Assembly (NCBI GenBank): GCA_013299045.1
Contig: JAAFJX010000020.1
Location: 1 to 64,000 of the forward strand
Direction of reading: 5' to 3'
Source of the DNA: Cytophagales bacterium
Lineage (GTDB): Bacteria; Bacteroidota; Bacteroidia; Cytophagales; Bernardetiaceae
Length of the DNA stretch: 64,000 nucleotides
The first letter of the stretch is position 1. Each line of letters begins with the position of its first letter. Positions 1 through 64,000 of the stretch are shown piece after piece. The position numbers and the translations under genes are program-made. Below the pieces are notes generated by a model, which saw only the letters and a program-made list of their open reading frames with translations, did no database searches and was not told where the DNA came from.

Positions 1-227
1 GAAATAGAAAAAGTAAATTTTTTTTAATAGTTACATGAAGTCTTTATTTAGAGAGCCTCAAGCTATTTTTTGAGTTAAAAATTCTTTGATGAGTGCAGTT
101 TTGTTTTTAGGCCACTCTGTGCGCGAATACAAAAGGATACAAAAAGCGAAACATCACCAGTTGTTTCAATGGGAATCTGCGCAATCCATGTTTTGCAATT
201 TTAGAAAAAAATAGCTATTTTATTTTT

Positions 228-246
228 ATTTAGACTAAATCTAAAT
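228..246. promoter_or_regulatory. Perfect palindromic operator before the imelysin operon
   Basis: ATTTAGA, a 5-base spacer, then TCTAAAT: a perfect 7+7 inverted repeat directly upstream of the -7 box at 247-254. The shape resembles operators of DtxR-type or other metal-dependent repressors. Position between the -33 and -7 regions fits repression. The link to iron is inferred from the downstream imelysin and DUF1111 genes; the regulator is not in this window. Confidence 0.6.
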
Positions 247-254
247 TAAATTTG
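247..254 (+). promoter_or_regulatory. -7 promoter box (TAAATTTG)
   Basis: TAAATTTG matches the Bacteroidota -7 consensus TAnnTTTG. Transcription would start near 260, just ahead of the ATG at 282. No clear -33 TTTG is visible at the expected distance, and the palindrome 228-246 occupies the spacer. Confidence 0.5.
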
Positions 255-281
255 CGGCATCATTTAATCAATTCAATACCC

Positions 282-1415
282 ATGAAACGTCTTAATTTAT
301 TTTCTATCAGCTTTTTAGTCATCTTTTTGGCGGCCGCCTGCTCCAAAGAAGAGAGCAAAAAAGCAATTCTCGTTGCCCCTGATGCCTACAATGCAGAAAA
401 CTATGAGGCAGCGACAACGACAGAACGTGGTGTACGTAGTAGCTTGGTAGCTCTGACCGATGCCATGAAAACAGGGCGCAAACCAGGAACGGCCGTACAA
501 ATTAGCACACTGAACACACTGCAAAATGCAGGTACGCCCGCTCTCATCAGCTTGAGTACGCCTTACTATAAAACTGTTGTAGAAAATGCGCTCACTAAGT
601 TGGCTGCGTCCAGTGGTAGTGTTTTTGACCCCAAAACTGCTCCTAGTGGTGCAGGTGGTACGTTCGGCGAAGGTTCCAGTACTTATCTGTTTGATAATAC
701 TGGTTTAGAGCAGGAGCAAGTGGTTGAAAAAGGATTATTCGCGGCGGCTATGTACAACCATTTTCTGACACTAAAAAGCGAAAAAATGAGCGAAAGCGTT
801 GTGAGCCAAATGCTTTGCATTTATGGTGCACACCCTAATTTTCCTAATACAAACACAAAGGACAAAACGCCCACACCAGACCAATTTTCGGCACTTTATG
901 CCGCCCGACGCGACAAAAACGATGGTCAGGGCTTTTATACCAACATCAAAAAGAGCTTTATAACCGCACAGGCTGCTGCCAAAGCTGGCGATGCTTACAG
1001 CGCCGAGTACAATGAAGCGATTAAATCCATACAAGACAACTGGGAAAAGTCTCAAATGGCTACAGTTATCAATTACTGCCTTTTTGCTACAGATAAACTC
1101 AAAACAACCTCGCCAAGCGTGGCAGACCAAGCCTCTGCACTGCACGCTTACGGTGAGGCGGTGGGCTTTTTGCACGGCTGGCGCACGTTGCCTGCTGCTG
1201 AAAAACGCATGACAGACACGCAGATTGACGAACTATTGACATTACTCAAAGCACCTATTGGTCGTGAAGCCCAGTCTTATCTCTTACTCACAAAATCATT
1301 TGAAACCCTGCCAGAGCTACTCAAAGTAACCGAAAAACTACAAGGTATTTATGGATTTAGTGCCGCCCAAATGGCAGATTTCAAAAATAATTGGATAAGC
1401 GTACAAGGTAGATAA
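282..1415 (+). CDS. DUF4856 domain lipoprotein
   Basis: A 377-residue exported lipoprotein. The N terminus has a hydrophobic segment followed by the lipobox LAAAC and a Ser/Lys/Glu-rich tether. The body, with the pattern DNTGLEQEQVVEKGLF near residues 140-155, resembles the DUF4856 family, which in Bacteroidota occurs next to imelysin genes. Its biochemical role is not established; a part in periplasmic or outer-membrane iron handling is inferred from context. An in-frame ATG at 252 lies inside the predicted promoter, so the ATG at 282, which gives a clean signal peptide, is preferred. It is the first gene of an operon with the imelysin at 1577 and the di-haem protein at 2735. Confidence 0.8.
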   Translation: MKRLNLFSISFLVIFLAAACSKEESKKAILVAPDAYNAENYEAATTTERGVRSSLVALTDAMKTGRKPGTAVQISTLNTLQNAGTPALISLSTPYYKTVVENALTKLAASSGSVFDPKTAPSGAGGTFGEGSSTYLFDNTGLEQEQVVEKGLFAAAMYNHFLTLKSEKMSESVVSQMLCIYGAHPNFPNTNTKDKTPTPDQFSALYAARRDKNDGQGFYTNIKKSFITAQAAAKAGDAYSAEYNEAIKSIQDNWEKSQMATVINYCLFATDKLKTTSPSVADQASALHAYGEAVGFLHGWRTLPAAEKRMTDTQIDELLTLLKAPIGREAQSYLLLTKSFETLPELLKVTEKLQGIYGFSAAQMADFKNNWISVQGR

Positions 1416-1464
1416 AGTTTAGCCTACTTCGTAAGTGGCAGACAAGTTCTCATGATTTGCAAAA

Positions 1465-1506
1465 ATAGAAACCTATAAAGCCTTCAAAACCTTCATAGGT
1501 TTCTAT
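1465..1506. other. Perfect 12-bp hairpin between operon genes
   Basis: ATAGAAACCTAT and its exact complement ATAGGTTTCTAT are separated by 18 bases. No T-run follows, so it is not a standard terminator. It may stabilise or process the mRNA between the DUF4856 and imelysin genes, or be a short intergenic palindromic repeat. Confidence 0.6.
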
Positions 1507-1576
1507 AACCAATCACGCATTGGTGCATATTCAATCCCAACTTTAGTCATTTTCAATTTTAATTGTTGCAAATTTT

Positions 1577-2725
1577 ATGAAAAAAGTATTTTCAATAGCT
1601 CTCTTGTTGGGCGCACTAAGCCTCACAACAGCTTGTAAAAAGACAGAAAACCTCCAAGACAAGAAAAAACAAGTTCTGGAGAATTATGCAAACATTGTAT
1701 TAGCCAGCTACGAAGACAGCCGTGAGGCGGCTAAAGCTATGCAAACCACCCTTGCAGCTATGGTCAAAGCGCCCAATACAGGCAGTTATAGAGCCGCCAA
1801 AGAGGCCTGGCTAGCTGCCCGTGTGCCTTATCTGCAAACAGAGGCTTATAGAATGTATGCAGGGCCTATTGATGACGACGCAGGCCCCGAAGGATTTATG
1901 AACGGTTGGCCTATGGACGAGGCTTATGTGGACTACGTAAAAGGCGATATGAACACAGGCATCATAAACCGCCCAGACCTCTTTCCTAACATGACACCAG
2001 CCCTTCTCAAAGAACTTAACGAAAAAGACGGCGAAGCCAATATTGCAACAGGCTATCACGCCATCGAATTTTTGCTTTGGGGACAAGACCAAAACGCCCT
2101 GCCTAACGATGCCGGTCTGAGGGCTTTTACAGATTATTTGCCCACAACCAGCAGTGTCAAGAATGTAGAACGGCGCGGGCAGTACCTCAACACCGCTGCC
2201 GACTTACTCATAACCGACCTGAACTATCTCGTTGAAGCCTGGAAAGATAGTCAGGAAAACTATCGCAAAAATTTCTTAGCAAATCCTAAGGTGTCTTTAC
2301 GTCTTGTTCTACAAGGTGCAAAAGAACTGATTGGCAATGAAATGGCGGGAGAGCGTATGCAGGTTATTTACGATACTCGCAACCAAGAGGACGAGCATTC
2401 TTGTTTCAGTGATAATACGCACAATGACGTTATTTGGGATATTCAAGGCTTATTTAACGTTTATACAGGCACTTATAAGCGACTTGACGGCACACTCATC
2501 AAAGGTATAAGTATTAGCGATTTGGTTCGTGAAAAAGACCCAAAACTAGATGCCGATATGCTAGCGCTTTTCGCTGTGGCCCAAAAGAGCGCCCAAAGCA
2601 TTGTACCGCCTTTTGACCAAGCTATTTTAAAGGATAGTGAGCGGGCAAAAATAGCTGCGACTATTCAAGCACTCAAGGACATTAGCCAAAAGTATTTACT
2701 TGTTTATGACTTAATCAAAGACTAG
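1577..2725 (+). CDS. Imelysin family (M75) lipoprotein
   Basis: A 382-residue lipoprotein with lipobox LTTAC about 20 residues in. The GxHxxE signature of the imelysin family is present as GYHAIEFLLWG around residue 158, and FMNGWPMDEAYVDYV near residue 112 is another family block. Imelysin-like proteins (IrpA, EfeO-related, ICMP) are surface or periplasmic proteins tied to iron uptake; the M75 peptidase label is historical and catalysis is doubtful. The gene follows DUF4856 after 161 bases that hold a strong hairpin, and is 9 bases ahead of the DUF1111 gene, so the three are probably co-transcribed under the palindromic operator at 228. Confidence 0.9.
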   Translation: MKKVFSIALLLGALSLTTACKKTENLQDKKKQVLENYANIVLASYEDSREAAKAMQTTLAAMVKAPNTGSYRAAKEAWLAARVPYLQTEAYRMYAGPIDDDAGPEGFMNGWPMDEAYVDYVKGDMNTGIINRPDLFPNMTPALLKELNEKDGEANIATGYHAIEFLLWGQDQNALPNDAGLRAFTDYLPTTSSVKNVERRGQYLNTAADLLITDLNYLVEAWKDSQENYRKNFLANPKVSLRLVLQGAKELIGNEMAGERMQVIYDTRNQEDEHSCFSDNTHNDVIWDIQGLFNVYTGTYKRLDGTLIKGISISDLVREKDPKLDADMLALFAVAQKSAQSIVPPFDQAILKDSERAKIAATIQALKDISQKYLLVYDLIKD

Positions 2726-2734
2726 CGCAAGAAT

Positions 2735-4147
2735 ATGAAACGCCCTTTGCATCTGTTGCTAGCTACTTCAAGTGTGCTCTTCGTCATTTTCGTGATGCTG
2801 GTGTCAGCTTGCGGCAACCAAAACACGGATTTGCTCAGACCCGAAAAAGACGAGGAGCTGTCGGGAGGCAATTCCACTGTTTTTGATGTGTCTATGAATG
2901 CCTTTGGGCAGCCTGCACCTATTTTAGATGCCAAACAGCAGACTGACTTTGTAGTTGGCAACTCGTTTTTTAAATTAAACTGGGTTATTGCGCCTGCCTC
3001 TACCACCGACCGCGACGGCTTAGGCCCACTTTTGAACGCACAGTCTTGCTCAGCCTGTCATTTGCGCGACGGGCGCGGGCTACCTCCAGCCGACGGAAAC
3101 ACCGAACCAGTAGGCTTACTGGTGCGCTTGAGTGCAAAAGGCATGGGGCCGCACGGAGAACCTCTGGGCTATGGGGCTTATGGCGGACAGCTTCAAAATC
3201 GGGCTGTTTTGGGTCTTAAACCCGAAGCCCAAGTAAGAGTCAGTTATACCGAAAAAGTAGGCCAATATGCTGATGGCACACCTTTCAGTTTGCGCGTACC
3301 TACCTATACTTTCCTGAACCCACAATGGGGAAACTTAGATGATGCCCTCATATCGCCGCGTTTGGCACAACAAATTGTGGGAATGGGGCTTTTGGAGGCT
3401 ATCAGCGAAACAGATTTGCTTGCGATGGCAGATGAATTTGATAAAAATAGTGATGGCATATCGGGTCGTCCTAACTATGTTTGGAACGAAAAAGAGAAGA
3501 AAACCGAACTAGGCCGCTTAGGCTGGAAGGCCAACCAACCTACCGTAGAACAGCAAGTAGCGGGTGCTTTTTTGGGCGACGTTGGTATTACCTCACCTAT
3601 TTTTCAGAAGCATGACCTAACGCCCGAACAAGCAGACTTAGATAAACTACCGAATGGAGGCCAACCTGAAATAAGCAACAAGTTATTTGAGCAAGTAGTT
3701 CTTTATACAGCGGCTCTGGGCGTTCCTGCCAGAAGAAACTGGCAGGATAAACAAGTCTTGGCGGGCAAGGGGCTTTTTCTAAAGAATTGTGCAGCCTGCC
3801 ATACACCCAAATTAGAAACAGGGAGCAGCGCAACTATTGCAGCCCAAGCCAATCAAATTATTTATCCTTACAGCGACCTGCTCTTGCACGATATGGGGCC
3901 TGATTTGGCAGATAATCGGCCAGATTTTTTGGCCACAGGGCAGGAGTGGCGAACACCTCCTCTTTGGGGAATTGGTCTGCTAGAAACTGTCAATGGCAAA
4001 GCCTTCTACCTGCACGATGGGCGTGCCCGAACGCTTGAAGAGGCTATACTTTGGCATGGTGGCGAGGCGCAGAAAGCACAAAAATCCTTCGTTGGTATGC
4101 CTAAAAGAGACCGAGAGGCACTCATTGCTTTTTTGAAATCTTTGTAA
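2735..4147 (+). CDS. Di-haem thiol oxidoreductase-like lipoprotein (DUF1111)
   Basis: A 470-residue c-type cytochrome-like protein. A lipobox (LVSAC) ends the signal peptide. Two haem-binding CxxCH motifs are present: CSACH at about residues 105-109 and CAACH at about 352-356, which is the two-domain layout of the DUF1111 family related to di-haem peroxidases. It should sit at the periplasmic face or outer membrane. The annotated activity, thiol oxidoreductase, is not well proven; in imelysin clusters a redox role on iron during uptake is a reasonable inference. It is the last gene of the operon, 9 bases after the imelysin stop. Confidence 0.88.
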   Translation: MKRPLHLLLATSSVLFVIFVMLVSACGNQNTDLLRPEKDEELSGGNSTVFDVSMNAFGQPAPILDAKQQTDFVVGNSFFKLNWVIAPASTTDRDGLGPLLNAQSCSACHLRDGRGLPPADGNTEPVGLLVRLSAKGMGPHGEPLGYGAYGGQLQNRAVLGLKPEAQVRVSYTEKVGQYADGTPFSLRVPTYTFLNPQWGNLDDALISPRLAQQIVGMGLLEAISETDLLAMADEFDKNSDGISGRPNYVWNEKEKKTELGRLGWKANQPTVEQQVAGAFLGDVGITSPIFQKHDLTPEQADLDKLPNGGQPEISNKLFEQVVLYTAALGVPARRNWQDKQVLAGKGLFLKNCAACHTPKLETGSSATIAAQANQIIYPYSDLLLHDMGPDLADNRPDFLATGQEWRTPPLWGIGLLETVNGKAFYLHDGRARTLEEAILWHGGEAQKAQKSFVGMPKRDREALIAFLKSL

Positions 4148-4217
4148 ACGTCTTAAAGGCAGTAATTTAATGCAATCAAATCTTGGGTGCTTACAACAAA
4201 TCAAGATTTAATTCTGG

Positions 4218-4240
4218 CCAGCAGATGCTTCATTTGCTGG
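4218..4240. other. Hairpin after the iron operon
   Basis: CCAGCAGATG, a CTT loop, and CATTTGCTGG form a 10-bp stem with one G-T pair. It lies 70 bases past the DUF1111 stop. No adjacent T-run is present; a run of Ts occurs only 30 bases later. It may mark the 3' end of the operon transcript. Confidence 0.45.
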
Positions 4241-4371
4241 GTGGTAGATTCTCAATGAAATAAGGATTGATATTTTTTTAACGCCGTATAGTTTGAAAAA
4301 AATAATTTTATTTGTTGCTTTGTGCTGTATGGACTTTCAAATAGTTCAAGAAAATATTTAACGCACTTATA

Positions 4372-4893
4372 ATGAGTAACATAAACCAGTCATCGGTAGC
4401 GTTTCCACCCGAGGTTCTGCTCGAGGCACAAGAAATCATTGGTCGCTATCCCGAAGGCCGTCATAAATCTGCTATTTTGCCTATTTTGCATTTGGCCCAA
4501 AATGAATGGAATTGGCTAAGCCCACAAGTTATGGACTATGTGGCCGATATGCTCAAAATACAGCCTGTTGAGGTTTATGAAGTGGCTACGTTCTACACGA
4601 TGTTCAACTTGCAGCCTGTTGGCCAATATGTGCTAGAGGTTTGTAGAACAGGCCCTTGTATGATTTGTGGGGCAGACGAAATTATAGAAGCCTTGGAAGC
4701 TAAAACAGGAGCAAAACTTGGTGGCAACTCACCTGATATGCGCTTTACGCTCAAAACGGTAGAGTGCTTGGCGGCCTGCGGAGGTGCGCCTTGTATGCAG
4801 GTGCGGCTCAAGCGCGAAGGTGGCATTCACAAATACTACGAAAATCTCACACCCGAACTTCTCGATGAGCTTATTGCGAACGAATGGGTTTGA
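4372..4893 (+). CDS. nuoE: NADH-quinone oxidoreductase subunit E (24-kDa, 2Fe-2S)
   Basis: A 173-residue thioredoxin-like ferredoxin subunit of complex I, of normal length. The four cluster ligands are visible as C91-x4-C96 and C132-x3-C136, matching the C-x4-C...C-x3-C pattern of NuoE for the N1a [2Fe-2S] cluster. The N-terminal helical part (residues 10-70) also fits. NuoE works with NuoF in the peripheral arm. Here it stands alone: no nuoF or other nuo gene is adjacent, and the next gene is terC. It could instead serve a related NAD-dependent hydrogenase or formate dehydrogenase, but the close match to complex I proteins favours nuoE with a split locus. Confidence 0.88.
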   Translation: MSNINQSSVAFPPEVLLEAQEIIGRYPEGRHKSAILPILHLAQNEWNWLSPQVMDYVADMLKIQPVEVYEVATFYTMFNLQPVGQYVLEVCRTGPCMICGADEIIEALEAKTGAKLGGNSPDMRFTLKTVECLAACGGAPCMQVRLKREGGIHKYYENLTPELLDELIANEWV

Positions 4894-4977
4894 TTTTTTT
4901 TGGAGTAAGCCAGAAAACTTAGCATCAATTTTGTCTATTTCTGAACTAAATAAAGTAAATTATAAAAAACTTCCTGT

Positions 4978-5742
4978 ATGCAACTGCTTTTTATTGATAG
5001 TATTTCTCAAATATTTACTGCTGAAGGGCTTATTGCCCTATTCACTCTAACCGTTTTAGAAATAGTTTTAGGAATAGACAACGTTATTTTCATCAGTATC
5101 ATTTCTGATAAGCTCAAAGACGAAGATGAAAAGAACAAAGCCCGTAATGTTGGTATCCTACTCGCTCTGTTCGTTCGTATTGGCCTTTTATTTGGTATTT
5201 CTTGGATAGTAAGCCTCAAAGAGCCTCTTTTTGTCATTTTTGGCGAAGATTTTAGCGGACGCGATATTATTCTCATGCTAGGCGGCTTGTTCTTGATGGG
5301 CAAGAGTACTTCTGAGATTCATGCCAAAATGGAAATGGACGAAGAGGGGCACGAAGTTGGGAAAAAATATGCGACGCTTACAGGCGCTATTCTGCAAATT
5401 GTCATTATAGACGTAGTTTTTTCGTTTGACTCCATTCTAACCGCGGTGGGCTTGGTTAAAGAAGTGGCTATTATGATTGCTGCCGTCATTATCTCGATGT
5501 GTGTGATGTTCATTTTTGCCAAAAATATCAGCGATTTTATCAATGAACACCCCACCTTTAAAATGCTCGCCCTTTCTTTTCTGATAATGATTGGCTTTCT
5601 TTTGGTTGCGGAGTCTCTGGACGTACACGTACCGAAGGCTTATATTTATTTCGCAATGGGCTTTGCATTTATTGTGGAGGTGCTCAATATGCGTATGCGT
5701 AAAAATGCTATCAAAAAACGAAAAGATAGCGCGGCTAAATAA
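4978..5742 (+). CDS. TerC family integral membrane protein
   Basis: A 254-residue polytopic membrane protein with about seven hydrophobic helices. The paired acidic motifs typical of TerC are present: VLGIDNVIFISI near residues 29-40 and IDVVFSFDSI near 140-150. TerC proteins are implicated in metal ion (manganese) efflux, loading of exoenzymes and tellurite resistance. The stop codon overlaps the ATG of the next gene by one base (TAATG), so the downstream ABC ATPase is translationally coupled. A functional link between the two products is not known. Confidence 0.85.
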   Translation: MQLLFIDSISQIFTAEGLIALFTLTVLEIVLGIDNVIFISIISDKLKDEDEKNKARNVGILLALFVRIGLLFGISWIVSLKEPLFVIFGEDFSGRDIILMLGGLFLMGKSTSEIHAKMEMDEEGHEVGKKYATLTGAILQIVIIDVVFSFDSILTAVGLVKEVAIMIAAVIISMCVMFIFAKNISDFINEHPTFKMLALSFLIMIGFLLVAESLDVHVPKAYIYFAMGFAFIVEVLNMRMRKNAIKKRKDSAAK

Positions 5743-6464
5743 TGCTTCTGAACGCACAGAACCTCACGATTGGCTACGAAAAAGCAAATCCTCTGCTTTC
5801 AAATATCAATTTTACTTTAAAGGCTGGCTGTTTTGTCGGCCTTTTTGGTGCAAATGGCACAGGAAAATCTACCCTACTTAAAACACTGAGCGGCTTTATA
5901 TCGCCTCTGGCTGGCCAACTAACGATGAATGAACAGCCGCTAGATAGCTATAAAGCAGCCGAAAGAGCAAAAAAAATTGCCATCGTCCTGACCGAGCGCA
6001 TCAGCACTCCTTACCTAAGCGCGGGCGAAGTCGTAAAAATGGGGCGAATGCCACATACCAGTTGGGCGCATGCCCTTTCGCAGCACGACCTAAAATTGGT
6101 GGCGGAAGCCGTTAAGCAAGTAGGAATTGAACATTTGGTAAGTCAGGAAATCCGAAAACTAAGCGATGGAGAATACCAAAAAACCATGATAGCGCGTGCT
6201 CTAGCACAAGACTGCCCAGTACTTTTGTTAGATGAACCCACAGCATTTTTGGACATTCAACAAAAGCAAAATGTACTGACTCTACTCGGCAATATTGTTC
6301 AGAACACACAGAAAAGCGTTGTTGTTTGTACACACGATATTTTGTTCTGTGTGCAGTTTTGTACTGAAATATGGCTTGTAGATTCACATAAGCAGTTTAG
6401 GCGCTTACTGAATGATGGCACTATCAGCGCAGAACAAATCATTGCGCAAATCTGTGGTATCTAG
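5742..6464 (+). CDS. ABC transporter ATP-binding protein, FecE/BtuD type
   Basis: A 240-residue ATPase. The Walker A motif GANGTGKST is at residues 36-44, Walker B LLLDEP near 161-166, and the signature LSDGE at 140-144 has Asp where Gly is usual. Overall similarity is to ATPases of iron-siderophore, haem or cobalamin importers. No permease or substrate-binding protein gene is beside it; partners must be elsewhere. It starts inside the terC stop. Its stop codon and that of the convergent RND gene share the four bases CTAG at 6461-6464. Confidence 0.82.
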   Translation: MLLNAQNLTIGYEKANPLLSNINFTLKAGCFVGLFGANGTGKSTLLKTLSGFISPLAGQLTMNEQPLDSYKAAERAKKIAIVLTERISTPYLSAGEVVKMGRMPHTSWAHALSQHDLKLVAEAVKQVGIEHLVSQEIRKLSDGEYQKTMIARALAQDCPVLLLDEPTAFLDIQQKQNVLTLLGNIVQNTQKSVVVCTHDILFCVQFCTEIWLVDSHKQFRRLLNDGTISAEQIIAQICGI

Positions 6465-8794
6465 CCGTTCTTGCCTGCCTGTACGTCTTTTTTATCGAAA
6501 CTTATCAACAAAACGGGTAGTAAGGTCAAATTTGTAACCAGCGCAACAAAAAGCGTCAGAGATGTTAGTGCTCCAAGCGCTCTAGTGCCGCCAAAATCTG
6601 ACCAGACAAAGATGATAAAACCTGCAAACAAAACAATAGAGGTATAAATCATACTATGCGCTGTTTCGTGCAAAGAGACTAAAACTGCAGGAATAACCTC
6701 GCCGTCTTTTTCTTCTAAGGCCAAACGATAACGCGCCAAAAAGTGCACAGTATTGTCCACCGTTATTCCCAGAACAATGCTAAAAATAATAGCAGTGCTG
6801 GGTTTGAGGGGCACACCAAAAAAGCCCATTAAACCCGCAGTAAGCAACATAGGCACAAGGTTTGGCACTATGGAAATAATGATAATTCGCAAATTAAAAA
6901 ACAAAACGCCATGCGCCAGAGCAATAAAAAGTAAAGCCCACCAAGTGGAAGATTTGAGGCTATCTATCAAATAATCATTGCTTTGCAAAAAGAGCAAGGA
7001 CGTACCCGTTAGCGTAACCTTCATGCTGTCCGTGTGTTGATTAAAACGGTTTAGCAGAGGGGTAATCTTGTTATCTACCAAGTTGCGCATGGCAGTAGTG
7101 CCCACATCAGCCACCTTCACCGTAATCCGGATGAATTGGCCGCTGGAGTCCACAAAAGTTTTGGTAAGGTCTTTATTAGGATTATTTTTTTGTTTTTTAA
7201 GGTAGCCATAAATGGTGGCCAGTTCGCTCTTGGTGGGCATGGTATATGCCTCAGCATTAAGATTGTTGCCTAGTGCCTGATTGGCCGCTTTAGCGAAGCT
7301 AACAATGGAAAGTGGGGCAGAAAGTTCTTTAATTTGAGCGAGTTGTTGCTCTAATGTATCAATCCGTTTGAGGCGGTTGAGGTCGCGCATACCTTTCTTT
7401 TTGCGGGTATCAACAAGCAATTCTAAGGGCATAACAGCCTTAAAATTAGCCTCCATAAAACGCAAATCCTGAATGATACCGCTGGCTTCGGGTAGGTCGT
7501 CCACCATGTAGGCTTGTACGCGCAACTGGTATGCACCGAGCAGGCCAATGGCAGAAATCAAAATGCTACCAGCATAAATGCCCACCGTGCGATTCAGAAT
7601 CAGTTTTTCAAGACTGTTCACCAAACGCACCACAAGCCCAGTGTCTAAATGCTTGACTTGTTTAGTATCTGGCACTGGCAAATACGACAAGGCTATGGGC
7701 ACAAAAATAATGCTTATTAGAAACGTCGTACAAACATTGATGCCTACCACAATACCAAACTCCTTGAGTATGGTAACATTGCCAAAAATAAACACAAAAA
7801 AACCAATGGCTGTTGTCAAATTCGCGATAACACTTACGAAGCCAATCTTGGATATGACCGTTTTGAGAGAATGAAATTTGTCATGCGTCTGCAAATATTC
7901 TTGCTGATACTTGTTGAGCAAATAAATAGAGTTAGGAATGGCAATAACTACCAAAATAGGTGGCATAAGACCAGTAAGCAATGTAATTTTATAACCAAGC
8001 AGTACTAAAGTGCCCACAGACCATATCGTGGTGATGAGAATAAGCGCAAAGGTTACTAGAACAGGATAAACAGACCTAAAAAAGAGCCAAACGACAATGA
8101 CCGTCATGGCAAAAGAAATAATTAAAAAGACGTTCATCTCTCGACGCACCTTGCTCGTCATGATGGTTCGTACATAGGGCAAGCCAGCGTAATGTATCTT
8201 TATTGAGGTTTGGTTTGAAAAAGCCTTGCAAGCCGCCATGACTTTTTCAAAAAGAGGCTCACGCGCGTTAGAATTAAAAATATTTTTATCCAGGCTCACT
8301 GCCAATATTGTAGCGCCTGTTTTTTGATTAATGAGTTGGTCATCAAAAAATCTGAGATTCTTGTAGTAGCTCAAAAGGCTATCCAGCTCCTGCTGGCTTT
8401 GTGGTTTGGTCAGGAAAAGTTTTTGTAGCTCAAAAGTTTTGGCTTCACTATTCTTAGCCAAAAACATAACAGTTGGTACAGAAAGCACTTGCTGTACTCC
8501 TTCTATCTTGCTTAACTCTAGGGCGAGGTCGTGCAGTGCATTAAAATTTTTAAGCTCAAACACGCGCTTATCGGCCATACCAACAGCCAAAATATTGGCA
8601 TCGTCGCCAAATTTTTTTGTAAAATCTTTGTAAAAAAGCATAGAGGGCGAGTCGTCAGGAATGGCGCGGCTATAATCGTAACTCAAACGAACATCAAGCC
8701 CTTTGTACCCTAAAAAAAGCGTTGCTAATGATAACAACACACTAAGAACCACCTTGTGCCTCAGAATAAAGGCCGCTATTTTATCCCAAATCAT
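6461..8794 (-). CDS. RND superfamily (MMPL-type) exporter
   Basis: A 777-residue inner-membrane transporter with the RND layout in duplicate: one helix, a large periplasmic loop, then five clustered helices, repeated. The first loop spans about residues 35-205 and the second about 430-610. Helix-rich blocks at about 215-375 and 625-765 contain the sterol-sensing-domain-like region. Length is typical for MMPL/HpnN-like pumps, which move lipids or other hydrophobic compounds, and short of the roughly 1000 residues of AcrB. No membrane-fusion protein is adjacent, again pointing to the MMPL branch. Substrate cannot be read from sequence. Confidence 0.85.
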   Translation of the reverse strand: MIWDKIAAFILRHKVVLSVLLSLATLFLGYKGLDVRLSYDYSRAIPDDSPSMLFYKDFTKKFGDDANILAVGMADKRVFELKNFNALHDLALELSKIEGVQQVLSVPTVMFLAKNSEAKTFELQKLFLTKPQSQQELDSLLSYYKNLRFFDDQLINQKTGATILAVSLDKNIFNSNAREPLFEKVMAACKAFSNQTSIKIHYAGLPYVRTIMTSKVRREMNVFLIISFAMTVIVVWLFFRSVYPVLVTFALILITTIWSVGTLVLLGYKITLLTGLMPPILVVIAIPNSIYLLNKYQQEYLQTHDKFHSLKTVISKIGFVSVIANLTTAIGFFVFIFGNVTILKEFGIVVGINVCTTFLISIIFVPIALSYLPVPDTKQVKHLDTGLVVRLVNSLEKLILNRTVGIYAGSILISAIGLLGAYQLRVQAYMVDDLPEASGIIQDLRFMEANFKAVMPLELLVDTRKKKGMRDLNRLKRIDTLEQQLAQIKELSAPLSIVSFAKAANQALGNNLNAEAYTMPTKSELATIYGYLKKQKNNPNKDLTKTFVDSSGQFIRITVKVADVGTTAMRNLVDNKITPLLNRFNQHTDSMKVTLTGTSLLFLQSNDYLIDSLKSSTWWALLFIALAHGVLFFNLRIIIISIVPNLVPMLLTAGLMGFFGVPLKPSTAIIFSIVLGITVDNTVHFLARYRLALEEKDGEVIPAVLVSLHETAHSMIYTSIVLFAGFIIFVWSDFGGTRALGALTSLTLFVALVTNLTLLPVLLISFDKKDVQAGKNG

Positions 8795-8846
8795 TGTTTT
8801 ATTGCGGTAGCGGCTTGTTTTTAAGCCACCCAGAATTTTACACGCA

Positions 8847-8877
8847 CAAAAGTAGGCAAAAAGTATAAAAAATTCAA
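8847..8877 (-). promoter_or_regulatory. Promoter for the RND exporter gene
   Basis: On the minus strand: TTG (8875-8877), 20 bases, TACTTTTG (8847-8854), an excellent match to the Bacteroidota consensus. The predicted start near 8840 leaves a leader of about 45 bases before the ATG at 8794. Confidence 0.65.
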
Positions 8878-8896
8878 TTTGTGAAAGGAGTCATTT

Positions 8897-9037
8897 TTGG
8901 ATTTATGGCTTCCAACCCAAGAAGAATGTGCTTTGTGCAATAAGCGCTATGAAAAGTATTCTGACTTTGAAAGCACCATCAAAAAAATACTGTTTTTAAA
9001 TGAATCCAAAGTAGGAAAGTTAGAAGATAGCCCTTAA
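8897..9037 (+). CDS. Possible small protein with a CxxC pair
   Basis: A 46-codon frame with a TTG start preceded 6 bases upstream by AGGAG, an unusual Shine-Dalgarno-like match for this phylum. It would encode an acidic/lysine-rich peptide containing EECALCNKRYEKY, a CxxC that could be half of a zinc site. It lies between the divergent RND gene and efp, and its stop overlaps the efp -7 box. No family is recognised, there is no ATG, and chance is a fair alternative. Confidence 0.2.
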   Translation: MDLWLPTQEECALCNKRYEKYSDFESTIKKILFLNESKVGKLEDSP

Positions 9038-9042
9038 CTTTG
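9035..9042 (+). promoter_or_regulatory. -7 promoter box for efp (TAACTTTG)
   Basis: TAACTTTG matches TAnnTTTG and is followed by GC, a common context. It lies 63 bases ahead of the efp ATG. A matching -33 TTTG is not evident. Confidence 0.45.
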
Positions 9043-9105
9043 CGCCGACTTCTTTATTAATGAATTATAAACGTCTGTTTATCAGACTATTCTGTTAGAT
9101 TTTTT

Positions 9106-9672
9106 ATGGCAAGCACCTCAGATATTCGTAAAGGACTTTGCATTGATTTGAACAAAGACTTGTACTTTGTCGTTGATTTTCAGCATGTAAAGCCTGGTAA
9201 AGGCAACGCTTTCGTTCGTACTAAGCTCCGCAATGTTAAAAATGGTCGCGTTTTAGAGCACACCTTCTCGGCAGGTCATAGCATTACGACCGCTCGTATT
9301 GAGCGCCGCCCTTATCAATTTCTTTACAAAGAAGAAAGCGGCTACACCATGATGCACAATGAAACTTACGAGCAAATTACAGTGCCCGAGTTTATGATAG
9401 AAAGACCTGAATACATCAAGGACGGCATGAGCGTAGAGTTAGTCGTTCATGCAGAAAACGAAACCGTTTTAGCCTGCGACTTACCGCAATTTGTTGAGTT
9501 ACAAATTACTTATACCGAACCAGGCGTTAAGGGCGACACCGTTACAAATGCCTTTAAACCAGCAGAACTAGACGGCGGTGGCCGCGTTATGGTGCCTCTT
9601 TTTGTAAACCAAGGTGACCTGATTAAGATTGACACCCGTGCAAACGAATATGTGGAGCGCGTTAAAAAATAA
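9106..9672 (+). CDS. efp: Elongation factor P
   Basis: A 188-residue protein of standard length with the three beta-barrel domains of EF-P. The tip loop KPGKGNAFVRTKL around residues 29-41 carries the conserved lysine (K32, equivalent to E. coli K34) that is the usual site of modification. EF-P binds between the ribosomal P and E sites and relieves stalling at polyproline stretches. It appears monocistronic, with a -7 box at 9035 and a hairpin-rich gap downstream. No modification enzyme gene (epmA, earP or similar) is adjacent. Confidence 0.97.
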   Translation: MASTSDIRKGLCIDLNKDLYFVVDFQHVKPGKGNAFVRTKLRNVKNGRVLEHTFSAGHSITTARIERRPYQFLYKEESGYTMMHNETYEQITVPEFMIERPEYIKDGMSVELVVHAENETVLACDLPQFVELQITYTEPGVKGDTVTNAFKPAELDGGGRVMVPLFVNQGDLIKIDTRANEYVERVKK

Positions 9673-9762
9673 TCATGTTTGGGTACTTACTCAAGTTGAA
9701 TTCAATGTATCAATGCAACCTTATAGGTTAAGCATCAATGTCATCCTAAATAACAATTGAGG

Positions 9763-9859
9763 GGTAAAAAGATTTTACCTCAGGGCTTGGCTTTGTGTTA
9801 TGGCAATAAGTATTTTATTTTTATAGCTATCACGCACACAATGCAAAGATAAAGCCCTG
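9763..9859. other. Structured intergenic region between efp and lolA
   Basis: The 340-base gap 9673-10012 holds no credible gene. It contains GGTAAAA-AGA-TTTTACC (9763-9779), then an extended imperfect inverted repeat: CAGGGCTT (9781-9788) with AAGCCCTG (9852-9859), CTTTG (9791-9795) with CAAAG (9844-9848), and GTGT with ACAC further in. The first hairpin may end the efp transcript; the long stem could be an RNA element or a remnant of a palindromic repeat. Near lolA there is also the palindrome TTTTGTACAAAA at 9967-9978. Confidence 0.45.
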
Positions 9860-10012
9860 ATTCCATTTTTGAAAACTATCATATTGGGTTGATACCACCA
9901 CCCAAATACCACTTTGGATAGGCATTACTTCCCAAATATTTTGTTAATAAGTCCTTAGAATACATCTTTTGTACAAAATATGCGTTGTTTTGTAGGCTAA
10001 AAGACTCTGTGT

Positions 10013-10666
10013 ATGAAAAACCTACCTTCTTATCTCTTGTTACTCATTCTGCTTGGCTTACTAAACCATCAGGCAGCGGCGCAGCAAGATGCGCAGGCTG
10101 TTAAGTTATTAGATGCGCTCTCCAAAAAAATGCAGTCATATTCTGCCTACAAAGCTACTTTTTCTTTGAATATAAAAGCAGAGAACGAAAAATTGGATGA
10201 AACTACCAATGGCACTATTCTTATAAAAGGGAATAAATTCTTGTTGCAAACTACCGCACAGGACATTTACAACGACCACAGAACCGTGTGGACACACGCC
10301 AAGGCAGACAAGGAGGTTACTGTAACAGCCAACGACCCCAACGACCCTGAAATGAACCCTGCCATGATTTATGGGCTTTATAAAAAAGGCTTTAAAGCAC
10401 TTTTTATAGAAAGTAAAACTGTAGGCGGCCTCAAAATGGATATTGTGGACTTGACTCCCAACAACAAAAGTCTAGAGTATTTCAAAATCCGTATGACCAT
10501 AGATAGCAAGAATAACTTGCTCAAAAGCTGGCAGATTTTTAATAAAAATGGCAGAAAATATCTGTTCACAATCAGTAAGTTTGAACCAAACGTACCTGCC
10601 ATAGATGCTATGTTTCAATTCAATACAGCCACCAACAAAGGTGTTGAAGTAGTAGACTTAAGATAG
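10013..10666 (+). CDS. lolA: Outer-membrane lipoprotein carrier protein LolA-like
   Basis: A 217-residue periplasmic protein. Residues 1-23 are a Sec signal peptide ending AAAQ. The mature part has the LolA-like half-barrel pattern: an early helix with MQSYSAYKATFSL, a strand block containing GTILIKGNKFLL, and the later DLTPNNKSLEYFKIRMTID. LolA shuttles lipoproteins from the LolCDE exporter to the outer membrane. In Bacteroidota LolA is often not next to the other lol genes, as here. The small DUF6157 gene follows after 17 bases and may be in the same transcript. Confidence 0.85.
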   Translation: MKNLPSYLLLLILLGLLNHQAAAQQDAQAVKLLDALSKKMQSYSAYKATFSLNIKAENEKLDETTNGTILIKGNKFLLQTTAQDIYNDHRTVWTHAKADKEVTVTANDPNDPEMNPAMIYGLYKKGFKALFIESKTVGGLKMDIVDLTPNNKSLEYFKIRMTIDSKNNLLKSWQIFNKNGRKYLFTISKFEPNVPAIDAMFQFNTATNKGVEVVDLR

Positions 10667-10683
10667 AAAAGCAATAAAGTACC

Positions 10684-11097
10684 ATGAAACAACACACCAC
10701 AAATTATTCCAACACCTTCATTCAGGTAGCTGAGGACTGCCCCGCTATCAAAGGCGAAGCCCCTCCGAAGAAAGGCGAGCAGAGAACAATAGCCAACATT
10801 CAGTTTGAGATGGTACTTAAAAATCCGTATAAATTTACTTCTGATGAGGTCATCTTCAAGGTATTTGCAGAGAAAAATGATGTTGCGGAGTCGGATTTAG
10901 AGACCGCTCGCATACAGTTTTTTTCCAAAGGGCAGCCTTGTTTTAGAGCATCGCCGCTCACAAAACGTTATGGTTGGGGCCTGCATTCGGACCAAGAGGG
11001 TAAAATAGCCCTTGTTGCTCTAGGAACTGAAGCCTACCATGCGTTTTCAACAGACAGTAACCTTAAAGTCTTGAAGGCCATGCGCTCTAGTAAATAG
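10684..11097 (+). CDS. DUF6157 family protein
   Basis: A 137-residue soluble protein without signal peptide. The opening HTTNYSNTFIQVAEDCP and the tail with FFSKGQPCFRASPLTKRYGWG are typical of a small conserved family (DUF6157) found in Bacteroidota and Firmicutes. Function is unknown. The close spacing to lolA (17 bases) suggests co-transcription, but a role in lipoprotein transport is not implied by the sequence. Confidence 0.7.
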   Translation: MKQHTTNYSNTFIQVAEDCPAIKGEAPPKKGEQRTIANIQFEMVLKNPYKFTSDEVIFKVFAEKNDVAESDLETARIQFFSKGQPCFRASPLTKRYGWGLHSDQEGKIALVALGTEAYHAFSTDSNLKVLKAMRSSK

Positions 11098-11208
11098 ACA
11101 AAACAGAAAGCAAGCAAAATATTTTTCTCAAAAAACAACCTATTTGCTTAAAATCTCTTGGTATTTGTTTAGCTTTGAAGTCTTCTTTTACACTTTCTGT
11201 ACTTTGCT

Positions 11209-12300
11209 ATGAATATTTATACCCTTAACCAAAAAAAATACCTCCTCATTGTTTGTCTAGTAGTACTAGGTGGTTTCATTCTTTTGGGCTTGAAGGATTA
11301 CTTTGGGGTAGTTTTGGGTAGTTTTATTGTGTACGGCCTTTTCAAAAAACCATTTGACTATTTGGTCAATAAGCGGAAATGGTCTAGGTCATTGGCGGCC
11401 AGTACGGTTATGTTGGCTTCTGCACTTGTTTTAATTGTTCCTTTTTTCTTTTTGAGTTTGATGCTCACGCGCAAAATTATTGCTTATAGCCAGCGCATTA
11501 ATGAACTAACTCCCCTCTTGAATAAGGCAGAAGGTTATTTGAAGCAATACGCCGATATGGACCTGTCCGACCTAAAAACCTATTTGCCTAAGGTTCTTGA
11601 AAAGTCCACTGCTTTTTTGTCTAATTTGTTTCCGTCCATTCTTTCTGGTACACTGGACGTAATTTTTGGAGTTATCATCCTCTACTTCATTCTTTATTAT
11701 CTTTATTTGAACGACCGCCAAATTCGCGATGCTTTTTTGAGGTATTTGCCCTTTGACCGCGTAACGACATTGCGTATGTTCAGCGAACTACAAAAGTCTA
11801 TTTATGCGAATGTGGTGGGGCAAGGGCTCATTTCTTTGGTTCAGGCCGTCTTGGTTTTTATTGGTTTTGTGGTTTGTGGCTTTGGTGATGCCTTTTTTTG
11901 GTCTGTTATCAGCTTTTTTATGTCCTTTATCCCCATGCTCGGCACACCGCTGGTTTGGGGGCCTGCCGCACTCATTGCACTCATTAAGGGCGATACCGCC
12001 TCAGGTGTGGGTATGCTAATTTACGGTGGCGTATTGATTATGAACTCTGACAACGTGTTGCGAATGTTTTTAGCCAAAAAAATGGGCGACACACACCCCC
12101 TTATCACGGTGATGGGCTTGATTATCGGCCTACCCATTTTTGGAATTCTTGGCTTGGTTTTAGGCCCTGTTCTAATAGCTTATTTTGCGCTTTTGGTGCG
12201 CACCTACGACCATCAGTTTGGACGAAAATACAGAGAGGAGGCCGAACTTTTTACAGACCCTTCTCTGGCAGAAACTACGGATTCGGTAGAAGAAAGTTAG
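11209..12300 (+). CDS. AI-2E family transporter (PerM/YdiK type)
   Basis: A 363-residue polytopic membrane protein. Paired helices open the protein (residues 10-90), a soluble segment rich in helices follows (about 95-150), and the C-terminal half has five or so helices with the conserved proline/glycine-rich GLPIFGILGLVLGPVLIAY near residues 308-326. Members of this family are exporters or Na+/H+ antiporters with varied substrates; AI-2 export is proven only for a few, so the name should not be read as function. The C-terminal tail is acidic. The gene stands alone, convergent with the DUF2490 gene. Confidence 0.88.
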   Translation: MNIYTLNQKKYLLIVCLVVLGGFILLGLKDYFGVVLGSFIVYGLFKKPFDYLVNKRKWSRSLAASTVMLASALVLIVPFFFLSLMLTRKIIAYSQRINELTPLLNKAEGYLKQYADMDLSDLKTYLPKVLEKSTAFLSNLFPSILSGTLDVIFGVIILYFILYYLYLNDRQIRDAFLRYLPFDRVTTLRMFSELQKSIYANVVGQGLISLVQAVLVFIGFVVCGFGDAFFWSVISFFMSFIPMLGTPLVWGPAALIALIKGDTASGVGMLIYGGVLIMNSDNVLRMFLAKKMGDTHPLITVMGLIIGLPIFGILGLVLGPVLIAYFALLVRTYDHQFGRKYREEAELFTDPSLAETTDSVEES

Positions 12301-12362
12301 GGGTCTACTAGCCTATTTGGTTAGGTGCTGATTGCCAAAACCGATGAAATACAACTCATAAA

Positions 12363-13121
12363 CTATTTTAAAAAACTCATGCGCTGTATGAAGGTGAGGC
12401 GTAGCAAGTGCTTTCCATAAAAATCAGCGGGGGCTTTGCGTTGTTGATAAACGTTCATATAACCAAGTTCCAAACCTGAATTGGGGTTAAACCCCCAATA
12501 AATACTGGCATAAAACCTGTTTTGGTCAAATACATTCATCGAGCTTTGAGCAGCCGCATTGAGCATTATCTCATCATTGAAACGCAGGCTGAGGTTATTT
12601 TTTCGGCACTCTGTGGCTTTCAATAGCACAATATCCAAAGCCAGTTGATAACGGAATCGGAAATTATTGAAGTAAAGGCCGCTCCCTAGTTTATCATTAT
12701 CTGAAACATTCTGAAAAAAACGCGCCTCTGCACGGTAGCGATGCCGCAAAGACACCCTACCCAAGTTTTGTAAATTGGCTACCTGAAAATAAGGCCGAAG
12801 TTCAGGAATAGTAGGTGGGTTTGTGTTGCTTTGCGGGTTTGTATATTTCTGAAAAAAAAGAGCAATACAAGGGCCAGCCGTCCAGCCTTTGCCTAGTTGC
12901 TTTTGTAGCAAAAGGTGCCCCAGTGCTTGATGCTGTGCGAATGGTTTTACAAAATGTCGTTCATCTAACTGCAAAGTCATGTTATACTTTTTTGATAACT
13001 GAGCCGTCAGAACACAAGTGTACCATATTTGCCGCTGTTGTAGGACGTTCTTGCCCTGAGCGGCGAGGGTGTATGCTGCAAAAAAGCAAAGAATGAAACC
13101 TATCAAACCCCCACAACGCAT
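12363..13121 (-). CDS. DUF2490 outer-membrane beta-barrel-like protein
   Basis: A 252-residue exported protein with a cleavable signal peptide (hydrophobic residues 5-20, cleavage near AAQG). The mature part is a chain of alternating strands rich in aromatic residues, including QIWYTCVLTAQLSKKYN, RHRYRAEARFFQN and ELGYMNVYQQR, ending in a Phe-rich strand, as in DUF2490 proteins. It is probably an outer-membrane barrel of unknown role. It is the third gene of a minus-strand set, 10 bases after the MlaF-like ATPase, which supports some envelope function. Confidence 0.8.
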   Translation of the reverse strand: MRCGGLIGFILCFFAAYTLAAQGKNVLQQRQIWYTCVLTAQLSKKYNMTLQLDERHFVKPFAQHQALGHLLLQKQLGKGWTAGPCIALFFQKYTNPQSNTNPPTIPELRPYFQVANLQNLGRVSLRHRYRAEARFFQNVSDNDKLGSGLYFNNFRFRYQLALDIVLLKATECRKNNLSLRFNDEIMLNAAAQSSMNVFDQNRFYASIYWGFNPNSGLELGYMNVYQQRKAPADFYGKHLLRLTFIQRMSFLK

Positions 13122-13131
13122 CTTTTATGTT

Positions 13132-13893
13132 TTATGATTGGCCTATACTTTGCTTGTAGCGGCGCATAAGTTGATTTGTAAACATAAATTTTTGTAGCTC
13201 TGGTGTTTCTGCTTCAATAATGTTTTGGTTATTGCCTTCCCAAATCTTATGGCCTTGATACAAAAACATAATGGTTTCGCCAATTTCCATCACAGAGTTC
13301 ATGTCGTGCGATACCACAACCGTTGTTGTGTTAAACTCTTTGGTTAAGTCCAAAATTAGATTATCAATAACGGTAGAAGTCTGTGGGTCTAGGCCAGAAT
13401 TGGGTTCGTCCACAAACAAATACTTGGAGTTCATGACAATAGCTCGAGCTATGCCTACGCGCTTTTTCATACCACCACTTACTTCTGAAGGCATTTTTTG
13501 GGCAGCAGCTTCCAGGCCTACGCGCTTGAGGCAAAAATTAACACGGTCTTCTTTTTCGCTGAGGCTCATGCGCGTTTGCATATCCAAAGGGAAGCGTACG
13601 TTTTGAGCGACTGTCATGGAGTCAAAAAGAGCACCACCCTGAAAAAGCATACCAATTTCGGTACGAATGGCCTTTTGTTCCTGGTCGTTAGCACTCCAAA
13701 AATCTCGTCCATCAAAGCGAATTGTGCCGCCATCGGGCTTGACCAAACCCACAATACACTTCAGCAAAACGCTTTTGCCTGTACCACTTGCTCCAATAAT
13801 GAGGTTGCATTTGCCTGTTTCAAAAACACCGCTTATACCCGCCAGAACGGTTTTATCGCCGAATGCTTTTTGCACGTTTTGTATCTCTATCAT
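13132..13893 (-). CDS. MlaF-like ABC transporter ATP-binding protein
   Basis: A 253-residue ATPase with Walker A GASGTGKS near residues 33-40, signature VSGGMKKR near 139-146 and Walker B LFVDEPNSGLDP near 159-170. The SGGM form of the signature and the PNSGLDP stretch are typical of MlaF/Ttg2A, the ATPase for phospholipid trafficking between membranes. The expected partners mlaE and mlaD are not adjacent; instead it lies between a 2-oxoacid dehydrogenase gene (28 bases upstream) and DUF2490 (10 bases downstream). Assignment to the Mla-like group is firm, its partners are unknown. Confidence 0.85.
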   Translation of the reverse strand: MIEIQNVQKAFGDKTVLAGISGVFETGKCNLIIGASGTGKSVLLKCIVGLVKPDGGTIRFDGRDFWSANDQEQKAIRTEIGMLFQGGALFDSMTVAQNVRFPLDMQTRMSLSEKEDRVNFCLKRVGLEAAAQKMPSEVSGGMKKRVGIARAIVMNSKYLFVDEPNSGLDPQTSTVIDNLILDLTKEFNTTTVVVSHDMNSVMEIGETIMFLYQGHKIWEGNNQNIIEAETPELQKFMFTNQLMRRYKQSIGQS

Positions 13894-13921
13894 TTGAATT
13901 TACTTAAAAAGATGCTTTTAA

Positions 13922-16042
13922 TCAATAACGCAGCAACTGACCAAGCGCTTCTGCTACCTTGTCTGCATTCGGGAGCATGGTGGCTTCCAGTGTGGAGTTG
14001 AGCGGAATGGCAGGCATATTGACTGCACCCATTACCCAAACTGGTGCGTCCAAATCGCGGAAGCAATACTGCTGTATACGCCCTGCCAGCGATTGCGCAA
14101 AGCTGTTTTCTATCGTTTCTTCGGTGAGTACGAAACATTTGTTGTGGCGGCGCACGGCTGCATAAACGGCTTCGGTGTCCAAAGGCGCGAGCGTACGCAA
14201 GTCCAGAACTTCTACCTGCCCTTCAAACTGCTTAGAGGCTGTCAGCGCCCAATAAACGCCCATGCCATAAGTGATAATCACCGCCGACTTGCCTGCTTCT
14301 ATCTGAACGGATTGCGCTTCCTGCACAATACGCGCCTTTCCGAGTGGAATGATGTAGTCTGCATCTGGCTCTATCGTTTTGGCGCTTTCTGTGCCCTTTA
14401 TTTTTGACCAATAAAGCCCTTTGTGTTCCAAAACCACAACCGGGTTGGGGTCGTAGTAGGCCGCTTTCATCAAACCTTTGAGGTCTGCACCATTAGAAGG
14501 ATACACGATTTTAATCCCTTTGATGTTCAGCAACACAGATTCTACGCTGGAAGAGTGGTAAGGGCCACCGCTGCCATAAGCCCCTATCGGAACGCGAATA
14601 ACCGCGCTTACAGGCCATTTGCCATTGGAAAGATAGCAAGAGCGGCTCACCTCCGTAAACAATTGATTGATGCCTGGAAAAACATAATCTGCAAACTGTA
14701 CTTCCACAATGGGCTTGCACCCTGTAGCAGACATACCCACCGTACTACCAATGATAAAAGCCTCTTGGATAGGTGTATTAAAAACACGGTCGTCGCCAAA
14801 AGATTTGGCCAACGTAGCGGCTTCGCGGAAGACTCCACCCAAACGTCCGCCAACGTCCTGCCCATAAAGGACGCATTCTGGGTGTTTTTCCATCAATTCT
14901 CTAATGGCAAATAGGGCACAGTCCACCATCACGATAGGCTGTCCATTGGCTGGCGTTCTCTGACCTTTCTCTTCGGTAACAGGAGTGGGCGCAAAGTCGT
15001 GTGTGAGCAAGTCTTCGGGCGTAGGGTCAGGGGCTTGTAGTGCTTCTTCGTAGTCCTGTTGCACGAGTTGCATAGCCTCCGTTTCTAGCTTTTTGAGTGT
15101 TTCTTCAGTAAAGCCTAAGTCTAGAAGATGCTTAAACAAACGCGGATAAGGGTCGCGCGCGCGGTGGCTACTAAGGTCGCTTTCAGAACGGTAAAATTCC
15201 ATACGGACACCCGACGTGTGATGGTTCAGGAGCGGCACCTTGGCATGTATCATAAAGGGTCGGCGTTCACGACGCATAATTCCAAGCACTTCTTGAACGG
15301 TTTGATAGGATTCCTGAAAGTTTGTGCCGTCTATGCTGCGCACCTCCAAGCCTTTGAAGCCTTTGGCATATTCGGGTGCGTCCATAGCGCGAATTTCGGC
15401 AGCGCTTGCCGAAATATCCCATTCATTGTCTTGCACAAAATAAAGAATAGGAAAACTGTGCAAAACCGCCATTTGCATTGCTTCCGCAATTTCACCTTCG
15501 GTCATGGAGCCGTCGCCGAGTGAGCAGACCGCAATGGGCTTTTGTTCACCAAAATCTTCGCTCAACTGCCGCCTTTCCAAATATTTGATGCCCATAGCAA
15601 CACCTGTGGCAGGAATGGCCTGCATACCCGTTGCAGAGGACTGGTGCGGAATTTTGGGCATATCGCTACGGCGCAAACTAGGATGAGCGTAGTAGGTTCT
15701 TCCACCTGAAAAGGGGTCATCGCGCTTGGCCAAAAGTTGCAACATGAGTTCGTAAGGGCGCATTCCCATACTCAAAAGAATAGAGTCGTCGCGGTAATAA
15801 GGCGATACAAAATCTTGAGGTAAAAGCTGTAAACCCAAGGCTATCTGTACGGCTTCGTGCCCGCGTGAGGTGGCGTGTACGTACTTGCTTGTGATGCGGG
15901 CATTGGCCTCATAGAGTTCTGTCATGGCTTTGGCCGTGCAGAGCAGTTGAAAGGCTTTTTCTGCAATCAATTTATAGTCTGCGCCTAAATTGGGGTGGAC
16001 GGAGCTGGCCTGTGCGACGGACTCTTTCATTTGTTCGAGCAT
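13922..16042 (-). CDS. Fused 2-oxoacid dehydrogenase E1 alpha/beta subunit
   Basis: A 706-residue thiamine-diphosphate enzyme with both E1 chains in one polypeptide. The alpha half (about 1-350) has the TPP motif starting GDGSMTEGE and closing QDN, and the beta half (about 370-706) has GQDVGGRLGGVFREA and VEVQFADYVFPG. Fused E1 of this kind is common in Bacteroidota and is usually assigned to branched-chain 2-oxoacid or pyruvate oxidation with separate E2 and E3. Substrate is undecided. An upstream in-frame ATG at 16117 lies before the -7 box at 16076-16083, so the ATG at 16042 is chosen. It heads an operon with the MlaF-like ATPase and DUF2490. Confidence 0.9.
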   Translation of the reverse strand: MLEQMKESVAQASSVHPNLGADYKLIAEKAFQLLCTAKAMTELYEANARITSKYVHATSRGHEAVQIALGLQLLPQDFVSPYYRDDSILLSMGMRPYELMLQLLAKRDDPFSGGRTYYAHPSLRRSDMPKIPHQSSATGMQAIPATGVAMGIKYLERRQLSEDFGEQKPIAVCSLGDGSMTEGEIAEAMQMAVLHSFPILYFVQDNEWDISASAAEIRAMDAPEYAKGFKGLEVRSIDGTNFQESYQTVQEVLGIMRRERRPFMIHAKVPLLNHHTSGVRMEFYRSESDLSSHRARDPYPRLFKHLLDLGFTEETLKKLETEAMQLVQQDYEEALQAPDPTPEDLLTHDFAPTPVTEEKGQRTPANGQPIVMVDCALFAIRELMEKHPECVLYGQDVGGRLGGVFREAATLAKSFGDDRVFNTPIQEAFIIGSTVGMSATGCKPIVEVQFADYVFPGINQLFTEVSRSCYLSNGKWPVSAVIRVPIGAYGSGGPYHSSSVESVLLNIKGIKIVYPSNGADLKGLMKAAYYDPNPVVVLEHKGLYWSKIKGTESAKTIEPDADYIIPLGKARIVQEAQSVQIEAGKSAVIITYGMGVYWALTASKQFEGQVEVLDLRTLAPLDTEAVYAAVRRHNKCFVLTEETIENSFAQSLAGRIQQYCFRDLDAPVWVMGAVNMPAIPLNSTLEATMLPNADKVAEALGQLLRY

Positions 16043-16075
16043 AAAACTATGACTTAAAAGCGGCGTTATGAGAGG

Positions 16076-16083
16076 CAAATATA
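16076..16083 (-). promoter_or_regulatory. -7 promoter box for the E1 operon
   Basis: Reads TATATTTG on the minus strand, a full match to TAnnTTTG. Transcription would begin near 16069, giving a 27-base leader to the ATG at 16042 and excluding the longer start. No well-placed -33 is seen. Confidence 0.45.
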
Positions 16084-16308
16084 AGCATAAATTTATAAAG
16101 CGCACTTGGGTTTTCAAACTTATATGGCTAAAAATTAAAATAACTTTTATGTAATATACAGCAAGTCAATGACATAAATTATGCGAATGGGGCAAAAAAA
16201 CTGCCTTATTCGCGTTCAATAAAAAAAAGTAGTTTGCAAAGGCGAAACCATGTGCCTTTAAGCCCTGCACGCAAGCATAAAATTCCTACCTTAAAAAAGC
16301 GCAGGCAA

Positions 16309-16340
16309 TTTGCTTAAATAGTGCTGTATTTCTACTTTTG
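16309..16340 (+). promoter_or_regulatory. Promoter for purH
   Basis: TTTG (16309-16312), 20 bases, TACTTTTG (16333-16340). The predicted start near 16347 gives a leader of about 68 bases. The rest of the 372-base divergent gap 16043-16414 is AT-rich and shows no gene. Confidence 0.65.
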
Positions 16341-16414
16341 CAAACGCAAATTTTGAGCGTCTTTTGCTCAGGCTGCTTTTTGTTCCATCCTCTAAACGCT
16401 TTGTGGCTTTTATC

Positions 16415-17956
16415 ATGCAAAAAACCATTCATTCTGCTCTCATTTCGGTTTATTACAAAGACGGCTTAGAGGCCATTGTTAAGGAACTGAACCGTCTTGG
16501 TGTGGTTATTTATTCTACTGGTGGCACTCAGCAGTTCATAGAAAATTTGGGCGTACCTGTTACGCCTGTAGAGGAACTTACACAATACCCTGCTATATTT
16601 GGTGGGCGCGTCAAAACCCTGCACCCAAAAATTTTCGGAGGTATTCTTTACCGCCGAAACATTCTGCAAGATGAGAAGGAAGCCTCCGACTACCGAATCC
16701 CGAACATAGACTTGGTGGTAGTGGACTTGTACCCCTTTACCGAAACGGTTGCCAAAACGCACAACGAAGAGGAAATTATTGAAAAAATTGATATTGGTGG
16801 GGTAAGCCTTATTCGTGCCGCAGCCAAAAATTTTAACGATGCCCTTATTGTTTGTTCCAAAAACCAGTATAGCGCACTAGAGCAGATACTCAAAGAAAAA
16901 AACGGGAGTAGCAGCCTCCCCGAGCGTAAAAACTTTGCCATGCAAGCCTTTTTGCATACAGCCAGTTATGATACCGCTATTTTTAACCACTTTCTAGAAA
17001 ACAGCCCCGCTGAGCAAAAGCCTGCACATTTTATGAAGGCAAGTACGGAGGCGCGCCCACTGCGCTACGGTGAAAACCCGCACCAAGCAGCCACTTATTT
17101 TGGTAATTTGGACGCGCACTTTAGCCAACTAAATGGAAAAGAACTAAGCTATAATAATTTAGTGGACGCAAATGCGGCTCTTGATTTGCTCGACGAGTTT
17201 GAAGACAGTCCTTTGGCTGCTTTTGTGATTGTCAAACACACCAACGCCTGCGGCGTAGCGCTTGCATCTACGAGTGCGGAAGCCTATCAGAAAGCTCTGG
17301 CCGCCGACCCAACTTCCGCATTTGGTGGCGTATTGGCTTGTAGTAAAACAATTGATTTAGAAGCTGCTAAGGCTCTTAATGGTTTATTCTTTGAAATACT
17401 CTTAGCGCCAGCTTACGAGCCAGAGGCTTTGGAACTACTCAAAAGCAAAAAAAACCGCATGATTTTGCTGCGTAAAAAAAGCAGAACCTCAAAAGTGCAG
17501 TTTAAGAGCCTAATGGGTGGTATTCTCGTTCAAGATAAAGACATCAAAACAGAGCAAAGTACAGATTTAAAGACGGTTACAACGCTTGCGCCTAGCCCAG
17601 CACAAATCAATGCGTTGCTTTTTGCAACCAAAATTGCAAAGCATACCAAGTCTAATACCATTGTTCTGGCTACTGAAAACCAGCTTTTGGCCAGTGGAAC
17701 AGGACAAACCTCACGTGTGGACGCACTCAAACAAGCCATACAAAAAGCAAAAACTTTTGGCTTTTCTTTAGAGGAGGCGGTAATGGCTTCTGATGCCTTT
17801 TTCCCTTTTCCTGACTGTGTGGCCATTGCGCACCAAGAAGGCATAAAAGCCGTCATACAGCCTGGTGGCTCAGTCAAAGACCAAGAGTCCATAGACTTTT
17901 GTAACCAAAATCAAATGGCTATGGTACTGACTGGCATACGGCACTTCAAACATTAA
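16415..17956 (+). CDS. purH: Bifunctional AICAR transformylase/IMP cyclohydrolase
   Basis: A 513-residue enzyme for the last two steps of purine synthesis. The N-terminal IMP cyclohydrolase domain (about 1-195) begins with the family block ALISVYYKDGLEAIV and has STGGT and GGRVKTLHPKIFGGIL. The transformylase part has RYGENPHQ near residue 216 and the catalytic KHTNACGVA near 275. The ATG at 16415 aligns with the family start; an in-frame ATG at 16364 would add 17 unrelated residues. lysA follows after 34 bases, so purH, lysA and dapD may form one transcript although they serve different pathways. Confidence 0.96.
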   Translation: MQKTIHSALISVYYKDGLEAIVKELNRLGVVIYSTGGTQQFIENLGVPVTPVEELTQYPAIFGGRVKTLHPKIFGGILYRRNILQDEKEASDYRIPNIDLVVVDLYPFTETVAKTHNEEEIIEKIDIGGVSLIRAAAKNFNDALIVCSKNQYSALEQILKEKNGSSSLPERKNFAMQAFLHTASYDTAIFNHFLENSPAEQKPAHFMKASTEARPLRYGENPHQAATYFGNLDAHFSQLNGKELSYNNLVDANAALDLLDEFEDSPLAAFVIVKHTNACGVALASTSAEAYQKALAADPTSAFGGVLACSKTIDLEAAKALNGLFFEILLAPAYEPEALELLKSKKNRMILLRKKSRTSKVQFKSLMGGILVQDKDIKTEQSTDLKTVTTLAPSPAQINALLFATKIAKHTKSNTIVLATENQLLASGTGQTSRVDALKQAIQKAKTFGFSLEEAVMASDAFFPFPDCVAIAHQEGIKAVIQPGGSVKDQESIDFCNQNQMAMVLTGIRHFKH

Positions 17957-17990
17957 AAAAATTGAGTATTTTTTTTAAAACAAAGCCCCC

Positions 17991-19238
17991 ATGGAACTCA
18001 TCAATGGACGCTACCAGATTCAGCAAGTAGATATGCTGGACTTATGCCAAGAACATGGCAGCCCGCTTTATGTATATGACGCAGACCGCATTTTGGGTCA
18101 ATACCTCAAGCTCAAGCAGGCTTTCTCTGGCCTTAAATGCCGCATCAAGTATGCTGCTAAGGCATTGACGAACCTGAGCGTATTGGCTTTGCTCAAACAA
18201 GCGGGTGCTGGGCTAGACGTGGTATCTATTCAAGAAGTGCATATCGGGTTGGCAGCCGGTTTTGAGCCAAAAGATATTCTTTTTACTCCCAACGGAGTCA
18301 GTTTTCAGGAAATCCAAGAGGCGGTGGCGCTGGGTGTGCATATCAACATTGACAACATCAACGCTCTGGAGCAGTTTGGCAGCACTTACCAAAATAGCGT
18401 TCCTTGCTGCATTCGCATTAATCCGCACATTGTAGCGGGCGGCAATGCCAAAATTCAGGTGGGGCATATTGATTCCAAATTTGGCATTTCTATCTTTCAT
18501 TTGCGCCACCTCCTGCGCGTGGTACGCTCACACAACATACACGTTAATGGCTTACACGTACACACAGGTTCGGATATTCTGGACTCGGACGTTTTCGTCA
18601 AAAGCGCTGAAGTTATCTTTGAGGCAGCAGCAGAGTTCCCAGACCTTGAATTTTTGGATATGGGCAGCGGTTTCAAAGTGCCTTATAAGCCCGAAGACCC
18701 TTTTACAGATGTCCATGAGTTAGGTGAAGCACTTACACGCGCCTTTGGGCAGTTTTGCAAAAGGTATGGGCGCGAACTAGAAATTTGGTTTGAGCCTGGT
18801 AAGTTTTTGGTGAGCGAGTCTGGTTTTTTGTTGGTACAAGCCAATAATCTCAAGCAAACACCAGGCACTGTCTTTGTGAGTGTTAATTCTGGCCAGAACC
18901 ACCTCATACGGCCTATGATGTATGGTGCATACCACCACATCGTGAATATTTCTAACCCTACTGGCAGTATCAAACTCTACTCTGTGGTGGGCTATATTTG
19001 TGAAACAGACACTTTTGGCGCAGACCGAAAGCTGAACGAAGTCCGTGAGGGCGATATTTTGGCCATCAAGAATGCAGGGGCTTACGGTTTTAGTATGAGT
19101 TCGCAGTACAATTCTCGTCCTCGTCCTGCTGAAGTGCTGATTTATCAAGGAAAGGCGCATTTGATTCGCCGCCGCGAAACATTGTTTGATATTTTGCGGA
19201 CGCAAATCAATATCTTTGAGGAAGTGATAGACTTCTAA
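17991..19238 (+). CDS. lysA: Diaminopimelate decarboxylase
   Basis: A 415-residue PLP enzyme that makes L-lysine from meso-diaminopimelate. The PLP lysine lies in RIKYAAKALTN near residue 55. Other family blocks are HTGSDI near 191, the GSGFKVPY loop near 224, and NAGAYGFSMSSQYNSRPRP near 362, which contributes substrate contacts. It has the alanine-racemase-like barrel followed by the C-terminal beta domain. dapD lies 28 bases downstream, consistent with a DAP/lysine pair. Confidence 0.94.
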   Translation: MELINGRYQIQQVDMLDLCQEHGSPLYVYDADRILGQYLKLKQAFSGLKCRIKYAAKALTNLSVLALLKQAGAGLDVVSIQEVHIGLAAGFEPKDILFTPNGVSFQEIQEAVALGVHINIDNINALEQFGSTYQNSVPCCIRINPHIVAGGNAKIQVGHIDSKFGISIFHLRHLLRVVRSHNIHVNGLHVHTGSDILDSDVFVKSAEVIFEAAAEFPDLEFLDMGSGFKVPYKPEDPFTDVHELGEALTRAFGQFCKRYGRELEIWFEPGKFLVSESGFLLVQANNLKQTPGTVFVSVNSGQNHLIRPMMYGAYHHIVNISNPTGSIKLYSVVGYICETDTFGADRKLNEVREGDILAIKNAGAYGFSMSSQYNSRPRPAEVLIYQGKAHLIRRRETLFDILRTQINIFEEVIDF

Positions 19239-19266
19239 AGAATAAAATTAACTGTTCAAATAAATA

Positions 19267-20103
19267 ATGATTCAGAAAATGAGCAATACAATAGCATTTC
19301 GTTCTCTTATAGAAGAGGCTTGGAGCGACAGAAACCTCTTACAGAGAAACGAGGTGCAGCACGCCATTGCGCAAGTTATAGAAGCTCTGGACAAAGGGAC
19401 TCTGCGCGTAGCAGAACCTAAAAGTGAGGGCTGGGTGGTTAATGAGTGGGTCAAGAAGGCCGTCATTCTGTATTTTCCTATCAGCGCTATGCAAACCATA
19501 CATTGCCCACCCTTTGAGTTTCATGACAAGATTCCGCTCAAAAAAGACTACGCCAGTTTGGGAGTGCGGGTTGTGCCTCATGCTGTAGCGCGTTATGGCG
19601 CTTTTATCAATTCTGGAGTGATTATGATGCCTTCCTACGTCAATATTGGCGCTTATATCGATAGCGGAACAATGGTAGATACTTGGGCGACTGTTGGCAG
19701 TTGTGCGCAGATAGGCAAAAACGTTCATTTGAGCGGCGGCGTAGGCATTGGTGGTGTTCTTGAACCCGTGCAGGCAGCGCCTGTCATAGTGGAAGACGGT
19801 GCTTTTGTTGGTTCGCGCTGCATACTCGTTGAGGGAGTACGTGTGGGCAAAGAGGCTGTTTTGGGTGCAAATGTGAGCATTACGGGCAGTTCTAAAATTA
19901 TTGATGTGCGGGGGGCTGAACCTGTTGTTTACCAAGGTTATGTGCCCGAACGTGCAGTGGTTATTGCGGGTTCTTATCCCAAAAAATTTCCCGCCGGAGA
20001 GTTTCATGTAAACTGCGCGCTCATAATTGGTAGCCGCAAGCCATCTACAGACTTAAAAGTATCTTTGAACGAGGCATTGCGCGAAAATAATGTGGCTGTT
20101 TAA
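19267..20103 (+). CDS. dapD: Tetrahydrodipicolinate N-succinyltransferase
   Basis: A 278-residue enzyme of normal length. The N-terminal helical part is followed by a left-handed beta-helix of hexapeptide repeats from about residue 105 to 235, including GAYIDSGTMVDTWATVGS and VHLSGGVGIGGVLEP. It transfers succinyl from succinyl-CoA to tetrahydrodipicolinate in the succinylase branch to meso-DAP and lysine. Presence of dapD implies this branch rather than the aminotransferase (DapL) route. A second in-frame ATG at 19279 is an equally plausible start. Confidence 0.94.
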   Translation: MIQKMSNTIAFRSLIEEAWSDRNLLQRNEVQHAIAQVIEALDKGTLRVAEPKSEGWVVNEWVKKAVILYFPISAMQTIHCPPFEFHDKIPLKKDYASLGVRVVPHAVARYGAFINSGVIMMPSYVNIGAYIDSGTMVDTWATVGSCAQIGKNVHLSGGVGIGGVLEPVQAAPVIVEDGAFVGSRCILVEGVRVGKEAVLGANVSITGSSKIIDVRGAEPVVYQGYVPERAVVIAGSYPKKFPAGEFHVNCALIIGSRKPSTDLKVSLNEALRENNVAV

Positions 20104-20149
20104 ATTCCTTTTATTCTCGCCATAGCGCATAGACGGACGGAAAATTGCA

Positions 20150-20157
20150 TAACTTTG
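20150..20157 (+). promoter_or_regulatory. -7 promoter box (TAACTTTG)
   Basis: TAACTTTG, full match to TAnnTTTG. Transcription would start near 20163, only a few bases before the first ATG at 20168, which favours the second ATG at 20195. No -33 is apparent. Confidence 0.4.
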
Positions 20158-20194
20158 CAATCAACCAATGAATGCTAAATTAACGGTCTTGTTT

Positions 20195-20827
20195 ATGTAC
20201 GTCAAAATATTTATTTCTCTGTTTTTGAGCTTGTTTTTTGTATGGAACTCAAACGCTCAGATAAGCCAAAAAGGCAATATAACGTCTGTTCTTTTTGTAA
20301 AACCACCGCAAGATGGAGCTGCTTTTGCAGAAATAGCGGGCACTTATAACAAAAGTCCGCAAGGAGCCGCCGCTCTTTTTGTAATGGCTATGCTCTCTTT
20401 TTCGCAAAAACCCATCAACGGCTTGCAGTCTTTTGCGCAATGTGTGTGGCCAGATATGCTCGTTGTGGGCGAGTTGGGTTATAACAATAAGCAGCTCAAA
20501 GAAGCTGATATTCAAAAATTGCGCACACAGATTGGCGCTATGACCTATCTGCCCAAGTCTTACATCAAAGGAGCAACGGCTGACAATTTGTATCTCTTGC
20601 CCAAGCAAAATTATGTTGTAGAGGTGCAAACAACAGTAATGAGCGGCGACCCTGCTTCGGGGTTGATGAAGGTCTTTGTGCGTTGCTCGGGAGCTGCCGT
20701 TCCGCGCCCAATAACTCTCAAGAAAGATGCCAATGGACTTTGGTATGTGTACGAGTGGAGCGCCATGCTCACCGAAGTTACTGCTCCGCGCAACAGCAAA
20801 GAAATGAGCCGCGACAGCGATAATTAA
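20195..20827 (+). CDS. Secreted protein of unknown function (DUF6935-like)
   Basis: A 210-residue protein with a classical signal peptide (positive start, hydrophobic stretch FISLFLSLFFVW, cleavage after SNAQ). The mature part has PPQDGAAFAEIAGTYNKSPQGA, YLPKSYIKGATADNLY and a C-terminal WYVYEWSAMLTEV. The block with YLPKSYIKGAT recalls the DUF6935 group, but this is from memory of the pattern and is tentative. An ATG at 20168 would place nine residues before the signal peptide. It heads a set of four same-strand genes (to 22794), none of clear function. Confidence 0.6.
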   Translation: MYVKIFISLFLSLFFVWNSNAQISQKGNITSVLFVKPPQDGAAFAEIAGTYNKSPQGAAALFVMAMLSFSQKPINGLQSFAQCVWPDMLVVGELGYNNKQLKEADIQKLRTQIGAMTYLPKSYIKGATADNLYLLPKQNYVVEVQTTVMSGDPASGLMKVFVRCSGAAVPRPITLKKDANGLWYVYEWSAMLTEVTAPRNSKEMSRDSDN

Positions 20828-20843
20828 ACCCAGACAGACATCT

Positions 20844-21305
20844 ATGCAGCAAGACGAAGAACTTTCTTTTTTGCCTTTTTTTTATAGCAAAGCTATTTTT
20901 TGGTTAAAGCAAGACGATAAGGCGCTTCAGAAGGAGTGGATAAGCACCGAGGCCACGCAGGCACAAGAGGTACTCGAAATAGCACCTAGCCACGAAACCG
21001 CTTTTGCAGTAGTGCTTTATGCCCAAAGCATAGACAAGACCGCATTAGAAAGTGTGCAATATTGGCCATTACAGCCTTTGTTCTTTGCGCCGAATATGCT
21101 CACTTGGCCTCAAGCGCTAAAGGCTTACCCTCACAAGCGCTATATTTTGGTGGGCTTAGGCTTGGAGTTTATCAGCAATATAGCCGAGTTGGTTAATGGT
21201 TATTTTCATAGCATTGATGAGCAGGAGGTGCTGAGTTTGAGCTGGCCTTATAATGAAGCCGAATGGCAGAATGCCATGGCTAATACAAAAGCCTTTTGGA
21301 GATAA
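20844..21305 (+). CDS. Hypothetical protein
   Basis: A 153-residue soluble, aromatic-rich, acidic protein starting 16 bases after the preceding gene. No signal peptide or membrane segment is seen and no family is recognised. The middle segment PLFFAPNMLTWPQALKAYP and the C-terminal WPYNEAEWQNAMANTKAFWR give it a real-protein composition, and the spacing supports co-translation with its neighbour. Confidence 0.65.
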   Translation: MQQDEELSFLPFFYSKAIFWLKQDDKALQKEWISTEATQAQEVLEIAPSHETAFAVVLYAQSIDKTALESVQYWPLQPLFFAPNMLTWPQALKAYPHKRYILVGLGLEFISNIAELVNGYFHSIDEQEVLSLSWPYNEAEWQNAMANTKAFWR

Positions 21306-21453
21306 AAAAGCGAAAGGTTTTAACGTTTTAAAAGTGGAGTGGTGAAATCCTATTATCAAACTTTTTTTGTTACAAAAACACTCTTTTTGCAAAGATTTGG
21401 GTTTATTTGTGCATTCATTGGCGCATTGTGCCAGTTTCCAAACGTCTGGTTTT

Positions 21454-22371
21454 ATGAAAACAACGCTTCTACGAGCAGTCAAATGCCTAACGGTACTGTT
21501 CTTTATTGGTATATTGAAGCCTGCAAAGGCGCAGCAGTTTCTGCCTTTGGAGTTTTTTAAGGAAAGTTTTGAAAAAATGGCCGAGAAGGCTGGCTCCGAA
21601 AAAAAACCTTTTCTGGTCTTTTTCTCGGCTGATGGTTCTCAAAAATCTGCACAAATGGACAGTATTTTTCAAAACAAATGGGTGCAAACTTACGTGAGCA
21701 AGCGCTATTTGGCGCAGCGTATGCAAGCATTTTCTTTGTATGCCGAACCTGTGGCGCGTCGTTACGGGATTACGCAATTTCCTTGCGTGGCGCTTTTTGC
21801 ACCCAACGCCTCTCTGACGCACAAAGTAGAAAACGTAAGCAACCCCAAAGAGTTTATAGCCACACTAACAGCCTATGAAAATGCAACGGGTAGCGCGCTA
21901 AGCCAAACAACTAACCCAGATGCTGCTGTTAATTCCTCCGACCCCTTGCTTTCGCTCAAGCTGCAAGAGGAAGCCAAAATTGAGGCTGTTTATAAAATTT
22001 CCATAGAAAAACATGAGCTACAAGCACGAACTTTGGCCGTGCAAGTGGGCGTATTTGCAGACTACGAGAACCTTATGAAAAACGTGATGATACTCCGCGA
22101 AAATTGGCACGACAACATTCTCATTACACAATATGAACTTAGCGACAAAAAGATATTTCGCTTGTTATTAGGCCCACTTTACAGCATGGAGCATGCGCAG
22201 TCTTACAAAAATTCGCTCAAAGAAAAAAAAGGAATTAATGCCATCATTGTTAATATGGAAACCTTTGCGCCCATCAGTGAAGCACAAGCCAGCGACTATA
22301 CCCTAGAAAGCCAGATTGAGCTAGAGAAAGCTGAAAAAGAAGAAAAAAGGAAGAAAAACCGCAGAAGATAA
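21454..22371 (+). CDS. Exported thioredoxin-fold protein without CxxC, SPOR-like C terminus
   Basis: A 305-residue exported protein. A signal peptide covers about residues 1-26 (ending PAKAQQ). Residues 30-150 follow the thioredoxin fold, with KPFLVFFSADGSQKSAQMD and the cis-Pro-like ITQFPCVALF, but the place of the WCxxC redox site reads SADGSQKS, so it cannot act as a disulfide reductase. After a linker, residues about 205-285 (AVQVGVFADYENLMKNV...) look like a SPOR peptidoglycan-binding repeat. The tail is Lys/Glu-rich. An ATG at 21367 is in frame, but the ATG at 21454 gives the signal peptide at the N terminus. The combination suggests a cell-wall-associated scaffold or chaperone; that is inference. 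Confidence 0.65.
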   Translation: MKTTLLRAVKCLTVLFFIGILKPAKAQQFLPLEFFKESFEKMAEKAGSEKKPFLVFFSADGSQKSAQMDSIFQNKWVQTYVSKRYLAQRMQAFSLYAEPVARRYGITQFPCVALFAPNASLTHKVENVSNPKEFIATLTAYENATGSALSQTTNPDAAVNSSDPLLSLKLQEEAKIEAVYKISIEKHELQARTLAVQVGVFADYENLMKNVMILRENWHDNILITQYELSDKKIFRLLLGPLYSMEHAQSYKNSLKEKKGINAIIVNMETFAPISEAQASDYTLESQIELEKAEKEEKRKKNRRR

Positions 22372-22386
22372 TTATACAAAAGCCTT

Positions 22387-22794
22387 ATGTTCAAATTTGT
22401 AGAGCCAAAAGCAGTGCAGCAATTCATTCAAAAAAGTACAGGTATGAACTTACCCATTGTTTATGGCCAAAAACTTGCGGATTTGCCGCCCATACATTCA
22501 GAGCCTTTTTTGTGGGTAGTGCTTGAGCAAGCACAAGACGAGCATAATTTTGCTTACAGCATGGAGGCTAAACACCTTCGGAATGCTGAATCAAAGCTAC
22601 TTCATTTAGAAATATTTTGCAGTACTCACCCCGAAAGCCGCCAAATCAACGCATGGAAGTTGATAATAGAAGGCTTTGATAATCAATACAAAAGAGAAGC
22701 CTTGCGCTTGTTTGACTACACACAAACAGGTTTTTATCCATCTCATTTGTTTGAGTTGGATATTCGTTATAATGGGCAGCCTTGCTTTATTTAG
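22387..22794 (+). CDS. Hypothetical protein
   Basis: A 135-residue soluble protein starting 15 bases after the SPOR-like gene. It has no signal peptide, no membrane segment and no recognised family. Visible features are an N-terminal FVEPKAVQQFIQKSTGMNL, a central HLEIFCSTHPESRQINAW and a strand-like end YNGQPCFI. Its stop faces the DUF3127 gene on the other strand, 8 bases away. Confidence 0.6.
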   Translation: MFKFVEPKAVQQFIQKSTGMNLPIVYGQKLADLPPIHSEPFLWVVLEQAQDEHNFAYSMEAKHLRNAESKLLHLEIFCSTHPESRQINAWKLIIEGFDNQYKREALRLFDYTQTGFYPSHLFELDIRYNGQPCFI

Positions 22795-22802
22795 GCTTCA
22801 CT

Positions 22803-23168
22803 CTAAAAGAAAGGAAGGTCGTCTGTGGGAAGTGGTGCAGAATCAAAATGGTCTGGGGTGCTGGCTTGCCCGGCCGAAGCAGTACTCTCTGCCGTTATAC
22901 GCCAAGCCTCAAGGTTTGTGAAATAAACCATTTCGCCCGTTTTGCTTTGATAAGGGCGGCCTCGTAAGTTGAAAGACACTTTGAGCGTGTCGTTTTCATT
23001 GAAAGTATCCAGCATTTCACAGCGGTCTTGAGTTAGCTGAAATTTAATGTGTTGGCTGTATTGACCATCAGCAATTTCAAGAACGAACTCACGTTTTCTG
23101 AACTTTTCAGATACCTGCTGGGCTGCAAATTTAACGGCTAGCTTGCCTACAACTTCAAAAGATGACAT
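22803..23168 (-). CDS. DUF3127 protein with SSB-like acidic tail
   Basis: A 121-residue single-domain protein. The core (residues 1-90) has an OB-fold-like strand pattern with FRKREFVLEI, IKFQLTQDRCEMLD and KVSFNLRGRPYQ, diagnostic of DUF3127, a small Bacteroidota family. After a Ser/Ala/Pro linker the protein ends D-D-L-P-F-F, very similar to the acidic DDDIPF tip by which single-stranded DNA-binding protein recruits repair and replication factors. A nucleic-acid-binding role is therefore a fair inference. It is convergent with the unknown gene at 22387 and borders the repeat region at 23301. Confidence 0.85.
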   Translation of the reverse strand: MSSFEVVGKLAVKFAAQQVSEKFRKREFVLEIADGQYSQHIKFQLTQDRCEMLDTFNENDTLKVSFNLRGRPYQSKTGEMVYFTNLEAWRITAESTASAGQASTPDHFDSAPLPTDDLPFF

Positions 23169-23300
23169 AACAACGAATCTTTACAATTTTCTTGGATATT
23201 GAGCGCAAACATAAAGGCTATTTGCAGTAAATCAAAATTTTAGATGTTTTTATTCAAAGCAAACGCATTGTAGAACGTTTTGTTTGTTTAGAAAGTTAAA

Positions 23301-23575
23301 TAGTTGTCCCTTAAAAAGTCGGCATATTATCTGCTTTGGGAACACCTTAACGGCCTTTGATAGACTTCTCCTCTCTACTTTTTGCCTTGATGCAGCACTG
23401 AAGCGCGAGCTGTAGGGCATAGCAAAATAATCAAACCTCGCAAAAGGCCAATTTAGATGAAAAAAATAGCTTCTTCATTAACCTCTCTAAGAGATGTCAG
23501 TTTTAGGAAGCCAATAATTGTATTTTTTGAGATTGGTCTTTTGTTTTTGGAGTACGGGCAACTACGGCCATCATA
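23301..23575 (-). repeat. Dispersed repeat, copy C (inverted, partial)
   Basis: The 448-base gap 23169-23616 contains no convincing gene. Starting at the terminus TAGTTGTCCCTTAAAAA (23301-23317), its reverse complement matches 54983 back to about 54481: the segment around 23340-23460 corresponds to 54781-54920, and 23465-23575 to the conserved end of the 11-bp array and the CTCTnAGAGAG block at 54488-54594. The 180-base hairpin insert of the 54-kb copy is absent. Identity by eye is about 75-90 percent. It follows the baseplate-like gene. Confidence 0.75.
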
Positions 23576-23616
23576 GGGCGTGCTGTGGTTAAAGCGAATA
23601 GGATAAAAAAAAACAG

Positions 23617-26481
23617 CTAGGCAGATTGCTCGCGCCACAAGCCAAGTAAGAATTTGGTCATATTAAAGGTTAGCCTCTGATAGTCTTGGCCTGGTTCTTT
23701 GGTGGCTAAACTTCTAATCCATGCAAAAAACATATCTTCAAAGGCTTTTGCGTCTTTCCAAGACAAATAGTAAGCAAAGGGTTCAATATGAGCTGGGGAG
23801 TTGATACGTATTATTTCCTGTACCAATAACCTAAATTCTGGGTTGCTGAAACGGGCTGTCCAGTTTGGAAAGAAAAGGCTAATGCGGAATCCATAAAAGC
23901 TATCGGGTATCTGTATCTCTTCTTTTGTGCCTGTTTCGTCATCAGGGTATTCTAGATGAACAAAGTTTTCAAAATCAGGAAGTTGTAAGTTTAACAAAGC
24001 CTCTTTGATGGCATCTAGTCGCGTTTGAGCTTCTTCACGGCTTTTGTAGGAATGCTCTTCGCGCAGCGATAGCTTGGTGTCGGCTGTTTGGAAGCATAAC
24101 CAAAAAATATCGTCTGTTTCGCGGCGGATAAAATAGTTGAGTTCTTGTTTGTATTCGGTCTTGATGTGGTTAATGTGTTGTTCACGCTCTGCAATATTAC
24201 AAAATTCATCAAAAACAAAGTGGAGACCAATTTCGGGGAAGTGCATAGCAAAACCAAAAAGAGCTTCTTCTGCATTCGGTCTCAATAAATTATGCTCTAC
24301 CAAGTGCATGGACTCAGACTGCGCGTTGAGCTTAGCAACCAACTCTTGCAGCGCCCAGAGTGCGCCAAAAGCGTCGCTTTGAGATGGAAACATACCCGCA
24401 TCACACCATTTGCCTAGCCTGGAGTCTTTATAAACCAAATAATGGAGTCCTGTCCCCGAGCCGTCTGTGCCCACACGAAAATTAGTTGTGTCTAGAGCCA
24501 GTTTTAGAAAATTGTCTTCAATACAGCTGCTCACAAAAGGAATCGTTTTGCGAAGCAAGAACTCTTTATAGCTCTCATCAAATTCAGCAAAATTAGCCTG
24601 TGGGTCAACAAAAAAGAAGTGGCGTTCTATAAACTCATCGTCCACGGTGTGGTTTTCAATAATGGCATTATCTGCCCAAACACTGCTGCTACCAGCTTCT
24701 ACCAGCTCTATATCCAAGTCCTTGAAAACATGAAACATAGACTGAAACAGTGCATCATCATCAGAATCAGCCAAGTCCAACAACAATATGAGCCGAGACT
24801 CTATACCAGCTGCGTGTTTTAAGCTCTGATAGTCAAGCGCTTGTCCTCTTGCGCCAGAGGTCATGGCTGCATTTTTCAAAAACTTCGATTTAGCATTCAA
24901 CAAATGCTGCTCATAGGCTTCGGGGCTTTGGTATTCATTGAATTTGCTCAGGGAGTACTCTGAAAAATTTTCACCGTAAATGGCCAGCATATAGTCCAAA
25001 AACCTGGACCGTCTTTCACCTCCTTCTTGCAGTTTGCTATTGAGAGCTTCTAGCGCCTCAGCATAATTATGGGAGTTGGGCGTGTTGTCATAGTCAAAAA
25101 TAGCAAAATTTTCTTTGAACAGATTTAGCTCCTTAGCTTTAGGTACTAGCAGGCCTACATCTTGCGAAAAATAGGTTTTGGGCTGTGCGCTCAAAGACAA
25201 TAAGTTGGGCAACTGAGCCAACTGCGCCAAATAATTAGCCATTATTTGCTCAAAAAATAATAAATATGTTTTGAGTTGTTTGATTTGCGCCAGCCTTTCC
25301 GAACTGGCCGAACTAGGAACGCCAAACTCACCTAAACCGTATATCTCGGGCAAGTGGTTCTGTATAGAATAATAGTTGGCATCTAGCCTCTGTCCATGCG
25401 TGGCTTCTGTCAAATTGTTGAGATTGGTTTCTGTAATGTACAAGCGCCTGTCTAGGTTTCTCATATCCTGAAAGTACTTGACCGTACTATTTTTATCAGG
25501 CTTGTAGCGAATACCATTCCTAAAGAAGAGAATTTTTTCTATCAGTTCATCAATGCCTGCAAGTTCTACACGAGGTATCTCGTTTTCTTTCAACGTTACG
25601 AGGCCCTCGGTTTGCTTTTGTCCGCCTACCCACAGGCAAAAATCAGAGAGGCTGATAATGCTCTCTACGTTCATCATAATTTTGGATATGTCCGAAACCG
25701 CAAATTCAGTAAGTTTAGGTCTAAAATCGGCTTCGTCTATAAAGCCATGCTTGAGCAAAGGGCCTTCAAAAACTTCTGCAATATCCTGCTTGCGTGCCAG
25801 AATGGTTGGATAATCATAAAAGCGCAGCTCGGGGGTCAGGAAGTTCTCTAAAGCCAGCAGAATATCTGCCAAAATGCGCTCTATGGTTCTGGATTCATTG
25901 ATTTGGACTTGGCAGCCAATCGTGATGGGCACTTCTTCAATGATAGAGATGCTATCGATGTCTTCGCAAAGATTGCGGTATTTCAAAAATACGCTTTTGC
26001 TGTTTTCAATCATTTTGAGTTGGCCTTCTGCATCATCTTTGAGATAGGGAGCAGCCTGCAAACGAATTTTATAAAGCCCCATTTGGCTCGCAGCGGTGCT
26101 CTGAACAGGCTCTAACCAAACGTTCATAACACCCTTCACTTCATCAAAGATAACCTTGCGGTAGTCATTAATGGTTTGAGGCTGCGACGAAAAAATATGT
26201 TCTGGTTCAAACAAGCCCAGCATTTTTTTGTTCAAACGCCCTGTTTTAGGGTCTCTCAGAAGGTTTTGTATGGGCGTTTCGGTCTTGAAGGCCAGTTCGG
26301 TAAGCGCAAAACAAAACTGCTCCAGCAGCGTGATTCCAGGGTCGTGTTCGTTGTAGTCTGTCCAATAGTCTCCTGCTAAATCTTGGGCTTTTTGAAGTGC
26401 TTTTTGACGCAAATACTTAAAGTCCAAGATAGAGTTTAAGTGCTGCCGCGTGAACGGAATGAATAAGGATTCTTGCGCCAT
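23617..26481 (-). CDS. Baseplate wedge-like protein (gpJ/Afp12-type)
   Basis: A 954-residue cytoplasmic-type protein with no signal peptide. Residues 40-56, GDYWTDYNEHDPGITLLEQ region, match the signature W-T-D-[FY]-N-E-H-D-P-G-[IV]-T-[IL]-L-E of large baseplate proteins in phage-tail-like contractile injection systems. The rest is long, acidic and shows no enzymatic motif. Length fits Afp12/Pvc12-like wedge components. Unusually, no sheath, tube, spike, other baseplate or AAA+ gene is nearby, only the 69-residue gene 3 bases upstream. It could be an outlying part of a split injection-system locus or a protein repurposed from one. The motif is seen; the role is inferred. Confidence 0.55.
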   Translation of the reverse strand: MAQESLFIPFTRQHLNSILDFKYLRQKALQKAQDLAGDYWTDYNEHDPGITLLEQFCFALTELAFKTETPIQNLLRDPKTGRLNKKMLGLFEPEHIFSSQPQTINDYRKVIFDEVKGVMNVWLEPVQSTAASQMGLYKIRLQAAPYLKDDAEGQLKMIENSKSVFLKYRNLCEDIDSISIIEEVPITIGCQVQINESRTIERILADILLALENFLTPELRFYDYPTILARKQDIAEVFEGPLLKHGFIDEADFRPKLTEFAVSDISKIMMNVESIISLSDFCLWVGGQKQTEGLVTLKENEIPRVELAGIDELIEKILFFRNGIRYKPDKNSTVKYFQDMRNLDRRLYITETNLNNLTEATHGQRLDANYYSIQNHLPEIYGLGEFGVPSSASSERLAQIKQLKTYLLFFEQIMANYLAQLAQLPNLLSLSAQPKTYFSQDVGLLVPKAKELNLFKENFAIFDYDNTPNSHNYAEALEALNSKLQEGGERRSRFLDYMLAIYGENFSEYSLSKFNEYQSPEAYEQHLLNAKSKFLKNAAMTSGARGQALDYQSLKHAAGIESRLILLLDLADSDDDALFQSMFHVFKDLDIELVEAGSSSVWADNAIIENHTVDDEFIERHFFFVDPQANFAEFDESYKEFLLRKTIPFVSSCIEDNFLKLALDTTNFRVGTDGSGTGLHYLVYKDSRLGKWCDAGMFPSQSDAFGALWALQELVAKLNAQSESMHLVEHNLLRPNAEEALFGFAMHFPEIGLHFVFDEFCNIAEREQHINHIKTEYKQELNYFIRRETDDIFWLCFQTADTKLSLREEHSYKSREEAQTRLDAIKEALLNLQLPDFENFVHLEYPDDETGTKEEIQIPDSFYGFRISLFFPNWTARFSNPEFRLLVQEIIRINSPAHIEPFAYYLSWKDAKAFEDMFFAWIRSLATKEPGQDYQRLTFNMTKFLLGLWREQSA

Positions 26482-26484
26482 TTG

Positions 26485-26694
26485 CTAATTACTTTTTTTA
26501 TTTTTTGTGGGTATAAGGTCGTTTTGGCTGAGCTTGGGCGAGCTTTCGGTATCACCTTTGAGCTGCATATTGGCCTGCACATTAATCTTACCTATCAGCT
26601 CATAAACTTGATTGAAAGGCAAATTGCCCAAGGCTTTGAGTATGGTGTTGGCCTCCTCTAAACTCACTTCTAAAAAAATATTTGGTTTATTCAT
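26485..26694 (-). CDS. Small phage-type protein upstream of the baseplate-like gene
   Basis: A 69-residue protein. The first half, VSLEEANTILKALGNLPFNQVYELIGKI, has the pattern of a small family common in phage and phage-like tail regions, in which a helix ending xLPxxxVxxLIxKI follows SLEEAN. The second half is polar and probably disordered. Its stop lies 3 bases before the start of the 954-residue gene, so both are one transcriptional and probably translational unit. Function unknown; a chaperone or assembly partner is conceivable. Confidence 0.6.
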   Translation of the reverse strand: MNKPNIFLEVSLEEANTILKALGNLPFNQVYELIGKINVQANMQLKGDTESSPKLSQNDLIPTKNKKSN

Positions 26695-26896
26695 AAATCA
26701 TTGTGGCTAAAATGCAGGTTTAGGCTCTTTGCAAACATAAAACGAAGATTTGGAACTCCCAAAACATTCTGCCAAAAATGCTTAACTTTCATATAAAAAG
26801 ATATTCATTTGTGCTACAATTTACGAGAGAACATTTTTTTCTACGAAACCATTTCTTATCATAAAACGCTTTGCTTTTTGACCAAAACTATCATTG
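26695..26896. other. Gene-free stretch before repeat copy A
   Basis: AT-rich sequence upstream of the minus-strand small gene, with no open frame of note. It should contain the promoter for the two-gene unit 26694-23617, but no full consensus was identified. The repeat begins at 26897 and fills most of the remaining gap to 27519. Confidence 0.4.
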
Positions 26897-27120
26897 ATTA
26901 AAACCGTCCTTTCCGCAGAATTACGTGGGTTTTTGAACGAAATCAAGCGCTTCAATTAACCTCTCTTGAGTCGTCGAAAAGCCCTTTTTGAGTTTCTTGA
27001 GTTCCAAACGCCCTCTTTTCACTTTTGTAGAGGCCATTTTCTCGCGTTTTCAAATAACTTTTTGTCAAATTCCTTACATCTGACTTTTTGACTAATGATT
27101 GTTTTTCTACAATTTATTGG

Positions 27121-27196
27121 GCGTTCCCGCTTCGCGGTCGTTCGTCTTTGGGCTTTGCTTCGGTGCTACGCACTAAACCCGCCGCCTCTCTAACGC
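27121..27196. repeat. Multi-hairpin module bounded by GCGTT/AACGC (copy A)
   Basis: GCGTT at 27121-27125 pairs with AACGC at 27192-27196. Inside are CCGC-TTC-GCGG and GTGC-TAC-GCAC, two 4-bp stems with 3-base loops, and GGGCTTTG...AAACCC-type pairing. The layout resembles GC-rich repeats scattered in many Bacteroidota genomes that begin GGGCGTTCCC and end TAACGC. No function is established. Confidence 0.65.
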
Positions 27197-27300
27197 TAAA
27201 TACAAGCCAATAGACGCACTCAATAACAAAAAAAAGGATAAAGTCGCAAACCCGCTTGATGCCTAAAAATTGCTTTTGTCCTATTTTGCCTCAGCCATAG

Positions 27301-27355
27301 GATAGCCGTATCATAGCCGTATGATAGCCGTATCATAGCCGTAGTTGGCCGTACT
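27301..27355. repeat. 11-bp tandem array (copy A)
   Basis: Four units of [GC]ATAGCCGTA[TG] at 27301, 27312, 27323 and 27334, then a degenerate fifth, TTGGCCGTACT. The first base alternates G, C, G, C. The 11-base period is about one helical turn, so the units present the same face of DNA. Confidence 0.8.
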
Positions 27356-27519
27356 TTAAAAGTAAAGTCCTTATCTTAAAAAAGTACAATTATTCGCGCC
27401 CTAAAACTTACATCTCTCAGAGAGACTAATCAAGAGCTTATTTTTTTGAGCAAAACTGGCTTCGTTTGAATTTTAATGACTACACTTGCAACTCTTCCGT
27501 CCATTACGAAAAAGCCTGA

Positions 27520-30345
27520 ATGAATATGCTCCTTTCTAATATTCGCCTGTTTCTTGTTATAGCTCTTGCCGTCTTTTCATCGAGCGTAAACGCGCAGAAC
27601 ACAGCCACTAACGCCGAAACACGCGATGCAAGCTGGCTAAAGCACCAATCAGAACGTAAAAATTCGGTGTTCTTGCGTTATGACTTTACCAACATAGGCC
27701 CCAGCATTATGAGTGGGCGCGTAGTGGACTTGGCCGTAAATCCCGCAAAACCTGAAGAATACTTGGCCGCATTTGCCTCAGGGGGGCTTTGGCATACGCA
27801 AGACAATGGCCTTGAGTTTAGCCCCATTTTTGATAAAGAGCAGAGCATAACGATTGGCGATATAGCCGTAGATTGGTCTAAACGCACTTTTTGGATAGGC
27901 ACAGGCGAAAATAATTCTAGCAGGTCTTCCTACGCTGGTTCTGGCCTCTACAAAAGCACAGACGAGGGCAAAACATGGCATAAAAGCGGCCTCAATGATG
28001 CGCAACACATAGGCAGAATCCTGCTACACCCCACACAATCCCAAACGCTCTGGGTGGCTGTACTGGGGCATTTGTATTCCAATAACCACGAGCGGGGTGT
28101 TTTTAAAAGTACTGATGGTGGCCAAACATGGCAAAAAACACTCTATATCAATGATTCTACAGGCGTTATTGACTTGGTGCAAGACCCACAAAACCCAGAC
28201 CTGCTCTACGCTGCTGCATGGGAAAGAAGCCGCGCTGCATGGAACTTTAAAGGACAAGGCGCTGGAAGCGGCATTTATAAAAGCAGCGACGGTGGCCTCA
28301 CATGGCAGAAAATGAGCATAGGCCTACCACAGAATGATAAAGTAGGCCGTATTGGTCTGGCAGTTTCGGCCAAAACACCCAACTTGGTTTTTGCGGTAAT
28401 GGACAATCAGAACAGCAGACCAGAGAGAGACAAGAAGAACAGCAAGCTGGACCTTGCCAAGCAAATAAAAAGCAAACTCGGTAGTATTTCTAATGAAGAT
28501 TTTTTGAAAATTCCTGAAAAAGACCTTGAAGTTTTTTTGCAAGTCTATAAATTTCCTAAGGACTACACCCTCAAGAGCGTTCTAATAAAAGTAAAAAACA
28601 AAAGCCTAATTCCCAAAGATTTGCTGCAATATACCAGCAATGCCAACACCAATTTATTTGAAACAGAAGTGATTGGTGCGGAGGTTTATATGTCTAGCGA
28701 TGCTGGCCTCACTTGGAAAAAGACCCACAAGGACTTCATTGATGACTTTTTTTATACATACGGTTATTATTTCGGGCAAATCATTGTGTCGCCTCAAGAC
28801 GACCGCAAACTCTACATTTTGGGTGTACCCATTCTTAAATCGGACGATGGCGGCAAGAGTTGGGCTTCTATTTCGGGCGACAACGTCCACTTGGATATGC
28901 ACGCCCTCTGGATTAACCCTAAAAACCCACAACACTTGCTGCTCGGCAATGACGGTGGCCTGAACCTCAGCTACAACGACGGGCGCTCCTGGCAGAAAAT
29001 AAACAATCTGCCGGTTGGACAATTTTATAGCATAGCCGTAGATAACGCTGAGCCTTACAACGTTTATGGTGGCCTTCAGGACAACGGTGTTTGGTATGCG
29101 CCACACACTTACAAAACTAGCCGCGACTGGCAGAGCACAGGCACTTATCCCTACAAGTTTTTGCTTGGTGGCGACGGTATGCAGGTGCAAATAGACCCGC
29201 GCAATCACAACACCGTTTATGCTGGCTCGCAATTTGGCTATTATTATCGTTTGGATAAGACCACAGGAGAGTCCGTACCCATCACGCCTCGCAACATCGT
29301 AGGTATGCCTGCGCTACGCTACAACTGGCAAACGCCTATTCACCTCTCTGTACATCAGCCTGATGTGCTTTATCTAGGTTCGCAGTACGTACACCGCTCC
29401 TTGAACCAAGGCAAAAATTGGACAAAAATTTCGGCAGACCTCACCAAAGGCGAAAGCGCAGGAAATGTCCCTTATGGCACTATTACAGCCTTGCATGAGT
29501 CTCCTCTCAAGTTTGGCTTGCTCTATGCTGGTAGCGACGACGGCCTCATACACGGCAGTCAAGACGGCGGATATACGTGGACTCCGCTGCACAATACCTT
29601 GCCGAAAGGACTTTGGGTAAGCAGTGTTGAGGCTTCGCAGCATCAAGAAGGGCGCGTTTGGCTGACTTTGAGCGGTTATCGGCAAGACCACTTTGAGCCT
29701 TATCTTTATCGCTCAGACGATTTCGGTAAAAATTGGCAACGACTCGGCCAAAACCTGCCACAAGAGCCTATCAACGTCGTTTTGGAAGACCCCAATCACA
29801 GCAAAATATGCTACGTAGGCACGGACAACGGCCTCTATGTATCCTTGGATAGTGGCCTTACTTTCCAAACTTTTGGCGATTTGCCGCGTGTGGCCGTGCA
29901 TGATTTGGTGGTTCAACAAGAGAAAAAGCATTTGCTAGTAGGCACGCACGGACGCTCTATTTACCGAACTGATTTGCAGTTACTGTATGAATTTTTAGTG
30001 AAAGAGCAGGGTAAAAAGCTCTTCGTCCGAAAGCCAGAGAATCGTACTTTTTCTGAAGACTGGGGGCAAAACTGGTCGCGCTGGTTTCCTTCTGCCCAGC
30101 CCGAGCTACTTTTATCTGGCTATAATCCAACATCAGGAGAGGCCGTTTTGGAAGTAGTTTCTGAACAGAAGCAGGTGGTTTTTTTGGAAAAAAAGGGACT
30201 AGAAAAAGGATTTTTTGATTGGCGCTATAATATGAAAACACCCGAAAATGAAGCAATTGAAGGCACTTATTTGCAAAAGGGAACTTATACGATTCGATTG
30301 ACCGTAGGCGGACAAAAGACAGAACATATTTGGAAACTGGAATAG
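27520..30345 (+). CDS. Exported VPS10/sortilin-like Asp-box protein
   Basis: A 941-residue exported protein: signal peptide about 1-25 (ending VNAQ), then a beta-propeller region. At least nine Asp boxes of the form [KRML]S-x-D-x-G-x-[TS]-W are visible, for example KSTDEGKTW, KSTDGGQTW, KSSDGGLTW, MSSDAGLTW, KSDDGGKSW, GSQDGGYTW and RSDDFGKNW. This matches bacterial VPS10-domain proteins, often labelled glycosyl hydrolases; no sialidase catalytic set is evident, so binding is as likely as hydrolysis. The last 100 residues form a beta-rich domain without a clear type IX sorting signal. It is monocistronic, behind repeat copy A. Confidence 0.85.
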   Translation: MNMLLSNIRLFLVIALAVFSSSVNAQNTATNAETRDASWLKHQSERKNSVFLRYDFTNIGPSIMSGRVVDLAVNPAKPEEYLAAFASGGLWHTQDNGLEFSPIFDKEQSITIGDIAVDWSKRTFWIGTGENNSSRSSYAGSGLYKSTDEGKTWHKSGLNDAQHIGRILLHPTQSQTLWVAVLGHLYSNNHERGVFKSTDGGQTWQKTLYINDSTGVIDLVQDPQNPDLLYAAAWERSRAAWNFKGQGAGSGIYKSSDGGLTWQKMSIGLPQNDKVGRIGLAVSAKTPNLVFAVMDNQNSRPERDKKNSKLDLAKQIKSKLGSISNEDFLKIPEKDLEVFLQVYKFPKDYTLKSVLIKVKNKSLIPKDLLQYTSNANTNLFETEVIGAEVYMSSDAGLTWKKTHKDFIDDFFYTYGYYFGQIIVSPQDDRKLYILGVPILKSDDGGKSWASISGDNVHLDMHALWINPKNPQHLLLGNDGGLNLSYNDGRSWQKINNLPVGQFYSIAVDNAEPYNVYGGLQDNGVWYAPHTYKTSRDWQSTGTYPYKFLLGGDGMQVQIDPRNHNTVYAGSQFGYYYRLDKTTGESVPITPRNIVGMPALRYNWQTPIHLSVHQPDVLYLGSQYVHRSLNQGKNWTKISADLTKGESAGNVPYGTITALHESPLKFGLLYAGSDDGLIHGSQDGGYTWTPLHNTLPKGLWVSSVEASQHQEGRVWLTLSGYRQDHFEPYLYRSDDFGKNWQRLGQNLPQEPINVVLEDPNHSKICYVGTDNGLYVSLDSGLTFQTFGDLPRVAVHDLVVQQEKKHLLVGTHGRSIYRTDLQLLYEFLVKEQGKKLFVRKPENRTFSEDWGQNWSRWFPSAQPELLLSGYNPTSGEAVLEVVSEQKQVVFLEKKGLEKGFFDWRYNMKTPENEAIEGTYLQKGTYTIRLTVGGQKTEHIWKLE

Positions 30346-30592
30346 AGCGCAACAGGAGCTTCTGCATCTTTTTTTCGGTCTTAAAAGCCTGTTCTTAGAC
30401 AAGTATTTTTAAGAGAACTTATTGGCTTACAAACAAGAATTATGCTTTTATTGTAGCGGCTTATGCTGCATAAAAAAGAAAAACAAGCCTAAATTATTTT
30501 ATTTTTTTTTTATGGGCTTTATGGTATCTGCTCAATAAAATCTGGTTTCGTTGCAAGTTTTGATGAACAGACTAGACATAGCCTTGCTTTAT
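30346..30592. other. Intergenic region after the VPS10 gene
   Basis: No gene is seen. AACAGG (about 30351) and CCTGTT (about 30389) form a weak inverted repeat that may belong to the 3' end of the VPS10 transcript. The remainder is AT-rich up to the promoter at 30593. Confidence 0.35.
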
Positions 30593-30624
30593 TTTGTGTA
30601 TGTCTTGTTTTTCCATTATTTTTG
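30593..30624 (+). promoter_or_regulatory. Promoter for the TlpA-like gene
   Basis: TTTG (30593-30596), 20 bases, TATTTTTG (30617-30624). It lies inside the longest in-frame extension of the downstream gene (ATG at 30551), which shows that translation must begin further down, at 30683. Confidence 0.65.
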
Positions 30625-30682
30625 CGAAGTTATTTATTCTTGTCAATGGCTTCATAAACGTTCAAATAATATTGCACAAAAC

Positions 30683-31858
30683 ATGATGAGCAAACATTTA
30701 CCTCAATTATTTGCGGCTTTAGTGCCCCTTCTTATTTTGCTGGGTTGTGCGGCTAAGGCCAATCAGAGTGCTTCAAACGAGGCTACTAAAGCACAGGTTA
30801 CAATTAGCGGGCGCATTAAAAATGCGAATGCCAGTGCCATAGCAACATTAGAAGCCTTTAACTATGAGCAAGAGAATTTTATATTAAAAGATACGCTTGA
30901 AGTAGGCAAAGATGGCTTTTATAAGCTAGCAATGCCTTTTGATGGAATTGCTATGTATCGCGTCAATTTTTATGGGCAAAAAATGGCAATTCTACCAGTT
31001 ATGAAAGCCGAAAACATTACATTGAATGTGGAAATACCCGCTACTCCGAGTAAGTCAAGTGTGTCGGGTGTATCCATACAAGGCTCGGAAATGTCTGCTC
31101 AATTTATGAATTATATTGCTCAATATGAGGCGCTTGGCGAAAAGAATTTAGGGCCGCTGATGGCTGCTTATAATGATGCACAGGCTCGCAATGATGCCAA
31201 TGCTCAAAATGCCATAGCGGCTCAATACACGCAGGCACAGACGCAGATGCGGCAAGAAGCTAAGCCACTCATTTTGTCTATGAGTCAGAATAATATTGCT
31301 GCTTATTTGGCTGTTTTGGAGTTCCTTTCAGAAGACGAGGCTGCTTTTGCAGACAGTGTGTACAAGAATTTGTATGCCTTCGTACCTAACTGGGCAGGAA
31401 CGCAAAAGCTCAACAAGCGTATAGAGCAGTTCCGTCGTCTGGCAAAAGGCAGTATAGCTCCCGATATTTCTTTGAGTACGCCCAATGGGCAGGTGGTGTC
31501 GCTCAAAGACCTACGTGGCAAATATGTGTTGATAGATTTTTGGGCTTCGTGGTGTGGGCCTTGCCGCCGCGAAAACCCTAGTGTAGTTGCTGCTTATCAA
31601 CGTTTTAAAGACAAAGGTTTTGATATCTATGCGGTTTCTTTGGACAACGACAAGGCCAAGTGGGAGGCTGCTATAGCCGCAGATAAACTGACCTGGACGC
31701 ACGTTTCAGACCTCAAAGGCTGGCAGTGCGCACCGGCAGGAGTTTATAATGTCAAGTCCATTCCAGCCAATTTTTTGATAGACAAAGAAGGCCGCATAGT
31801 AGCGCGTAATCTACGCGGTGAGGCATTGGCTGCTCAGTTAGAGCAACTGCTCAAGTAA
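30683..31858 (+). CDS. TlpA-family thiol-disulfide reductase, DUF4369-type N terminus
   Basis: A 391-residue lipoprotein. A signal peptide with lipobox LLGCAA ends near residue 23. Residues about 35-130 resemble the DUF4369 beta domain often fused to bacterial thioredoxins, a helical linker follows, and the last 140 residues are a TlpA/ResA-type thioredoxin with WASWCGPCRRE near residue 287 and cis-Pro in SIPANFLID. It is predicted to be anchored in the envelope and to reduce disulfides or cytochrome c haem sites. The start at 30683 fits both the lipobox and the promoter at 30593. Confidence 0.87.
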   Translation: MMSKHLPQLFAALVPLLILLGCAAKANQSASNEATKAQVTISGRIKNANASAIATLEAFNYEQENFILKDTLEVGKDGFYKLAMPFDGIAMYRVNFYGQKMAILPVMKAENITLNVEIPATPSKSSVSGVSIQGSEMSAQFMNYIAQYEALGEKNLGPLMAAYNDAQARNDANAQNAIAAQYTQAQTQMRQEAKPLILSMSQNNIAAYLAVLEFLSEDEAAFADSVYKNLYAFVPNWAGTQKLNKRIEQFRRLAKGSIAPDISLSTPNGQVVSLKDLRGKYVLIDFWASWCGPCRRENPSVVAAYQRFKDKGFDIYAVSLDNDKAKWEAAIAADKLTWTHVSDLKGWQCAPAGVYNVKSIPANFLIDKEGRIVARNLRGEALAAQLEQLLK

Positions 31859-32202
31859 GTTAGATGTGTACGGGAGTACCTCTCAGTTAGGCTCAATATT
31901 TTTTGATTGGGCCTAATTCGGTTGAGTCCTGCGTTTGTTTTTATTAGAAAGTGCGTAAACACAGAAAGATTTTAGAATCTTTTTTTGGATTTATGCAAGT
32001 TTTTTTGAAAATTTGCGTCCTAAGTGTAATAATATGTTCGGGCAGAGGTTTTACGCTTCTCGAATTTACTCAAAACCAAATGACCATATTGTATTTAAGC
32101 GCTTTGCAGCATGATTGGCCTAATTCAAGACTAAAATTTAGGTTTTTGTGTCATTAAAGCACTTAAAAAGACAGATATATAAATTATAAGACTTTTAACT
32201 CT
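31859..32202. other. Gene-free stretch before the SpoIIE-domain gene
   Basis: Contains TTAGGCTCAA (near 31888) facing TTGATTGGGCCTAA (near 31904), an imperfect hairpin that may end the TlpA transcript, and a second copy of GATTGGCCTAATTC near 32112. A 68-codon GTG frame at 31951 has a composition unlike its neighbours and is not called. Confidence 0.35.
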
Positions 32203-34146
32203 ATGTTTCCCTCTTTCTTACTAACTCGTTTCTTTCTTCTCGCTTTAGTTACCGTATTCTTTTTTACAGACCGTACTTGTTGGGCACAGACCCTAATAGA
32301 GGGGCAGGTTCAGAACGAAGCTGGTGAGCCTATGGCAGACATTCTGGTAGCTGTTGTAGGTACAAGAGGCGCAAAAACAGACAAAAGCGGTTACTTTAGC
32401 TTTACGATGCCAGCCGGAAAGACAGTTTCAGCCAATAGCAAATGGACGCTCAATGGGCATCTGGCCAAACCTGATGACCAAGGTAACTATTACTTTTTTA
32501 AGATGCGGCCTTCGCACAAAGAGGTTTTAAATTTTATAAGCATCTTTGTTTTGGATAGTGCCAAGAAACCTCTCACCAATACGGTTGTCATGCTAGATGG
32601 TGTTTCGCATACAACTGACGCGGCAGGGAAGTTCAAATTAACAATAAAAGGCGATTTAAAACCTAATTACCAGGGTCTTTCTGGCAAGGATATCGCCGTG
32701 AAGAATGTAAGTGTAGTAGATGAACGGAACGTTCGGATTACTGTTTTTAGTGGCTCAGGCGTATCAAACCGTGCTGCTGCCTTTGAATCAAAGTTCAATA
32801 CCATTCTTGCTGATGTAGAAAACGAAAAAGTGCTTTTGGCAAAGAGCGGTGAAAAAATTAGAAAGGAGATTGAAAATATTTCCAGCGAGTTAAACAATGA
32901 CAAATCCAAGCTAACAGCCGAAGAAAAGAAAGCGCTTCAAGACAATCTTTCTAAATTACAAGGCTCACTCACAGCCAATGAAGAAGCGTTTATGCAGGCC
33001 CAGCAGCAAACGAAAAAGGTCATGTCGCAGCTTACGAGTGTTATCATGCAGTCGCAAGATTCTATGAAAAAAGAAATAGAGAAGCTCAATGTTGAAAAAA
33101 CGAAGGTTGAGGAGGACTCTCGCCGTCGTATTATCTTTATTTCCCTAGTCGCGGTTGTGCTCTTGGCTTCGGCTATTGTATTCTTTATTATTGCAAAACG
33201 AATTGGCAGACAAAAGAAAGAAGTAGAAGCGGCCAATACAGCCTTGGAAGATGCTAAAACGAAGCTAGAAGAGAAGATGGAAGAAATTTCTCAGCAAAAA
33301 GATGAGATTGAGGGCCAGAAGAATGTCATTGAAAAGAAAAATATCAGTATTATGGCCAGTATGACCTACGCCAGCCGTATTCAGAAGGCCATGTTGCCTC
33401 CAATCGAGAATTTGGGCATCCGTGATTCCTTTATTTTGTTTAAACCGCGCGACATCATTAGCGGCGACTTTTACTGGTTTTCAGATATTGGTACAAAACG
33501 AGTCATAGCGGTTGCTGACTGTACAGGACACGGTGTACCAGGTGCATTTATGACTGTTTTAGGAAATGATTTGCTTAACGAAATAGTCATACACGAAAGC
33601 CAGACGCACCCCGGCAGTATCCTTCAAAAACTAGACGAACTTGTTATCCAAACTTTCCACCACGACCGCAGTCTGGCAGGTTTGAGCAAGACCGTTGCAC
33701 GGACAGGCGAAAGTAACATGGCTACGCGCATTAACGACGGCATGGACATAAGCGTCATATCCTATGATACAAAGACTTACGAAATGGAGTTTTCAGGAGC
33801 AAAGCAGCCGCTTTGTAGGTTCAGAAACGGTGAAATAGCTTGGTTCAGAGGCTCTAAATTCCCTATTGGCAGTGTGCAGTTCCGCAAACCAAAAGTATTT
33901 GATTCCGTTAAGGTTGATGCGCAAAAAGGCGATATTTTCTATATGTTTTCGGACGGCTTCCAAGACCAGTTCGGCACCACCAAGTCCAAATTCTTGATTC
34001 GTAATTTGCGCAAATTATTGGCAGATATTCATACTTTGCCTTTTAGTAGTCAGAAAGAACGCTTAGAAGCCTCTTTGGAAGAGTGGCGCGGTGGTGGTGT
34101 TGCACCACAAACCGACGATATTTTGGTGATGGGCTTTAAAATTTAG
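32203..34146 (+). CDS. Membrane-bound SpoIIE/PP2C phosphatase with carboxypeptidase-like sensor domain
   Basis: A 647-residue signalling protein. Signal peptide about 1-28, then a CarboxypepD_reg-like beta domain (GQVQNEAGEPMADILVAVVG near 31-50) and a second similar unit, a coiled coil (about 195-300), a membrane helix near 309-331, another coiled coil to 390, and a SpoIIE-type PP2C domain from about 400. Metal-binding aspartates appear in SGDFYW, DCTGHGVPGAF, DGMD, SDGFQDQ and TDD. It should dephosphorylate a serine/threonine phosphoprotein, typically an anti-sigma antagonist, in response to an outer signal. aroQ starts 3 bases later. Confidence 0.85.
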   Translation: MFPSFLLTRFFLLALVTVFFFTDRTCWAQTLIEGQVQNEAGEPMADILVAVVGTRGAKTDKSGYFSFTMPAGKTVSANSKWTLNGHLAKPDDQGNYYFFKMRPSHKEVLNFISIFVLDSAKKPLTNTVVMLDGVSHTTDAAGKFKLTIKGDLKPNYQGLSGKDIAVKNVSVVDERNVRITVFSGSGVSNRAAAFESKFNTILADVENEKVLLAKSGEKIRKEIENISSELNNDKSKLTAEEKKALQDNLSKLQGSLTANEEAFMQAQQQTKKVMSQLTSVIMQSQDSMKKEIEKLNVEKTKVEEDSRRRIIFISLVAVVLLASAIVFFIIAKRIGRQKKEVEAANTALEDAKTKLEEKMEEISQQKDEIEGQKNVIEKKNISIMASMTYASRIQKAMLPPIENLGIRDSFILFKPRDIISGDFYWFSDIGTKRVIAVADCTGHGVPGAFMTVLGNDLLNEIVIHESQTHPGSILQKLDELVIQTFHHDRSLAGLSKTVARTGESNMATRINDGMDISVISYDTKTYEMEFSGAKQPLCRFRNGEIAWFRGSKFPIGSVQFRKPKVFDSVKVDAQKGDIFYMFSDGFQDQFGTTKSKFLIRNLRKLLADIHTLPFSSQKERLEASLEEWRGGGVAPQTDDILVMGFKI

Positions 34147-34149
34147 GTT

Positions 34150-34593
34150 ATGCGTCCACATATTCTTCTTCTCAACGGGCCTAACTTAAACCTTTTGGGT
34201 AAACGTGAACCACATTTATACGGCAGTACAAACTTCGAAAGTTACTTTAGTGGCCTTGTGAGGCAGTTTTCTGATTTGCAGCTTACTTATCATCAAAGTA
34301 ATCATGAAGGGCACTTGCTAGATTGGATTCACGACTATGGCTTCCAAGTTCAGGGCATTATCATGAATGCAGGAGGCCTCTCGCATACTTCTATTTCCAT
34401 TGCAGACGCACTGGCGGCTGTTAATGCGCCTGCTTTGGAGGTGCATATCAGTAATGTATTTGCGAGAGAAGAATATAGGCACAGTAGTTTTTTGACTGCT
34501 AAATGCAGAGGGCTTATATCTGGTTTTGGCCTTGAAGGCTATAGGCTTGCCTTACAATATTTTAGGCAGATGCACTTCCCTCATGCCAAATAA
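34150..34593 (+). CDS. aroQ: Type II 3-dehydroquinate dehydratase
   Basis: A 147-residue shikimate-pathway enzyme of normal length. Family motifs are clear: LLLNGPNLNLLGKREPHLYG at the N terminus with the catalytic Tyr and Arg, HQSNHEG near residue 53, and NAGGLSHTSISIADAL near 76 for substrate binding, plus EVHISNVFAREEYRHSS. It forms dodecamers and converts 3-dehydroquinate to 3-dehydroshikimate. It sits 3 bases after a SpoIIE phosphatase gene and 31 bases before an OmpH gene, a mixed operon with no evident pathway link. Confidence 0.96.
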   Translation: MRPHILLLNGPNLNLLGKREPHLYGSTNFESYFSGLVRQFSDLQLTYHQSNHEGHLLDWIHDYGFQVQGIIMNAGGLSHTSISIADALAAVNAPALEVHISNVFAREEYRHSSFLTAKCRGLISGFGLEGYRLALQYFRQMHFPHAK

Positions 34594-34624
34594 GAATTTA
34601 TATTTTCTAAAAATCAAGATTACC

Positions 34625-35149
34625 ATGGCTAAATATACCGTGTTTTTATTTTTTGTATTTGCTTTGCTTTGTCAAAACTCCTTTGGACAACGCTTTGCAT
34701 ATATCGATTCTGAGGTTATTCTCAAAAAAATGCCTGCTTATCGTGATGCAGAAAATGAACTGGCATCGCTAACAAAGCAATGGGAACAGGAAGTGAAGGG
34801 TAAACAAAGCGAGCTATTGACTATGCGTCAAAAACTTGAAACAGAGCTGGTTTTGCTTACGCCGGAAATGAAAAAAGAACGCGAAGCAGAAATTCAAGAT
34901 AAAGAAAAACAAATAAGCACACGCCAGTCTGAACTATTTGGTTATGATGGTGCGCTCTTCAAAAAGCGTTCTGAATTGATGCGCCCCATTCAAGATAAAA
35001 TTCTAGCAGCAGCCCGAAAGGTGGCCAAAGAGAAAAAAATTAATTTTATTTTTGATAAAGCCAGCGACCTACACATGATTTACTACGATGCCTCCTATAA
35101 TTATTCAGACTATGTTTTGGAAGAGTTAGGCATTGTGGAACAAAAATAG
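34625..35149 (+). CDS. OmpH/Skp family periplasmic chaperone
   Basis: A 174-residue protein with signal peptide (cleavage near FGQ, residue 20), the OmpH opening RFAYIDSEVILKKMPAY, and a long charged coiled coil (about 45-120) that forms the tentacles of Skp-like trimers. The C-terminal part has the family block AARKVAKEKKINFIFDKAS. It is predicted to escort unfolded outer-membrane proteins. An upstream ATG at 34526 is in frame but overlaps aroQ and precedes the signal peptide, so 34625 is preferred. The neuA-like gene begins 12 bases downstream. Confidence 0.9.
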   Translation: MAKYTVFLFFVFALLCQNSFGQRFAYIDSEVILKKMPAYRDAENELASLTKQWEQEVKGKQSELLTMRQKLETELVLLTPEMKKEREAEIQDKEKQISTRQSELFGYDGALFKKRSELMRPIQDKILAAARKVAKEKKINFIFDKASDLHMIYYDASYNYSDYVLEELGIVEQK

Positions 35150-35161
35150 TACAACGAACCC

Positions 35162-35875
35162 ATGTCCGTATTAGCAATTATTCCAGCCAGAGGCGGCTCT
35201 AAAGGCATCAAACGCAAAAATTTGACAGAAGTAGACGGCCTTCCTTTAATTGCCCATAGCATTAAGCACGCTTTGGCCGCAAAAGAAGTTACACGTGTGA
35301 TAGTTTCTAGTGAAGATGCTGAAATACAAGAAGTAAGCAAATATTTTGGTGCAGAAGTCCCTTTCAGTCGGCCTCTAGAGTTTGCCCAAGACGGTACATT
35401 GGACTTACCAGTATTTAAGCACTGCCTGGATTATCTGCGTCAAGAAGAAGGCTATATTCCTGAACTTGTTGTGCACTTACGCCCTACTGCACCATACAGA
35501 AAGCCTCTTTGGATAGATGAAGCCGTCAGATTGCTCCGTGCTGAGCCTAAGGCAGATTCAGTGCGTTCTGTATCAGAGCCAGAGAAACACCCTTACAGAA
35601 TGTTTACGCTTAATGAGGAGGGCTTCTTGGACGCTATTATGAAGCATCAGCATCCTTTACCTTACTTGCTACGCAGACAGGATTTGCCAAAAATTTATTT
35701 TTATAATTGCGTGATTGACGTTACGAAGCCAGACACAATATTAAAGCAAGAATCCATGACAGGCGCTCATATCTTGCCCTATTTAATGCAAGCATCTGAT
35801 GTTTTGGATATTGACACACCGCACGATTTGGAATATGCCCGCTGGTTTTTTGCTAACTTAAAAACCCTAAATTGA
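35162..35875 (+). CDS. Acylneuraminate cytidylyltransferase family protein
   Basis: A 237-residue nucleotidyltransferase. The N-terminal IIPARGGSKGIKRKN is the CTP-binding signature of the NeuA/KdsB-like family, and HLRPTAPYRKP near residue 107 is the conserved sugar/metal region. It activates a nonulosonic acid or related acidic sugar with CMP for a surface glycan. The sugar cannot be told from sequence, and no neuB, neuC or kds gene is adjacent. It is the last gene of the group that begins at 32203. Confidence 0.85.
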   Translation: MSVLAIIPARGGSKGIKRKNLTEVDGLPLIAHSIKHALAAKEVTRVIVSSEDAEIQEVSKYFGAEVPFSRPLEFAQDGTLDLPVFKHCLDYLRQEEGYIPELVVHLRPTAPYRKPLWIDEAVRLLRAEPKADSVRSVSEPEKHPYRMFTLNEEGFLDAIMKHQHPLPYLLRRQDLPKIYFYNCVIDVTKPDTILKQESMTGAHILPYLMQASDVLDIDTPHDLEYARWFFANLKTLN

Positions 35876-35923
35876 AATTTTAACAATTTTTAGGATTTTT
35901 TTATACACTTTTTAGCTTGTACC

Positions 35924-35955
35924 TTGAATATGGCATTATATTTTATGTAGCTTTG
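35924..35955 (+). promoter_or_regulatory. Promoter for the propeller sensor gene
   Basis: TTG (35924-35926), 21 bases, TAGCTTTG (35948-35955). The predicted transcription start near 35962 lies about 11 bases before the ATG at 35973, a very short leader. Confidence 0.65.
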
Positions 35956-35972
35956 CACGATACACCGTAAGT

Positions 35973-38900
35973 ATGCCATCGATTCTTATATATCGCATTA
36001 AGCGCTTGTTTGTAGCTGTTGCTTTGCTGTTTTCACAGCAGGTGGCTGTTCTCTACGCGCAAACTCAGCAACTTGTTTGCGACAAACTAGATATTAACGA
36101 TGGACTCTCTCAGAATAGCGTACAGAGTATTTTGCAAGACCAGAAAGGTGTGCTTTGGTTCGGGACGCAAGATGGTCTGAACTATTTTGATGCTTACGAT
36201 ATTAAGGTCTATAAACGCTCTGTGAATGGCGGAAATACAACCATTTCGGATAATTTTATCAAGTGTATTTACGAAGATTCCAAAAACCGCCTCTGGCTAG
36301 GAACAGAAAATGGTGTTACTGCCTTTAAAAAACCGTATATATCCAACTTTTTAGTATTTGCACCCAGTAATGCAAAAGATAAATCTGGGCTATTACAAAA
36401 AAATATTGACTGCATAGTAGAAGACCAGAACCACTTTGTATTTTTTGGCACCCCTAAAGGATTACACGTTTTTAATGAGCAGAATAGTACTATAACTCCT
36501 TATAAGCACTCTTTTATACTTGCTCAGAATGTTCTAAGCTCTGAGATAACAGCTGCCATAGTGGACCATCATGGTTATCTTTGGGTAGGCACTAGAGGTA
36601 ATGGCATTCTAAGATTTAACTCAAAGTTGAAGGATAAGTTTACACATTATTTGCCCAATAATACCGACGGAAAAGCACTGCTTTCTGCTAACATTACAGG
36701 CTTGTACAAGGACTCCCGCAACCGCATCTGGATTGGCAGCGCGGCAGGTATTAATATCTACGACCCTCAGACGAATCAGTGGTACAAAATTCCCAATAAC
36801 GGATTGAATCCTGAGAGCAGCCTGCCCCAGGGTATCATAAGAAGCATAGTGGAGGATAGGGAAGGCAATGTCTGGTTTGCCGTCAATGAATTATTGTGCA
36901 GTTATAATTTTACAGACCAAAAGTTACAGTTATACAAGCTCAGCATTAAAGATGCTAATGCAAATAGTAACTATGGAGCAATCAGCGAACTTTTAGTAGA
37001 TAAAGCGGGGACGCTCTGGATAGGCACAGAGAACAGTGGCGTATTAAAGTATGACCCTTATTTGGCGCGATTTGACTTGTTCAAAATGGGCAATACATAT
37101 CCAAACATATTAGATGTGGAAAATGTTTGGGGAATTCTAGAATGCAGCGATGATAAGCGTATCCTTGTTGCGACTGAACAAAACATAACTGTCATAGACC
37201 GAGCTAACAAAAGTTGGACTTTGCTTTCTAAGTCTGTTAGTGGTGTACCACTTACCCAACTAGAGATATTGAGCATTACCGAAGTTGATAAAAAATGGTT
37301 TATGTTGGCTACACGTGGCGAAGGCGTTAAGTTGATGACCTTATCCGCCGACAAACAGCAAGTAGAACAACTTTTGGAGTTTGGGCCAAATGAAACCGAT
37401 TCGTCCAAGTTAGCATACGGCACTGTTATCATGAAGCACAAGGACAGACGCGGGAATATTTGGTGTGGGGGCTACGGAGGCTTTTCTTTACTAAGATTGA
37501 ATCGTGCAGAGCCTGCAAAATCTACATTTCTTAACTTTAAGCCAAATGAAAACGACCCTAAAGCACTTCATAACGGGGTAATTCGGTCTATGTGTCATGA
37601 CAGCAACGACAATTATTGGGTAGGTACAAACGATGGCCTTTATAGACTCAAGTTCAATCAAAATTTTGAAATCATAGACCTTAAATTATTCCTGAACAAC
37701 CCTAATGATAAAACAAGCCTAAGCCATAACAAAGTACAATATATAGCAGAAGATAAAAACGGTATGTTATGGATAGGAACAGGCGGCGGTTTGAACAAAC
37801 TAAACCCCAAAACGGAAAAGTTTGAACTGATAGGGGGTGATGAAGATGCCATGAAAGCCATTGTATATGCGGCACTACTTGACGAACAGAATATGATTTG
37901 GCTCAGCACCAATAATGGCATCGTTAAGTATGACCTTAAAACCAAAAAGGCTTCACTTTTTAATAGTAAAGATGGTTTACAGAGCAATGAATTTAATTCT
38001 GGCGCTTTCTTTCAGTCCGCGAGTGGAGAAATGTTCTTTGGTGGCATTCACGGTTTTAATGCCTTTTTCCCTGACAAGATTAAGCCAAGTACCTATAATC
38101 CTCCCGTACTTATTGCTGATATTCGCATCAATAGCCGCTCTATTTTTAAAGAAAGAGATGTACTGACGGATTTTAATGAATCACCAATTAGTGTTAAGAC
38201 GCTTAACCTAGACTACACCCAAAACACTATTGCAATAGATATTGCAGCGTTGAACTACAGGCTCACCGAGAAAAATAGATTTAAGCACAAACTGGAGCCA
38301 CTTGATAAAGATTGGGTACTGGACGGAAAGAACAGAATCATTAGTTACAATCAGCTTGAACCAGGCCGATATACTCTTCGGATTGTAGCGCTCAATAACG
38401 ACGGAATAGGCGACGAAGCAGGAACTACTTTAGAAATAGTCATCAGCCCGCCTTGGTGGAAAACCAACCTATTTATAGCAACCCTTACCGTTTTAATTAT
38501 CTCAATTATTTGGTGTAGTGTATACTGGTACAACAGAAACGTTAAAAATCAGAATAAAAGATTAGAGGCTGAAGTGGCCAAACGTACAATTGAGATTGTT
38601 TCCAAGAATGAAGAACTAGTAGAGCAAAAAAGCCAGCTAGAGCGTTCTTTTACCAATATCCGAACACTCAGCGAAATTGGTCAGACAATTACCGCAAAAT
38701 TGGATACACGCGAACTTATCTCTTCAGTCTATGAGTCCGTAACAAGGCTATTGGAGGCAAACGGTTTTGGAATCGGTATATATAATATGGAAGAGGAGTC
38801 TATTGACTTTCTCGGCTTTATGGAAAATGGCGAAGCGCTGCCAGACAGCCGCGACTACCTTTCGCAGCGCAACCGGCTTTCTGTTTGGTGCTTTAGCAAC

Positions 38901-39950
38901 AACAAAGAAGTTTTTATAAACGATTATGACACCGAAATCAATTCCTATATTACCGAAACGAAGGTGCGAACCAGCGGAGATGGTGAGCCTATGCTTTCTA
39001 TAATTTATTTGCCGCTAAGCATAGATAACCGAACCATTGGTGTTATTACAGTGCAAAGCTTGAAAACAAATGCGTACAGCACCAGCGACATGGAGCTTTT
39101 GCGTTCGCTTGCTTCAACAGCCTCTATCGCCATTTCTAACGCCAACGCTTATACCCAAATTCGCGCAATTAACGACGAGGTTCGTAAAAAGAACCAGGCC
39201 ATGAAAGATAGTTTGCGCTATGGTAAAACCATACAGCAAGCTCTTTTGCCGAGAGATTTAGACCGCTATTTTTCGGACAGTTTCATTTTGTTTAGGCCAC
39301 GCGAAACCGTTTCAGGTGATTTTTATTGGGCTACTTTTGCCGACAATAAGATATTCTTGGCAGTTTTGGACTGTACCGGACACGGCGTGCCTGGTGCCTT
39401 TGTAGCCCTGATTGGACAAATGCTTTTGCATGAGATTGTGGACAGGAATCATGTAACCCAACCCTCTTCTATTTTGAGTAATTTACATGAAGAGATTAGA
39501 ATGGCCCTGCACCAAAACGATAAACAAAATACTGACGGCATGGATGCTTGCATTTGCTCGGTGGCAGAAATAGACGAAAATAACCATTATAAAATAACCT
39601 TTGCTGGTGCCAAACGCCCTCTATACTACGTTAAAAACGGGCAACTCTGCGAACTAAAAGGCGATAAAAAGTCTGTTGGCGGTATGCAGAAAGAGATTTC
39701 GCGCACCTTCACACAAACAGAGATAGAAGCCACCAAAGGGGATAGTTTTTATTTTACAACAGATGGTTTTGCAGACCAGAATAACGCCAAACGTGAAAAA
39801 ATAGGTACGAACACGCTCAAAGATGTGCTGGCCGAAATATCAGATAAGCCTATGCTGAAACAGCGTAAACACCTCTCGGCCTATTTTGACAAACATCGCG
39901 ACCAAGAAATTCAGCGCGACGACGTTACAATTATTGGTGTGCGGCTATAA
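35973..39950 (+). CDS. Reg_prop/Y_Y_Y sensor with GAF and SpoIIE phosphatase output
   Basis: A 1325-residue transmembrane signalling protein. After a signal peptide (about 1-30) come two seven-bladed propellers built of reg_prop repeats (for example GVLWFGTQDGLNYFD, NRLWLGTENGVTAF, GMLWIGTGGGLNKLNP), then a Y_Y_Y domain near 740-820, a membrane helix at about 831-853, a coiled coil, a GAF domain at about 890-1060, and a SpoIIE PP2C domain from about 1100 with SGDFYW, DCTGHGVPGAF, DGMD, TDGFADQ and RDD. The extracellular half is that of hybrid two-component sensors, but histidine kinase and response-regulator domains are absent. It should couple an outside ligand to dephosphorylation of a partner. 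Convergent with moeA. Confidence 0.88.
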   Translation: MPSILIYRIKRLFVAVALLFSQQVAVLYAQTQQLVCDKLDINDGLSQNSVQSILQDQKGVLWFGTQDGLNYFDAYDIKVYKRSVNGGNTTISDNFIKCIYEDSKNRLWLGTENGVTAFKKPYISNFLVFAPSNAKDKSGLLQKNIDCIVEDQNHFVFFGTPKGLHVFNEQNSTITPYKHSFILAQNVLSSEITAAIVDHHGYLWVGTRGNGILRFNSKLKDKFTHYLPNNTDGKALLSANITGLYKDSRNRIWIGSAAGINIYDPQTNQWYKIPNNGLNPESSLPQGIIRSIVEDREGNVWFAVNELLCSYNFTDQKLQLYKLSIKDANANSNYGAISELLVDKAGTLWIGTENSGVLKYDPYLARFDLFKMGNTYPNILDVENVWGILECSDDKRILVATEQNITVIDRANKSWTLLSKSVSGVPLTQLEILSITEVDKKWFMLATRGEGVKLMTLSADKQQVEQLLEFGPNETDSSKLAYGTVIMKHKDRRGNIWCGGYGGFSLLRLNRAEPAKSTFLNFKPNENDPKALHNGVIRSMCHDSNDNYWVGTNDGLYRLKFNQNFEIIDLKLFLNNPNDKTSLSHNKVQYIAEDKNGMLWIGTGGGLNKLNPKTEKFELIGGDEDAMKAIVYAALLDEQNMIWLSTNNGIVKYDLKTKKASLFNSKDGLQSNEFNSGAFFQSASGEMFFGGIHGFNAFFPDKIKPSTYNPPVLIADIRINSRSIFKERDVLTDFNESPISVKTLNLDYTQNTIAIDIAALNYRLTEKNRFKHKLEPLDKDWVLDGKNRIISYNQLEPGRYTLRIVALNNDGIGDEAGTTLEIVISPPWWKTNLFIATLTVLIISIIWCSVYWYNRNVKNQNKRLEAEVAKRTIEIVSKNEELVEQKSQLERSFTNIRTLSEIGQTITAKLDTRELISSVYESVTRLLEANGFGIGIYNMEEESIDFLGFMENGEALPDSRDYLSQRNRLSVWCFSNNKEVFINDYDTEINSYITETKVRTSGDGEPMLSIIYLPLSIDNRTIGVITVQSLKTNAYSTSDMELLRSLASTASIAISNANAYTQIRAINDEVRKKNQAMKDSLRYGKTIQQALLPRDLDRYFSDSFILFRPRETVSGDFYWATFADNKIFLAVLDCTGHGVPGAFVALIGQMLLHEIVDRNHVTQPSSILSNLHEEIRMALHQNDKQNTDGMDACICSVAEIDENNHYKITFAGAKRPLYYVKNGQLCELKGDKKSVGGMQKEISRTFTQTEIEATKGDSFYFTTDGFADQNNAKREKIGTNTLKDVLAEISDKPMLKQRKHLSAYFDKHRDQEIQRDDVTIIGVRL

Positions 39951-39954
39951 AAGC

Positions 39955-41181
39955 CTAGCCCTGTTCTTTGAAGGGATAGAACAAACAAGTAGCCTCTTTT
40001 TTAAAAATAGTCTGCAAGGCCGGTAATTCCAAAAGCCCCTCTGCACGCCCTAAACTAAATAAATCGCCTGACGTATTGGTAGCCATGGGCCAAGCGAGTC
40101 CTTCCACCAAACGAGCAGGTAAAAAATAAGTAAGGGCAGGATTGAAAACGATTTGCTGAGCTAGCTCAACACGTTGAGGCTCTTGTATTTTATACGCACT
40201 AGCAAGACGTAAAAACGGAAGCACATAGCGCAATGCACAGCAATAGGCAGAGACGGGGTTGCCTGGCAAACCAAAAAATAAACTTTGACGGCCTGATGCA
40301 CGCATTTCTGCAACCAAGAGGGGTTTTCCTGGCTTCTGTGCCACTCCGTGCAGGAGTATGCTTGCACCTATGCGTTTGAGCGCATTTTTTACGAAATCTG
40401 CTGCACCTACCGATACGCCACCAGTAGTTACAACCACATCATAAATTCCGCTCAAGTGCTCAAATGTTTTGCTAATGGTGTTCAAATCATCTGAAAGGGC
40501 GTTTTCTTGAATTTGCACCTCAAAGCCCCACTCTTGTAGTAGCCAGCCCACCGCATAGGCATTACTCAAACGAATTTGATGAGGTAAAATAGGCTTCTGG
40601 GCTATTGAAACAAGCTCATCGCCCAAAGAAAGCACCACCACACGGGGCTTCTGATAGGCCAACACTTCTGCATAGCCAAAGCTCGCAAGGGCGGCCAATT
40701 CTTTAGAACTTAAAACATAGCCCATATCTGCATAGAGTGTAGCCTCTTGAAGGTCGCTGCCCAGCTCATGTATGTTTTGCCCTTTTGTTGGTACAGCACT
40801 ACTCCTAACAACATCAGTACTTACCTCAATACAGTCCTCTTGCCGCAATACAACATCAGCCTCAGCAGGCACTACTGCACCCGTGTATAGGCGTACACAA
40901 GCACCTTCTGGGAGCATAGAGGGCGGCAAGGGTTTGCCAGCCATCTGAGTCCATGCAATAGGCAAGCCCTTGCTAGAAAGCAGAGCACAATCGCTCGAAC
41001 GCAGCGCTATGCCGTCCATTGTGGCACGACGATAGGGAGGATAAGCTCGGTCTGCTACAATAGCTTCTGCAAGTACCAAGCCTAATGCGCCCTGAAAAGA
41101 CTGGCGCACTACACGCCTGTATTCAAATGCCTTCTGGGTCAAAATACGATGTGCTTCGGCGGTGCTTATAAGTTTTTCCAA
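39955..41181 (-). CDS. moeA: Molybdopterin molybdenumtransferase
   Basis: A 408-residue enzyme that inserts molybdate into adenylated molybdopterin. Family motifs include PPYRRATMDGIALRSSD near residue 49, VLSLGDEL near 189, TTGGVSVGAADFV near 250 and FGLPGNPVSAYCCALRY near 302. The four-domain layout and length are normal. No other moa or mob gene is nearby. Its stop is 4 bases from the end of the convergent sensor gene, so no separate terminator exists between them. Confidence 0.93.
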   Translation of the reverse strand: MEKLISTAEAHRILTQKAFEYRRVVRQSFQGALGLVLAEAIVADRAYPPYRRATMDGIALRSSDCALLSSKGLPIAWTQMAGKPLPPSMLPEGACVRLYTGAVVPAEADVVLRQEDCIEVSTDVVRSSAVPTKGQNIHELGSDLQEATLYADMGYVLSSKELAALASFGYAEVLAYQKPRVVVLSLGDELVSIAQKPILPHQIRLSNAYAVGWLLQEWGFEVQIQENALSDDLNTISKTFEHLSGIYDVVVTTGGVSVGAADFVKNALKRIGASILLHGVAQKPGKPLLVAEMRASGRQSLFFGLPGNPVSAYCCALRYVLPFLRLASAYKIQEPQRVELAQQIVFNPALTYFLPARLVEGLAWPMATNTSGDLFSLGRAEGLLELPALQTIFKKEATCLFYPFKEQG

Positions 41182-41295
41182 GTATGGGTGGCGTTTGGGT
41201 GAGTCGCAAAATTACTAAAAATCAACACATAATGCTCTAGCTGCTATGCACTAGAATAAAATTCTATTATTAGCAGCCAAATAAGAAAAAATGCC

Positions 41296-41303
41296 TATAT
41301 TTG
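41296..41303 (+). promoter_or_regulatory. -7 promoter box (TATATTTG)
   Basis: TATATTTG, full match to TAnnTTTG, followed by GC. Start near 41310 would give a leader of about 40 bases to the ATG at 41349. No good -33 is seen. Confidence 0.4.
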
Positions 41304-41348
41304 CAGCGTTTTGCCTTTAGTTTGTATGTTCATTAACGCATTAAAAAA

Positions 41349-42194
41349 ATGTTCAGTTTTCTTCAGAATATAACTGCACGCACTTGGTTAGTAACTGGGG
41401 TGTGTTCTGCATTTGTACTTCTGGCTATTGGTTTGGGCATAAGCATGACGAGCCGCGATTGGTCTTTTGTGCATACCTATCAGGTGAATATGGCGCAAGA
41501 AGATGCTGAAAGTGCATACAAAAATACCTTCTACAATGTAGCTGCCCAAAAGTTGCGCTTTTTGCAGGATACGCTTTTGTTTCAAAATGAATTGATTGGC
41601 CTGAATCTAGCCCACGCCACGGCACTCAAGAAGGATACCTCCTCGCTGGCTCTTTACTCTATGCTTTTTGGCTCTTCAGATAGCCTCGTAAAGTCTATTG
41701 CACAACAGCAAACAGGCGTGGCTAGCACAAGAAAAATGCAGAGTAAAGAAGAACTAGAAAAAGCCACCGAAAACTTTAAAGAAGCTCTCAGAGCAATGAC
41801 CAATAACCGCGACGCACGCTTCAACTACGAAGTACTTATGCGGATTTTACAACAACAACAAAACCAGCAACAAAACCAAGACAAACAGAATCAAGATAAA
41901 CAAAACCAAGACCAACAAGAACAGCAAAAAAAAGAACAACAAAAAGAACAAGATAAGCAAAACGAAAAAGAACAAAAAGATGGAAAAAAAGATGACTCCG
42001 AAGCAGACAAAGGACAAGATAAAAAAGAAGACCGAACGGATAAAAAGTCTAATGGTGAGCCACAAAAGGGGCAAATAACAAAAGAAAAAGCCAAAGAACT
42101 CTTGGCTGCTCTGCGCAACAACGAAATGCAATACTTCCAGCAGCCCAAAAAGCGTAAGCTGCGCGCCAAAGACAAGAACGTCAAAGATTGGTAG
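41349..42194 (+). CDS. Membrane-anchored BatC-like protein with Gln/Lys-rich region
   Basis: A 281-residue protein. A membrane helix (about 13-32) is followed by a helical part in which EKATENFKEALRAMTNNRDARFNYEVLMRIL near 137-168 looks like a tetratricopeptide repeat. Residues 170-235 are a low-complexity tract of Gln, Asn, Asp, Lys and Glu with short repeats of the type QNQDK. The end, ITKEKAKELLAALRNNEMQY, resembles the tail of BatC, which in Bacteroidota lies with batA, batB, batD and batE. Those genes are absent here, so the label is tentative. The low-complexity tract produces a spurious antisense open frame. Confidence 0.55.
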   Translation: MFSFLQNITARTWLVTGVCSAFVLLAIGLGISMTSRDWSFVHTYQVNMAQEDAESAYKNTFYNVAAQKLRFLQDTLLFQNELIGLNLAHATALKKDTSSLALYSMLFGSSDSLVKSIAQQQTGVASTRKMQSKEELEKATENFKEALRAMTNNRDARFNYEVLMRILQQQQNQQQNQDKQNQDKQNQDQQEQQKKEQQKEQDKQNEKEQKDGKKDDSEADKGQDKKEDRTDKKSNGEPQKGQITKEKAKELLAALRNNEMQYFQQPKKRKLRAKDKNVKDW

Positions 42195-42221
42195 CTTAGT
42201 AGCGCCCTAAAAAAATGTCTG

Positions 42222-43406
42222 ATGTACCCGTCCATTATACTCAAGTCCGGTAAGGAACGCGCCTTGCAGAATAGGCACTGCTGGCTGTTTTCTGGTGCAG
42301 TTAAGCAGCACCCCAGCCACGCCGAAGAGGGCAGTATTGTAGCTGTTCGCACCAATGCCTTTGAACTGATGGGGTATGGCTTTTATGCAGCCAAAAGCCA
42401 AATTGTTTGTAGGCTATTTGAATTTACGAACCAAGAAAAGCTCTTTGACCAAAAGTATTGGTACAAGAAGGTGCTCAATGCCTTACAAATGCGGCAAAAA
42501 TTGGTTTTGAGCGAAAAAACCAACTGTTATCGCTTGTTGCACGCCGAAGGCGATTTTCTGCCTGGCGTTATTGCTGACGTTTTTGCTGATACGATTGTTT
42601 TACAGTTATTGACGAAAGGTGCAGAACGCATACAAGCACATTTGCTACAAGCCTTTGCTGACTTAGGTTTCAGGCACGTTTACTTGAAGAACAAGGCCAA
42701 TCCTGAGCGTATAGAGGGTGTTTTAGTGCAAAATGGGTGGCTGAGTGGAGGCTTTGAGGCGAGCCAGGACTTGCTCATGCTAGAACACGGCCTGCGCTTT
42801 AAAGTGGATTACCTTAAAGGCCAAAAAACAGGTTTTTTTATTGACCAACGCGAAAATCGCCGTATTTTGGGTCAGTTTTCAGCTCAAAAGCGCGTATTGA
42901 ATGCTTTTAGCTATACAGGAGGCTTTAGCGTCTATGCCTTGGCCGGACAAGCCAGAGAAGTTTATTCAGTAGATGTTTCCAAAGATGCTTTGGTGCTTGC
43001 TGAACAAAATGTTGCTTTGAACTTTGGCGTGAATGCACCTCATAAAACCATTGATGCTGATTGCTTTGAGTATTTGCGCCAAATGAATGAGGATTTTGAT
43101 GTAATTGTTTTAGACCCACCCGCTTTTGCCAAAAATGCTAAGAGTGTACCCAATGCCGCTCGTGGTTACAAAGACCTCAATCGCATTGCTTTAACAAAGA
43201 TATTGCCGCAGAGCCTACTCTTTACGTTCTCTTGCTCTCAAAATATTGACAAACAGCTTTTTAGGCAAATAATTTTTGCGGCTGCTGCCGAAGCAGGACG
43301 AAATGTTCGCATTGTTGAGCAGCTTATTCAGCCCGCCGACCATCCTATAAATATTTTTCACCCCGAAACAGAGTATTTGAAAGGTCTTTTACTCTGGGTA
43401 GAATAA
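42222..43406 (+). CDS. RlmI-like class I rRNA methyltransferase
   Basis: A 394-residue SAM-dependent methyltransferase. An N-terminal PUA-like domain (about 1-75) starts with the block KSGKERALQNRHCWLFSGAV; the Rossmann domain has VLNAFSYTGGFSVYALAG near residue 226 for SAM binding and the catalytic-region motifs DPPAFAKN near 302 and TFSCSQ near 335. E. coli RlmI (YccW) methylates C1962 of 23S rRNA; the same target is likely but not provable here. The conserved hypothetical at 43419 follows after 12 bases. Confidence 0.88.
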   Translation: MYPSIILKSGKERALQNRHCWLFSGAVKQHPSHAEEGSIVAVRTNAFELMGYGFYAAKSQIVCRLFEFTNQEKLFDQKYWYKKVLNALQMRQKLVLSEKTNCYRLLHAEGDFLPGVIADVFADTIVLQLLTKGAERIQAHLLQAFADLGFRHVYLKNKANPERIEGVLVQNGWLSGGFEASQDLLMLEHGLRFKVDYLKGQKTGFFIDQRENRRILGQFSAQKRVLNAFSYTGGFSVYALAGQAREVYSVDVSKDALVLAEQNVALNFGVNAPHKTIDADCFEYLRQMNEDFDVIVLDPPAFAKNAKSVPNAARGYKDLNRIALTKILPQSLLFTFSCSQNIDKQLFRQIIFAAAAEAGRNVRIVEQLIQPADHPINIFHPETEYLKGLLLWVE

Positions 43407-43418
43407 GCAGACGTTTGT

Positions 43419-43778
43419 ATGACAAGTGCTGTTAATTTTTCTGCAAATTGGCGCGATGAGTGGGTGAGGCTAATCAATACACTTGAACGCAACTTTGCCA
43501 AAATTCCCGACACCAATGCCGTTCTGTTTTTGATTGGTGTGCAAGAGCTTGGGCAAGGGCCGCTGCATTTTAGTAAAGAACAAAAGCAAGACCTTATGCA
43601 CATTGGCTTGTGTTGTGTGCTGAGCCTCAGTCAGCATTACGAACATACCCACACCGATGCAGACGGCTGGCCTCATTATGTATGCCTAAAGCCTGTTCCG
43701 CTGATGGAAATGCGTGAGCAAGAGCGCTATATCAAACAACATATCATCGCTTACTTCCGAGAGCATCTTGTGTTTTAA
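43419..43778 (+). CDS. Conserved Bacteroidota hypothetical protein
   Basis: A 119-residue soluble protein. The core LFLIGVQELGQGPLHFSKEQKQDLMHIG followed later by DGWPHYV is a pattern I recognise as widespread in Bacteroidota genomes, though no function is known. The spacing of 12 bases after the methyltransferase gene points to co-transcription. Confidence 0.75.
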   Translation: MTSAVNFSANWRDEWVRLINTLERNFAKIPDTNAVLFLIGVQELGQGPLHFSKEQKQDLMHIGLCCVLSLSQHYEHTHTDADGWPHYVCLKPVPLMEMREQERYIKQHIIAYFREHLVF

Positions 43779-43928
43779 TATCAGGAAATTATATTTTTGT
43801 GCCTTTCCTAAGTCCTCAAAATTTGTATTGTTTTGCAAAGCTAATTTTCTTGTAAAGAGTCCGTAAAAAGCCTCTGGAGATGGCAACTGCTATTTGATGA
43901 TGAAGCCCTAACCAAAAAGCAATTAGTT

Positions 43929-43959
43929 TTTGCTTTTCAAAAAAAAGCATTTATCTTTG
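43929..43959 (+). promoter_or_regulatory. Promoter for the PorP/SprF gene
   Basis: TTTG (43929-43932), 19 bases, TATCTTTG (43952-43959). Start near 43966 excludes the in-frame TTG at 43968 as a comfortable start and supports the ATG at 43980. Confidence 0.7.
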
Positions 43960-43979
43960 CTATCGTTTTGGCCAATCCA

Positions 43980-44990
43980 ATGAAAAAAATTTTAATTTTA
44001 TGTGTGTTTTATGGCATCGTAGCTGCACAGGCATTTGCGCAGCAGCGCCCGCTTTTTAGCCAATATTTTCAAAATCAATTCATTGAAAATCCTGCTTATG
44101 CTGGCAACGATGGCTATGGCTCTGCTTTTTTGACCTACCGCTACCAGTGGGCTGGGGTAGAGAATGCTCCTCAAACAGGGGCTTTTACTCTGAATATGCC
44201 ATTTTATGAGAATAGAGGCGGTTTTGGGCTAAATGTTTATCAAGATGCAGCCAACGTCATCGTGAATACCAAAGTGATGGCTACTGGGGCTGTACATATT
44301 TTTGGCAACTACGACAAAAGCAGTAAATTCTCTATGGGAATGTCCGCCGGCATATTAAACAGCCGTTTAGACCCCTCGCGTGTGCGGGTGGCGCATATAC
44401 AAGACCCCAACATTGTGCCTAATACGCAAAACTTTACGGCGTTTGGCTTGGCAGCAGGTTTTAACTTGATGGTGCGCTATAAATTCCAACTTGGCTTAGC
44501 GCTACCGCAGTTGCTGCATACCAATTTTCATTTTATGGCCTTAGAGCCAGATGAAAAAAAACGAAGTTTTCATCAACTAGAACATTTCTTGGTGAATGCG
44601 CGCTATAAGTGGGAAAACAAATACAAGACTCTAGCGCTAGAGCCTTTGCTGATGGTGCGCATGGCGGCCAAATCGCCTTGGCAACTAGATGGCGGCTTAC
44701 TCGCAACTTTCAATAAAATAGTTTGGGTATCTGCTTGTTATAGAACAGACTACGCAGTCAGTATGGCTGCTGGGCTTGTACTCCCCAATTTGCGCTTTGG
44801 TTATGCTTACGACTTTCATACAGGCCCTCTTATGGGGAATTTGGGCGGCTCTCATGAACTAACGTTGGGTTATACCTTTGGCGACTTACCCGACAACCCG
44901 CTTTCTAAGGCCAAGAACAAGACCTGGCAAAAGAAACGCCGTAAATGGCATCCATCGCGCCCATTCCCTATTTTCTTCCGCCGAAGATAA
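43980..44990 (+). CDS. PorP/SprF family type IX secretion outer-membrane protein
   Basis: A 336-residue outer-membrane protein. Signal peptide about 1-20 (ending AFAQ), then the family opening QQRPLFSQYFQNQFIENPAYAG, with RYQWAGVENAPQT near residue 50 and GGFGLNVYQDA near 78. PorP/SprF barrels belong to the type IX secretion and gliding machinery; Cytophagales carry many paralogs, usually next to a large secreted adhesin or PorK-N genes, neither of which is here. The last 25 residues are very basic (KKRRKWHPSR), unusual for a barrel end. An ABC-2 permease gene begins 24 bases later. Confidence 0.9.
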   Translation: MKKILILCVFYGIVAAQAFAQQRPLFSQYFQNQFIENPAYAGNDGYGSAFLTYRYQWAGVENAPQTGAFTLNMPFYENRGGFGLNVYQDAANVIVNTKVMATGAVHIFGNYDKSSKFSMGMSAGILNSRLDPSRVRVAHIQDPNIVPNTQNFTAFGLAAGFNLMVRYKFQLGLALPQLLHTNFHFMALEPDEKKRSFHQLEHFLVNARYKWENKYKTLALEPLLMVRMAAKSPWQLDGGLLATFNKIVWVSACYRTDYAVSMAAGLVLPNLRFGYAYDFHTGPLMGNLGGSHELTLGYTFGDLPDNPLSKAKNKTWQKKRRKWHPSRPFPIFFRRR

Positions 44991-45014
44991 AAAAAAATCA
45001 AACAAAATTTGATA

Positions 45015-45878
45015 ATGGAACTACCAGAAAAAGACCAAGAGTGGACAGAAATTATCCAACCGCAAAAGTCCTTGCTAGATTTGCGTTTGAAAGAACTTAT
45101 TGACTACAAAGACCTTATCATTTTGTTTGTGCGGCGTAATATGGTAGCCTATCATAAACAAACGATTCTTGGGCCGCTTTGGCATTTTTTGCAGCCTCTT
45201 ATTACAGCTATTTTATTCACTTTTGTCTTTGGGCAAATTGCAGGCATCAAAACGGAAGGAGTGCCTCCTATGTTGTTTTATTTGTGCAGCGTGTTGTTTT
45301 GGTCATTTTTTGCCAATTGCCTGTTCAGTATTGCGCACGTTTTTATTAACTACGCGAGTATGTTCAGCAAGGTTTATTTTCCGCGCTTGGCCATTCCTTT
45401 GGTGCTAACCATGACGGCGTTTTTACAGTTTTTGATTCAGCTGGGTCTTTTTATGGGCTTTGTGGCCTACTATATCTTTTTTGAAGATTATACTTGGAAT
45501 ATTGATTGGCTTCGTTTGCTCTTATTGTTGCCTCTTTTTCTTTTCTGGGCGGTTTTAACTACTGGTCTGGGGCTGATAGTAACTTCATTAACAGCCAAAT
45601 ACCGAGATGTATCTATTTTTATTGGTTTTGGCGTTCAGTTATTGATGTACTCCTCAGCGGTTATCTTTCCTGTTGCTAATATTCCTGCCACAGCACGCAC
45701 TTTTTTATACATCAATCCTGTACCTGCATTTATGGAGGGTTTTCGCTTTGCGCTTTTAGGGTATGGTGAATTTAATTGGTATTGGATACTTTATAGCTGG
45801 TTTTTTGCCTCTCTGGTTATGTTTGTAGGTATCTTGATGTTTAAACGCCGCGAACTAACATTTGTGGATATTGTTTAG
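45015..45878 (+). CDS. ABC-2 type transporter permease (Wzm/TagG-like)
   Basis: A 287-residue inner-membrane permease with six hydrophobic segments between about residues 60 and 275. The N-terminal LLDLRLKELIDYKDLIILFVRRN and the block ILGPLWHFLQPLITA near residue 54 are typical of permeases exporting lipid-linked polysaccharides such as O-antigen or teichoic acid. The cognate ATPase gene (wzt/tagH) is not adjacent, although the two are nearly always paired. A TTG at 45009 is possible, but the ATG at 45015 is preferred. folB starts 4 bases after the stop. Confidence 0.88.
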   Translation: MELPEKDQEWTEIIQPQKSLLDLRLKELIDYKDLIILFVRRNMVAYHKQTILGPLWHFLQPLITAILFTFVFGQIAGIKTEGVPPMLFYLCSVLFWSFFANCLFSIAHVFINYASMFSKVYFPRLAIPLVLTMTAFLQFLIQLGLFMGFVAYYIFFEDYTWNIDWLRLLLLLPLFLFWAVLTTGLGLIVTSLTAKYRDVSIFIGFGVQLLMYSSAVIFPVANIPATARTFLYINPVPAFMEGFRFALLGYGEFNWYWILYSWFFASLVMFVGILMFKRRELTFVDIV

Positions 45879-45882
45879 TAAG

Positions 45883-46266
45883 ATGTTGGTTATCAGGCTA
45901 ATAGAGTTGATTTTTTATGCACATCATGGTCTCTTTGCGGAGGAAAAAACACTTGGTAATACCTTTGTGGTTAGTGTGGAAGTTCGTATAAAGCCTCTAG
46001 AATGGACTAAACTCCCTTATCAGCTCGGCGATACGGTGGATTATGGGGAAGTCTATAAACTAGTCAGTGGGCGTATGAAAGAACCCGAAGCCTTGTTAGA
46101 AAATTTAGTAACGCAACTTTCCGAGGCCATCTTTGCGCTTTCTGAACGCATAGAGTACGTTTCGGTGGCAGTAAAGAAACAGAACCCGCCTTTGGGGGGC
46201 TTAGCGCAAGCATCAGAAGTAGTGCTTGTGTTGAGTAAAGCAGAGTTTGAGCAATTAAAAATCTAG
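45883..46266 (+). CDS. folB: Dihydroneopterin aldolase
   Basis: A 127-residue folate-pathway enzyme of normal length. The N terminus [19 protein letters not shown] is the FolB family opening, DTVDYGEVY near residue 48 holds the pterin-site region, and the C-terminal [13 protein letters not shown] contains the conserved active-site Lys. An in-frame ATG at 45862 lies inside the permease gene; 45883 gives the family start. Its stop codon and that of the convergent accA share CTAG at 46263-46266. Confidence 0.93.
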
Positions 46267-47213
46267 CTGGCGTATTCGCCCATATTTGAAAATTTATCAA
46301 TGCGCGTCTTGATGCGTTCGGCTGCTGTCATGGCTTTGAGCGTGGCCACTTCACTCAGAATGCGCTCTTTGATAATGGCAGCCATAGCGCCATAGTCGCG
46401 GTGCGCACCGCCAAGTGGCTCTTCAATAATACCATCAACCAGCCCAAAGCCGTGCATGTCTTCTGCTGTAAGTTTCAGAGCTTCAGCGGCTTGTTCTTTA
46501 TAGTCCCATGAACGCCAAAGTATAGAAGAGCAGGATTCGGGCGAAATAACGGAATACCACGTGTTTTCAAGCATCAAGACGCGGTCGCCAACTGCTATGC
46601 CTAACGCGCCTCCTGACGCACCCTCACCAATGATAATGCAAATAACTGGGACTTTCAAAACGGCCATTTCGCGCAAATTACGGGCAATTGCTTCACCCTG
46701 CCCGCGCTCTTCGGCCTCTATGCCAGGATACGCACCTGGTGTATCTATGAAAGTTACAACCGGCACATCAAACTTTTCAGCCAATTTCATCAAACGCAAA
46801 GCCTTACGATAACCTTCCGGATTAGGCATACCAAAATTTCGCATTTGGCGCTCTTTCGTATTGCGGCCTTTCTGATGACCAATAACCATGAAAGATTGCT
46901 CGCCTATACGGGCCAAGCCCCCAATCATGGCTTTATCGTCCGCTACGTTGCGGTCGCCATGCAATTCAATGAACTCCGTGCAAATGCGCTCAATGTAGTC
47001 CATGGTATAGGGACGGTCGCCATGCCGCGCTAACTGCACCTTTTGCCAGCGCGTTAGGTTTTTGAACGTATCCTTTTTAAGGTCTGTAACTTTCTGTTCA
47101 AAAGCTGCTATCAACTCTGTAAAATCAACTCCACTACGTTCAGCCGCCAAGCGCTTCATTTCTAAGAGTTTATCTTCAAGTTCTTTGATGGGTTTTTCAA
47201 AATCTAAAAGCAT
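46263..47213 (-). CDS. accA: Acetyl-CoA carboxylase carboxyltransferase subunit alpha
   Basis: A 316-residue subunit of the first step of fatty-acid synthesis. The sequence begins with the family coiled region [16 protein letters not shown], has [13 protein letters not shown] near 69, the oxyanion-region [18 protein letters not shown] near 158 and [15 protein letters not shown] near 198. It works with AccD, encoded elsewhere. A minus-strand -7 box lies at 47297. Confidence 0.96.
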
Positions 47214-47296
47214 AGCAGCAATATTCGATACGTAATGAGTCTTAAAACCATGCTCAATATGAATGTAGATAATAACCTACTTTGTTTTGAGCGGCG

Positions 47297-47304
47297 CAAA
47301 GTTA
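47297..47304 (-). promoter_or_regulatory. -7 promoter box for accA
   Basis: Reads TAACTTTG on the minus strand, a full match to TAnnTTTG, about 84 bases before the accA ATG. No clear -33 is present. Confidence 0.4.
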
Positions 47305-47368
47305 GATAATTTTTTAAAAATTAAAAATTTCGTAACGAATAAAAATGCGGACATTTTCCACAAGGACT

Positions 47369-50300
47369 TCAGCCTTTTACTTGCAATTCGCTGTAACCAT
47401 TCCCTAACTTTTTGACAATCAGCTGAGTAGGGATACGTTCTTTGAGTGCCTCCACGTGCGAGATAATCCCAATCGTGCTGCCGCGGCTTTGTAGGTTTTC
47501 AAGCGTACATATTGCGTCTTCTAGGGACTGTGGGTCTAGCGTTCCGAAGCCCTCATCTATGAACAATGTTTCTATGCGCTGCCCACGCCCAGCCAAATCC
47601 GATAAACTAAGTGCCAAAGCCAAACTTACCAGGAATGTTTCGCCACCCGAAAGCGTACGCACAGAACGCTGGTTATCAAACTGATAACTATCTTGAACGG
47701 CTATATCTAAAGTGTCTATGGCCTGCCGTACCAACTTGTAGCGAGGGTTTAGCGTTTGTACATAGCGGTTGGCACGCTCCAAGAGCAAGTTTAGCGTAAG
47801 TCCTTGTGCAAAAGGTCGTAGGTGTAAATTACCATCTTTAGAACCGATAAGGTCGGACAAATCACGCCATTTATTATTGGCTTGTTCAAATTTCTGAATG
47901 GCCAATAAATCAATTTTGTGTTGTTCTTTCAAATGCTTTTGCTCTCTCAAAACAACATTAAGTTCAGTTATCTCCACATTTAGAGTATTAAGACGTTCAT
48001 CTAAAATAATTAACTCTTGATTTAAATAATCTAATTGCTCAAAATTTTCATTTTTAAGAAAATGTTTATCAAATTCTAATTGAAAATTTGAAATAAGAGT
48101 ATCTAGAGATTTTTCTTTCTCATCTAATTCTATCTTTTTATCAGTTATTTTTATAAATATATTTTCTTCTAAAATAGAATTTTTCCAATTAGTTTCATTT
48201 ATAAAGCCATTTTCTAAAATAAGGTTATCAAAAATAGATTTATTGTTATCTAATTCTTTAATTAACTCATCTAATCGATTACTAAATGAATTAAAATAAG
48301 CCTCATTTTTTGAAATATCATTTTTTATATTAAAAATTAACTTAGATGAGTTATCTATTTTTTCTTTTAGCTTATCGAGTAATAAATTGTTTTCTGATAA
48401 TTCTTCTTGTATTTTAGAATGATTGATGTATATACCATTCATTTTAAAATTTAAATCAAAAATATTTTTTTCTAGATGTTTTTTTTGATTAGAATAATCC
48501 ACTAATTTTTTATTTAATAAGTCTGTATTTTTTATTAAAGAGATATTTTTAGTGCTTAATTCTATATTATAATTATCTAATTCATTTTTATTTTTAGTTA
48601 TAATATCAAATTCTTTCTTTTTATTTTTTATATATTCAATTTTTTTATAAAAATTATCTTTACTGATTGATATTTGTTCTATAACAATATTATACTTTAA
48701 AAAATTATCATCAATAAGTTTTTTAATTTTTAATCCAGATTTTTTATATTCATCTACTTTTTTAAGTATTTCTTCTATTTGATATTCGTAGTTTTCTTTA
48801 CTTTTTAATGAAAAATTATTTTCTAATAATATTTGATTAATTTTTGAAGCAATATTATCAATCTCTTCTTTAAAGAGTATAATATTTTCTAATGTTGCTA
48901 ATTTATCTTTTTTATCAACTAACCATTGGTTAATAAGTTCTTCATTATCAATCTTGTTAAAATTATACTGAACTTGATGTGTATCAAATTTTTCTTGAGC
49001 AGTAAATATATTATTTTCGATTGTAATTTTTTGACCTTCTAAAAAGCTTAACTCTTTCTCTTCATCTTTTGCTTTTTGAATATTTTTTTCTAATTCATTA
49101 TTTAAAACATCAAGTTCTTTTTTTAGTTTTAATAAATTTACTTCTTCTTCAGAATATTCTTTAATATTTTTTTCATAACTAAAAGGATGGTTTAAAGAAC
49201 CACAAAGAGGACAAGCTTCGTTATCAACTAAGTCTTCTCTAGCTTTATCATAGCTTTGAATTAATCTAGATTGTTCTATTATTTTTTTATATAGATGTAT
49301 TTTTTCTTCAATAGAACTAATATTTTCTTTTTTATTACTTATTGTACTTTGAATATCTTTTACTAATTGGTGTTTATCAGACAAGTTATTTATAAGTTTA
49401 TCTAATATATTTTTATTTTTATTGTATGATACTGAAATACTTAAAATGTTTTCTATTTGATTAATTTCTTGGTGCAATTTTTTTTCTTCATGTTTATAAT
49501 CATATTCATTAAGAATAGAATTTGGCTTAAAATATTCTTTTAATACTATCTCTATTTTTAAATGTAACTCATTTAATTTTTTATTTAATAAATAGGACTC
49601 ATTTCTATTTTTATTAATTAAATAGTCTTCTTCTTTTATTTTTATATTATTTTTTTGAATAATATTTTGTTTATCTATAATTATATTTCTTAAGTTCATA
49701 ATGTCATCAAATTTATTTTCTAATAAACTTGTTTCAGCATTTTCAAATTTATTTAACTCTAGTAAATCCTTTTTTGCCTTTTGAATTTTATTATTATTTT
49801 CTAGTAATTGTTGTTCTTTTATTTCTATTTCTTTTTTATGAAATAGTATCTCTTTGGTCAGTAGCTCTATATTTTTAATTTGTTCTTTTAAAGTAACTTC
49901 CAAGCCTATTAGTTCTTGACGATAAGGTTCAAGTTCTTTATTTTTATTTAGAAGATTTAATTGTTTTTGCTCTAGATTTGTATATACTTCAATACTATTT
50001 TGATGGATTTCTTCCATATTTATTTTTTTTATGTCTAATTCTTTAAGCTCTCTTGCTTGTATGTTTATTTTTTCTTGAATACTGTTTATTTGTTCGTTAA
50101 TACTATTGATTTTTTCTGCTTGCGGAGTTAATTTTACAGCTTTTTGATGAAGTTCTATAGCCAAAAAATTCTCTTTTTGAGTATTTTTTTCTTCTACACA
50201 CGCTATTTTTTCTTTTTTATGGATATTTATTTTCTCTTTTAAAGCGTGTTGTTGAAGGTGCCAGTCTTTTTGTTTTTTATATTCTTCTTGAAAGGAAAGG

Positions 50301-51013
50301 AATTGCGTTTTATTCTGTTCTAAATCATTTAAATTTTTGTTTTTTTCTATTAAAATTTCTTCTGATAGTAAACGCTTAGTATCTATTTTTTGCTTTAGTA
50401 CAGCTAACTCATTATTTTTATTAGCATTAATTGCAAAGATTTCTTTAGAAATTTGTGTGTAAATATCTGTTCCTGTTATTTTTTCTAATAACTCTGCACG
50501 TTCTTTATCTTGCGCTAATAAAAAATTAGCGAAATTTCCTTGTGCAAGGATTACTGAACGCAAAAATCTTTCATAGTCCAGTCCGAGTAATTCAATGTTT
50601 TTCTTTTTTACTTCTTCTATTTTGCGGTGTTCAGTAATCTGAAAATTTTGGTCAGAAACCTGCTCCCATAATTCCATTTTGTGTGGATTTATATTTCCTG
50701 TACGAGTACGACTCGCTATCCATCTAGACTTGAATATTTTTCCCTCAACTTGATAAATAACTTCTGCAAAGGATTCTTTTTCACCATGCGTCATTATTCC
50801 ATTAACAAAAGCATTGTTTTTTAACTTTTCGTAACGTGGGCTCTCAGAATAAAGCGCTAAAGTGATAGCATCTAGCAAAGTGCTTTTCCCAGCACCTGTA
50901 TTGCCAACTATGACGAAAAGATTGCTATCAACAAGCGGCGATTTAGAAAAATCTACCTCATTAATTCCTTTTAGTGAATGCAAATTCTTTATTCTTATTT
51001 GTAAGATTTTCAT
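47369..51013 (-). CDS. sbcC: SbcC/Rad50-type exonuclease ATPase subunit
   Basis: A 1214-residue SMC-like ATPase. Walker A GNTGAGKST is at residues 37-45, the zinc-hook CPLC lies near residue 600 in the middle of two long coiled coils, and the C-terminal lobe has the signature LSGGETFLVSLALALSLSD and Walker B FIDEGFGTLDP. With the nuclease SbcD it processes hairpins and blocked ends. SbcD is not adjacent; the gene lies 12 bases after a Pif1-like helicase gene. The coiled-coil part, roughly 47960-50540, is strikingly A+T rich, with Lys, Asn, Ile and Leu almost always in AT-ending codons, unlike the two ATPase lobes and neighbouring genes. Confidence 0.93.
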   Translation of the reverse strand: MKILQIRIKNLHSLKGINEVDFSKSPLVDSNLFVIVGNTGAGKSTLLDAITLALYSESPRYEKLKNNAFVNGIMTHGEKESFAEVIYQVEGKIFKSRWIASRTRTGNINPHKMELWEQVSDQNFQITEHRKIEEVKKKNIELLGLDYERFLRSVILAQGNFANFLLAQDKERAELLEKITGTDIYTQISKEIFAINANKNNELAVLKQKIDTKRLLSEEILIEKNKNLNDLEQNKTQFLSFQEEYKKQKDWHLQQHALKEKINIHKKEKIACVEEKNTQKENFLAIELHQKAVKLTPQAEKINSINEQINSIQEKINIQARELKELDIKKINMEEIHQNSIEVYTNLEQKQLNLLNKNKELEPYRQELIGLEVTLKEQIKNIELLTKEILFHKKEIEIKEQQLLENNNKIQKAKKDLLELNKFENAETSLLENKFDDIMNLRNIIIDKQNIIQKNNIKIKEEDYLINKNRNESYLLNKKLNELHLKIEIVLKEYFKPNSILNEYDYKHEEKKLHQEINQIENILSISVSYNKNKNILDKLINNLSDKHQLVKDIQSTISNKKENISSIEEKIHLYKKIIEQSRLIQSYDKAREDLVDNEACPLCGSLNHPFSYEKNIKEYSEEEVNLLKLKKELDVLNNELEKNIQKAKDEEKELSFLEGQKITIENNIFTAQEKFDTHQVQYNFNKIDNEELINQWLVDKKDKLATLENIILFKEEIDNIASKINQILLENNFSLKSKENYEYQIEEILKKVDEYKKSGLKIKKLIDDNFLKYNIVIEQISISKDNFYKKIEYIKNKKKEFDIITKNKNELDNYNIELSTKNISLIKNTDLLNKKLVDYSNQKKHLEKNIFDLNFKMNGIYINHSKIQEELSENNLLLDKLKEKIDNSSKLIFNIKNDISKNEAYFNSFSNRLDELIKELDNNKSIFDNLILENGFINETNWKNSILEENIFIKITDKKIELDEKEKSLDTLISNFQLEFDKHFLKNENFEQLDYLNQELIILDERLNTLNVEITELNVVLREQKHLKEQHKIDLLAIQKFEQANNKWRDLSDLIGSKDGNLHLRPFAQGLTLNLLLERANRYVQTLNPRYKLVRQAIDTLDIAVQDSYQFDNQRSVRTLSGGETFLVSLALALSLSDLAGRGQRIETLFIDEGFGTLDPQSLEDAICTLENLQSRGSTIGIISHVEALKERIPTQLIVKKLGNGYSELQVKG

Positions 51014-51025
51014 AAGAATTTTTTT

Positions 51026-52327
51026 TTAATGTCCCATGAACTCTGTAACTCGGTTATCTACGCAAATATCTTGGGTACGCAGCGCACGTTTTAGATAAAC
51101 GCCTTCAAAAGTACGGCAACGGCTTAGTGCTACGTAAGTTTGTCCATGTGCAAAAGCCAAAGCGCCTAAGTCAATGACTGCACGGTCAAAAGTAAGTCCT
51201 TGACTTTTGTGTATGGTAATTGCCCAGGCGAGTTTAAGTGGAATTTGCGTAAAAGAACCTACCACTTCGCGTTCGATAGCGTTTGAACTTGCAATGTGTT
51301 TAAAGGCATATTTATCCCAAGTGGCTGCTTTTACTTCGTGTATCTCTCCGCTTTCCATACGTACAATGACACTATCAGGTGTTAATCTTTCTACTGTGCC
51401 GAGGCTTCCATTCACCCACCGCCTTTGTTGTAAATCATTTTTTACAAACATGATCTGCGCACCTACTTTTAGGGCTAGTTCAAGGTCTGTGGGTGCTTCG
51501 TTACCAAAACTACCCGAACTGCTGGCGCTATAGGTTTGCATAGGTGTTTTGAGGCCAATGAGTTTCTGCCAATTAATCTTGTTTGCAACATCATTCGTTG
51601 AAGTCAGCGTAATGCAGGGCAAGTCAGGCGGTGGTGTTAGGCCTACCCGTTTGTCAAGAAGTTCAAAGGCGTATTCCAAGTCTTGGCCATAACGGACGTT
51701 GTTCAGAACATGGATAAATTTGTCGTCGTCTTGCCGATAAATATGCTTAAGTTCTATCGTTTTGTATTTGAACTGCTTAAAAATAGGCGCATCAAAAAAG
51801 TAAGGCGATTCATAGTAGGTGCTTAGAATACTTGCTTCGGCACTAAGCGCAGCGCCTGTATTGCGCACAACAGGTGGGAGCTGGTAGAGGTCGCCTACCA
51901 TCAGGATTTGTTTGCCACCAAAAGGGACATGAGAAAACGCCTTGCAATTTACGCGCAACAGGTGGTCAATGGCAGAAAGCAAATCGGCCCGTAGCATGGA
52001 AATTTCATCAATAATAAGGAGCTCCATGTTTTGAATAATGGCGGCTTTTGCTTTGTTGCGGGTAGGCAAAAGCTGTGGGTCGCGTGGCAAATAAGGGCGC
52101 GGTTCTAGGCCAAAAAAGGAATGAACAGTTTGCCCGCCCACGTGTAATGCCGCTATACCTGTTGGCGCTAGTACAACGTGTTTTTTAGGTATGTTGGCCA
52201 TCACTTGGCGCAGCAGCGTGGATTTGCCCGTACCCGCTCTACCAGTCAGAAAGAGGGATTCATTGGTATCCTTGATGAGGTTAAAGGCTTTTTCCCATTC
52301 GCTATTCTGAAGTTTTGCTGCACTCAT
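51026..52327 (-). CDS. Pif1-like superfamily 1B helicase
   Basis: A 433-residue DNA helicase. Walker A GRAGTGKST is at residues 29-37, motif Ia APTGIAALHVGGQTVHSFF near 54, Walker B LLIIDEISML near 107, GDLYQLPPV near 146, and the C-terminal TIHKSQGLTFDRAVIDLG plus YVALSRCRTFEGVYL are the RecD/Pif1 motifs. It is short, without accessory domains. Pif1-like enzymes resolve G-quadruplexes and stalled forks. The pairing with sbcC 12 bases downstream suggests a DNA-repair operon. Confidence 0.9.
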   Translation of the reverse strand: MSAAKLQNSEWEKAFNLIKDTNESLFLTGRAGTGKSTLLRQVMANIPKKHVVLAPTGIAALHVGGQTVHSFFGLEPRPYLPRDPQLLPTRNKAKAAIIQNMELLIIDEISMLRADLLSAIDHLLRVNCKAFSHVPFGGKQILMVGDLYQLPPVVRNTGAALSAEASILSTYYESPYFFDAPIFKQFKYKTIELKHIYRQDDDKFIHVLNNVRYGQDLEYAFELLDKRVGLTPPPDLPCITLTSTNDVANKINWQKLIGLKTPMQTYSASSSGSFGNEAPTDLELALKVGAQIMFVKNDLQQRRWVNGSLGTVERLTPDSVIVRMESGEIHEVKAATWDKYAFKHIASSNAIEREVVGSFTQIPLKLAWAITIHKSQGLTFDRAVIDLGALAFAHGQTYVALSRCRTFEGVYLKRALRTQDICVDNRVTEFMGH

Positions 52328-52523
52328 TTTGCTGAATCCTTGCGTTTTTTTTTTGAATCAAGGCGCAATTTAAGCATTTGCGGTAGGTTTACAATTAGAT
52401 ATTGCCGAATATTCTTCTAAAATTTTGAGTTGCTATCCACGAAATAGAATTGGCTCAAAAAAGGCAAAGTGAGTACGAAAGTATAATTATTTTTCTATTT
52501 TAAAGAAAAAAGCAATAAAAATA

Positions 52524-52553
52524 TTGTTAGACCTATTTTTTTTCGTATAATTG
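52524..52553 (+). promoter_or_regulatory. Probable promoter for the LysM gene
   Basis: TTG (52524-52526), 19 bases, TATAATTG (52546-52553), one mismatch to TAnnTTTG. Start near 52560 gives a leader of about 80 bases. The rest of the divergent gap 52328-52638 shows no gene. Confidence 0.45.
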
Positions 52554-52578
52554 GCCGCAAAAGCAGGGTGTTTGGTGG

Positions 52579-52616
52579 TTGGCTTTCCGCTACCGAGCTG
52601 CTCCCTCCCAAGCCAA
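52579..52616 (+). other. Inverted repeat in the leader of the LysM gene
   Basis: TTGGCTT (52579-52585) and AAGCCAA (52610-52616) enclose a GC-rich 24-base loop within the predicted leader RNA, about 22 bases before the ATG. It could affect translation. Confidence 0.35.
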
Positions 52617-52638
52617 TTTTAAAATATTATAAAGAACC

Positions 52639-53895
52639 ATGATACACGAAGTCAAGAGCGGCGATACGCTTTTTCAAATTGCCAAGCGCTACAATGTAAC
52701 TGCTGATGTTATCCGCAAGTTGAATAACCTAAAAACTGATGCGCTCACACTTGGCCAAAAGTTGCAAGTGGCTGGTGCTACTGCTGCTGCCAGTGCTGCG
52801 CCTGTCAAAACGGCTACTCCTTCTTCAGTGCCGTCTTCTTCGGCTGCAAAACCATTTTCAGTAACTATGCCAGGCGGTGTAGCCGCTTCGCGAGTAGCGA
52901 ACCCTACCGCACAAGAAATACAAAGCGTACAGAAGCAGCGTAGTGTTATTTTTGCTATGCAAACGGCTCTGGACGCACCCAATAACCGCAATAAGTACAC
53001 CGTGCAATTCAAAGATTATAAAATGCAGGTGCGTACTGTGGTTTTTCACGACGGCGTTAAAAGTTCTTTTTCAGACCCCACCTACACAAAGGGCGTATCA
53101 TTTGTAGGTTCTCAAGTTCATAAAATCCCGGCGGCTTACTATCAAGGTTTGGGCGTTTCGCCAAAGTTGGCTCGTATTTTAGAGTTTGTGTCGTCGCACG
53201 AGGGCAACTATGACTCTATTAATAGCTATGACAAGGCTATTTTTTCTTGGGGTTTTGTGCAGTTTGCTGGGGGTGGCCGTACGCTGCATACCCTACTTGC
53301 TTTGATGAAATACCGCAACCCCGATTTGTTTTTTGATGCCTTTCAGCGCTTTGGTATTGATGTAGAATATAGCTACGGCAATGAGCGCTTTGACCCTAAC
53401 GCAACGCGAATTACGGTCATTGTCCCAGAGGCCAACACAATTCTTAGGGGGGTAGATGCTGAAAAACACATTCGCGACAACAAACTGCTGCATGGCGTGT
53501 TTATTAGGGCGGGCTACGACCCCGATATTGCTAAGCTGCAAGTCATGATGGCTACTTATGAGTTTATCAATCCTGTTTTGCGTCGTCAAATTACCGTCCC
53601 TATTGCAGGAGCCCCAACTAAAGTATTCATTGCAGATATTATCCGCTCTGATGCCGGTTTGGCTGCCCTAATAGATATGGCTATTAACAAGGGAGTGGGT
53701 GGCGCATGCGAAAATCTTTTCTCGCCTTGTATAGCAGAAGTAGGCCGTCAGCAAGGTCTTTTGGACAACATGGACGAGGTTCGCCAAATTTCAGATAAGG
53801 CCATCTTGGATTTGATTCTCCAGAGAAATGCTGCCGATGGCCGCGTTACTAAGCGCGTCAGTGATGCTATGGCTAATTTTAGTACAGCAAAATAA
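52639..53895 (+). CDS. LysM protein with lysozyme-like domain, no signal peptide
   Basis: A 418-residue protein. Residues 1-45 are a single LysM domain (HEVKSGDTLFQIAKRYNVTADVIRKLN split over the first 30 positions, then LTLGQKLQV). An Ala/Ser/Thr/Pro linker runs to about 75. The remainder, with SSHEGNYDSINSYDKAIFSWG near residues 189-209 and GFVQFAGGG, resembles lysozyme-like or endolysin domains, with the Glu of SHEGN a candidate catalyst. There is no export signal at the start, unusual for a wall-binding enzyme and more like phage lysins or injection-system LysM proteins. No family is assigned with confidence. A terminator follows at 53925. Confidence 0.6.
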   Translation: MIHEVKSGDTLFQIAKRYNVTADVIRKLNNLKTDALTLGQKLQVAGATAAASAAPVKTATPSSVPSSSAAKPFSVTMPGGVAASRVANPTAQEIQSVQKQRSVIFAMQTALDAPNNRNKYTVQFKDYKMQVRTVVFHDGVKSSFSDPTYTKGVSFVGSQVHKIPAAYYQGLGVSPKLARILEFVSSHEGNYDSINSYDKAIFSWGFVQFAGGGRTLHTLLALMKYRNPDLFFDAFQRFGIDVEYSYGNERFDPNATRITVIVPEANTILRGVDAEKHIRDNKLLHGVFIRAGYDPDIAKLQVMMATYEFINPVLRRQITVPIAGAPTKVFIADIIRSDAGLAALIDMAINKGVGGACENLFSPCIAEVGRQQGLLDNMDEVRQISDKAILDLILQRNAADGRVTKRVSDAMANFSTAK

Positions 53896-53924
53896 TTTAG
53901 TAATAACTGGTTTATAGATGATTT

Positions 53925-53953
53925 AAAAAAGGGGAAGCAATTCCCTTTTTTTT
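53925..53953 (+). terminator. Rho-independent terminator after the LysM gene
   Basis: AAAAAAGGGGAA, loop, TTCCCTTTTTTTT: a stem of about 11 bp with one bulged G and a run of eight Ts, 30 bases after the stop codon. Confidence 0.75.
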
Positions 53954-54270
53954 GTTTTATCTAGTCTTCCCTTAAAAAATATCTAAAGTATTTATTGTCA
54001 GTAAATTAAACAAGCGTTTTATCTTTAAAATATCTTGGTAGTTTATTAAAACCGTGCTTTCCGCAGAGTTACGGGGGTTTTTGAACGAAAGCAAGCTCTT
54101 AAATTAACCTCTCTTGAGTTGTCAAAAAGCCCTTTTTGAGTTTTTTAAGTTCCAAATGCCCTCTTTTCACCTTTGTAGAGGCCATTTTCTCGCGTTTTCA
54201 AATAACTTTTTGCCAAATTACTTACATCTGGCTTTTTGACTAATGATTGTTTTTCTACAATTCTATTGGG

Positions 54271-54351
54271 GCGTTCCCGCTTCGCGGTCGTTCGTCTTTG
54301 GGCTTCGCTTCGCTTCGGTGCTACGCACTAAACCCGCCGCCTCTCTAACGC
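54271..54351. repeat. Multi-hairpin module bounded by GCGTT/AACGC (copy B)
   Basis: GCGTT (54271-54275) pairs with AACGC (54347-54351). The stems CCGC-TTC-GCGG and GTGC-TAC-GCAC are unchanged from copy A, while the only length change is an extra CGCTT unit in the arm between them. Confidence 0.65.
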
Positions 54352-54454
54352 AAATACAGGCCAATAGACGTACTCAATAACAAAAAAAAGAATAAAGTCG
54401 CAAACCCGCTTGATGCCTAAAAATTGCTTTTGTCCTATTTTGCCTCAACCATAG

Positions 54455-54509
54455 GATAGCCGTATCATAGCCGTATGATAGCCGTATGATAGCCGTAGTT
54501 GGCCGTACT
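54455..54509. repeat. 11-bp tandem array (copy B)
   Basis: Units at 54455, 54466, 54477 and 54488 of [GC]ATAGCCGTA[TG], then TTGGCCGTACT. Same number and phase as copy A; one unit differs by C to G at its first base. Confidence 0.8.
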
Positions 54510-54670
54510 TTAAAAGTAAAGCCTCTATCTTAGAAAAGTACAATTATTCGCTTCCTAAAACGTACATCTCTCAGAGAGGTTGATTAAGAGCTTGTTTTTA
54601 GCCTATTTTGTCAAAAAACTGGCAAAACCTCAACGCTTCTTGCGGCCTGCCATGCCTCGCATCAGACAAA

Positions 54671-54755
54671 AGCGAATGGCTCAAAGGTCAGAGGGTGAGA
54701 GTTTCTGTGCAACCATGTTTGGTAGGAGATTGAATCAAAGAAAAAGCCATTCGCT
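54671..54755. repeat. 11-bp inverted repeat in the insert
   Basis: AGCGAATGGCT (54671-54681) and AGCCATTCGCT (54745-54755) are exact complements 63 bases apart. The insert is missing from copy C, so it may be a separate small element placed in copy B. Confidence 0.65.
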
Positions 54756-54757
54756 GG

Positions 54758-54788
54758 TTTAGATGAAAAAAGTTGTTTTTCATCTAAA
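54758..54788. repeat. Perfect 13-bp hairpin
   Basis: TTTAGATGAAAAA, loop AGTTG, TTTTTCATCTAAA. The right arm continues into sequence conserved in copy C, while the left arm is specific to copy B, suggesting an inverted duplication created when the insert formed. Confidence 0.75.
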
Positions 54789-55035
54789 TTGGCCTTTTGC
54801 GAGGCTTGATTTCTTTGCTATGCCCTACGGTCGGAACTTTCAGCTTGCGCTTCAGTGCTGCATCAAGGCAAAAAGTAGAGAGGAGAAGTCTATCAAAGGC
54901 CGTCAAGGTGTTCCCAAAATAGGTAAACTATCCTCCTTAAATTTAGCTTACATCTATTGAATGTACTTTTTAAGGGACTACTATCTAACTTGTTGCTATT
55001 TGGCTGCCACTTAAAAAGTCTTTCTAAGACATATC

Positions 55036-55133
55036 TAGTTGTCCCTTAAAAAATATCTAAGATATTTTAAAGATGAAATTCTTGTTTAATTTTCTGATAA
55101 TAAAGACTTTAAATACATTTTAAGGGAAAACTA
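55036..55133. mobile_element. 98-bp miniature inverted-repeat element
   Basis: Begins TAGTTGTCCCTTAAAA (55036-55051) and ends TTTTAAGGGAAAACTA (55118-55133), with an AT-rich interior. The same termini bound the 1-kb element next to it, occur at 23301, and the interior is repeated in inverse orientation at 53962-54034. The size, palindromic ends and lack of coding capacity fit a MITE; TA at each end suggests mobilisation by a transposase that targets TA, which is not present in the window. Confidence 0.55.
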
Positions 55134-55152
55134 TTTATTTTTTTAGGAACAA

Positions 55153-55935
55153 CTATTTGGCATCTACTTCTTTTTTAAAACTTTTGAAGGCTCTAAAAAA
55201 GCAAGTAGCGACTGTACTTTGGCCTTCGACAGTGTTCAAATACTTTTCTTCTGCTGAGTTTGTTAGGAAGCCTGTTTCTATCAAAACACTTGGCATAGAG
55301 GTCTTCCAGAGCACTAAAAAGCCACTTTGCTTGACCCCACGTGAAGTGCGCTTGGCGTAGGTTTTTATCTCTGTCTCAATTTTTTGAGCAAAACGCAAAC
55401 TCTGCGATTGGTAAGCACTTTGGTAGTTAGACATTCTGATATAAGAAAGCATATTGTTTGGGTCAAAATTTTGGTAGCGTTTTTTATAGTCTGATTCTTG
55501 CAGAATAGAGGCATTCTCGCGCATAGCTACTTCCAAGTTATCGTCTGTTTTATGCGTACCCATGACATAGGTTTCAGTTCCTGCCGTGCTTTTATTCTTG
55601 GAGGAGTTGCAATGAATAGAGATAAAGAGGTCTGCCTTGCTGCGGTTGGCAATAGCCGCGCGCTCGTCTAGCTCTACAAAAACATCGGTTTTACGCGTGT
55701 AAATAACTTTAACGGCAGGAAATTCTTTGTTTATCATCTTGCCTAGAGCCAGGGTAATGGCCAAAGCAATGTGTTTTTCGTGTTTATAGCTACGGCCAAG
55801 TGTGCCTGGGTCTTTTCCGCCATGCCCAGCATCTAGCACCACCGTCAGCAGTTTTTTGTCGGGTTTTTGGGGCTGTGCGGCCGCCAGAGCGAAACACAAA
55901 GCGAAGCAAAAAGTAATTCGTAAGTAAGAGGTCAT
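55153..55935 (-). CDS. N-acetylmuramoyl-L-alanine amidase (Amidase_3)
   Basis: A 260-residue exported cell-wall hydrolase. A signal peptide (about 1-20, ending LAAAQPQ) precedes the catalytic domain with zinc-ligand blocks VVLDAGHGGKDPGT near residue 32, SIHCNSSKN near 108, and the C-terminal IETGFLTNSAEE that carries the catalytic Glu. It cleaves the bond between MurNAc and the stem peptide during cell separation. An in-frame ATG at 56043 would bury the signal peptide 36 residues in, so 55935 is chosen. Confidence 0.93.
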   Translation of the reverse strand: MTSYLRITFCFALCFALAAAQPQKPDKKLLTVVLDAGHGGKDPGTLGRSYKHEKHIALAITLALGKMINKEFPAVKVIYTRKTDVFVELDERAAIANRSKADLFISIHCNSSKNKSTAGTETYVMGTHKTDDNLEVAMRENASILQESDYKKRYQNFDPNNMLSYIRMSNYQSAYQSQSLRFAQKIETEIKTYAKRTSRGVKQSGFLVLWKTSMPSVLIETGFLTNSAEEKYLNTVEGQSTVATCFFRAFKSFKKEVDAK

Positions 55936-56179
55936 TAGCTGCTTATTTATTGGACTGAAGCCCATTTTTGTCTTTTGTCTAAACGTTCTAAGCATTAAAA
56001 CATTACAAAGTTTTATCTCAAAAGAGAACTTTCTTAGATGCAAGCGAAAGACCGATATGTTGTATAACCTAAATTTTCATAAGAAAGGCTTTGGCCTGAT
56101 GGCTGGATTTTTTAAAAAAAATGCCTATTATTGCCGCGTTAAAAATTAGACTCTCTCATTCTTTGATACCTTAGTTGTT

Positions 56180-56629
56180 ATGCCCAATAAAATGATTTTA
56201 CTGCTTTTGGTAGTATTGTGTGCCTTGCAGGCTTGTAAATCTGGTTCAGGTGCTTCGCATAATAAAGCAGCTGAGCTTCCATTACAAGTAGTTTTCCGAA
56301 ACACACTTACGAACTTGCCGCAAGGCTGCCACGTCTTTAATAGCGTAGAAGACCTACAAAAATTAAAAGACGAAAACGTGATTGCAGCGCTCTCTAAGCG
56401 AGACTTTAGCAAGGAAACTCTACTTATGATAGTGCAGGCACAGCGCAGCAGTGGAGGTTTTAATACTGATGTTCTTAAAATTACGGAAACAAAGTCTAAG
56501 ATGACGATTGACTACCGCGAAACTGCTCCCGCTCCTGATGTTATTACTATTTCAGCCATTACGTATCCTACAATAGCTTTTGTAGTGCCTAAAACCAAGA
56601 AAAAAATTGCATTTACCCTACAAAAATAG
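56180..56629 (+). CDS. PrcB C-terminal-like lipoprotein
   Basis: A 149-residue lipoprotein: hydrophobic start and lipobox LQACK near residue 20. The last 75 residues, with QRSSGGFNTDVLKITET, RETAPAPDVITISAITYPTI and a terminal Lys-rich strand, match the PrcB C-terminal domain, first described with the dentilisin protease complex of Treponema. In other bacteria it occurs as a free lipoprotein of unknown function, as here. The downstream synthase gene starts 13 bases after the stop. Confidence 0.75.
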   Translation: MPNKMILLLLVVLCALQACKSGSGASHNKAAELPLQVVFRNTLTNLPQGCHVFNSVEDLQKLKDENVIAALSKRDFSKETLLMIVQAQRSSGGFNTDVLKITETKSKMTIDYRETAPAPDVITISAITYPTIAFVVPKTKKKIAFTLQK

Positions 56630-56642
56630 CAACAGGTCATTT

Positions 56643-57380
56643 GTGAGCACTTTAGAGACTGCGCATCAAAATCAGCAAAAGTGTTTGGCCATGTTGCTAG
56701 ACCCCGACAAAATAGATGTAGCAGCTCTTTCTACTTATCTTCGTTCTAAGGCTACTAAGCCAGATTTTCTGCTTTTGGGAGGAAGTTTATTGACGCAAGG
56801 CAGTTTAGCGGGTCTTATTGATGTGCTTAAACCTCTCACTTCAATTCCTTTGGTTATTTTTCCTGGCAATTATTTACAAATTGATGGGCGTGCAGATGCG
56901 TTTTGGCTGCTGTCTTTGGTTTCGGGCAGGAATCCTGAATATTTGATTGGACAACACGTTGTGGCAGCACCTTTGCTTGCAAAAAGCAACCTTGAGGTAA
57001 TTCCTGTGGCCTATCTGCTCATAGAAAGTGGCCGAACAACTGCTGTAGAATACATCAGCCAGACCAGGCCACTACCTGCTCACAAACCAGAGCTGACTGC
57101 TTGTACAGCCTTAGCAGCAGCCCAACTCGGTATGCGTTTGGTGTATTTGGAAGGAGGCAGCGGCGCTCTCAATCCTGTACCAGAAGCACATATAAAAGCC
57201 GTTACATATACCGTTGATGTACCCTTGGTAGTAGGCGGTGGCATACGCACTCCTGAGCAAGCCAAGCGTGCATGGTCAGCAGGAGCTACAGTCGTGGTGG
57301 TTGGCAGTGCTTCGGAGGATAACTTGGGCATCATGAACGAACTTGCGCTTATGCGTAACACGCTGAATGCAAATGGGTAG
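56643..57380 (+). CDS. Geranylgeranylglyceryl/heptaprenylglyceryl phosphate synthase
   Basis: A 245-residue TIM-barrel prenyltransferase of the PcrB/GGGPS family. Family motifs are CLAMLLDPDKID near residue 15, LLGGSL near 40, VYLEGGSGA near 163 and VVGGGIRTPEQAKRAW near 196 for phosphate binding. It joins a polyprenyl diphosphate to sn-glycerol-1-phosphate, giving archaeal-type ether lipid precursors; Bacteroidota enzymes usually prefer geranylgeranyl diphosphate, but their cellular use is unclear. No ATG fits: a GTG at 56643 is the best start, since a TTG at 56607 overlaps the preceding gene. Confidence 0.92.
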   Translation: MSTLETAHQNQQKCLAMLLDPDKIDVAALSTYLRSKATKPDFLLLGGSLLTQGSLAGLIDVLKPLTSIPLVIFPGNYLQIDGRADAFWLLSLVSGRNPEYLIGQHVVAAPLLAKSNLEVIPVAYLLIESGRTTAVEYISQTRPLPAHKPELTACTALAAAQLGMRLVYLEGGSGALNPVPEAHIKAVTYTVDVPLVVGGGIRTPEQAKRAWSAGATVVVVGSASEDNLGIMNELALMRNTLNANG

Positions 57381-57410
57381 CTTAAAGCCTCATCAGAGGC
57401 ACCCCCGTCA

Positions 57411-58442
57411 TCAAACTTTTGTAAGCCTTTCAAAGACTTTTTCGGCTAATTTCTGGGTAAAGTTTTCAATGAAATAAGCCCCGGCTAGAGGGTCTGCCAC
57501 ACGACCAATATGTGCCTCTTCTTTGAGTAAATTGCTGATATTAAGAGCGATGCGGTGCCCTAATACGCTTTCTTCATGGGGCAGAACGGTCAGAGCTTGT
57601 ACGCCACCCAATGCGCCTGCCAAGGCTTGTGACGTATTGCTAATCATATTTGAATTGGGCTCGCTTTGCAGCAAACTTGTTTGGGCGTGTACAAAAGCAT
57701 CTTTTTCAGAAAAATCTGCACCATAGCTCTCTGCTAACATAGCATACAGCAAACGCAGGGCTTTTAGCTTGGCTATATCGCTAAAAAAATAGTTGCTAAG
57801 GCGTACTGAAAAACCTACTCTGCTAAAGTCCCACGCTTGGGGTGTTTCGCCTTGTGTATGCTGCAAAAGCATTTTGGCAGTTTGGAGAGCTTCTGCAATA
57901 TCGCGGCTGATTTCGGTAGTCGTGGACACGTTTACGAGCGTTAAACCCGGTTTTGATAAACTGCCTTCGTGTGGGTTAGAAAACAACAAAAAAGGCTTGA
58001 GAGGCCTTAAATAAGCATCAAGTGCTTGCGTGGCCAACGTATTGGAGTCATTGGCCAATATGCCTAAAGCGCAATAAGCTAACTCCACGTTCTTGAGCAA
58101 CAAGGGCCAATCTACTCCATTTTGCGCCCGAACGAGTAGGCCTTCAGCCCCCTGGTTGAGGCTTTGCAGAATGGCTTTGTTACAAAGGGCTTCTTGCCCA
58201 GCGCTCACCTCCCAAAATGGCATAGAAAGCCAATTATAGGGGTTTAACTGCCCTGTTTGAGGGTCAAATGCAAGGGCTTGTGCCGAAAACGTACTGAGGA
58301 CGGGCAGGGCCTCTATGGCTAAACCTTCCTCAGCCTGCCAAAAGAGTTTTTCTTCAAAACTCTCTCCTTTTAAATCTTTTTGTACGCGCTCATGCCAAGC
58401 AGCGTAGTTGGGTAGTACAAAGGCTTCAAACAGAGATTTCAT
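57411..58442 (-). CDS. mutA: Methylmalonyl-CoA mutase small-subunit-like protein, short
   Basis: A 343-residue protein matching the catalytic barrel of the methylmalonyl-CoA mutase small (beta) subunit: LKGESFEEKLFWQAEEGL near residue 24, NPYNWLSMPFWEV near 68, and SSYFF-like RLSNYFFSDIAKLKALRLLYA near 209, ending with DPLAGAYFIENFTQKLAEK. Usual small subunits run to 450 residues or more, so about 100 C-terminal residues are absent; the gene stops at LTKV. The partner large subunit (mutB) is not next to it. Either a genuinely shortened variant or a gene cut by a frameshift or deletion; the convergent GGGPS gene ends 30 bases away. Confidence 0.82.
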   Translation of the reverse strand: MKSLFEAFVLPNYAAWHERVQKDLKGESFEEKLFWQAEEGLAIEALPVLSTFSAQALAFDPQTGQLNPYNWLSMPFWEVSAGQEALCNKAILQSLNQGAEGLLVRAQNGVDWPLLLKNVELAYCALGILANDSNTLATQALDAYLRPLKPFLLFSNPHEGSLSKPGLTLVNVSTTTEISRDIAEALQTAKMLLQHTQGETPQAWDFSRVGFSVRLSNYFFSDIAKLKALRLLYAMLAESYGADFSEKDAFVHAQTSLLQSEPNSNMISNTSQALAGALGGVQALTVLPHEESVLGHRIALNISNLLKEEAHIGRVADPLAGAYFIENFTQKLAEKVFERLTKV

Positions 58443-58488
58443 AAAACAAAGCGCATTTTAAAATTTTTTTGTAGGTTGAAATTTGGTG

Positions 58489-58848
58489 TTACTTCTCTTT
58501 AAAAGCTACGCCAACAGCTACCAAAGCTAAACCAATGACTATATGCAAGACATCGTCTGCTGTTTTTGGAAGGAAATATTCGTAAGGAAACTGCTTAGTA
58601 AAGCTAGACAAAAACTGCAGCAAGTCAATAAGGCCAAAGCCGACGTTGAAAAAGCTGGCGAACTGGTCGCGCTTGCTTACATACGCAATGAGCGTTCCGA
58701 GCACCCCAAAGCCAATATGAAAATAGTTGTACGCAGGCTCTCCACTCATAAGCGCATATTCGGCAGGAATGACAAAACCTAAAATGCCCGCTAGAATCAA
58801 GATAGGGCCAAAAAATGATAAAACTTTAACGTTAAGACTTGTTTCCAT
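58489..58848 (-). CDS. Small four-helix membrane protein (DUF4383-like)
   Basis: A 119-residue protein with four predicted helices. The third and fourth helices are joined by a polar stretch with LPKTADDVLHIVIGLALVAVG, similar to the NxxDxxLHxxxG pattern of DUF4383 proteins. Function unknown. An in-frame ATG at 58950 would add 34 residues that do not match; 58848 is the likely start. It is followed on the same strand by mutA, 46 bases away. Confidence 0.65.
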   Translation of the reverse strand: METSLNVKVLSFFGPILILAGILGFVIPAEYALMSGEPAYNYFHIGFGVLGTLIAYVSKRDQFASFFNVGFGLIDLLQFLSSFTKQFPYEYFLPKTADDVLHIVIGLALVAVGVAFKEK

Positions 58849-58956
58849 GCTTTTGTAGTATATCTTATTTTTTAGAATGCACAAAGCTAGCAAAAAGTTA
58901 TGCGGCGCAAACAAAGATGGCCAACAAAAATAGAAGCATTTTTTTAACAAATTTTT

Positions 58957-58983
58957 AACTAATTTTTTAGTTGTAAAACTAAA
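58957..58983. promoter_or_regulatory. Three phased half-sites, probable BlaI-type operator
   Basis: AACTAA (58957-58962), TTAGTT (58967-58972) and AACTAA (58977-58982) are spaced exactly 10 bp apart, giving two overlapping palindromes; the second extends to TTTAGTT-GTAA-AACTAAA (58966-58983). They overlap the -33 element at 58971. This fits autorepression by the BlaI/MecI-like product of the next gene, whose dimers bind dyads and can bind side by side. Confidence 0.6.
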
Positions 58984-59001
58984 TAAATAGATTTACCTTT
59001 G
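58971..59001 (+). promoter_or_regulatory. Promoter of the BlaI/M56 operon
   Basis: TTG (58971-58973), 20 bases, TACCTTTG (58994-59001). Start near 59008, leader about 40 bases. Confidence 0.7.
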
Positions 59002-59047
59002 TGCGTATAACCGTTACTCAAAATTTAAGTATAAAAACAGACTGATT

Positions 59048-59422
59048 ATGAAGCGACTGACCAAAGCTGAAGAAGAAATCATGCAAATTTTATGGACGTT
59101 GCAAGAAGCATACGTTCGTGATATCATTGAACAAATGCCAGACCCTAAACCAGCTTACACAACGGTTTCTACTGTGATTCGGGTTTTGGAAACCAAAGGC
59201 TTTGTAGCTCATAAAACACTTGGCAACACACACTTGTACCACCCACTTATGCAAAAAGAGGACTATGCCATGCAAAGCGCAAAAGGCTTGCTCTCTGACT
59301 ATTTTGGTGGTTCTTTTACAAAACTGGCTTCATACTTTGCTGCCGACACTGATGTCAATATGAAAGATTTGGAAAAAATGCTCAAAAGCATTGACGACAA
59401 ACTCTCGGACAAGGATTCCTAA
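59048..59422 (+). CDS. BlaI/MecI/CopY family transcriptional repressor
   Basis: A 124-residue winged-helix repressor. The opening LTKAEEEIMQILWTLQEAYVRDI and KPAYTTVSTVIRVLETKGFVAHK give the helix-turn-helix and wing of the family; the C-terminal helices (about 78-118) form the dimer. In BlaR-type systems a sensor M56 peptidase cleaves the repressor on signal. The sensor gene follows after 45 bases. Its own promoter carries the phased operator at 58957. No beta-lactamase gene is adjacent, so the regulated trait is unknown. Confidence 0.92.
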   Translation: MKRLTKAEEEIMQILWTLQEAYVRDIIEQMPDPKPAYTTVSTVIRVLETKGFVAHKTLGNTHLYHPLMQKEDYAMQSAKGLLSDYFGGSFTKLASYFAADTDVNMKDLEKMLKSIDDKLSDKDS

Positions 59423-59467
59423 TAAAAGACCTAAAACGTTTAACGCACCCCAAAATCACTGACGACC

Positions 59468-61258
59468 ATGAGCAACTGGATTACTTATTTCCTTACAGCC
59501 AATATTTGTCTGGCCATCTTTTATCTTTTTTATAGGGTGTTTTTGGTGCGCGAAACTTTTTTTAGGTTCAACAGAGCCTATTTGCTCAGCGCCATTTTGC
59601 TATCCTTCCTGATTCCCGCTTTGGATACGCGCATGGAAAGCGCATTCTTGAACCAGTTTTCGATGCTAGGCAACTGGTCTTTGGACGAAAAACAGCATAT
59701 TGGCCAACTTTTAATTGTTGATATAGAACAAGAACCGAATCTTCAGAAAGAGGAGATTGATGTACTTCTTAATTCCCAGAAAAAGCCCATGCTTGTTTCC
59801 GCATTGCCTAAAGATGCAGAAATACACACGATTACGTTTGATGAAAAGCCAGAACAAGAAGCTAGTTTTTATGATTTAGTATTGAATTGCAACAACTACT
59901 GGCCATATTTTTTAGGTCTTATTTCTTTTGTTTTTTTGATACGACTCTTGGTTTCAGTTCTTCAAATGACCATTTTGGCTTTTAAGTACCGCTCCAAAAG
60001 CAAAAAAAAGTACAGAGCTGTTTTTGTGGATTCTGCCCTACCCACTTTCTCTTTTTTTAGTTTGTTGTTCTGGCAGAGCAATCAGCAACTTACTAACAGC
60101 GAAAAGCGCCAGGTCTTTTTGCATGAAATGGTGCATATTCGCCAATATCACTCTTTTGATGTATTACTTTGTGAAGTCCTGATTGTGCTGACTTGGTTTA
60201 ACCCCTTTAGCTATTTGTATCGTCGTGCCTTGAAGGATATACACGAATTTGAAGCCGACCGCAGCGTTTTAAAGACCGAGAAGGCATCGGATTATGCACG
60301 CTTGCTTTTAGCGCAAGTATTCGGAACATCGCGTTTGACTTTAGCCAATCATTTTGCACAGTCTCAGCTCAAGAAACGTATTTTGATGATGGCCAAAGAC
60401 AATTCACATACACTTAACTCATGGAAATACCTTTTGGTGATTCCTTTAATCGTCTTCTTGGGTTTACAGTTCGGTCATTACGAGCAGTCTGTTGTACTCA
60501 ATGCAGGTGAGTCTATCAAAGGGTTTAAAGCAAAAGTGCTTAAAACACAAGGCTGGATAAGCGCCATAGACATGAGCGAAGCAGATATGTACGTCAGCGA
60601 GCCAGAAAAAGCAGAAACGAAGCTAGCCCTTGCTATGGAAAAGACGATGTCGGTTTGCTCAAAAAATGACACTGACGCAAAAAGGGATAAATTTATGGCT
60701 GATGCTTCTCGCTCTGATTCTGATAAAGCCAGCGAAGTAGCTAAACGAGAAGCAGAGCGTGCGCTGGCTGCTTCAGAATATATGAACTGCGAAAAAGAAA
60801 AGCGGCTTCAGGAGTTACAAAAGAAAGAATCGGAGAGAGCCAAGTTGCGTCATTTGGCTTTTCTGAATGCTGAAGCATCTGTACCCGCCCCGCCCAGCCC
60901 CGTCCTGAATGTGTACAATAATTTTACAGTAGCAGAACCTATTATCATTTGCAAGTCCACAACCAAAGAGGAAATTGGCTCTAAAGCAAAGGTTCATATT
61001 AAGGTGAATACAAAAGATGTTAAAAAACAAGCAGAAAGCAATTTGCTTGTTTTCAAGGATTTAATTAGCTCTCCTCATTTTAGAATCAAAACCAAGCGCA
61101 AAATGAAAACCATCATGCGTATCAATGATTTGGTGATAGACATGGACGAACTGAATGCAGAAAGTATGAAAGCTCTTGAAGAACATCTTTTGGAGTTGCA
61201 GAATATCCAAAAGGGCATTGAAATTCAAGTAGAGCATTTGAACTCAGACATACAGTAA
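59468..61258 (+). CDS. M56 (BlaR1-type) membrane metallopeptidase sensor
   Basis: A 596-residue protein. Helices near 5-25, 35-52, 140-165 and one near 318-333 surround the cytosolic zinc peptidase loop, which holds HEMVH at residues 219-223 and the downstream HEFEADRSV near 258. This is the gluzincin motif of BlaR1/MecR1. The extracellular C-terminal part (about 340-596) is charged, Lys/Glu-rich and not a penicillin-binding domain, so the ligand is unlikely to be a beta-lactam. It is expected to cleave the repressor encoded just upstream. Confidence 0.9.
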   Translation: MSNWITYFLTANICLAIFYLFYRVFLVRETFFRFNRAYLLSAILLSFLIPALDTRMESAFLNQFSMLGNWSLDEKQHIGQLLIVDIEQEPNLQKEEIDVLLNSQKKPMLVSALPKDAEIHTITFDEKPEQEASFYDLVLNCNNYWPYFLGLISFVFLIRLLVSVLQMTILAFKYRSKSKKKYRAVFVDSALPTFSFFSLLFWQSNQQLTNSEKRQVFLHEMVHIRQYHSFDVLLCEVLIVLTWFNPFSYLYRRALKDIHEFEADRSVLKTEKASDYARLLLAQVFGTSRLTLANHFAQSQLKKRILMMAKDNSHTLNSWKYLLVIPLIVFLGLQFGHYEQSVVLNAGESIKGFKAKVLKTQGWISAIDMSEADMYVSEPEKAETKLALAMEKTMSVCSKNDTDAKRDKFMADASRSDSDKASEVAKREAERALAASEYMNCEKEKRLQELQKKESERAKLRHLAFLNAEASVPAPPSPVLNVYNNFTVAEPIIICKSTTKEEIGSKAKVHIKVNTKDVKKQAESNLLVFKDLISSPHFRIKTKRKMKTIMRINDLVIDMDELNAESMKALEEHLLELQNIQKGIEIQVEHLNSDIQ

Positions 61259-61413
61259 TTTTATGAGTTGAATCTAGGCTCACAAAATCCATAAATGCGC
61301 CGATACGGGCTTCTGTTCGTTTCTGCGCATTTTTTTACGTATTGGTAGGCACTATTTGTGTTATCAGGAGCGTTGTAAAGCATTGTAAAGTAAATTTTTT
61401 TTGGGGATTGACT

Positions 61414-62454
61414 ATGAAAAATGTGCAAACATCTTATCAAAAATACCTGGGCTGCCTTGCTATCTTGCTGGTTCTACTCCTAAGTCTTTGGGCTTGTTCT
61501 AGCGATTCCAACGAACATTTTGTAGATGTTTCGCAAGTACAAGCCAAGGTGGTTTTTAACCGTGCAGATGTGGCTATTACCCAAGCCCAAAGCCGTGAGC
61601 AAATCATTGATTACATCAAAAAAAATGTACGTTTTGCGGAGCGTGGCCTACGCATACAGCAGTATCCATCAGAGTATATTTTGCTAGAAGAGCTGTTTAA
61701 AGTATCGCAAAGTTCATTTATTGATACAATCAATCAGAAGATAGCAGAGGTGCATGGCACAAAACTAGAAAATATTGACAAATCTCTGACGAGCCTTTTC
61801 AAGCACACCAAGTACTATTTTCCTGATTTTAAAGAACCTGTCATTTATACAATGGTTTCTGGTTATTCGCCTGGCAATGACCTTATTCTGGCTGATAGCT
61901 TTGCTGTGGTGGGGTTAGATTTTTACTTGGGCGCAAGATACTCGCCCTACCGCCCACGTGTGGAAGATGTGCCGCAATATATGTGGCGGCGTTTTGCGCC
62001 CGAAACCCTGCCCTTGCATTTGTCCATGCAGCTTTCTACTAAATTTGCCAAAGGCGACCCTAAAGATAAAACCCTTTTGGCCACCATGATAGACTGGGGC
62101 AAAACACTTTATTTTTGCCGCAAACTGAATCCTGTGCTACCTGACTCTGTTATTATGGGCTATACGGCAGAGGAGTGGAAAAATGTATCTGCCTCAAAAG
62201 AAGTGGTTTGGGGTTATTTTGTAGAGAAAAACCTGTTTTTTGACCAGAGCCGTGATGTAAAAATTCGTTTTATTGGTGAGCGTCCTTTTACTTCTGATAT
62301 TTCTGAAAAATGTCCTGGCCGTGTGGGGGCATGGTTGGGCTGGGAAGTCGTAACGGCCTACATGAAACGCCACCCCAATACTTCTCTGAAACAGCTTATG
62401 GAAATGACTGATGCCCGAAAAATATTTGAGGAGTCTAAGTACAGGCCAGAGTGA
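61414..62454 (+). CDS. gldB: Gliding motility lipoprotein GldB
   Basis: A 346-residue lipoprotein with lipobox LWACSS near residue 28. The body, with YFPDFKEPVIYTMVSGYSPG near 128, DFYLGARYSPYRP near 168 and the C-terminal GRVGAWLGWEVVTAYMKRHP, corresponds to GldB of gliding Bacteroidota. GldB is required for gliding in Flavobacterium johnsoniae and is thought to assist assembly of the type IX/gliding apparatus. An in-frame ATG at 61342 precedes it; the lipoprotein signal supports 61414. gldC, often the next gene, is absent here. Confidence 0.9.
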   Translation: MKNVQTSYQKYLGCLAILLVLLLSLWACSSDSNEHFVDVSQVQAKVVFNRADVAITQAQSREQIIDYIKKNVRFAERGLRIQQYPSEYILLEELFKVSQSSFIDTINQKIAEVHGTKLENIDKSLTSLFKHTKYYFPDFKEPVIYTMVSGYSPGNDLILADSFAVVGLDFYLGARYSPYRPRVEDVPQYMWRRFAPETLPLHLSMQLSTKFAKGDPKDKTLLATMIDWGKTLYFCRKLNPVLPDSVIMGYTAEEWKNVSASKEVVWGYFVEKNLFFDQSRDVKIRFIGERPFTSDISEKCPGRVGAWLGWEVVTAYMKRHPNTSLKQLMEMTDARKIFEESKYRPE

Positions 62455-62469
62455 TGGAGGTGGTTTTTT

Positions 62470-63558
62470 TTACAACTTCAGAGGCAGAGCACCCATATTC
62501 TTGAGATGTTTAAAATGTGCCTTGATACTCCCCAAATAGCTATTTTGATTAATTCTTATCCCCCTTATTTTCATGAAACTATAGATATGACTGCTCAAAC
62601 GAGGATAGCTGTAATTAGGCACATTAGGGAATAAATGATGGGCTATATGGCTATTAAATCCACCAAAGATGAAGTTAGCCCAATAACTTTCGGCATGAAA
62701 ATCATTGGAACATAATATTTGGTTTTTTAGCCATGAGCAATTTATATGACCTTCATTATCAGTGGAGTAATAGCTTGTAGTGGCTACGTGGTGTGTTATG
62801 AGAAAGGTTAGCAACAAAAAAGCAGACTGAAGCAGGTGCATCAATACGAAAGCAATCAGCAAACTACTTGCTTCGGATTTAGCATAACAGAACGGCAAAC
62901 CCAGCGATACAAAAAAATAAAGCCCTTTTTGTAGCCAAAAGCGCCCATGGAAAGACAGATTGTGCAGGCCAAAACCTTCTTGCCGACACTCCTGCGCATA
63001 AAGCAAGCCATCTTTTACAAAAATCCAGAATAAACTATAAGTGCTATAAGCAAAGAGTGCGTAAAAATGCTGGTAGCGATGACAATAAAAATAAGGCGCT
63101 TGAGGCTGTAAACGAATCAACTTGGTGATATTCAAATCGGGGTCATAGCCCACTACGTTCGGCGCGTAATGATGCTCCTCTGTATGCCGTTTACGCCATG
63201 CCTCTGCGTGCGCACCCACGAGCGTGAACAAACACCAGAAGCCTATACTATTGAGTTTTCTTTGTTTAAAAATGGTATTGTGTGCAAAATCATGTGCAAA
63301 ATTTAGCGCGAGCAGAATGCCACTCAAACCAAAGCCAAGATAATAAAACGCAAGCAACCCACTACTACTCACGGATAGCATCTGCACATAAAAGATAGCC
63401 AAAAGACCGCCGTAAAGGACTAATTTAAGAAAGTTCCACAAATTGATGTGGGTAGAAGAAGGTTTGGGCAAGGCCGATATGGATAACCTCAACTCGCTGA
63501 GTAGCTTCTCGTCTGCTGGGCAGCTAAGGTGCTTATGCCGTACTTTAGTCTTTACCAC
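62470..63558 (-). CDS. Membrane fatty-acid desaturase
   Basis: A 362-residue di-iron membrane desaturase. The three histidine boxes are visible: HDFAH near residue 89, HTEEHH near 125 and HIAHH near 310, with hydrophobic helices between (about 45-80, 190-255). It probably introduces a double bond into acyl chains of lipids. The start is GTG at 63558, inside the end of the nuclease gene (14-base overlap), so translation is likely coupled; no ATG exists near the N terminus. Confidence 0.88.
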   Translation of the reverse strand: MVKTKVRHKHLSCPADEKLLSELRLSISALPKPSSTHINLWNFLKLVLYGGLLAIFYVQMLSVSSSGLLAFYYLGFGLSGILLALNFAHDFAHNTIFKQRKLNSIGFWCLFTLVGAHAEAWRKRHTEEHHYAPNVVGYDPDLNITKLIRLQPQAPYFYCHRYQHFYALFAYSTYSLFWIFVKDGLLYAQECRQEGFGLHNLSFHGRFWLQKGLYFFVSLGLPFCYAKSEASSLLIAFVLMHLLQSAFLLLTFLITHHVATTSYYSTDNEGHINCSWLKNQILCSNDFHAESYWANFIFGGFNSHIAHHLFPNVPNYSYPRLSSHIYSFMKIRGIRINQNSYLGSIKAHFKHLKNMGALPLKL

Positions 63559-64000
63559 GTTTGTTAAGCTCGTCTCGGAGAAGGGCGGCTCGTTCGTAGT
63601 TTTCGTTTTCTATGGCCTCATTCAGCATACTTTCAAGCTGCTCGTCCGTGTAGTCTTGTAACTTACTCGGCCTGCCATGCACGTTCTGAGTCTGCGAAGG
63701 AGAGTCTGGCCTTGCAATATGCCGCGCTTCTTGGCCACTCTGCTTGCCGTCATCTTTTTCATCATCAGAAGCGGCAATTTCTTCCTCACTGGTATTGAGC
63801 ACTATGCCTGCCTCTTCAATGATGGACTCATAGGTATAAATGGGAACTTTGAAGCGTATGCCAATAGCAATCGCATCGGAAGGGCGTGCATCTATCGTTA
63901 CAACACGACCGTCGCGGCTGTCCTTGCAAACAATTTCTGCATAAAAAATACCGTCGCGAATATCTGATATGATAACTTCTTGCAGACTAAAATGGAAATT
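63545..64000 (-). CDS. Bifunctional nuclease (DUF151) with UVR motif, 5' end cut by window
   Basis: The visible 151 residues run from the window edge without a start. They begin in the DUF151 domain (FSLQEVIISDIRDGIFYAEI, then TIDARPSDAIAIGIRFKVPI), pass through an acidic Ser/Gln-rich linker and end in a UVR motif (YTDEQLESMLNEAIENENYE...ALLRDELNKR), the interaction helix pair found in UvrB and UvrC. DUF151 proteins have DNase/RNase activity in plants and archaea; the bacterial role is poorly known. It overlaps the desaturase start. Confidence 0.88.
   Translation of the reverse strand, partial: NFHFSLQEVIISDIRDGIFYAEIVCKDSRDGRVVTIDARPSDAIAIGIRFKVPIYTYESIIEEAGIVLNTSEEEIAASDDEKDDGKQSGQEARHIARPDSPSQTQNVHGRPSKLQDYTDEQLESMLNEAIENENYERAALLRDELNKRGKD

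What the first reader, a model, noticed from the sequence alone, without database searches (positions are those of the whole stretch)
23617..26694. Solitary contractile-injection baseplate gene
The WTDYNEHDPGI signature is typical of Afp12/gpJ-like proteins, which normally sit in clusters of 10 to 20 tail genes. Here only a 69-residue phage-type protein accompanies it. It could belong to a scattered injection system or have a new role, such as a surface scaffold.
Basis: partly seen in the sequence, partly recalled or inferred. Interest (0 to 1): 0.6.

Follow-up and report, generated by a model that had tools for sequence, protein, structure and literature searches.

The report
Baseplate gene of a scattered injection machine
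The lone gene makes a baseplate part of a bacterial contractile syringe whose other parts are encoded at eight or more other places in the same genome, so it is not an orphan but one piece of a machine whose gene cluster has been broken up.

Summary
In detail: window 26694-23617 (-) carries a 69-aa ORF and, 3 nt later, a 954-aa ORF; no other injection gene was found in the 64 kb. The 954-aa protein is a full-length Alg12/Afp12-type baseplate wedge (phmmer to Alg12 of Algoriphagus, E 2e-63; Foldseek's top five are all CIS-12 chains). It is not an orphan. The same genome encodes ten more components (sheath, two tubes, gp25, VgrG-like spike, CIS_tube adaptor, Alg11, cap adaptor, AAA+ ATPase, short fibre/crown): twelve genes at nine places on six contigs, at most three together. 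Of 241 order genomes, all 63 with this Alg12 also have the sheath. Many relatives keep the genes in one cluster; the window's family shows intermediate break-up. The 69-aa ORF is not a known phage protein: it is a conserved, unnamed family usually directly upstream of alg12. So: a scattered contractile injection system. Precedent: Cardinium, 16 genes in five regions (PMC3486910). New are the degree of dispersal in a 4-Mb, probably Cytophagales, genome and the small partner. Assembly and function are inferred, not shown. The surface-scaffold idea has no support.

The parts
23617..26481 (-). alg12/afp12-type baseplate wedge gene, 954 aa
   Evidence: phmmer to 7aeb Alg12, E 2.2e-63; model pLDDT 81.7; Foldseek E 2e-41 to 2e-16 to five CIS-12 chains; orthologues
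26485..26694 (-). 69-aa small protein, predicted helical hairpin, directly upstream of alg12; unnamed eCIS-linked family
   Evidence: found directly upstream of alg12 in 18 of 30 and 12 of 80 loci; helices 12-23 and 27-47, mean pLDDT 72.9
26894..27445 (.). partial copy of a dispersed repeat, 200 bp upstream of the pair
   Evidence: the repeat is genome-wide, so belonging to the feature is not shown
23327..23579 (.). partial, inverted copy of the same repeat, 38 bp past the end of alg12
   Evidence: same reservation

Best explanation
Window 23617-26694 encodes the Alg12-type baseplate wedge subunit, plus a small co-encoded partner, of a contractile injection system of the AlgoCIS/T6SSiv class whose genes are dispersed. 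By analogy with the solved AlgoCIS, Alg12 pairs with Alg11; six pairs form the iris of the baseplate; gp25 (Alg9) sits on it and starts the sheath; the VgrG-like spike (Alg8) and the CIS_tube adaptor sit in the centre; a short trimeric fibre or crown (the 244-aa type protein) binds Alg12; contraction drives the tube out. Shown: the genes, the intactness and constraint of eight of them, the co-occurrence of Alg12 with the sheath, and the predicted fold of Alg12. Inferred: that products of nine places assemble into one particle, and that the 69-aa protein is an Alg12 chaperone or small wedge subunit (from the 3-nt spacing and its usual position). Not known: free eCIS or membrane-anchored (T6SSiv- or tCIS-like) action, cargo, target, and how expression is coordinated.
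For: Fold and sequence. Components in the own genome: sheath (PF17482 56 bits; PDB sheath E 1e-168), two tubes, gp25, Alg8 (Phage_base_V), Alg11, ATPase, CIS_tube, 244-aa type fibre/crown, Alg16B-like cap adaptor, plus the two window genes. They lie inside 83-256 kb contigs of a 99.8% complete, 0.01% contaminated assembly, so contig breaks do not explain the scatter. 42 reference eCIS proteins against 380 kb of control stretches of the same contigs gave one weak AAA hit. Co-occurrence with the sheath 63 of 63 among 241 genomes, Fisher p 1e-48, not corrected for relatedness; of the 11 family-f1 genomes listed, 3 have both and 8 neither. Purifying selection on all 8 genes compared between G000 and G121 (pN 0.02-0.29 against pS 0.73-0.85). 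75 of 80 named loci have other eCIS genes within 10 kb of Alg12.
Against: No particle, expression or interaction data. The sheath scores below the PF04984 cut-off (23.7 against 31.4 bits). The 16B assignment is weak (25-26% identity; the G142 homologue matches the AlgoCIS cap adaptor only at E 0.0014). Alg11 was not found in the same-genus genome G121, which is 84% complete. Alg12 and the 69-aa gene evolve faster than the other six compared (60% and 59% identity against 77-97%) and Alg12 of this genus sits on a long branch (1.5 changes per column), which could mean relaxed constraint or a changed role. Dispersal itself makes stoichiometric co-expression harder.
Confidence: 0.86

Rival explanations
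1. Orphan remnant: alg12 and its partner are left over from a lost eCIS and are decaying.
For: Fast evolution of Alg12 relative to sheath and tube and a long stem branch; no cluster around it.
Against: Intact 954/951-aa frames in two species of the genus with pN well below pS, ten other components in the genome, and co-occurrence with the sheath in 63 of 63 genomes.
Confidence: 0.05
2. New role: Alg12 reused outside an injection machine, for example as a surface scaffold.
For: Separate from other eCIS genes and faster evolving than the six other components compared.
Against: All 63 genomes with it have a sheath; 24 columns stay invariant across it and 32 relatives, most of them from clusters; the best folds are all baseplate wedges. 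No signal peptide or anchor was looked for specifically.
Confidence: 0.04
3. A sub-case of the best explanation, so the odds overlap: same dispersed system, but acting as a cell-bound machine (T6SSiv- or tCIS-like) rather than a released eCIS; the short fibre whose first 38 residues resemble tCIS Cis19 would be the anchor or crown.
For: A profile of the 244-aa family hits All3316/Cis19 of tCIS over residues 1-38 (E 6e-5); the homologue here has 240 aa against 1443 residues for AlgoCIS Alg19 (PMC13314943, passage); the dispersed Cardinium system is called T6SSiv (PMC8831229, passage).
Against: The middle of the same family resembles a Bdellovibrio fibre protein (bd2133, E 6e-7), which fits target binding; a long Alg19-type fibre and a membrane anchor were not searched for; mode of action cannot be read from sequence.
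Confidence: 0.4

Closest known systems
AlgoCIS of Algoriphagus machipongonensis (eCIS subtype Ib)
   Same: Alg12 aligns over residues 17-552 and 863-909 (E 2e-63); counterparts of the tube, sheath, Alg5, 7, 8, 9, 11, 12 and 16B were found here
   Different: AlgoCIS is one cluster of 18 ORFs (PMC8894135, passages read); here nine places. Its fibre Alg19 has 1443 residues (PMC13314943, passages read); the fibre-like protein here has 240. The 69-aa gene was not found in the Cognataquiflexum cluster L102, used here as an Algoriphagus-like stand-in
AFP-like/T6SSiv system of Cardinium hertigii
   Same: dispersed: 16 AFP-like genes in five genome regions (PMC3486910, passages read); the sheath is 180-812 kb from Alg12 on one contig in three small-genome relatives here (G038, G122, G218)
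   Different: Cardinium is a reduced endosymbiont (0.9 Mb); this genome has 4.06 Mb, and the twelve genes found so far lie at nine places
Afp12 / Pvc12 (Serratia AFP, Photorhabdus PVC)
   Same: same fold: Foldseek E 2e-16 to 6rao_J and 4e-23 to 6j0n_P; by sequence the N-terminal ~100 residues round the motif align
   Different: 15-20% identity in the structural alignment; those genes sit in one cassette (recalled)
tCIS of Anabaena (Cis12, Cis19)
   Same: best fold match (7b5h_AD, E 2e-41); fibre N-terminus matches Cis19
   Different: Cis12 of Anabaena has 1335 residues against 954 here; tCIS is anchored in thylakoids (PMC8894136, passages read)

Membership tests
Contractile injection system, eCIS/T6SSiv class | contractile sheath | tested here: met
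   C9:116989-118515, PF17482 56.3 bits over cut-off 26.9, PF04984 below its cut-off; PDB sheath 9r9h E 1e-168
Contractile injection system, eCIS/T6SSiv class | gp19-type inner tube proteins | tested here: met
   two over cut-off: C9:118594-119058 and C39:96303-97082
Contractile injection system, eCIS/T6SSiv class | baseplate: gp25, Alg11, Alg12 | tested here: met
Contractile injection system, eCIS/T6SSiv class | VgrG-like spike and CIS_tube adaptor | tested here: met
Contractile injection system, eCIS/T6SSiv class | AAA+ ATPase of the Afp15 kind (recalled as absent from phages and pyocins) | tested here: met
   C39:60724-62031, 42% identity to the cluster ATPase of G142, E 4e-104; kinship to Afp15 rests on cluster position in G142
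Contractile injection system, eCIS/T6SSiv class | cap adaptor 16B and cap protein 16A (DUF4255) | tested here: inconclusive
   16B-like gene beside the sheath, 25-26% identity; 16A not searched genome-wide
Contractile injection system, eCIS/T6SSiv class | PAAR tip, plug Alg6, tape measure CIS_TMP | not tested
[quoted passage not shown]
   largest linked group found has three genes; the nearest two groups on one contig (tube2, gp25 on C39) are 15 kb apart. A survey rule, not a functional requirement
T6SSiv / tCIS | anchoring of the baseplate to a membrane in the producing cell | not testable with these tools
   needs cryo-tomography
contractile phage or prophage | Alg12-like protein in phage genomes; phage genes nearby | tested here: not met
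   no match in 50,697 phage records at E<=1; the IMG/VR pattern scan gave 42 stretches, none a relative; five neighbours scanned with Pfam, none phage; head genes were not searched genome-wide

The most novel reading that the evidence does not exclude
Contractile injection systems in 4-Mb, presumably free-living Cytophagales and, separately, in the Saprospira/Aureispira group have given up the operon and are assembled in trans from genes scattered over the chromosome, kept together by selection alone, with a dedicated and still unnamed ~70-aa Alg12 partner staying with the baseplate gene as a two-gene unit; linkage-based surveys therefore miss whole working systems.
Probability: 0.35. Interest if true: 0.65.

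Novelty: new variant of a known kind. Interest (0 to 1): 0.47.

Why it matters
Surveys of these machines look for linked genes (within 12 kb and at least ten core genes in the 2021 survey, PMC8213781, passages read). A genome like this one would be scored as lacking the system although twelve components are present. In this order sample the best Alg12 match is not within 30 kb of a sheath gene on the same contig in 24 of 63 genomes (some of these are contig breaks), so counts and ecological associations may be biased. It also offers a natural series, from one cluster (G142) through a split one (G080) to wide dispersal (G000, G121), to ask what an operon is needed for in building a large particle. 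The 69-aa family is a concrete target: in 30 of 110 loci it sits directly before alg12, with no name and no structure.

Tried and rejected
Repeat-driven mobility. The pair is bracketed by two mutually inverted partial copies of a dispersed repeat (38 and 200 bp away; a fuller copy at window 53940-55160 has inverted ends) and several other eCIS genes lie near copies. Control: 20 stretches of 19 kb from the same contigs hold 26 places of the repeat (1 per 14.6 kb); the 235 kb of eCIS stretches hold 20 (1 per 11.7 kb). eCIS units are nearer to a copy (median 1.4 kb, n = 9) than mechanical ORFs of 150 aa or more in the controls (3.9 kb, n = 120), but one-sided p = 0.095. The close bracketing of the pair (1 of 9 units; 0 of 120 control ORFs within 250 bp on both sides) was noticed after the fact. 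I do not claim a mechanism.

Conserved site. Flanks of six units were compared between G000 and G121: the 244-aa type unit shares one neighbour (65% identity); the pair and the ATPase unit have one weak, probably paralogous hit each (29% and 35%); the other three share none. Synteny in the genus in general was not measured, so I do not claim that eCIS genes move more than others.

Phage origin of the 69-aa protein: not supported (3 matches at E about 0.05 among 17 members). Its fold search gave nothing (model pLDDT 73); a profile against PDB gave only E >= 0.35; Pfam nothing below 0.06.

Alg12 as gpJ (PF04865): no match. Promoter and terminator scan round the pair: numbers as in shuffles.

Not every Alg12 has the small partner: 18 of 30 loci and 12 of 80, and in G056 it lies about 7.6 kb from alg12 (L046). 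So it is neither universal nor inseparable.

Paper searches, seen as listings and, for eight papers, passages (one of them without a hit), showed no dispersed eCIS outside Cardinium and relatives. Boeck 2017 and work on Aureispira injection systems (both recalled) did not appear in the listings, so this is weak evidence of absence. No listed paper names 'SalCIS' of PDB 9r9h/9rce.
Full report
What is there. The minus strand of the window carries, at 26694-26485, a 69-aa ORF and, after 3 nt, at 26481-23617, a 954-aa ORF with WTDYNEHDPGI at residues 40-50. The next genes are unrelated: a DUF3127 protein 450 bp downstream and a sortilin/BNR-repeat protein upstream on the other strand.

Identity of the large protein. 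phmmer against PDB sequences gives Alg12 of Algoriphagus (7aeb, E 2.2e-63; 9wsz), All3315 of Anabaena (7b5h, 3.5e-60), SalCis12 (9rce), a baseplate-J-like-named protein (9qgl), Pvc12 and Afp12. An AlphaFold model made from 33 sequences (mean pLDDT 81.7, pTM 0.77) has as its five best Foldseek matches the CIS-12 chains of tCIS, AlgoCIS, PlPVC1, PVC and AFP (E 2e-41 to 2e-16); tailocin and phage baseplate proteins follow at E 5e-5 and weaker. Pfam has no family for it at E<=1. It is therefore an Alg12/Afp12-type wedge protein; the gpJ label goes with the Afp11 side of the wedge (recalled) and is not met by sequence.

It is not alone in the genome. G000 (4.06 Mb, 79 contigs, 99.8% complete) has one copy of Alg12. 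Sheath: C9:116989-118515 (PF04984 below its cut-off, 23.7 against 31.4 bits; PF17482 above its cut-off). Tube: C9:118594-119058 and a second, C39:96303-97082. gp25: C39:112482-112754. Spike Alg8: C47:75913-77685. Alg11: C70:56490-60176. AAA+ ATPase: C39:60724-62031, the best of five AAA matches. CIS_tube adaptor: C36:75472-76137, 49 kb from the pair and 11.5 kb beyond the window's end (PF19266). Short fibre/crown, 240 aa: C53:104691-105410. A 16B-like cap adaptor directly before the sheath, C9:115849-116946 (25-26% identity). With the two window genes that is twelve genes at nine places on six contigs; the only groups are the pair and the triple 16B-sheath-tube. The labels Alg5-16 are transferred from homology and cluster position in G142, G004 and Cognataquiflexum and from the AlgoCIS papers.

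Controls. The 42 reference eCIS proteins give a single weak hit (an AAA domain, E 2e-4) in 380 kb of stretches of the same contigs. The genes lie inside long contigs, so contig breaks do not explain the scatter.

Relatives. The order is probably Cytophagales: the stretch L045 of G031 is contained letter for letter in L054, titled Microscillaceae. In 241 genomes of the order, 63 match this Alg12 and 72 this sheath at E<=1e-5; all 63 are among the 72. Of the 11 genomes of the window's family that the answers list, 3 have both and 8 neither. Fisher's p is 1e-48, but the genomes are related, so it overstates. The best Alg12 match is within 30 kb of a sheath in 39 of 63 genomes, on the same contig but 180-978 kb away in 4, and on another contig in 20. 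Of these 24, 12 belong to family f21 (genomes of 0.7-1.9 Mb, probably Amoebophilaceae by size; unnamed), and some may be contig breaks. Among 80 named loci, 75 have other eCIS genes within 10 kb; the five without are two Aureispira (L074, L099), Saprospira grandis Lewin (L086), a Saprospiraceae MAG (L088) and a 3.7-kb contig, which is uninformative (L097). The list was cut at the best 80 of 559.

A graded series. G142 (its 73-aa protein is 97% identical to that of the Sporocytophaga record L057) has one cluster from cap to ATPase. G004 has the cluster from cap to Alg12 with transposase-like ORFs inside, but its best ATPase match is about 0.85 Mb away, so an unlinked ATPase is not special to the window's lineage. 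G080, in the window's family, keeps twelve component types on one contig but has the 70-aa/Alg12 pair and the ATPase on others. G156 has the pair with the fibre gene in one place and Alg8, Alg11, ATPase, adaptor and sheath on other contigs (390 contigs, so partly uncertain). G121, same genus as the window, is scattered like G000; there the pair and the triple are 7 kb apart with unrelated genes between. In the tree of 25 Alg12 proteins G000 and G121 form a supported pair on a long stem (1.5), in an unresolved fork with G080, G156 and Pandoraea.

Constraint. Between G000 and G121 all eight genes compared are intact and under purifying selection: identity 97% (tube), 90% (sheath), 89% (fibre), 78% (Alg8, ATPase, adaptor), 60% (Alg12), 59% (69 aa); pS 0.73-0.85, pN 0.02-0.29. 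[quoted passage not shown]

The 69-aa protein. A profile of 17 members finds it in 18 of 30 loci and 12 of 80, in these 30 directly upstream of alg12 on the same strand; the loci include systems in Fulvivirga (L051), Sporocytophaga (L057), Saprospiraceae (L075, L084), Pandoraea (L128) and Collimonas (L130). In the last two it is 112 and 114 aa with the motif twice. Core motif: EEANxIxKALGxLPFxxVYELIGKLNxQAN. Model: two helices, 12-23 and 27-47, with a floppy tail. No convincing Pfam, PHROG or PDB match; one uncultured phage carries a weak relative (E 3e-4). In G056 it is about 7.6 kb away from alg12 (L046). I infer an Alg12 chaperone or small wedge subunit; nothing here proves it.

How it would work. 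Following AlgoCIS (PMC8894135, PMC13314943; passages read): Alg11-Alg12 pairs form six wedges of an iris, gp25 joins it to the sheath, the spike fills the centre, fibres bind the Alg12 C-terminus and bridge wedges, and firing tilts the wedges and contracts the sheath. The fibre-like protein here is short; the first 38 residues of its family match Cis19 of tCIS and its middle a Bdellovibrio protein, bd2133 (that it is a fibre is recalled). Whether the particle is freed or anchored is open.

Against known systems. Dispersal has a precedent: Cardinium has 16 AFP-like genes in five regions (PMC3486910, passages read). What differs is genome size (4 Mb, so no sign of endosymbiont reduction) and the degree, twelve genes in nine places. 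The 2021 eCIS survey required groups of at least four genes linked within 12 kb and at least ten core genes (PMC8213781, passages read); the genes found here would fail that rule.

Limits. No expression or structural evidence exists for assembly.

Noticed in passing
window 22803-23168 (-); L074:13719, L088:14002, L099:13885: A DUF3127 gene lies shortly downstream of alg12 both in the window and in three Aureispira-type loci where alg12 is also solitary. A search of all 209 loci held (many with short flanks or not alg12 loci) hit only these three and the window's own locus. The three share one ancestral context, so this is at most two independent cases and may be chance.
   Followed up: partly
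window 53940-55160, 23327-23579, 26894-27445; copies in L005-L008, L162-L164, L185-L186 and 16 of the 20 control stretches L190-L209: Dispersed repeat of about 1.2 kb with roughly 88-bp inverted ends and only small ORFs, about one place per 15 kb in control stretches of G000, not seen in the eight fetched G121 loci searched.
   Followed up: partly
L133:13415-15190; homologues at L131:6769-8610 and L166:16798-18381: In G142 a glycosyl hydrolase family 18 (chitinase-type) gene with a hydrophobic start (seen by eye) lies just before the cap gene; homologues of 47-49% identity lie at the same place in G080 and, by position and similarity, in G004: a candidate cargo or wall-degrading partner.
   Followed up: no
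L086, L074, L088, L099: Saprospira grandis and Aureispira-type genomes also have a solitary alg12 without recognised eCIS genes within 10 kb, a separate lineage in the tree (L086, L099 tested) of gliding predators (lifestyle recalled). Their other parts were not searched.
   Followed up: partly
L128:9618-9956, L130:9605-9949: In Pandoraea and Collimonas the small Alg12 partner carries its helical motif twice in tandem.
   Followed up: no
window 23617-26481 (-), about residues 666-722: Part of Alg12 may resemble the small YegP/UPF0339 fold (2k8e, 2k49; Foldseek E 0.07-0.1); the residue range is my reading of the sequence, not given by the call.
   Followed up: no
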